DNA of 14,214 nucleotides from Candidatus Nitrosopumilus sp. (GTDB lineage: Archaea > Thermoproteota > Nitrososphaeria > Nitrososphaerales > Nitrosopumilaceae), in NCBI GenBank assembly GCA_011055585.1, contig DRGT01000099.1, positions 1 to 14,214 of the forward strand. Direction: 5' to 3'. Within the stretch, counting starts at the first letter, position 1. Each line of letters begins with the position of its first letter. Under the pieces are notes generated by a model, which did not search any database, had not been told where the DNA came from, and saw only the letters and a program-made list of their open reading frames with translations. Positions 1-14,214 of this stretch are shown here, piece after piece. A program made the translations under genes and the position numbers.

Positions 1-1874
1 AAAGTATACCAAAAGAAGCAAATGTTACAAAAATAGAATACGAAGGACCACGAATTGCACTTTACACTAATACTCCAAGATATCTAATGGAGAACAATGA
101 AATTATTTCAAATCTTGTAAATGTAATTAAAAAAAGAATTGTAGTAAGAACGGATGAATCCATTAGAAAATCAGAAGAAGAAGCAAGACAAATTCTCACA
201 CAACTAATTCCCAAAGAGGCTGATCTTCAAAGTACATTTTTTGATACAGCTACAGGTGAAGTCTCTCTGGAAGCAAAAAGACCATGGCTTCTCCATAGAA
301 ATGCGCAAGAATTCAATCATCCTGAAGTAACCGAAAAAATTGGCTGGAAATTAAGGATTAGAAAAGCAACAACAAATCCTTCTAGTACTATTCAGACAAT
401 AAATTACAATCTAAAAATCTCATCAGCCGACAGAAGTAAACAACTGAAACAGATTGGCGATGAAATCTTTAGGCCAAGATTAACCCAAAAATCTGAAGTT
501 TCATTATTTACTCTTGGAGGATTTGGTCAAGTAGGCCGTTCCTGCATGCTTTTGACCACTTCAGAAAGCAAAATTTTGATTGATTGTGGAATTAATCCTG
601 GAGCACGAACTCCTTCAGAATCTTTTCCTAGATTAGATTGGATAAACATTACACTTGATAATCTTGATGCAGTGGTAATTGGTCATGCACATCTTGATCA
701 CACCGGATTTTTGCCAGTTTTGTGCAAATATGGTTACAAAGGTCCTATCTATTGTACAGAACCAACACTTCCAATGATGAATCTGATTCAGCTTGACGCA
801 ATCAAAGTTGCATCTGCACAAGGTAGAACTCCAATGTATTCAGACAGAGACGTTAAACAAATTATGAAACAAGCAATCACCCTTCCTTATGGAACAGTAA
901 CTGATATTTCTCCTGACATTAAACTTGTTTTGGCAAATGCGGGCCACATTCTTGGTTCTGCCCTTTGTCATTTTCACATAGGAAACGGTGATCATAATTT
1001 TGTATACTCTGGTGACATAAAGTTTGCAAAAAGTATTCTATTTGAGTCAGCAAGTTGGAATTTCCCAAGAGTTGAAACTCTCCTAATTGAGAGTACTTAT
1101 GGTGCAAAAGAAGACATTCAGCCTTCAAGGCAGGAAGTAGAATCTGCCTTCATCAATGCCATAAACAATACTTTGACTGACGGAGGTAAGATCTTAATTC
1201 CTATTCCTGCCGTGGGTCGTGCACAAGAAATCATGATGGTTATAGATCATTATATGAAATCGGGTGAAATGGTTGAAGCGTCAGTATTTACAGAGGGTAT
1301 GATTTCTGAAGCATCTTCAATACACGAAGCTTATCCTGAATATCTTGCAAGAGAACTACGACAGAAAATTTTAGAAACTGATGATAACCCATTTGATTCT
1401 GAATACTTTACAAACATTGAACATCCTGATGCAAGAGAAGAACCTCTTCGTGACGGATCACCTTGCATAATTTTGGCTACATCTGGAATGTTAGAGGGTG
1501 GTCCTGTTCTAGAATATCTCAAAAACATTGCTCCTGATAAAAAGAACAAGATCTTGTTTGTATCATACCAAGTAAATGGTACACTTGGAAGACGAGTACT
1601 TGATGGCTCAAAACAAGTATCGTTGATGGGTAAAGAGGGAAAAGTACAAGTTGTAAACATTAACTGTGGCATTGAAAAGCTTGATGGATTTAGTGGTCAC
1701 AGTGATTATAACCAATTAATTTCATTTGTACACAAACTTAGACCAAAACTTCGTCGAGTTCTTGTTAATCACGGAGAGAGAAGAAAATCAGAAAATCTCT
1801 CAATGTCAATTAGAAGAATGTTTAGAGTAGCTTCTCATTATCCACAAATACAAGAAGCAATAAAACTATTTTAG
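1..1874 (+). CDS. fttA: Transcription termination nuclease FttA/aCPSF1 (5' partial)
   Basis: This is a KH-domain beta-CASP metallo-beta-lactamase ribonuclease, the archaeal CPSF73 relative that cuts nascent RNA after U-rich tracts and ends transcription. The frame is open from base 3 (reads SIPKEANVTKIEYEG), so the ATG at 87 is internal and the start lies upstream of the window. The visible part ends the N-terminal KH region (VVRTDESIRKSEEEAR), followed by the metallo-beta-lactamase core with HAHLDH at about 684-701, the beta-CASP insert (IPIPAVGRAQE, LATSGMLEGGP), then GFSGHSD near 1690-1705 and NHGE near 1768-1779, which carry the later catalytic histidines. All catalytic motifs I can check are intact. 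The stop overlaps the convergent SepF-like gene by 9 bp. The family call is very secure; the role comes from studied archaeal homologues. Confidence 0.95.
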   Translation, partial: SIPKEANVTKIEYEGPRIALYTNTPRYLMENNEIISNLVNVIKKRIVVRTDESIRKSEEEARQILTQLIPKEADLQSTFFDTATGEVSLEAKRPWLLHRNAQEFNHPEVTEKIGWKLRIRKATTNPSSTIQTINYNLKISSADRSKQLKQIGDEIFRPRLTQKSEVSLFTLGGFGQVGRSCMLLTTSESKILIDCGINPGARTPSESFPRLDWINITLDNLDAVVIGHAHLDHTGFLPVLCKYGYKGPIYCTEPTLPMMNLIQLDAIKVASAQGRTPMYSDRDVKQIMKQAITLPYGTVTDISPDIKLVLANAGHILGSALCHFHIGNGDHNFVYSGDIKFAKSILFESASWNFPRVETLLIESTYGAKEDIQPSRQEVESAFINAINNTLTDGGKILIPIPAVGRAQEIMMVIDHYMKSGEMVEASVFTEGMISEASSIHEAYPEYLARELRQKILETDDNPFDSEYFTNIEHPDAREEPLRDGSPCIILATSGMLEGGPVLEYLKNIAPDKKNKILFVSYQVNGTLGRRVLDGSKQVSLMGKEGKVQVVNINCGIEKLDGFSGHSDYNQLISFVHKLRPKLRRVLVNHGERRKSENLSMSIRRMFRVASHYPQIQEAIKLF

Positions 1875-2144
1875 ATCGTATTCTGGCTTCCAGATTTTTA
1901 CGTTAGAGGGTGCGACAATAATTCTTTCTTCACCTAATCTTGCAATATCTGCGCCAGAAGTTTTTGCAATTGAATAAAGCTCTTCAACTACTTTTCTTAG
2001 TTGGTCTACATCTTTTTGTGCAAGTGGAGTAACTCTAAGAATTAGAATCATGTTCTTTTTGATATCTTCTTTTATCGAATGAAGATCACTTGGGTCTCTG
2101 ATAGTTATTGCCTTCAGATAGATACTACTTTCTTGTTTTTGCAT
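1866..2144 (-). CDS. sepF: SepF-like (DUF552) protein
   Basis: This 92-residue protein matches the SepF/DUF552 fold. It has an N-terminal strand (YLKAITIRDPSDLHSI), a central basic helix and strand (KKNMILILRVTPL), a long helix, and the closing block GADIARLGEERIIVAPSNVKIW typical of SepF. In bacteria and many archaea SepF ties the FtsZ ring to the membrane through an N-terminal amphipathic helix plus linker; here only about seven residues precede the core, so that anchor appears to be missing. The gene lies 73 bp downstream of the thiolase-like gene on the same strand, and its 3' end overlaps the convergent fttA by 9 bp. An AATAAG element on the minus strand about 24 nt before the ATG could be its own promoter. 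The family is fairly secure; a division role in this lineage is inference. Confidence 0.75.
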   Translation of the reverse strand: MQKQESSIYLKAITIRDPSDLHSIKEDIKKNMILILRVTPLAQKDVDQLRKVVEELYSIAKTSGADIARLGEERIIVAPSNVKIWKPEYDLK

Positions 2145-2217
2145 CCTGTTGAGAAAAGCGATCTACTTATTCAAAAACTCTTCTTTGTTAGATGAAATAA
2201 CGAACCGAATTTTCAGG

Positions 2218-3237
2218 CTAAATTCTGAATTTTAGGTATGATGATTCTTGAGCACATTCTGCTTGAATCTCTTGTTTTTCATTGTTTTTTTGTGATAGAA
2301 CTATTTGTTTGGAATCATTTGGAGCATCAGAATAACGCAATGTTACTGACGATGCGAACCCTTTATAATTATCAGCCGTGCTTCCTCGCAACATCGAAGT
2401 TGGACCAACATGATCTTTAGCTTCTAGAATAATGTCATCAGGTAATGCAAGTAGTGTAATGTTTGAATTTTCTTCTTTGCTTCTTCCAACAATTAGCTTT
2501 GTATGTTCATCTAATCTGAAATGTCTTCCAACCTTGAGTAAATCAATATCATTGAACGTTGGAGTTTCAGTGTGATTAAAAAGATCAGAACATCTTTTAC
2601 CAAATGCTTTGTCAGTTAATAAACATCCGCCACCTGCATTTGGAGGATCAACAATACCAAACTCTTTTGCCATCTGTAATTGTATTTTTCTTGAACGACC
2701 TCTAATCATTCCAAGATCTTCTCTTTTTATTAAACCATTTTTTTCCGGATCTGTCTTTGGTAGCAAAGCTGCTGAAAGTGGTCTTACAATTTTTCCTTCA
2801 AGATTAGATTCTTTTTCAATTGTTTTTAGTGCAGGTCTATGTTGACTCATTGGTCTTTGTCCTACAACTTCACCAGAAATTATAAACTCTGCACCAATTT
2901 CTTCCATATGTTTTTTTGCTGCTTCAAACATCATTGCTCTGCAATCAATACATGGATTAAAACCAGCACCACGTCCATGCTTCGGATTCTTTAACATCTC
3001 AATGTATTCTTCACCCAGAAATACTGTCTTTAGTGGAACGTTTAGTGCCTCTGCTCTGTTTACAATATCAAAACCACAACCTTTACCACAATCAAAATCA
3101 CAAAATGGTGTTCTAAGTGCTAGTGCATGTACTTCAAATCCCTGCTTTTGCATCATTTTCACAGCTAGCTGGCTATCTAACCCTCCTGATAGTAATGCTA
3201 CCACTTTTTTCTTTGATGATTTTGTTTGTTCAGTCAT
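2218..3237 (-). CDS. PP-loop ATPase, tRNA thiolation (ThiI/MnmA-like)
   Basis: This 339-residue protein has the ATP-pyrophosphatase PP-loop SGGLDS at residues 17-22, so it should adenylate a substrate, most likely a tRNA uridine awaiting sulfur. Cysteines lie at 46, 50 and 54 (C-x3-C-x3-C), at 96 and 99 (NPCIDC), and at 205 (GGGCLLTD). A PC-x-x-C pair plus one distal Cys is the pattern that binds a [4Fe-4S] cluster in TtcA/TtuA-type thiolases. The C-terminal part (KVGRHFRLDEHTKLIVGR, then GPTSMLRGS) resembles the NFACT-R-like RNA-binding domain known to be fused to ThiI-like ATPases. The last 40 residues are polar and probably disordered. The ATG at 3237 has a TATA-like element about 26 nt upstream. 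The exact modified base (s4U8, s2U34 or other) cannot be told from sequence alone. Confidence 0.82.
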   Translation of the reverse strand: MTEQTKSSKKKVVALLSGGLDSQLAVKMMQKQGFEVHALALRTPFCDFDCGKGCGFDIVNRAEALNVPLKTVFLGEEYIEMLKNPKHGRGAGFNPCIDCRAMMFEAAKKHMEEIGAEFIISGEVVGQRPMSQHRPALKTIEKESNLEGKIVRPLSAALLPKTDPEKNGLIKREDLGMIRGRSRKIQLQMAKEFGIVDPPNAGGGCLLTDKAFGKRCSDLFNHTETPTFNDIDLLKVGRHFRLDEHTKLIVGRSKEENSNITLLALPDDIILEAKDHVGPTSMLRGSTADNYKGFASSVTLRYSDAPNDSKQIVLSQKNNEKQEIQAECAQESSYLKFRI

Positions 3238-3258
3238 TAATTCTCAAAGTTAATACTC

Positions 3259-3268
3259 TACTATACAA
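3259..3268. promoter_or_regulatory. Possible shared divergent TATA element
   Basis: The 58-bp gap between the two divergent start codons holds one clear TATA-like core, CTATAC (TATA at 3262-3265). It is about 26 nt from the minus-strand ATG at 3237 and about 32 nt from the plus-strand ATG at 3296, so it could place leaderless or near-leaderless starts in both directions. This rests on spacing only. Confidence 0.35.
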
Positions 3269-3295
3269 ACTTTGCAGCAGAAATAAATTAAGAAA

Positions 3296-4375
3296 ATGAA
3301 AATTTTGTGTATGAAACAACGTCGATCAAAACTATTGAAATTTGCAAAAAAAATCAATTGTGATACTTTGGTAACTTTTGAACCTGAAAATCTATTCTAT
3401 ATAACCGGTTTTTGGGGCGAAGCCATAGGAATTCTAGAAAAAAATGGTAAAACAACAATTATTGCACCTGAATTAGAGGTTGGAAGAGCAAAAGAAGAAT
3501 CAAAAAACTGTGATGTAATAACATCCGAAAGAGGAACTGGATTAATTTCTTCTCTTACAAAAAAAATTAAAGGAAAAAAAGTTTGCACTGATTGCCAGAA
3601 TTATCCTATAATGCTGTCTTTAAAAAAATCAGTTCGTGGAATAAAACACTCTACAGAACCATTTTACAATGCAAGAATTGTTAAAGATTCAAGCGAAATA
3701 GTTATTCTAAAAAAAGCTTCAAAAATTATTGATGAGATGTTTGAAATTTGTTCAAATAAAATAAAAAAAGGTCAAAAAGAATCAGAACTCCAAGCAATTT
3801 TAATGTCCTATGCTATTAGTAAAGAAATGTTTGATACAGGATATAAATCAACTTTGAATCCATTAATTATTGCTGGAGGACCAAATGGTGCGTTACCACA
3901 TTCACAAGTAACAAATAGAAAATTTTCAAACGGCGATCTTATTGTAGTTGATTTAACACTCCGATACAATGGATATGTATCTGATGGAACTAGAACATTT
4001 GGTTTAGGAAATATTTCTGAAAAGGCAAAAGAAGTATATGAAATTGTAAAAGAATCACAAAAACTAGGTCTCAGAGCTGTAAAACCTAATACTTCTTGTA
4101 AATTGATAGATAAGATATGTAGAGATTACATTAAGAAACAAAACTTTGGAAAATACTTTACTCATTCAACTGGTCATGGTATTGGACTTGAAGTACATGA
4201 ACAACCAAATATCTCATATCGTAGTACAACAAAACTTGAAAAAGACATGGCAATAACAGTTGAGCCTGGAATCTACATTCCAAAAAAATTTGGTGTAAGA
4301 ATTGAAGATTCCTTAATTGTAAAAGACAAACCAATCCTTTTACATAAATTTACAAAAGATCTAGTTATAGTATAA
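3296..4375 (+). CDS. pepQ: M24 metallopeptidase (Xaa-Pro peptidase-like)
   Basis: This cytoplasmic aminopeptidase P/prolidase-type enzyme has the pita-bread fold and probably removes or hydrolyses residues next to proline. Residues 1 to about 130 form a creatinase-like N-domain (TLVTFEPENLFYITGFWGEA). The C-domain carries all five dinuclear metal ligands: D219 (IVVDL), D230 (YVSDGTR), H294 (STGHGIG), E323 (TVEPG) and E337 (GVRIED). The length of 359 is normal for the family. A second in-frame ATG at 3311 (MKQRRSKLLKF) is an equally plausible start; neither has a Shine-Dalgarno motif. The gene stands alone between a divergent thiolase-like gene and a convergent small gene. The family is secure; dipeptidase versus aminopeptidase specificity is not determined. 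Confidence 0.9.
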   Translation: MKILCMKQRRSKLLKFAKKINCDTLVTFEPENLFYITGFWGEAIGILEKNGKTTIIAPELEVGRAKEESKNCDVITSERGTGLISSLTKKIKGKKVCTDCQNYPIMLSLKKSVRGIKHSTEPFYNARIVKDSSEIVILKKASKIIDEMFEICSNKIKKGQKESELQAILMSYAISKEMFDTGYKSTLNPLIIAGGPNGALPHSQVTNRKFSNGDLIVVDLTLRYNGYVSDGTRTFGLGNISEKAKEVYEIVKESQKLGLRAVKPNTSCKLIDKICRDYIKKQNFGKYFTHSTGHGIGLEVHEQPNISYRSTTKLEKDMAITVEPGIYIPKKFGVRIEDSLIVKDKPILLHKFTKDLVIV

Positions 4376-4389
4376 CAACTCAACAGTTT

Positions 4390-4599
4390 CTAATTACTTT
4401 CCACTTCTTCTAGAATTTTTTCTACTTCTATCCTGTGTTCTCTACAGTATAATCCTGAATCTTTACAACCTGGACAGTTCAAATACTTGATGAAATTAAT
4501 CAAATCTAAGCAGATTCTAAAATCATTCATTATAGATCTTTCTACTGAATTACATCTAGCATAACTCGAAAAAACGTGGCCATTTTTCTTAAATTTCAA
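4390..4599 (-). CDS. Small Cys-rich protein, unknown function
   Basis: I do not recognise this gene. As drawn it encodes 69 residues from a TTG codon. It has Cys at 16 and 30, and a C-terminal cluster C42-P-G-C45 and C52-R-E-H55 followed by an acidic helix (IEVEKILEEVES), so a small zinc-binding fold is plausible. The only in-frame ATG, at 4530, would give 46 residues that still keep the whole C-P-G-C and C-R-E-H part; I cannot decide between them. The start lies 11 bp from that of the divergent gene at 4611, and the 3' end is 14 bp from the convergent peptidase gene. The Cys/His cluster and the tidy fit between neighbours support coding. Confidence 0.55.
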   Translation of the reverse strand: MKFKKNGHVFSSYARCNSVERSIMNDFRICLDLINFIKYLNCPGCKDSGLYCREHRIEVEKILEEVESN

Positions 4600-4610
4600 A
4601 CCTAAATAAC

Positions 4611-4886
4611 ATGAAATTTCATTCCAAAATTAGAAGGATGGATAGCTGTGATACTAGGACTAGAGCATACAAAAATGGAAAAACATTTGATCAGTGCAAA
4701 GAACTTGCAGAAAAAATGAACTCTTTATTGCAACAACAGATAAACGATAAAGGTAAAGTTCTGTGGAGTGATCTTTTAGCAAAAGTAGATCATGATGAAC
4801 TTGTTTACAAACTCACTTTGAAATATCTACGACGTGATGGATTTGATATAGGAAACTCAAAAAATCCTGAAATTAAAAAATTTTAA
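4611..4886 (+). CDS. Small helical protein, unknown function
   Basis: I do not recognise this 91-residue protein. It begins with a basic, Cys-containing stretch (RRMDSCDTRTRAYKNGKTF). It continues as predicted helices (DQCKELAEKMNSLLQQQ and KVLWSDLLAKVDHDELVYKL) and ends in a basic tail (LTLKYLRRDGFDIGN). The size and charge pattern would suit a small winged-helix or RNA-binding protein, but no diagnostic motif is present. The ATG at 4638 (MDSC) is an alternative start that would remove nine residues and leave more room for a promoter. Its 3' end overlaps the convergent exported-protein gene by 4 bp. Confidence 0.6.
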   Translation: MKFHSKIRRMDSCDTRTRAYKNGKTFDQCKELAEKMNSLLQQQINDKGKVLWSDLLAKVDHDELVYKLTLKYLRRDGFDIGNSKNPEIKKF

Positions 4887-5491
4887 ACACGAATAATTCC
4901 GTTATTGATCAACCATTCAATACCAATTAAAAATTCATCATCAGTGATTTTATTGTCAACCCAATATCCAGCACTTGTTTTTATCCAACTTGGAATAGTT
5001 ATCGTAGATTCATCTTCTGAAGACTCTACATATGGTACATGAATGACACCATTTTGAATTAACCATTGAAACCCATTTACTAAATCAACATCCGAAGTAA
5101 ATCCGTCTACCCAATATCCAGTAGTAGTTTTTATCCATGAGGGGATAATCGCAGGTGTAGGATCATTAATTCCTGTTTTAGCTTCTTCCTTACTCTCTTG
5201 AATTTCTAATTCAATATAGTGTAAACTTCGCTCAAGAAGTTTTTGCATTCTATCCTCTCCTTCATAACTCCATAACGAATCTTCATACAAGCTTCCACAA
5301 ACTCTTGATTCAATTGAATAATGATGATTTTTTATGAACCACTGAATACCTAATTCTTCATACAGAGGATAAAATTGATGACAAAATTCTATATCATTCA
5401 TTGAAAATTCAAATTCAGCTGCAAAAACATTGGTTACATTTGGAAATAATAAAATTAATCCAAAAACAAATATTATTTTTATTAAAGTCAT
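4883..5491 (-). CDS. Exported protein, two-Cys module plus two GYW repeats
   Basis: This protein of 202 residues begins with a clear signal peptide (MTLIKIIFVFGLILLF, likely cut after NVFA), so it is exported or membrane associated. Residues about 37-83 form a module with C37, FYPLY, WFIKNH, C65 and LWSYEGEDR; the exported protein encoded at 7207-7896 has the same module. An acidic helix follows. Then come two 37-residue repeats starting IPSWIKT with GYWVD and ending WLIQNGVIHV or WLINNGIIRV. This repeat is common at the ends of exported thaumarchaeal proteins; its function is not known to me. I start at the ATG at 5491, not the TTG just before it. A TTTATC element lies about 31 nt upstream. 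The gene diverges from the TrmB-family regulator gene. Confidence 0.75.
   Translation of the reverse strand: MTLIKIIFVFGLILLFPNVTNVFAAEFEFSMNDIEFCHQFYPLYEELGIQWFIKNHHYSIESRVCGSLYEDSLWSYEGEDRMQKLLERSLHYIELEIQESKEEAKTGINDPTPAIIPSWIKTTTGYWVDGFTSDVDLVNGFQWLIQNGVIHVPYVESSEDESTITIPSWIKTSAGYWVDNKITDDEFLIGIEWLINNGIIRV
4886..5146 (-). repeat. Two 37-residue coding repeats (IPSWIKT..GYWVD)
   Basis: Within the exported protein, 5036-5146 and 4886-4996 encode two units of exactly 37 residues separated by 13 polar residues. Shared positions include IPSWIKT, GYWVD, a D/E-rich middle, W-L-I-x-N-G and a final I-x-V. The spacing and identities indicate a true domain duplication. Confidence 0.85.
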
Positions 5492-5653
5492 CAAATATTT
5501 TTCTAAAGAATCCTTACTTGATAAATTCTTCTACTAATTCATTAACAACTATTAGAAAAAATTACTAAAATTATGAAATTTTTAGTGTAAACCTCACTAG
5601 AATATTTCCATACCTCTCATATGATTAAATCACAAAATTTCTCAAATTTCTGT

Positions 5654-5671
5654 GTAATATGGAATTATTAC
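5654..5671. promoter_or_regulatory. Operator-like palindrome 1 (GTAATA-N6-TATTAC)
   Basis: The 18-bp sequence GTAATATGGAATTATTAC has perfect 6-bp arms around a 6-bp spacer. It lies 130 bp upstream of the TrmB-family regulator start and exactly 44 bp (about four helical turns) upstream of a second copy with the same arms. The size and symmetry fit a dimeric TrmB-type regulator, whose known Pyrococcus site TATCAC-N5-GTGATA is of the same kind. Confidence 0.65.
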
Positions 5672-5697
5672 ATTAACCAAAATTCGTGACTATTTTT

Positions 5698-5715
5698 GTA
5701 ATAACGCATTATTAC
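5698..5715. promoter_or_regulatory. Operator-like palindrome 2 (GTAATA-N6-TATTAC)
   Basis: The sequence GTAATAACGCATTATTAC repeats the arms of palindrome 1, with symmetry extended by TT and AA on the two sides to 8-bp arms. It ends about 16 bp before the centre of the likely TATA box of the regulator gene, so a bound protein would sit just upstream of the basal promoter. In TrmB-type regulation that position is linked to activation. Confidence 0.68.
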
Positions 5716-5725
5716 AATTGATCCC

Positions 5726-5736
5726 TTTTTAATACA
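5726..5736 (+). promoter_or_regulatory. Likely TATA box of the TrmB-family gene
   Basis: The element TTTTTAATACA is the best TATA-like match upstream of the regulator. It predicts a transcription start near 5757, which would leave a short leader of about 25 nt. That leader contains GGGAG at 5772-5776, seven bases before the TTG start. Confidence 0.45.
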
Positions 5737-5783
5737 AATTTTCATGTTTGGTTTTTAGACATGGTTAGTCTGGGAGTAAAAAG

Positions 5784-6629
5784 TTGACACAAGAACTGCA
5801 TGATCATCTCATAGAAAAAAACACCTCTATTATTAGCATCGGTGAATTAAGTTCTCAAATTTCAAATCTATTAGACTTAGAAGAATTAGATGCACAACTT
5901 TATCTTAACTTGTTAAGGATGGGTCCTGTTACTGCAAGTACATTAGCAAAAGAACTTAACATTGATAGAACAAAAGCTTACAGAACTATTGATAAGTTGT
6001 TACATCTCAAAATTGTTTCAACAACTTTTTCAAAACCAAAACTTTGTATTGCAAACAAACCAGAAGATGTTTTAAAAAATATTCTTGATATAAAACAATC
6101 TCAAGTAGAAAAAATTAGAAACGTAAAAGATTATCTGATTACAGCTATTAAAGAATCAATTCCAACAAATTGTAAAAGTAGTTTACCAAGCTTCCATATT
6201 ACACAAGGAACTGATCATATCTATTCTGAAGTTGAAAGATTATTAGAAAATGCTACAAGTACTGTCTACATTGCCACTACAATAAAAGACCTAGCAAAAA
6301 TGTATCACACAGATATTCCAGAAAAAATTAAAATCTGTGAAAGAAATGGAGGAAAAGTTTGTTTACTTACACACTTATCAGACAAAAATCATTTACCATT
6401 TGTTAAAAGATTTAGTGCAACTGAAACACGACTAGGTGATCTTAGTTCAAAGGGAAGAATGATTGTTGAACAAGGAAAACAAATGATAATGTCTGATGCT
6501 ATGTGGGAAGATTCTGATGCACAAAATGTTCAATATGATTATGCTATTTGCACAGACTCAAATGAAATAGTTAATAACATTTTCATGCTGTGTTCTTTCC
6601 TATGGAAGAATGGTAAATCTTTAAAATAA
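5784..6629 (+). CDS. TrmB-family transcriptional regulator
   Basis: This is a 281-residue TrmB-type regulator. Residues about 27-95 form a winged helix-turn-helix (YLNLLRMGPVTASTLAKELN, then IDRTKAYRTIDKLLHLKIV). A helical linker covers about 95-130, and the C-terminal effector domain covers 135-281 (SEVERLLENATSTVYIATTI and later WEDSDAQNVQYDYAICTDS), the layout of TrmB proteins that bind a sugar or other small ligand. The ligand cannot be read from sequence. I keep the TTG start because GGGAG lies seven bases upstream and no in-frame ATG precedes the HTH; the ATG at 5761 is out of frame and opens a tiny upstream ORF. Two GTAATA-N6-TATTAC palindromes in the upstream gap suggest autoregulation, and a related site after the gene suggests a neighbouring target. 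Confidence 0.88.
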   Translation: MTQELHDHLIEKNTSIISIGELSSQISNLLDLEELDAQLYLNLLRMGPVTASTLAKELNIDRTKAYRTIDKLLHLKIVSTTFSKPKLCIANKPEDVLKNILDIKQSQVEKIRNVKDYLITAIKESIPTNCKSSLPSFHITQGTDHIYSEVERLLENATSTVYIATTIKDLAKMYHTDIPEKIKICERNGGKVCLLTHLSDKNHLPFVKRFSATETRLGDLSSKGRMIVEQGKQMIMSDAMWEDSDAQNVQYDYAICTDSNEIVNNIFMLCSFLWKNGKSLK

Positions 6630-6659
6630 AAAAATTTTAATTTAAAAATTAATAAAATC

Positions 6660-6707
6660 TAAAAATAATTTTTTACATACAAACTTACCACTACAAAATT
6701 ATTTTTA
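6660..6707. repeat. AT-only inverted repeat after the regulator gene
   Basis: TAAAAATAATTTT at 6660-6672 and its exact reverse complement at 6695-6707 form 13-bp arms with a 22-base loop. It starts 31 bp after the regulator stop and might stabilise or end that transcript, but arms made only of A and T can arise by chance in such DNA. Confidence 0.35.
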
Positions 6708-6732
6708 AATAAAAATCACAGAAAATATCTTT

Positions 6733-6750
6733 GTCATATAACCATATGAC
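6733..6750. promoter_or_regulatory. Operator-like palindrome 3 (GTCATA-N6-TATGAC)
   Basis: GTCATATAACCATATGAC has the same 6-6-6 layout as palindromes 1 and 2 with one symmetric base change per arm. Together with its flanks (6726-6758) it agrees with the region around palindrome 2 (5691-5723) at 24 of 33 positions, including the run ACAATTGA right after the palindrome. It ends about 16 bp before the centre of a TATA-like box, the same distance as at palindrome 2. Confidence 0.62.
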
Positions 6751-6762
6751 AATTGAACATCA

Positions 6763-6770
6763 TTAAATAA
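6763..6770 (+). promoter_or_regulatory. TATA-like box TTAAATAA before tiny ORF
   Basis: TTAAATAA centred at about 6766 predicts a transcription start near 6792. It follows palindrome 3 closely. The same octamer, on the other strand, precedes the 29-codon ORF that converges on this transcript. Confidence 0.5.
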
Positions 6771-6791
6771 CATACATTGTAAAACGTTGCA

Positions 6792-6953
6792 TTGAAAATA
6801 CAAACAATCTGTCAAGGGGTAAAATCAGGAATTAGTTTGAAAGGCTTTAGATTGGATGTACTAGACATCGGTTTCATTGTTCTTCTAGGGATGATGACCT
6901 ATCAAGGACAGACCATACAGGCTATATGCTCTACTGGTTTCTGTGGATTTTAG
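6792..6953 (+). CDS. Candidate tiny membrane-like protein (38 or 53 codons)
   Basis: This open frame has no homologue that I recognise. From TTG at 6792, beside the predicted transcription start, it encodes 53 residues. From TTG at 6837, which has AGGA six bases upstream, it encodes 38. The shorter form has a basic start (MKGFR), a hydrophobic stretch (LDIGFIVLLGMM) that is short for a membrane helix, and a C-terminal part with two cysteines (AICSTGFCGF). Base composition is clearly less AT-rich than the surrounding gap, which favours function. The regulated-looking promoter upstream supports a transcript here, but a non-coding RNA or a gene remnant is possible, since both proposed starts are TTG. 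Confidence 0.4.
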   Translation: MKIQTICQGVKSGISLKGFRLDVLDIGFIVLLGMMTYQGQTIQAICSTGFCGF

Positions 6954-6966
6954 TTAAAATCTCCAA

Positions 6967-7056
6967 CTATAATTCCACTTTTTCTTTATTTTTCATTTTA
7001 CACCAACAATTTGGACTACAATCTGAAGAATTTTGAGGATTAATTATCTCTGACAT
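6967..7056 (-). CDS. Candidate 29-residue Cys-rich protein
   Basis: An ATG ORF on the minus strand encodes 29 residues with an acidic-polar N-terminal half (MSEIINPQNSSD), a cysteine cluster C13-S-P-N-C17-W-C19, and a basic tail (KMKNKEKVEL). The C-x3-C-x-C cluster could bind metal. A TATA-like TTAAATAA lies 24-31 nt before the ATG on the same strand, the spacing expected for a leaderless mRNA, which is the strongest support. Its stop lies 13 bp from that of the convergent tiny ORF. I know of no family for it. Confidence 0.48.
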   Translation of the reverse strand: MSEIINPQNSSDCSPNCWCKMKNKEKVEL

Positions 7057-7079
7057 TTCAAAACCAGTACTATGGGAAC

Positions 7080-7087
7080 TTATTTAA
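7080..7087 (-). promoter_or_regulatory. TATA-like box of the 29-codon ORF
   Basis: On the minus strand this reads TTAAATAA, centred about 27 nt before the ATG at 7056, the usual archaeal TATA-to-start distance for a leaderless transcript. The octamer is identical to the one at 6763-6770. Confidence 0.5.
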
Positions 7088-7206
7088 TGAATTTTCCAAA
7101 TTATAACTCAATCTTAAGCAGATTTCTAACTGCTTGTAATATCTTTGACGATAAGAATGACAAAAATCCGTATTTTCTAATTTTAACAGTCTCTACTAAT
7201 TACCAA

Positions 7207-7896
7207 TCAAAATAAAATTCCATTTGGTAGGAATACGTTAAGAATTACATTTCTGATCATGTTTGCTAAATCTGTAAGAACTTTAATCTGTTCCATGATG
7301 ATAGCATCTTTTTTACGAACCTGCTCTTGCAATTCTGCTACTTTGACTTCTAGCTCTACCATTTTATCGAGGCGTGTATCCTGGGCAATAATACTTGATT
7401 CTGATGGAAGTTCAATCGATGTGGCAACAGGGGTTGGTCTTTGATTTTGTTCTTCTTTAAGCTCTATTAGCATATCAGATAAAACAACAAGTCTGTCCTT
7501 ACCATCATACTTCCATATATCATCATTGTAAATCATTAAACAATCAGCTGCCTGACTGGCGTGTTTTTGTATTAGCCACCGATTTTCATCAAGTATTTTG
7601 TAACTAGGATACCACTCTTCACACTTTTGCATAACTTGAATTCTTTCTCTTTCTTTAGCAAGATCATAGTGATTGTTATTCATTTTACTGTACTTGTTGT
7701 TAATGACTGTCTCACAATTACGTTTTGCAACAGTTGTTTCTGCAACTGTTAAGTCTTCATTTGCATCAACTTCAATCCAACAGGCTAGGATCTCCTCTCG
7801 TATTTTTGCATCCTCATCCGAAATATTTTGGGCATAAGCTGGGATAACCATAGAGATAAGGACTAGAAATGCGAGGGGATACCCAAGCTTTATCAT
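7207..7896 (-). CDS. Exported coiled-coil protein with two-Cys module
   Basis: I do not recognise a named family for this 229-residue protein. A signal peptide (LGYPLAFLVLISMVIPAYA, cut before QNIS) sends it out of the cytoplasm. Residues about 30-90 are helical with a Cys pair at 39 and 61. Residues 92-135 hold the module also found in the exported protein at 4883-5491: C92, EEWYPSY, RWLIQKH, C119 and IWKYDGKDR. A proline-containing linker follows, then a heptad-like coiled coil at about 175-205 (KMVELEVKVAELQEQV). The C-terminus is short and hydrophobic (MIRNVILNVFLP) and might touch the membrane. The ATG has a minus-strand CTTTATG element about 27 nt upstream (7921-7927). Confidence 0.7.
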   Translation of the reverse strand: MIKLGYPLAFLVLISMVIPAYAQNISDEDAKIREEILACWIEVDANEDLTVAETTVAKRNCETVINNKYSKMNNNHYDLAKERERIQVMQKCEEWYPSYKILDENRWLIQKHASQAADCLMIYNDDIWKYDGKDRLVVLSDMLIELKEEQNQRPTPVATSIELPSESSIIAQDTRLDKMVELEVKVAELQEQVRKKDAIIMEQIKVLTDLANMIRNVILNVFLPNGILF

Positions 7897-7920
7897 TGAA
7901 TAAAAATATCACTGAAAAAT

Positions 7921-7936
7921 CATAAAGTTGATCAAC
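7921..7936 (-). promoter_or_regulatory. TATA-like box and GTTGATCAAC palindrome
   Basis: CTTTATG (minus strand, 7921-7927) is centred about 27 nt from the ATG at 7896 and is a good leaderless TATA box. The 10-bp palindrome GTTGATCAAC (7927-7936) abuts it, where a regulator or BRE-binding factor would contact DNA. No second copy was seen in the window. Confidence 0.35.
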
Positions 7937-8049
7937 AGACAATCGAACAACACAATCTTTTTATAATTTGAATAGATTTTTCGCTTAGAAATAGATAGTA
8001 ATCAATAACTAGATGTGAAATCTGGCAGGATATACTTAAAACGAATGTT

Positions 8050-8451
8050 GTGTCTATAAAAGAGAAATTGTTGGGCACAATTCATTCTGAGAATGAACAA
8101 CTTATAAAAAAAATTGTAGAGTTAGATAGCATTATTCGTTTTGGAGCAATTTGTAATAGATTTGGTGAAATTACTGCCAAGTTTCTACGTGATGGTGTTA
8201 CACTTCACCTCAATGAATATGAAACATCAAAACTTCTTCGTGAAGCAGCAAACTCTTGGCATTATCGTCATCAATTGTCATTCAAACTTGGAAAAGGAAA
8301 ATTTGTTTTAGCAGTATATGAAAAACTGATTCGACTAACGATTCCAATTGACCAAGAAAATTTATTGTTGCTAACCCTGGATAATTTTGATAATATTCCA
8401 CAACTTGTAGAAAATGTCCACAAGTTAATTGAAAATTTAAACGATTCATAA
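8050..8451 (+). CDS. Conserved-looking 133-residue protein (possibly DUF6659)
   Basis: This is a soluble alpha/beta protein with no signal peptide. After a helix (IKEKLLGTIHSENEQLIKKI) comes a strand-rich core: IIRFGAICNRFGEITAKFLR, a helical middle, then KGKFVLAVYEKLIRLTIPI. This pattern recalls the Roadblock/profilin-like small sensory or scaffold folds and matches my memory of thaumarchaeal proteins filed as DUF6659, but I cannot verify that. The GTG at 8050 is the first usable start after an in-frame stop at 7999-8001, and no ATG occurs in the early frame. It is transcribed away from the exported coiled-coil gene, 153 bp apart. The closest TATA-like elements (7959 and 8031) do not settle the start. 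Confidence 0.65.
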   Translation: MSIKEKLLGTIHSENEQLIKKIVELDSIIRFGAICNRFGEITAKFLRDGVTLHLNEYETSKLLREAANSWHYRHQLSFKLGKGKFVLAVYEKLIRLTIPIDQENLLLLTLDNFDNIPQLVENVHKLIENLNDS

Positions 8452-8505
8452 TGCCATTCAGTGCATTCTTACTGCTTAACTAATCAATTTAGAATACAGA
8501 ATTAT

Positions 8506-8568
8506 CTATGCCAAAGCATGTCGGGAAGAGGAGCCATAATATGCTTGCTTTGAGCCATATATTCCCAT
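8506..8568 (-). CDS. Candidate 20-residue ORF or small RNA
   Basis: A minus-strand ATG ORF of 20 residues (begins MGIYGSKQAYYG and ends RHALA) fills a patch that is visibly richer in G and C than the flanking gap. A TATA-like element at 8591-8598 is centred about 26 nt before its ATG, the usual leaderless distance. The opposite strand carries a second ATG ORF of 20 residues over nearly the same bases (8508-8570, begins MPKHVGKRSHN), and the arms AAGCAT (8515-8520) and ATGCTT (8541-8546) can pair, so a structured RNA is an alternative. The minus-strand reading is slightly favoured by promoter spacing. Confidence 0.33.
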   Translation of the reverse strand: MGIYGSKQAYYGSSSRHALA

Positions 8569-8590
8569 GACTCAACTTATCCCAAATAGA

Positions 8591-8598
8591 TTAATTAT
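8591..8598. promoter_or_regulatory. TATA-like element upstream of ilvE
   Basis: TTAATTAT is centred about 24 nt before the ilvE ATG at 8619 on the plus strand. On the minus strand it reads ATAATTAA, about 26 nt before the ATG of the 20-codon ORF at 8568. It may serve one or both directions. Confidence 0.42.
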
Positions 8599-8618
8599 AA
8601 TGAATTTTGTTGATTTTT

Positions 8619-9536
8619 ATGAAGTTACCACTTTCAAATTATGTTTGGTATGATGGAAAACTAATTCAGCTAAAAAATGCTAAAGTTCCCATAACGACTC
8701 ACGCAATACATTATGGAACATCTATTTTTGAAGGAATCAGAGCTTATTGGAATTCTAAAAACCTCTATATCTTTAGATTAGAAGATCACATTAAACGATT
8801 AAGAAATTCCGGGAAATTCTATTCTATTTCGTTAAATTATTCTGATAAAGAAATTAAAAATGGAATCATTAATCTTTGCAAAAAAAACAAAATGAAAAAA
8901 TCATGTTACATTAGACCATTTTACTTCATAGGTGAATATGGCATCAATTTACACGTAACAAAAAAAGCTCCAACACATCTTGCAGTCTTTATGTTTCCTT
9001 TTGGTAATTTATTTAACAAAAATGGAATCAATGCAGGAATATCTTCTTGGAGAAAATTTTCAGATGCTTCTACACCAACTCAAGCTAAAATGGGGGGAAA
9101 CTATCTAAATTCAATTATTGCTACACAAGAAGCGAAAAGAAAACGACATGATGAAGCAATTCTTTTGGACATGTCCGATAATGTTAGTGAAGCACCAGGC
9201 GAAAACATTTTCATTGTAAAAAACAAAGAAATTATTACTCCTCCACTTTCATCATCCGCTCTAAAGGGAATTACAAGAGATTGTGTCATAAAAATCTCAA
9301 AAGATTTAGGATTCAAAGCATCAATTAAAAAAATTAAGAAACAACAACTACTTTCCGCTGATGAGATTTTTCTTAGTGGAACTGCTGCAGAAATAACACC
9401 AATTATTAAGATAAATCACAAAAAAACTGGAAATGGAAAGGTTGGTAAAATAACAAAATTGTTAATGTCATCATACACCGACATAGTAATGAATAAAAAC
9501 AAAAAATATTCTAACTGGTTAACTAAGGTGTATTAA
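8619..9536 (+). CDS. ilvE: Branched-chain amino acid aminotransferase
   Basis: This class IV PLP aminotransferase should exchange amino groups between glutamate and the 2-keto acids of valine, leucine and isoleucine, the last step of their synthesis, in the cytoplasm. Starting at the ATG at 8619 the protein has 305 residues, normal for IlvE; the two TTG codons upstream (8607 and 8610) add only four residues and look spurious. Signature blocks are HAIHYGTSIFEGIRAY (28-43), AKMGGNYLNS with the PLP lysine K157, SEAPGENIF, SSALKGITRD (cofactor phosphate region) and EIFLSGTAAEITPI. The next gene begins immediately after the stop, so the two are surely co-transcribed. D-amino acid aminotransferase or ADC lyase are relatives, but the motifs favour IlvE. 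Confidence 0.92.
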   Translation: MKLPLSNYVWYDGKLIQLKNAKVPITTHAIHYGTSIFEGIRAYWNSKNLYIFRLEDHIKRLRNSGKFYSISLNYSDKEIKNGIINLCKKNKMKKSCYIRPFYFIGEYGINLHVTKKAPTHLAVFMFPFGNLFNKNGINAGISSWRKFSDASTPTQAKMGGNYLNSIIATQEAKRKRHDEAILLDMSDNVSEAPGENIFIVKNKEIITPPLSSSALKGITRDCVIKISKDLGFKASIKKIKKQQLLSADEIFLSGTAAEITPIIKINHKKTGNGKVGKITKLLMSSYTDIVMNKNKKYSNWLTKVY

Positions 9537-10472
9537 TTGAAAGTTGTACAAATTGGAACAGGAGGATGGGGAAAAAACCATGCTAGAATCCTTTCTCAGC
9601 TAGGAGTTCTTTGTGCAATTTGTGACATTGATAAAGAAAAAAGCGAGGAATTTGGAAAAAAATATTCTGTAAACTCGTATGATTCAATTGATTCTTTACT
9701 TAATTCAGAAGAATTTGATGTTGCTTTTGTGTGTACTCCTACCTCAACACATTCTTCTATAGCCTCACAACTAATACAATCTCACAAACATGTTTTCGTT
9801 GAAAAACCATTAACTTATCTATCAGAAGAAGGTGAAGACCTACTCGAGCTTGCAAATAAAAACAAAATAATTCTTTCATGTGGTTATATTGAAAGATTTA
9901 ATCCAGCAGTTAGAGTTGTAAAAGATTTTGTTAAATCAAAAAAATATGGTGAACTTGTAATGTTAGAATTTCATCGTGAAAATAGAATGCCATTACACAT
10001 TAAAGATGTTGGAATTATCTATGATACGTCTGTTCATGACATAGATACTGCTATGTGGCTTTTTGATGAAACACCTGAGGTTATTTTTGCAAAGGCTGGC
10101 AAGATAAAACATGAGCATGAAGATTTTGCTAGCATAATGCTTGGATTCAAAGACAATAAAGTTGCAATAATTTCATCAAACTGGATTACTCCAACAAAGG
10201 TTCGTCGCTTTGACGCTGTTTGTACAGACGGAATAATCTCATCTGATTTTCTAACTCAAGAAATCATAGTTGAAACAAAGGATTCTACTGAAAAACCAAA
10301 ACATGAAAAACAAGAACCACTCTTGTTAGAAATTCAAAACTTTCTTGGTGCTATTGATGGAAAAAATGAATTAATTGTAAAACCAGAACATGCAGTAAAT
10401 GTCACAAAAATTGCTGAAGCTGCACTTTTATCAAGCCAAAAAGGAACACCAATCTATCTCGATCTAAAATGA
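9537..10472 (+). CDS. Gfo/Idh/MocA-family NAD(P)-dependent oxidoreductase
   Basis: This 311-residue oxidoreductase has the N-terminal Rossmann motif GTGGWGKNHA at residues 7-16. The acidic residue after the second strand (ICDID) fits NAD binding. The family hallmark EKP is at 89-91 (VFVEKPLTY), and the C-terminal alpha/beta substrate domain contains TSVHDIDTAMW. Members oxidise or reduce sugars, nucleotide sugars (for example UDP-GlcNAc 3-dehydrogenases) and related ring alcohols; the substrate here is unknown. The start is TTG directly after the ilvE stop codon, fixed by the Rossmann strand that begins at once (KVVQIGTGG). Its own stop overlaps the next ATG (ATGA). The aminotransferase next door is of the IlvE type rather than a sugar aminotransferase, so a joint amino-sugar route is not implied. 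Confidence 0.88.
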   Translation: MKVVQIGTGGWGKNHARILSQLGVLCAICDIDKEKSEEFGKKYSVNSYDSIDSLLNSEEFDVAFVCTPTSTHSSIASQLIQSHKHVFVEKPLTYLSEEGEDLLELANKNKIILSCGYIERFNPAVRVVKDFVKSKKYGELVMLEFHRENRMPLHIKDVGIIYDTSVHDIDTAMWLFDETPEVIFAKAGKIKHEHEDFASIMLGFKDNKVAIISSNWITPTKVRRFDAVCTDGIISSDFLTQEIIVETKDSTEKPKHEKQEPLLLEIQNFLGAIDGKNELIVKPEHAVNVTKIAEAALLSSQKGTPIYLDLK

Positions 10473-10738
10473 AGAAAAAAATGATGGAAATACTTGTCTG
10501 TCCAATCGACAAGCATTTTCCTCTTGAAATTTTTGAATCAAATTCAAAAAAAGACTTGGTTATTGAAGGTGCCTTATACTGCTCAGAATGTTCACGATTC
10601 TATCCTATTTTAGAAGAAATTCCTATATTATTACCAGATGAATTAAGAGATAAAAAGCAAGATTTGGCATTTTTGGAAAATAATAAAAAAATTCTTCCAG
10701 AAAAGATTGTTAATAATGCCCTTCCATGGCACCTTTGA
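10469..10738 (+). CDS. Trm112-like small protein
   Basis: This 89-residue protein has the Trm112 pattern: MEILVCPIDK at the N-terminus, then GALYCSECSRFYPILEEIPILLP. Trm112 proteins are small zinc-fold partners that activate methyltransferases acting on tRNA, rRNA or release factors. Three of the four usual cysteines are present (C11, C38, C41); D14 stands where the second Cys of the first knuckle normally lies, so zinc binding may be altered or absent. The last 25 residues (FLENNKKILPEKIVNNALPWHL) extend beyond the core and might contact a partner. It overlaps the oxidoreductase stop by 4 nt, and its own stop is 4 bp from the convergent membrane-protein gene. An ATG at 10481 would trim four residues. 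Confidence 0.78.
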   Translation: MKKKMMEILVCPIDKHFPLEIFESNSKKDLVIEGALYCSECSRFYPILEEIPILLPDELRDKKQDLAFLENNKKILPEKIVNNALPWHL

Positions 10739-10742
10739 AGTG

Positions 10743-10976
10743 TTAGAGTTTTAACATTCTGTGAAATATTGTTTTTTTCATTTTTGATAATATCAATATC
10801 CAAACAATTACAAGAATAATTGCAATTATTGCTTTTAATCCAGACGATAAAATCATGTCAAGATCACCATAACCACTAATAGAAATTGGAGCTATAGTAA
10901 GGATAAGTATTCCTCCACCTAAAATCATCAATATCCACATTACAAAAATAAAAGTGAAAATTGGTAACGCTATCAT
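10743..10976 (-). CDS. Small two-helix membrane protein
   Basis: This 77-residue protein has no recognisable family. It has two strongly hydrophobic segments, at about residues 4-29 (IFVMWILMILGGGILILTIA) and 46-65 (GLKAIIAIILVIVWILILSK), joined by a short polar loop, and ends in a basic tail (KMKKTIFHRMLKL) that probably faces the cytoplasm. Its ATG overlaps the ATP-grasp stop (ATGA), so it is the last gene of the operon and is probably translated by coupling. A supporting membrane subunit for the lipid-linked glycan step is possible, but only position suggests it. Confidence 0.65.
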   Translation of the reverse strand: MIALPIFTFIFVMWILMILGGGILILTIAPISISGYGDLDMILSSGLKAIIAIILVIVWILILSKMKKTIFHRMLKL

Positions 10977-12034
10977 AGTTCTTCAGCTGATAGCTGATCT
11001 CCTTTTACAAGTTTAAATCCCATATCCATTCCTCTAATCCAATAAAGATCCTTCTCTAAAGGATTGTATTGAGATAATTCGGGAAGAGTTTCTCCAAAAG
11101 CCATTTTGATGTAATAAAATGGCATATTAGATCCTGCAGTAGAAAAAAAGTTACTAGTTGTAAAAAATCGTCCTGCATTTATTTCCGTTATACATGGAAT
11201 ACCTTCTTTGTTTTCTTTCAAATCAACACAAAAAACTCCGGTTGCATTTTCATCCAAAGATAAAACTGCCTTTGTAGCTATTTCATTAACATCATCTCTG
11301 TGAACAGTTCGAGCAATTGATGGTGAGGAGGTTTGTCCACTTGGAGTTAGATAACCAAAAAGATACTCCACTCTTTCACGTGCTTGTGAAGTAACCAGTT
11401 TGCCATCTTTCCAAATACTTTGAAAAGCAAATTCCTTTCCAGGAAGAAATTCACTTACCATGAATTGACCATATCCAATTCCCCTCATGCTGTTCCAATA
11501 ATCTATCCAAACCTTTCCATGTACTGTATTTTTTATTGGGAGACTAGCTCTTGAACCAGCTCCCTTTATTGCTCGAAGCCAAACTTTTTCATTATTTTCT
11601 AATAATTTGTCCATATGATTTGAAAGATTAATCTCGTCTTCTACAATATAAGATTCAGCAGTAGGGATTTCTTTGCTTCTAAGATGGTTTACAATCTCCA
11701 TCTTATTTTGGCAAATCTCTATTGTTTGCTTTGATGGAAGAAATAGGCGAGTCTTTACCCGCTCTCTGTTTCTTGATAGGAAAAGTACTTCAGGATCAGG
11801 CTGAGGATGAACAAATTCTGCCTTTTCTTTTACAATTATTTCATTAAGCTTTTCCAAATATGTCGGCTCTAAAGCTGAAGGTAAAGTATAGCGAGCATCA
11901 GCATCGGCAAGTTCTAAATGAAATTTATTTGTATCAGTTCCAATAATAAAAAAATCCTCATCAGTAGCCCTTAATGATGCTACAAAGTTTGCTGAAGCAG
12001 CTCCTCCACAACCAGTTACAAGAATTTTTTTCAT
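10973..12034 (-). CDS. ATP-grasp ligase-like enzyme (CarB-like)
   Basis: This is a 353-residue ATP-grasp enzyme resembling one half of the carbamoyl-phosphate synthase large subunit. Residues 1 to about 110 form the pre-ATP-grasp Rossmann-like domain (KKILVTGCGGAASANFVASL, then FVHPQPDPEVLFLSRNR). The ATP-grasp fold follows, with NKMEIVNHLRSKEIPTAESY, a glycine-rich lid (RAIKGAGSRAS), SEFLPGKEFAFQSIWKDGK and the metal-binding end CVDLKENKEGIPCITEINAG. Such enzymes activate a carboxylate as acyl phosphate and join it to an amine, thiol or other acceptor. Genome neighbours hint at modification of a sugar or nucleotide-sugar, but the substrate is unknown. Start and stop both overlap neighbours by 4 nt. 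Confidence 0.82.
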   Translation of the reverse strand: MKKILVTGCGGAASANFVASLRATDEDFFIIGTDTNKFHLELADADARYTLPSALEPTYLEKLNEIIVKEKAEFVHPQPDPEVLFLSRNRERVKTRLFLPSKQTIEICQNKMEIVNHLRSKEIPTAESYIVEDEINLSNHMDKLLENNEKVWLRAIKGAGSRASLPIKNTVHGKVWIDYWNSMRGIGYGQFMVSEFLPGKEFAFQSIWKDGKLVTSQARERVEYLFGYLTPSGQTSSPSIARTVHRDDVNEIATKAVLSLDENATGVFCVDLKENKEGIPCITEINAGRFFTTSNFFSTAGSNMPFYYIKMAFGETLPELSQYNPLEKDLYWIRGMDMGFKLVKGDQLSAEEL

Positions 12035-12618
12035 TTATTTACTACTTCCTTAATATCTGCTAGATTTTTTATAATTTTCAAATCATTATCACTTTCATTT
12101 TTGTCACTCAAAAGTATGTATTGACATCCTACTTTTTTTGCACATTCCATATCATAAATTGTATCTCCTATAACAAGAATTTGTTCTGGATTAAGTTTTA
12201 TTTTTTCTAATGTTCGTTGTATTTGTTCAAATCGATCGTAGCTTTCATCTCGTGTAAGAATATTTGAAAAAAAATCCGTGATACCTAATTTATTTAAAAT
12301 TTCCATTGCTGCTTTCCTACATTGCATAGTTACTAAACATAGCAAATAATTTTTTGTTTTTAAAAAACCCATGATATCGTTTATACCCTGTATAGATTCT
12401 AAATTTTGTATCGCAATCATTTCTTGATCACAGATCATTTCAAAAGCTTTACTAATCTTAGATTTATCTCCATTTGCTTTGGCAATTATTGATGGAATTA
12501 GAGGAGAGAACTGTTCACCTGTTTGAAAAATATTTTTTAATTTTTCTTGAATTATTTTATAATCTGTAGGTAAATGTACTAAAGTTCCATCTAAATCAAA
12601 TAAAACTCCTTTAATCAT
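12031..12618 (-). CDS. HAD-superfamily phosphatase
   Basis: This 195-residue HAD hydrolase resembles phosphoglycolate phosphatase and beta-phosphoglucomutase relatives. Motif I is DLDGT with the nucleophile D8 and D10, and a four-helix cap follows (about 15-80). Motif II is the Thr of LVTMQ (T97), and motif IV is GDTIYD at 151-156 with the acidic metal ligands. It probably removes phosphate from a small metabolite in the cytoplasm. The gene overlaps the transferase gene upstream and the ATP-grasp gene downstream by 4 nt each, which suggests one pathway, perhaps dephosphorylating the product or by-product of a neighbouring enzyme. The substrate cannot be named from sequence. Confidence 0.85.
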   Translation of the reverse strand: MIKGVLFDLDGTLVHLPTDYKIIQEKLKNIFQTGEQFSPLIPSIIAKANGDKSKISKAFEMICDQEMIAIQNLESIQGINDIMGFLKTKNYLLCLVTMQCRKAAMEILNKLGITDFFSNILTRDESYDRFEQIQRTLEKIKLNPEQILVIGDTIYDMECAKKVGCQYILLSDKNESDNDLKIIKNLADIKEVVNK

Positions 12619-13607
12619 ATTTTTACTACCATTAAAAATGAGGTAATTACAGCAAGAATTCCAGAAAATATTCCAAGTTTGAAAATTACCGAACCAACTT
12701 GTTTTTCTGAGAGTGGTTGAGCACTTACAATTAATCTAACTAGACTGATTGGGGCCTTTTTATCAGGGGACGATTTTAGTTTAAAATCCTCAGTAATTTC
12801 AACTGGTTTTGTCTTTATTTCTCTATGCTCTACAATTTTTTTCATGCTTGCCAAAAACAAAAATGAGTTAACTACTGCAGGCAATAGTGCAACGGCTGCA
12901 ATTATTTCTACTTGACCTACAATTGCTAATGTACCATACATCCCTCCAAGCGTTAAAGCCCCTGAATCTCCAGGAAAAATCTTACTTGGAAATTTATGAT
13001 ATTTGTAAAAAGCAAGAGATGCAAAACCTAATGGAAGACTAGCAATTGCAATTTCATAATTTTGAACAATAAATAATGAAATTGTTAATGCAAAACCAGC
13101 AATTGTCATAAAACCACTTGCTACTCCATTCATAACATCAATAGAATTAACTGTATTACCAGTAATGACTATCATTATAATTATAATTGCCAAATACAAA
13201 ACTGGAATTTTTACTTCACCAAATATTGGAAATGCTAGATCAGAATCATATGCACCAAGAAAAATTATTGGAACAGCTGTAACCGCAAGAGCTATTGGTT
13301 TGAACCAACCTCCTAAAATTTTTTTGTCATCAATTAATCCAACAATAAAACAAAGTGAAGTAGTAATGATTATAGCTACAATTTCGTTTGTTGGAAAAAA
13401 TGCATACAATGCAAATTCTGATGCCAAGATTCCAGCAATAATTGAAAGACCACCAGGTCTTACAACCATTACATTTCCTTTTTTGAAAACATCTTTTACA
13501 GTATGATTTCTTTTTTCAAGATCTTTAATCAAAAGTGGAGTTGTTAAATAAACAACAAAGAATGCAATAACTGATGTTATTACTGCCGCAATAATTTCGT
13601 GTTCCAA
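12615..13607 (-). CDS. Polyprenyl-phosphate HexNAc-1-phosphate transferase (MraY/WecA/Alg7-like)
   Basis: This 330-residue multi-span membrane enzyme of the PNPT family (glycosyltransferase family 4 in Pfam) moves a sugar-1-phosphate from a UDP-sugar to dolichyl or polyprenyl phosphate, the first step of lipid-linked glycan assembly. About ten hydrophobic helices are visible. Key motifs are RPGG (50-53), GLIDDKK with D93 and D94, NTVNSIDVMNG with N154 and D157, and FPGDSGALTLGG with D214. The last cytoplasmic loop (HREIKTKPVEITEDF) takes the place of the usual His-rich loop. The start is TTG right after the Hel308 stop; no nearer ATG keeps helix 1. In archaea this activity (AglH-like) opens N-glycosylation of surface proteins, including the S-layer. 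Confidence 0.88.
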   Translation of the reverse strand: MEHEIIAAVITSVIAFFVVYLTTPLLIKDLEKRNHTVKDVFKKGNVMVVRPGGLSIIAGILASEFALYAFFPTNEIVAIIITTSLCFIVGLIDDKKILGGWFKPIALAVTAVPIIFLGAYDSDLAFPIFGEVKIPVLYLAIIIIMIVITGNTVNSIDVMNGVASGFMTIAGFALTISLFIVQNYEIAIASLPLGFASLAFYKYHKFPSKIFPGDSGALTLGGMYGTLAIVGQVEIIAAVALLPAVVNSFLFLASMKKIVEHREIKTKPVEITEDFKLKSSPDKKAPISLVRLIVSAQPLSEKQVGSVIFKLGIFSGILAVITSFLMVVKI

Positions 13608-14214
13608 TTATCTACCTTTTCGTAATTGAGACTTGATGTTATCTGCAAGTGTCGAACCAATTTTATCAATCTCTGCTAATTTTTTAACTGGAATTGCAGA
13701 CAAATCATCAAGGTTCTTTATACCATGTTTGAATAGTTTACGAGCACGAACTCGTCCAATTCCTTTAACTTTAATTAATTCAATCAATTCTTCTCGGATT
13801 CCATATTTGATCCGCTTCCGAATTATATCCAATTCATCCAAAAGATCCATTCTTTCAAGCTGTTTTGCTAGCTCATGAAGACAATAAACTAACCAATCTG
13901 CAGTCTCAACCATCCTATGCATATCCCCCGACTCGATTTTTAGATTATCTGAGAGGGAGACCTCAGAAGATTCTGTAATCCATGATTGCAAAGCAATCAG
14001 GCTTCTTGAACAATCATACTCTGAAATGGGTTCAATAAGTTCCGAAGCATGATTTTCAATCAAAAGACTGATTGTTTCGTAATCTTTGTTTCTAAGTGCA
14101 AATTTTGGGAAAAATTCTTCAGACGCTGAAACCAAATGTAAAAATCCCAAAGTATGTTTTCTTCCCTCTGAAACGTTTTCAATTGCATTTCGGAAAAAAG
14201 TTGCAGTTAATGGA
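13608..14214 (-). CDS. hel308: DNA helicase Hel308, C-terminal part (5' partial)
   Basis: The frame stays open to the right edge, beginning PLTATFFRNAIENVSEG, so the TTG at 14150 is internal and the motor domains lie outside the window. What is visible is the ratchet and C-terminal region of a superfamily 2 Hel308/Hjm helicase: LHLVSASEEFFP, a helical bundle (YDCSRSLIALQSWI, RMVETADWLVYCLHELAKQL), and a helix-hairpin-helix tail (IKVKGIGRVRARKLFKHGI, IDKIGSTLADNI). Hel308 acts 3' to 5' on stalled replication forks. The stop codon abuts the start of the membrane transferase, so the downstream operon may read through from here. Confidence 0.9.
   Translation of the reverse strand, partial: PLTATFFRNAIENVSEGRKHTLGFLHLVSASEEFFPKFALRNKDYETISLLIENHASELIEPISEYDCSRSLIALQSWITESSEVSLSDNLKIESGDMHRMVETADWLVYCLHELAKQLERMDLLDELDIIRKRIKYGIREELIELIKVKGIGRVRARKLFKHGIKNLDDLSAIPVKKLAEIDKIGSTLADNIKSQLRKGR

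Follow-up and report, generated by a model that had tools for sequence, protein, structure and literature searches.

Three palindromic sites lie within 1.1 kb around the gene of a TrmB-family regulator in the window, by which we mean the whole analysed stretch of 14,214 nucleotides from Candidatus Nitrosopumilus sp., and we put the chances slightly above even that these sites would serve a TrmB-family regulator as operators. The product of 5784-6629, acting on its own gene and on that of a 53-aa protein, is the most likely candidate for this regulator. Such an arrangement of operators around a regulator gene is of a familiar kind. The three sites are:

5652..5673: site 1, GTGTAATATGGAATTATTACAT, with 7-bp perfect arms TGTAATA/TATTACA
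5696..5717: site 2, TTGTAATAACGCATTATTACAA, with 9-bp perfect arms
6731..6752: site 3, TTGTCATATAACCATATGACAA, with 9-bp perfect arms

The first two sites had been described in an earlier note on this DNA as GTAATA-TGGAAT-TATTAC (5654-5671) and GTAATA-ACGCAT-TATTAC (5698-5715), which proved correct letter for letter, as did the observation that their spacers are unlike while 12 of 12 arm bases are the same. These palindromes form the inner part of a more extended site that reads TGTMA-N10-TKACA, with arms exceeding those first given. Site 2 is laid out as TTGTAATAA-CGCA-TTATTACAA, with 9-bp arms around a 4-bp centre, and site 3, absent from the earlier note, as TTGTCATAT-AACC-ATATGACAA (6731-6752): these two are the only perfect 9+4 palindromes in the window. 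The fourth base pair is A-T in sites 1 and 2 and C-G in site 3, both arms being altered together. The distance of 44 bp between sites 1 and 2 was also as described, but the claim that both face the same side of the helix did not hold: with a helical repeat of 10.5 bp per turn, 44 bp correspond to 4.2 turns and thus to an offset of ~70 degrees. Sites 1 and 2 are contained within a 41-bp direct repeat of 71% identity, and the flanks of sites 2 and 3 outside the palindrome are weakly alike (14/29 on the right side, a value matched by ~4% of random intergenic pairs). The full TGTMA-N10-TKACA pattern is present in three copies within 1.1 kb and nowhere else in the window; the same half-sites at other spacers give 0 occurrences at 4-9, 11-14 and 16, and 1 at 15. 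A comparison with Rfam returned zero matches at gathering scores.

The window palindromes are not a product of chance. Of 2000 dinucleotide shuffles of the window, 1 contained two 6-N6-6 palindromes with identical arms no more than 100 bp apart, and 5 contained such a pair once spacers of 2-10 were permitted; perfect 9+4 palindromes averaged 0.19 per shuffle, with at least two in 1.7% of shuffles. Across 250 family genomes, TGTMATA-N6-TATKACA is found 28 times and a control pattern 13 times, as against 3 copies of the former in 1.1 kb of the window; the window cluster therefore lies far outside the background. The reading of the motif as the mark of a lineage-wide regulon was rejected, with GTMATA-N6-TATKAC falling below the control in the genomes of 14 relatives (10 sites vs 20). 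Whether motif and regulator go together genome by genome was tallied by eye, and this line was likewise dropped: the regulator (E 1e-55) was found in 14 of the 21 genomes with the motif, 8 of the 13 with the control pattern and 86 of all 250. Among viral contigs, 0 of 31 pattern matches encode a relative.

The genes on either side of the sites are as follows:

5784..6629, + strand: TrmB-family regulator of 281 aa, the likely reader of the sites
6792..6953, + strand: conserved gene for a 53-aa hydrophobic protein downstream of site 3, proposed as a co-regulated target
4883..5494, - strand: divergent gene whose product is of the secreted type by eye (its N-terminus being hydrophobic), a possible second target

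The earlier assignment of the 5784-6629 product as a TrmB-type regulator was borne out by a PF01978 match of 45.1 bits (cut-off 25.6) and by TrmBL2 and TrmB as best Foldseek matches. The C-terminal effector domain PF11495 gave no match to this protein at E 0.001, and in a paralogue it falls just under its cut-off (21.3 vs 22.2 bits); the NCBIfam TrmB and TrmBL1 equivalogs are far under theirs (30.8 of 500 and 29.3 of 650 bits). On its sequence we class the protein only as TrmB-type, and not as a canonical two-domain sugar TrmB. The predicted structure has a mean pLDDT of 82.3 and a pTM of 0.51, and the best Foldseek matches include 5bpd, 3qph and phospholipase-D-type chains, the last for the C-terminal part. 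The model adopts the TrmB/TrmBL2 fold (a winged helix, a long helix and a C-terminal domain of PLD type), with a domain arrangement that is uncertain at a TM of about 0.4. TrmBL2 (PDB 5bpd) is its best fold match (Foldseek E 5e-13), but that entry is titled an archaeal chromatin protein, and the likeness is limited by 16-18% identity and this overall TM. In a tree of 89 homologues, the protein clusters with metagenomic proteins of 80-92% identity, whilst the nearest genome-encoded copies show 67-68%; the HTH region is strongly conserved across the family. TrmB-family paralogues are numerous in relatives, e.g. 9 matches in genome G003.

Judged by its sequence, the 6792-6953 frame is a real gene: the 53-aa protein has 4 relatives in protein databases (74-91% identity, the 91% match being from a Marine Group I thaumarchaeote), and a 58% identical homologue in genome G001 lies upstream of a branched-chain aminotransferase gene, as it does in the window. 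The C-terminal end of the protein reads CSTGFCGF, and hypothetical protein is the sole name noted for any of its relatives. A homologue of the regulator was not found within the 16 kb surrounding the G001 gene, and a search for the motif there was also fruitless, with none at the promoter and the best matches in the 3.1-kb locus carrying 2-3 mismatches. On the other side, the 4883-5494 gene and the regulator have a common intergenic region, which contains sites 1 and 2. The secreted-type proteins at 4883-5494 (-) and 7207-7896 (-), which flank the regulator region, have a 50-residue segment in common (32% identity, BLASTP E 4e-8). The first protein of the window (3-1874), which we take to be aCPSF1-like, shows 91% identity to the proteins that match it best in 400 genomes from this order.

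The position of the sites relative to the promoters is given by three further features:

5726..5734, + strand: TATA-like sequence TTTTTAATA, by eye, 8 bp after site 2
6762..6769, + strand: TATA-like sequence ATTAAATA, by eye, 9 bp after site 3
5761..5787, + strand: mini-ORF of 8 codons (MVSLGVKS), the TGA of which overlaps the TTG start codon of the regulator gene

Site 2 had been placed just upstream of the likely TATA box, in agreement with the TATA-like sequence that begins 8 bp past its end; the distance from palindrome centre to TATA-like start is 19.5 bp for site 2 and 20.5 bp for site 3. The overlap of the mini-ORF stop with the regulator start suggests that the two may be translationally coupled.

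The sites, their non-random occurrence, the identities of the genes and the recurrence of this operator class before some TrmB-family genes are shown directly, whereas binding, which protein reads the sites, autoregulation and its sign are inferred. In the proposed mechanism, a single dimeric winged-helix TrmB-family regulator would read all three palindromes, the dimer touching TGTMA and TKACA on either side of a 20-22 bp site. Through sites 1 and 2 it would control its own promoter and perhaps that of the divergent secreted-protein gene as well, and site 3 would give it control over the 53-aa gene's promoter. As a TATA-like sequence follows 8-9 bp after the end of sites 2 and 3, occupancy at either could recruit or block basal factors at the BRE; by analogy with TrmBL1/Tgr, activation is slightly favoured over repression.

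Conservation was addressed by the scan upstream of orthologues that the earlier note had proposed, and over the range covered its expectation failed: GTMATA-N6-TATKAC is found in 0 of 105 promoters of regulator homologues, the nearest (67-68%) included. These promoters were oriented, 300 bp each and taken without the window; their identity range reaches 67-68%, so that the 80-92% clade lies outside the set, which also excludes the loci L108 (contig end), L012, L031, L037, L041, L044 and L045 and does not comprise every homologue match. Control promoters (n=279) were drawn from 20 loci, 6 of them chosen for containing the regulator. The longer pattern TGTMA-N10-TKACA is present in 3 of 105 homologue promoters, barely higher than other spacers with 0-2 each. 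A looser core of the same geometry, TGT-N14-ACA, may partly rescue the earlier interpretation: it ranks 1 of 1344 dyads, occurring in 34 promoters compared to 6.9 expected (86 non-redundant of 107, window included), and is found in 41/106 homologue promoters vs 32/279 controls, whilst two such sites 20-60 bp apart occur in 15/106 vs 1/279. An alignment of 15 promoters from homologues of ~50% identity places TGT and ACA, at N14, in well-conserved columns, with at least one such dyad in all 15 and two at 29-30 bp in 7. Further TGT/ACA spacers are also high, however, both among the non-redundant promoters (N13 29/86, N9 28/86) and against controls (N9 39/106, N13 37/106 and N17 33/106 vs 25/279, 20/279 and 17/279). 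With N9, N13 and N17 enriched as well, the dyad score is inflated by common ancestry of the promoters, which explains part of the TGT-N14-ACA signal. Dyad symmetry at position 4, next to TGT/ACA, shows no excess in relatives (12/38 vs 32/98 background).

The operator class does recur before some TrmB-family genes. A rare exact match to the motif, in genome G005, lies 116 bp before a second TrmB-family gene of the type found at locus L069, the product of which matches PF01978 with 57.6 bits and shows ~23% identity to the window protein. Amongst the promoters of this second regulator (29 of 30 placed by tblastn), 4 carry TGTMA-N10-TKACA, with 8 sites in all (3, 1, 2 and 2), compared to 1/279 controls, and the half-sites at other spacers give 0 occurrences at 4-9, 11-14 and 16, and 1 at 15; the remaining 25 of 29 are without it. 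The four site-bearing promoters differ in sequence and yet retain the dyad at matching positions. These sites are the strongest sign that the site class of the window belongs to TrmB-family promoters. A match at L068 before a TrmB-like gene overlaps the start codon of that gene and was not counted as an operator. At L202 and its orthologues L203, L205 and L212, 3-4 TGT-N14-ACA dyads per promoter, some overlapping, precede a TrmB-family gene, with sequence varying at matching positions.

As the clearest recurrences precede a regulator of only ~23% identity, the reader could be a paralogue: in this case another TrmB-family protein, e.g. of the L069 type, would control the regulator gene and its neighbours, and the encoded protein would be a target. 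We regard this as possible, well below even. The full pattern stands, 1-3 times per promoter, before the other regulator in four genomes, relatives contain many paralogues (the 9 matches in G003), and the absence of the exact motif from all 105 promoters of the window protein's own homologues slightly lowers the odds of the encoded protein as reader and raises those of a paralogue. Against this, it is the regulator gene of the window itself around which the three sites are grouped, as is usual when the reader is local, and most promoters of the other type (25/29) lack the pattern.

An unrelated dimeric regulator of secreted or membrane protein genes, for which this locus would be one target, is unlikely in our estimation, although the window's divergent gene and 53-aa gene match such a description and a hydrophobic N-terminus is encoded at 12/21 gene starts near sites vs 76/321 in the background (Fisher p 0.0016, post hoc; the 21 starts are those no more than 250 bp away from any of the 24 sites outside genes, of 28 sites in all, in relatives). 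The motif is only about twofold over the control pattern (28 vs 13), so that perhaps half of these sites are due to chance, and the association with TrmB genes would be left unexplained. We consider it more improbable still that the sites have no function and arose by chance or through recent duplication, on a local scale, of AT-rich promoter DNA: the direct repeat around sites 1 and 2 (41 bp, 71% identity) and the lack of motif conservation among the homologues examined would fit, but every arm base is the same around unlike spacers, site 3 lies 1 kb away with a matched A-T to C-G change on both arms, and such a pair arose in 1/2000 shuffles.

Operators read by the encoded TrmB-family protein would have counterparts in known systems. 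TrmB of Pyrococcus/Thermococcus uses the operator TACT-N3-AGTA, with the repressor site at the BRE/TATA box; it is alike in its TrmB-type winged helix and its palindromic operator at the promoter (binding in the window being predicted) and unlike in half-site and spacing (PMC4158304). For TrmBL1/Tgr, the Thermococcales glycolytic motif TATCAC-N5-GTGATA lies upstream of BRE/TATA at activated promoters, and autoregulation of Tgr has been proposed (PMC4158304); the putative operators of the window are likewise upstream of BRE/TATA, but the half-site order is opposite, with TATCAC first there and GTMATA first, with N6, here. Halobacterium TrmB (VNG1451C), also an archaeal TrmB regulator, acts from upstream or downstream of the promoter through TACT-N7-8-GAGTA, an unrelated half-site (PMC4158304). 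TGTMA-N10-TKACA agrees with none of the motifs tabulated in PMC4158304 (TACT-N3-AGTA, TATCAC-N5-GTGATA, TACT-N7-8-GAGTA and two repeats ATAATACT). One tentative and rather doubtful generalisation is that Nitrosopumilaceae TrmB paralogues would have TGTMA-N10-TKACA as a common lineage-specific operator class, used singly, in twos and in threes, at some of their own promoters and at secreted or membrane protein genes. Judged by titles and the beginnings of abstracts, no TrmB operator in ammonia-oxidising archaea is apparent among the papers listed (at most 10-20 per search), and regulation in these organisms seems little mapped; a defined 20-bp candidate operator beside a regulator gene makes one expanded family of regulators directly accessible to testing and provides a starting point for locating its targets.

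Upstream of the regulator homologue in L005 and L047-L060, a conserved stretch resembles, by eye, a short upstream ORF: it reads about NHTKVLNAIxQNEPRVKRM and terminates near the regulator start.
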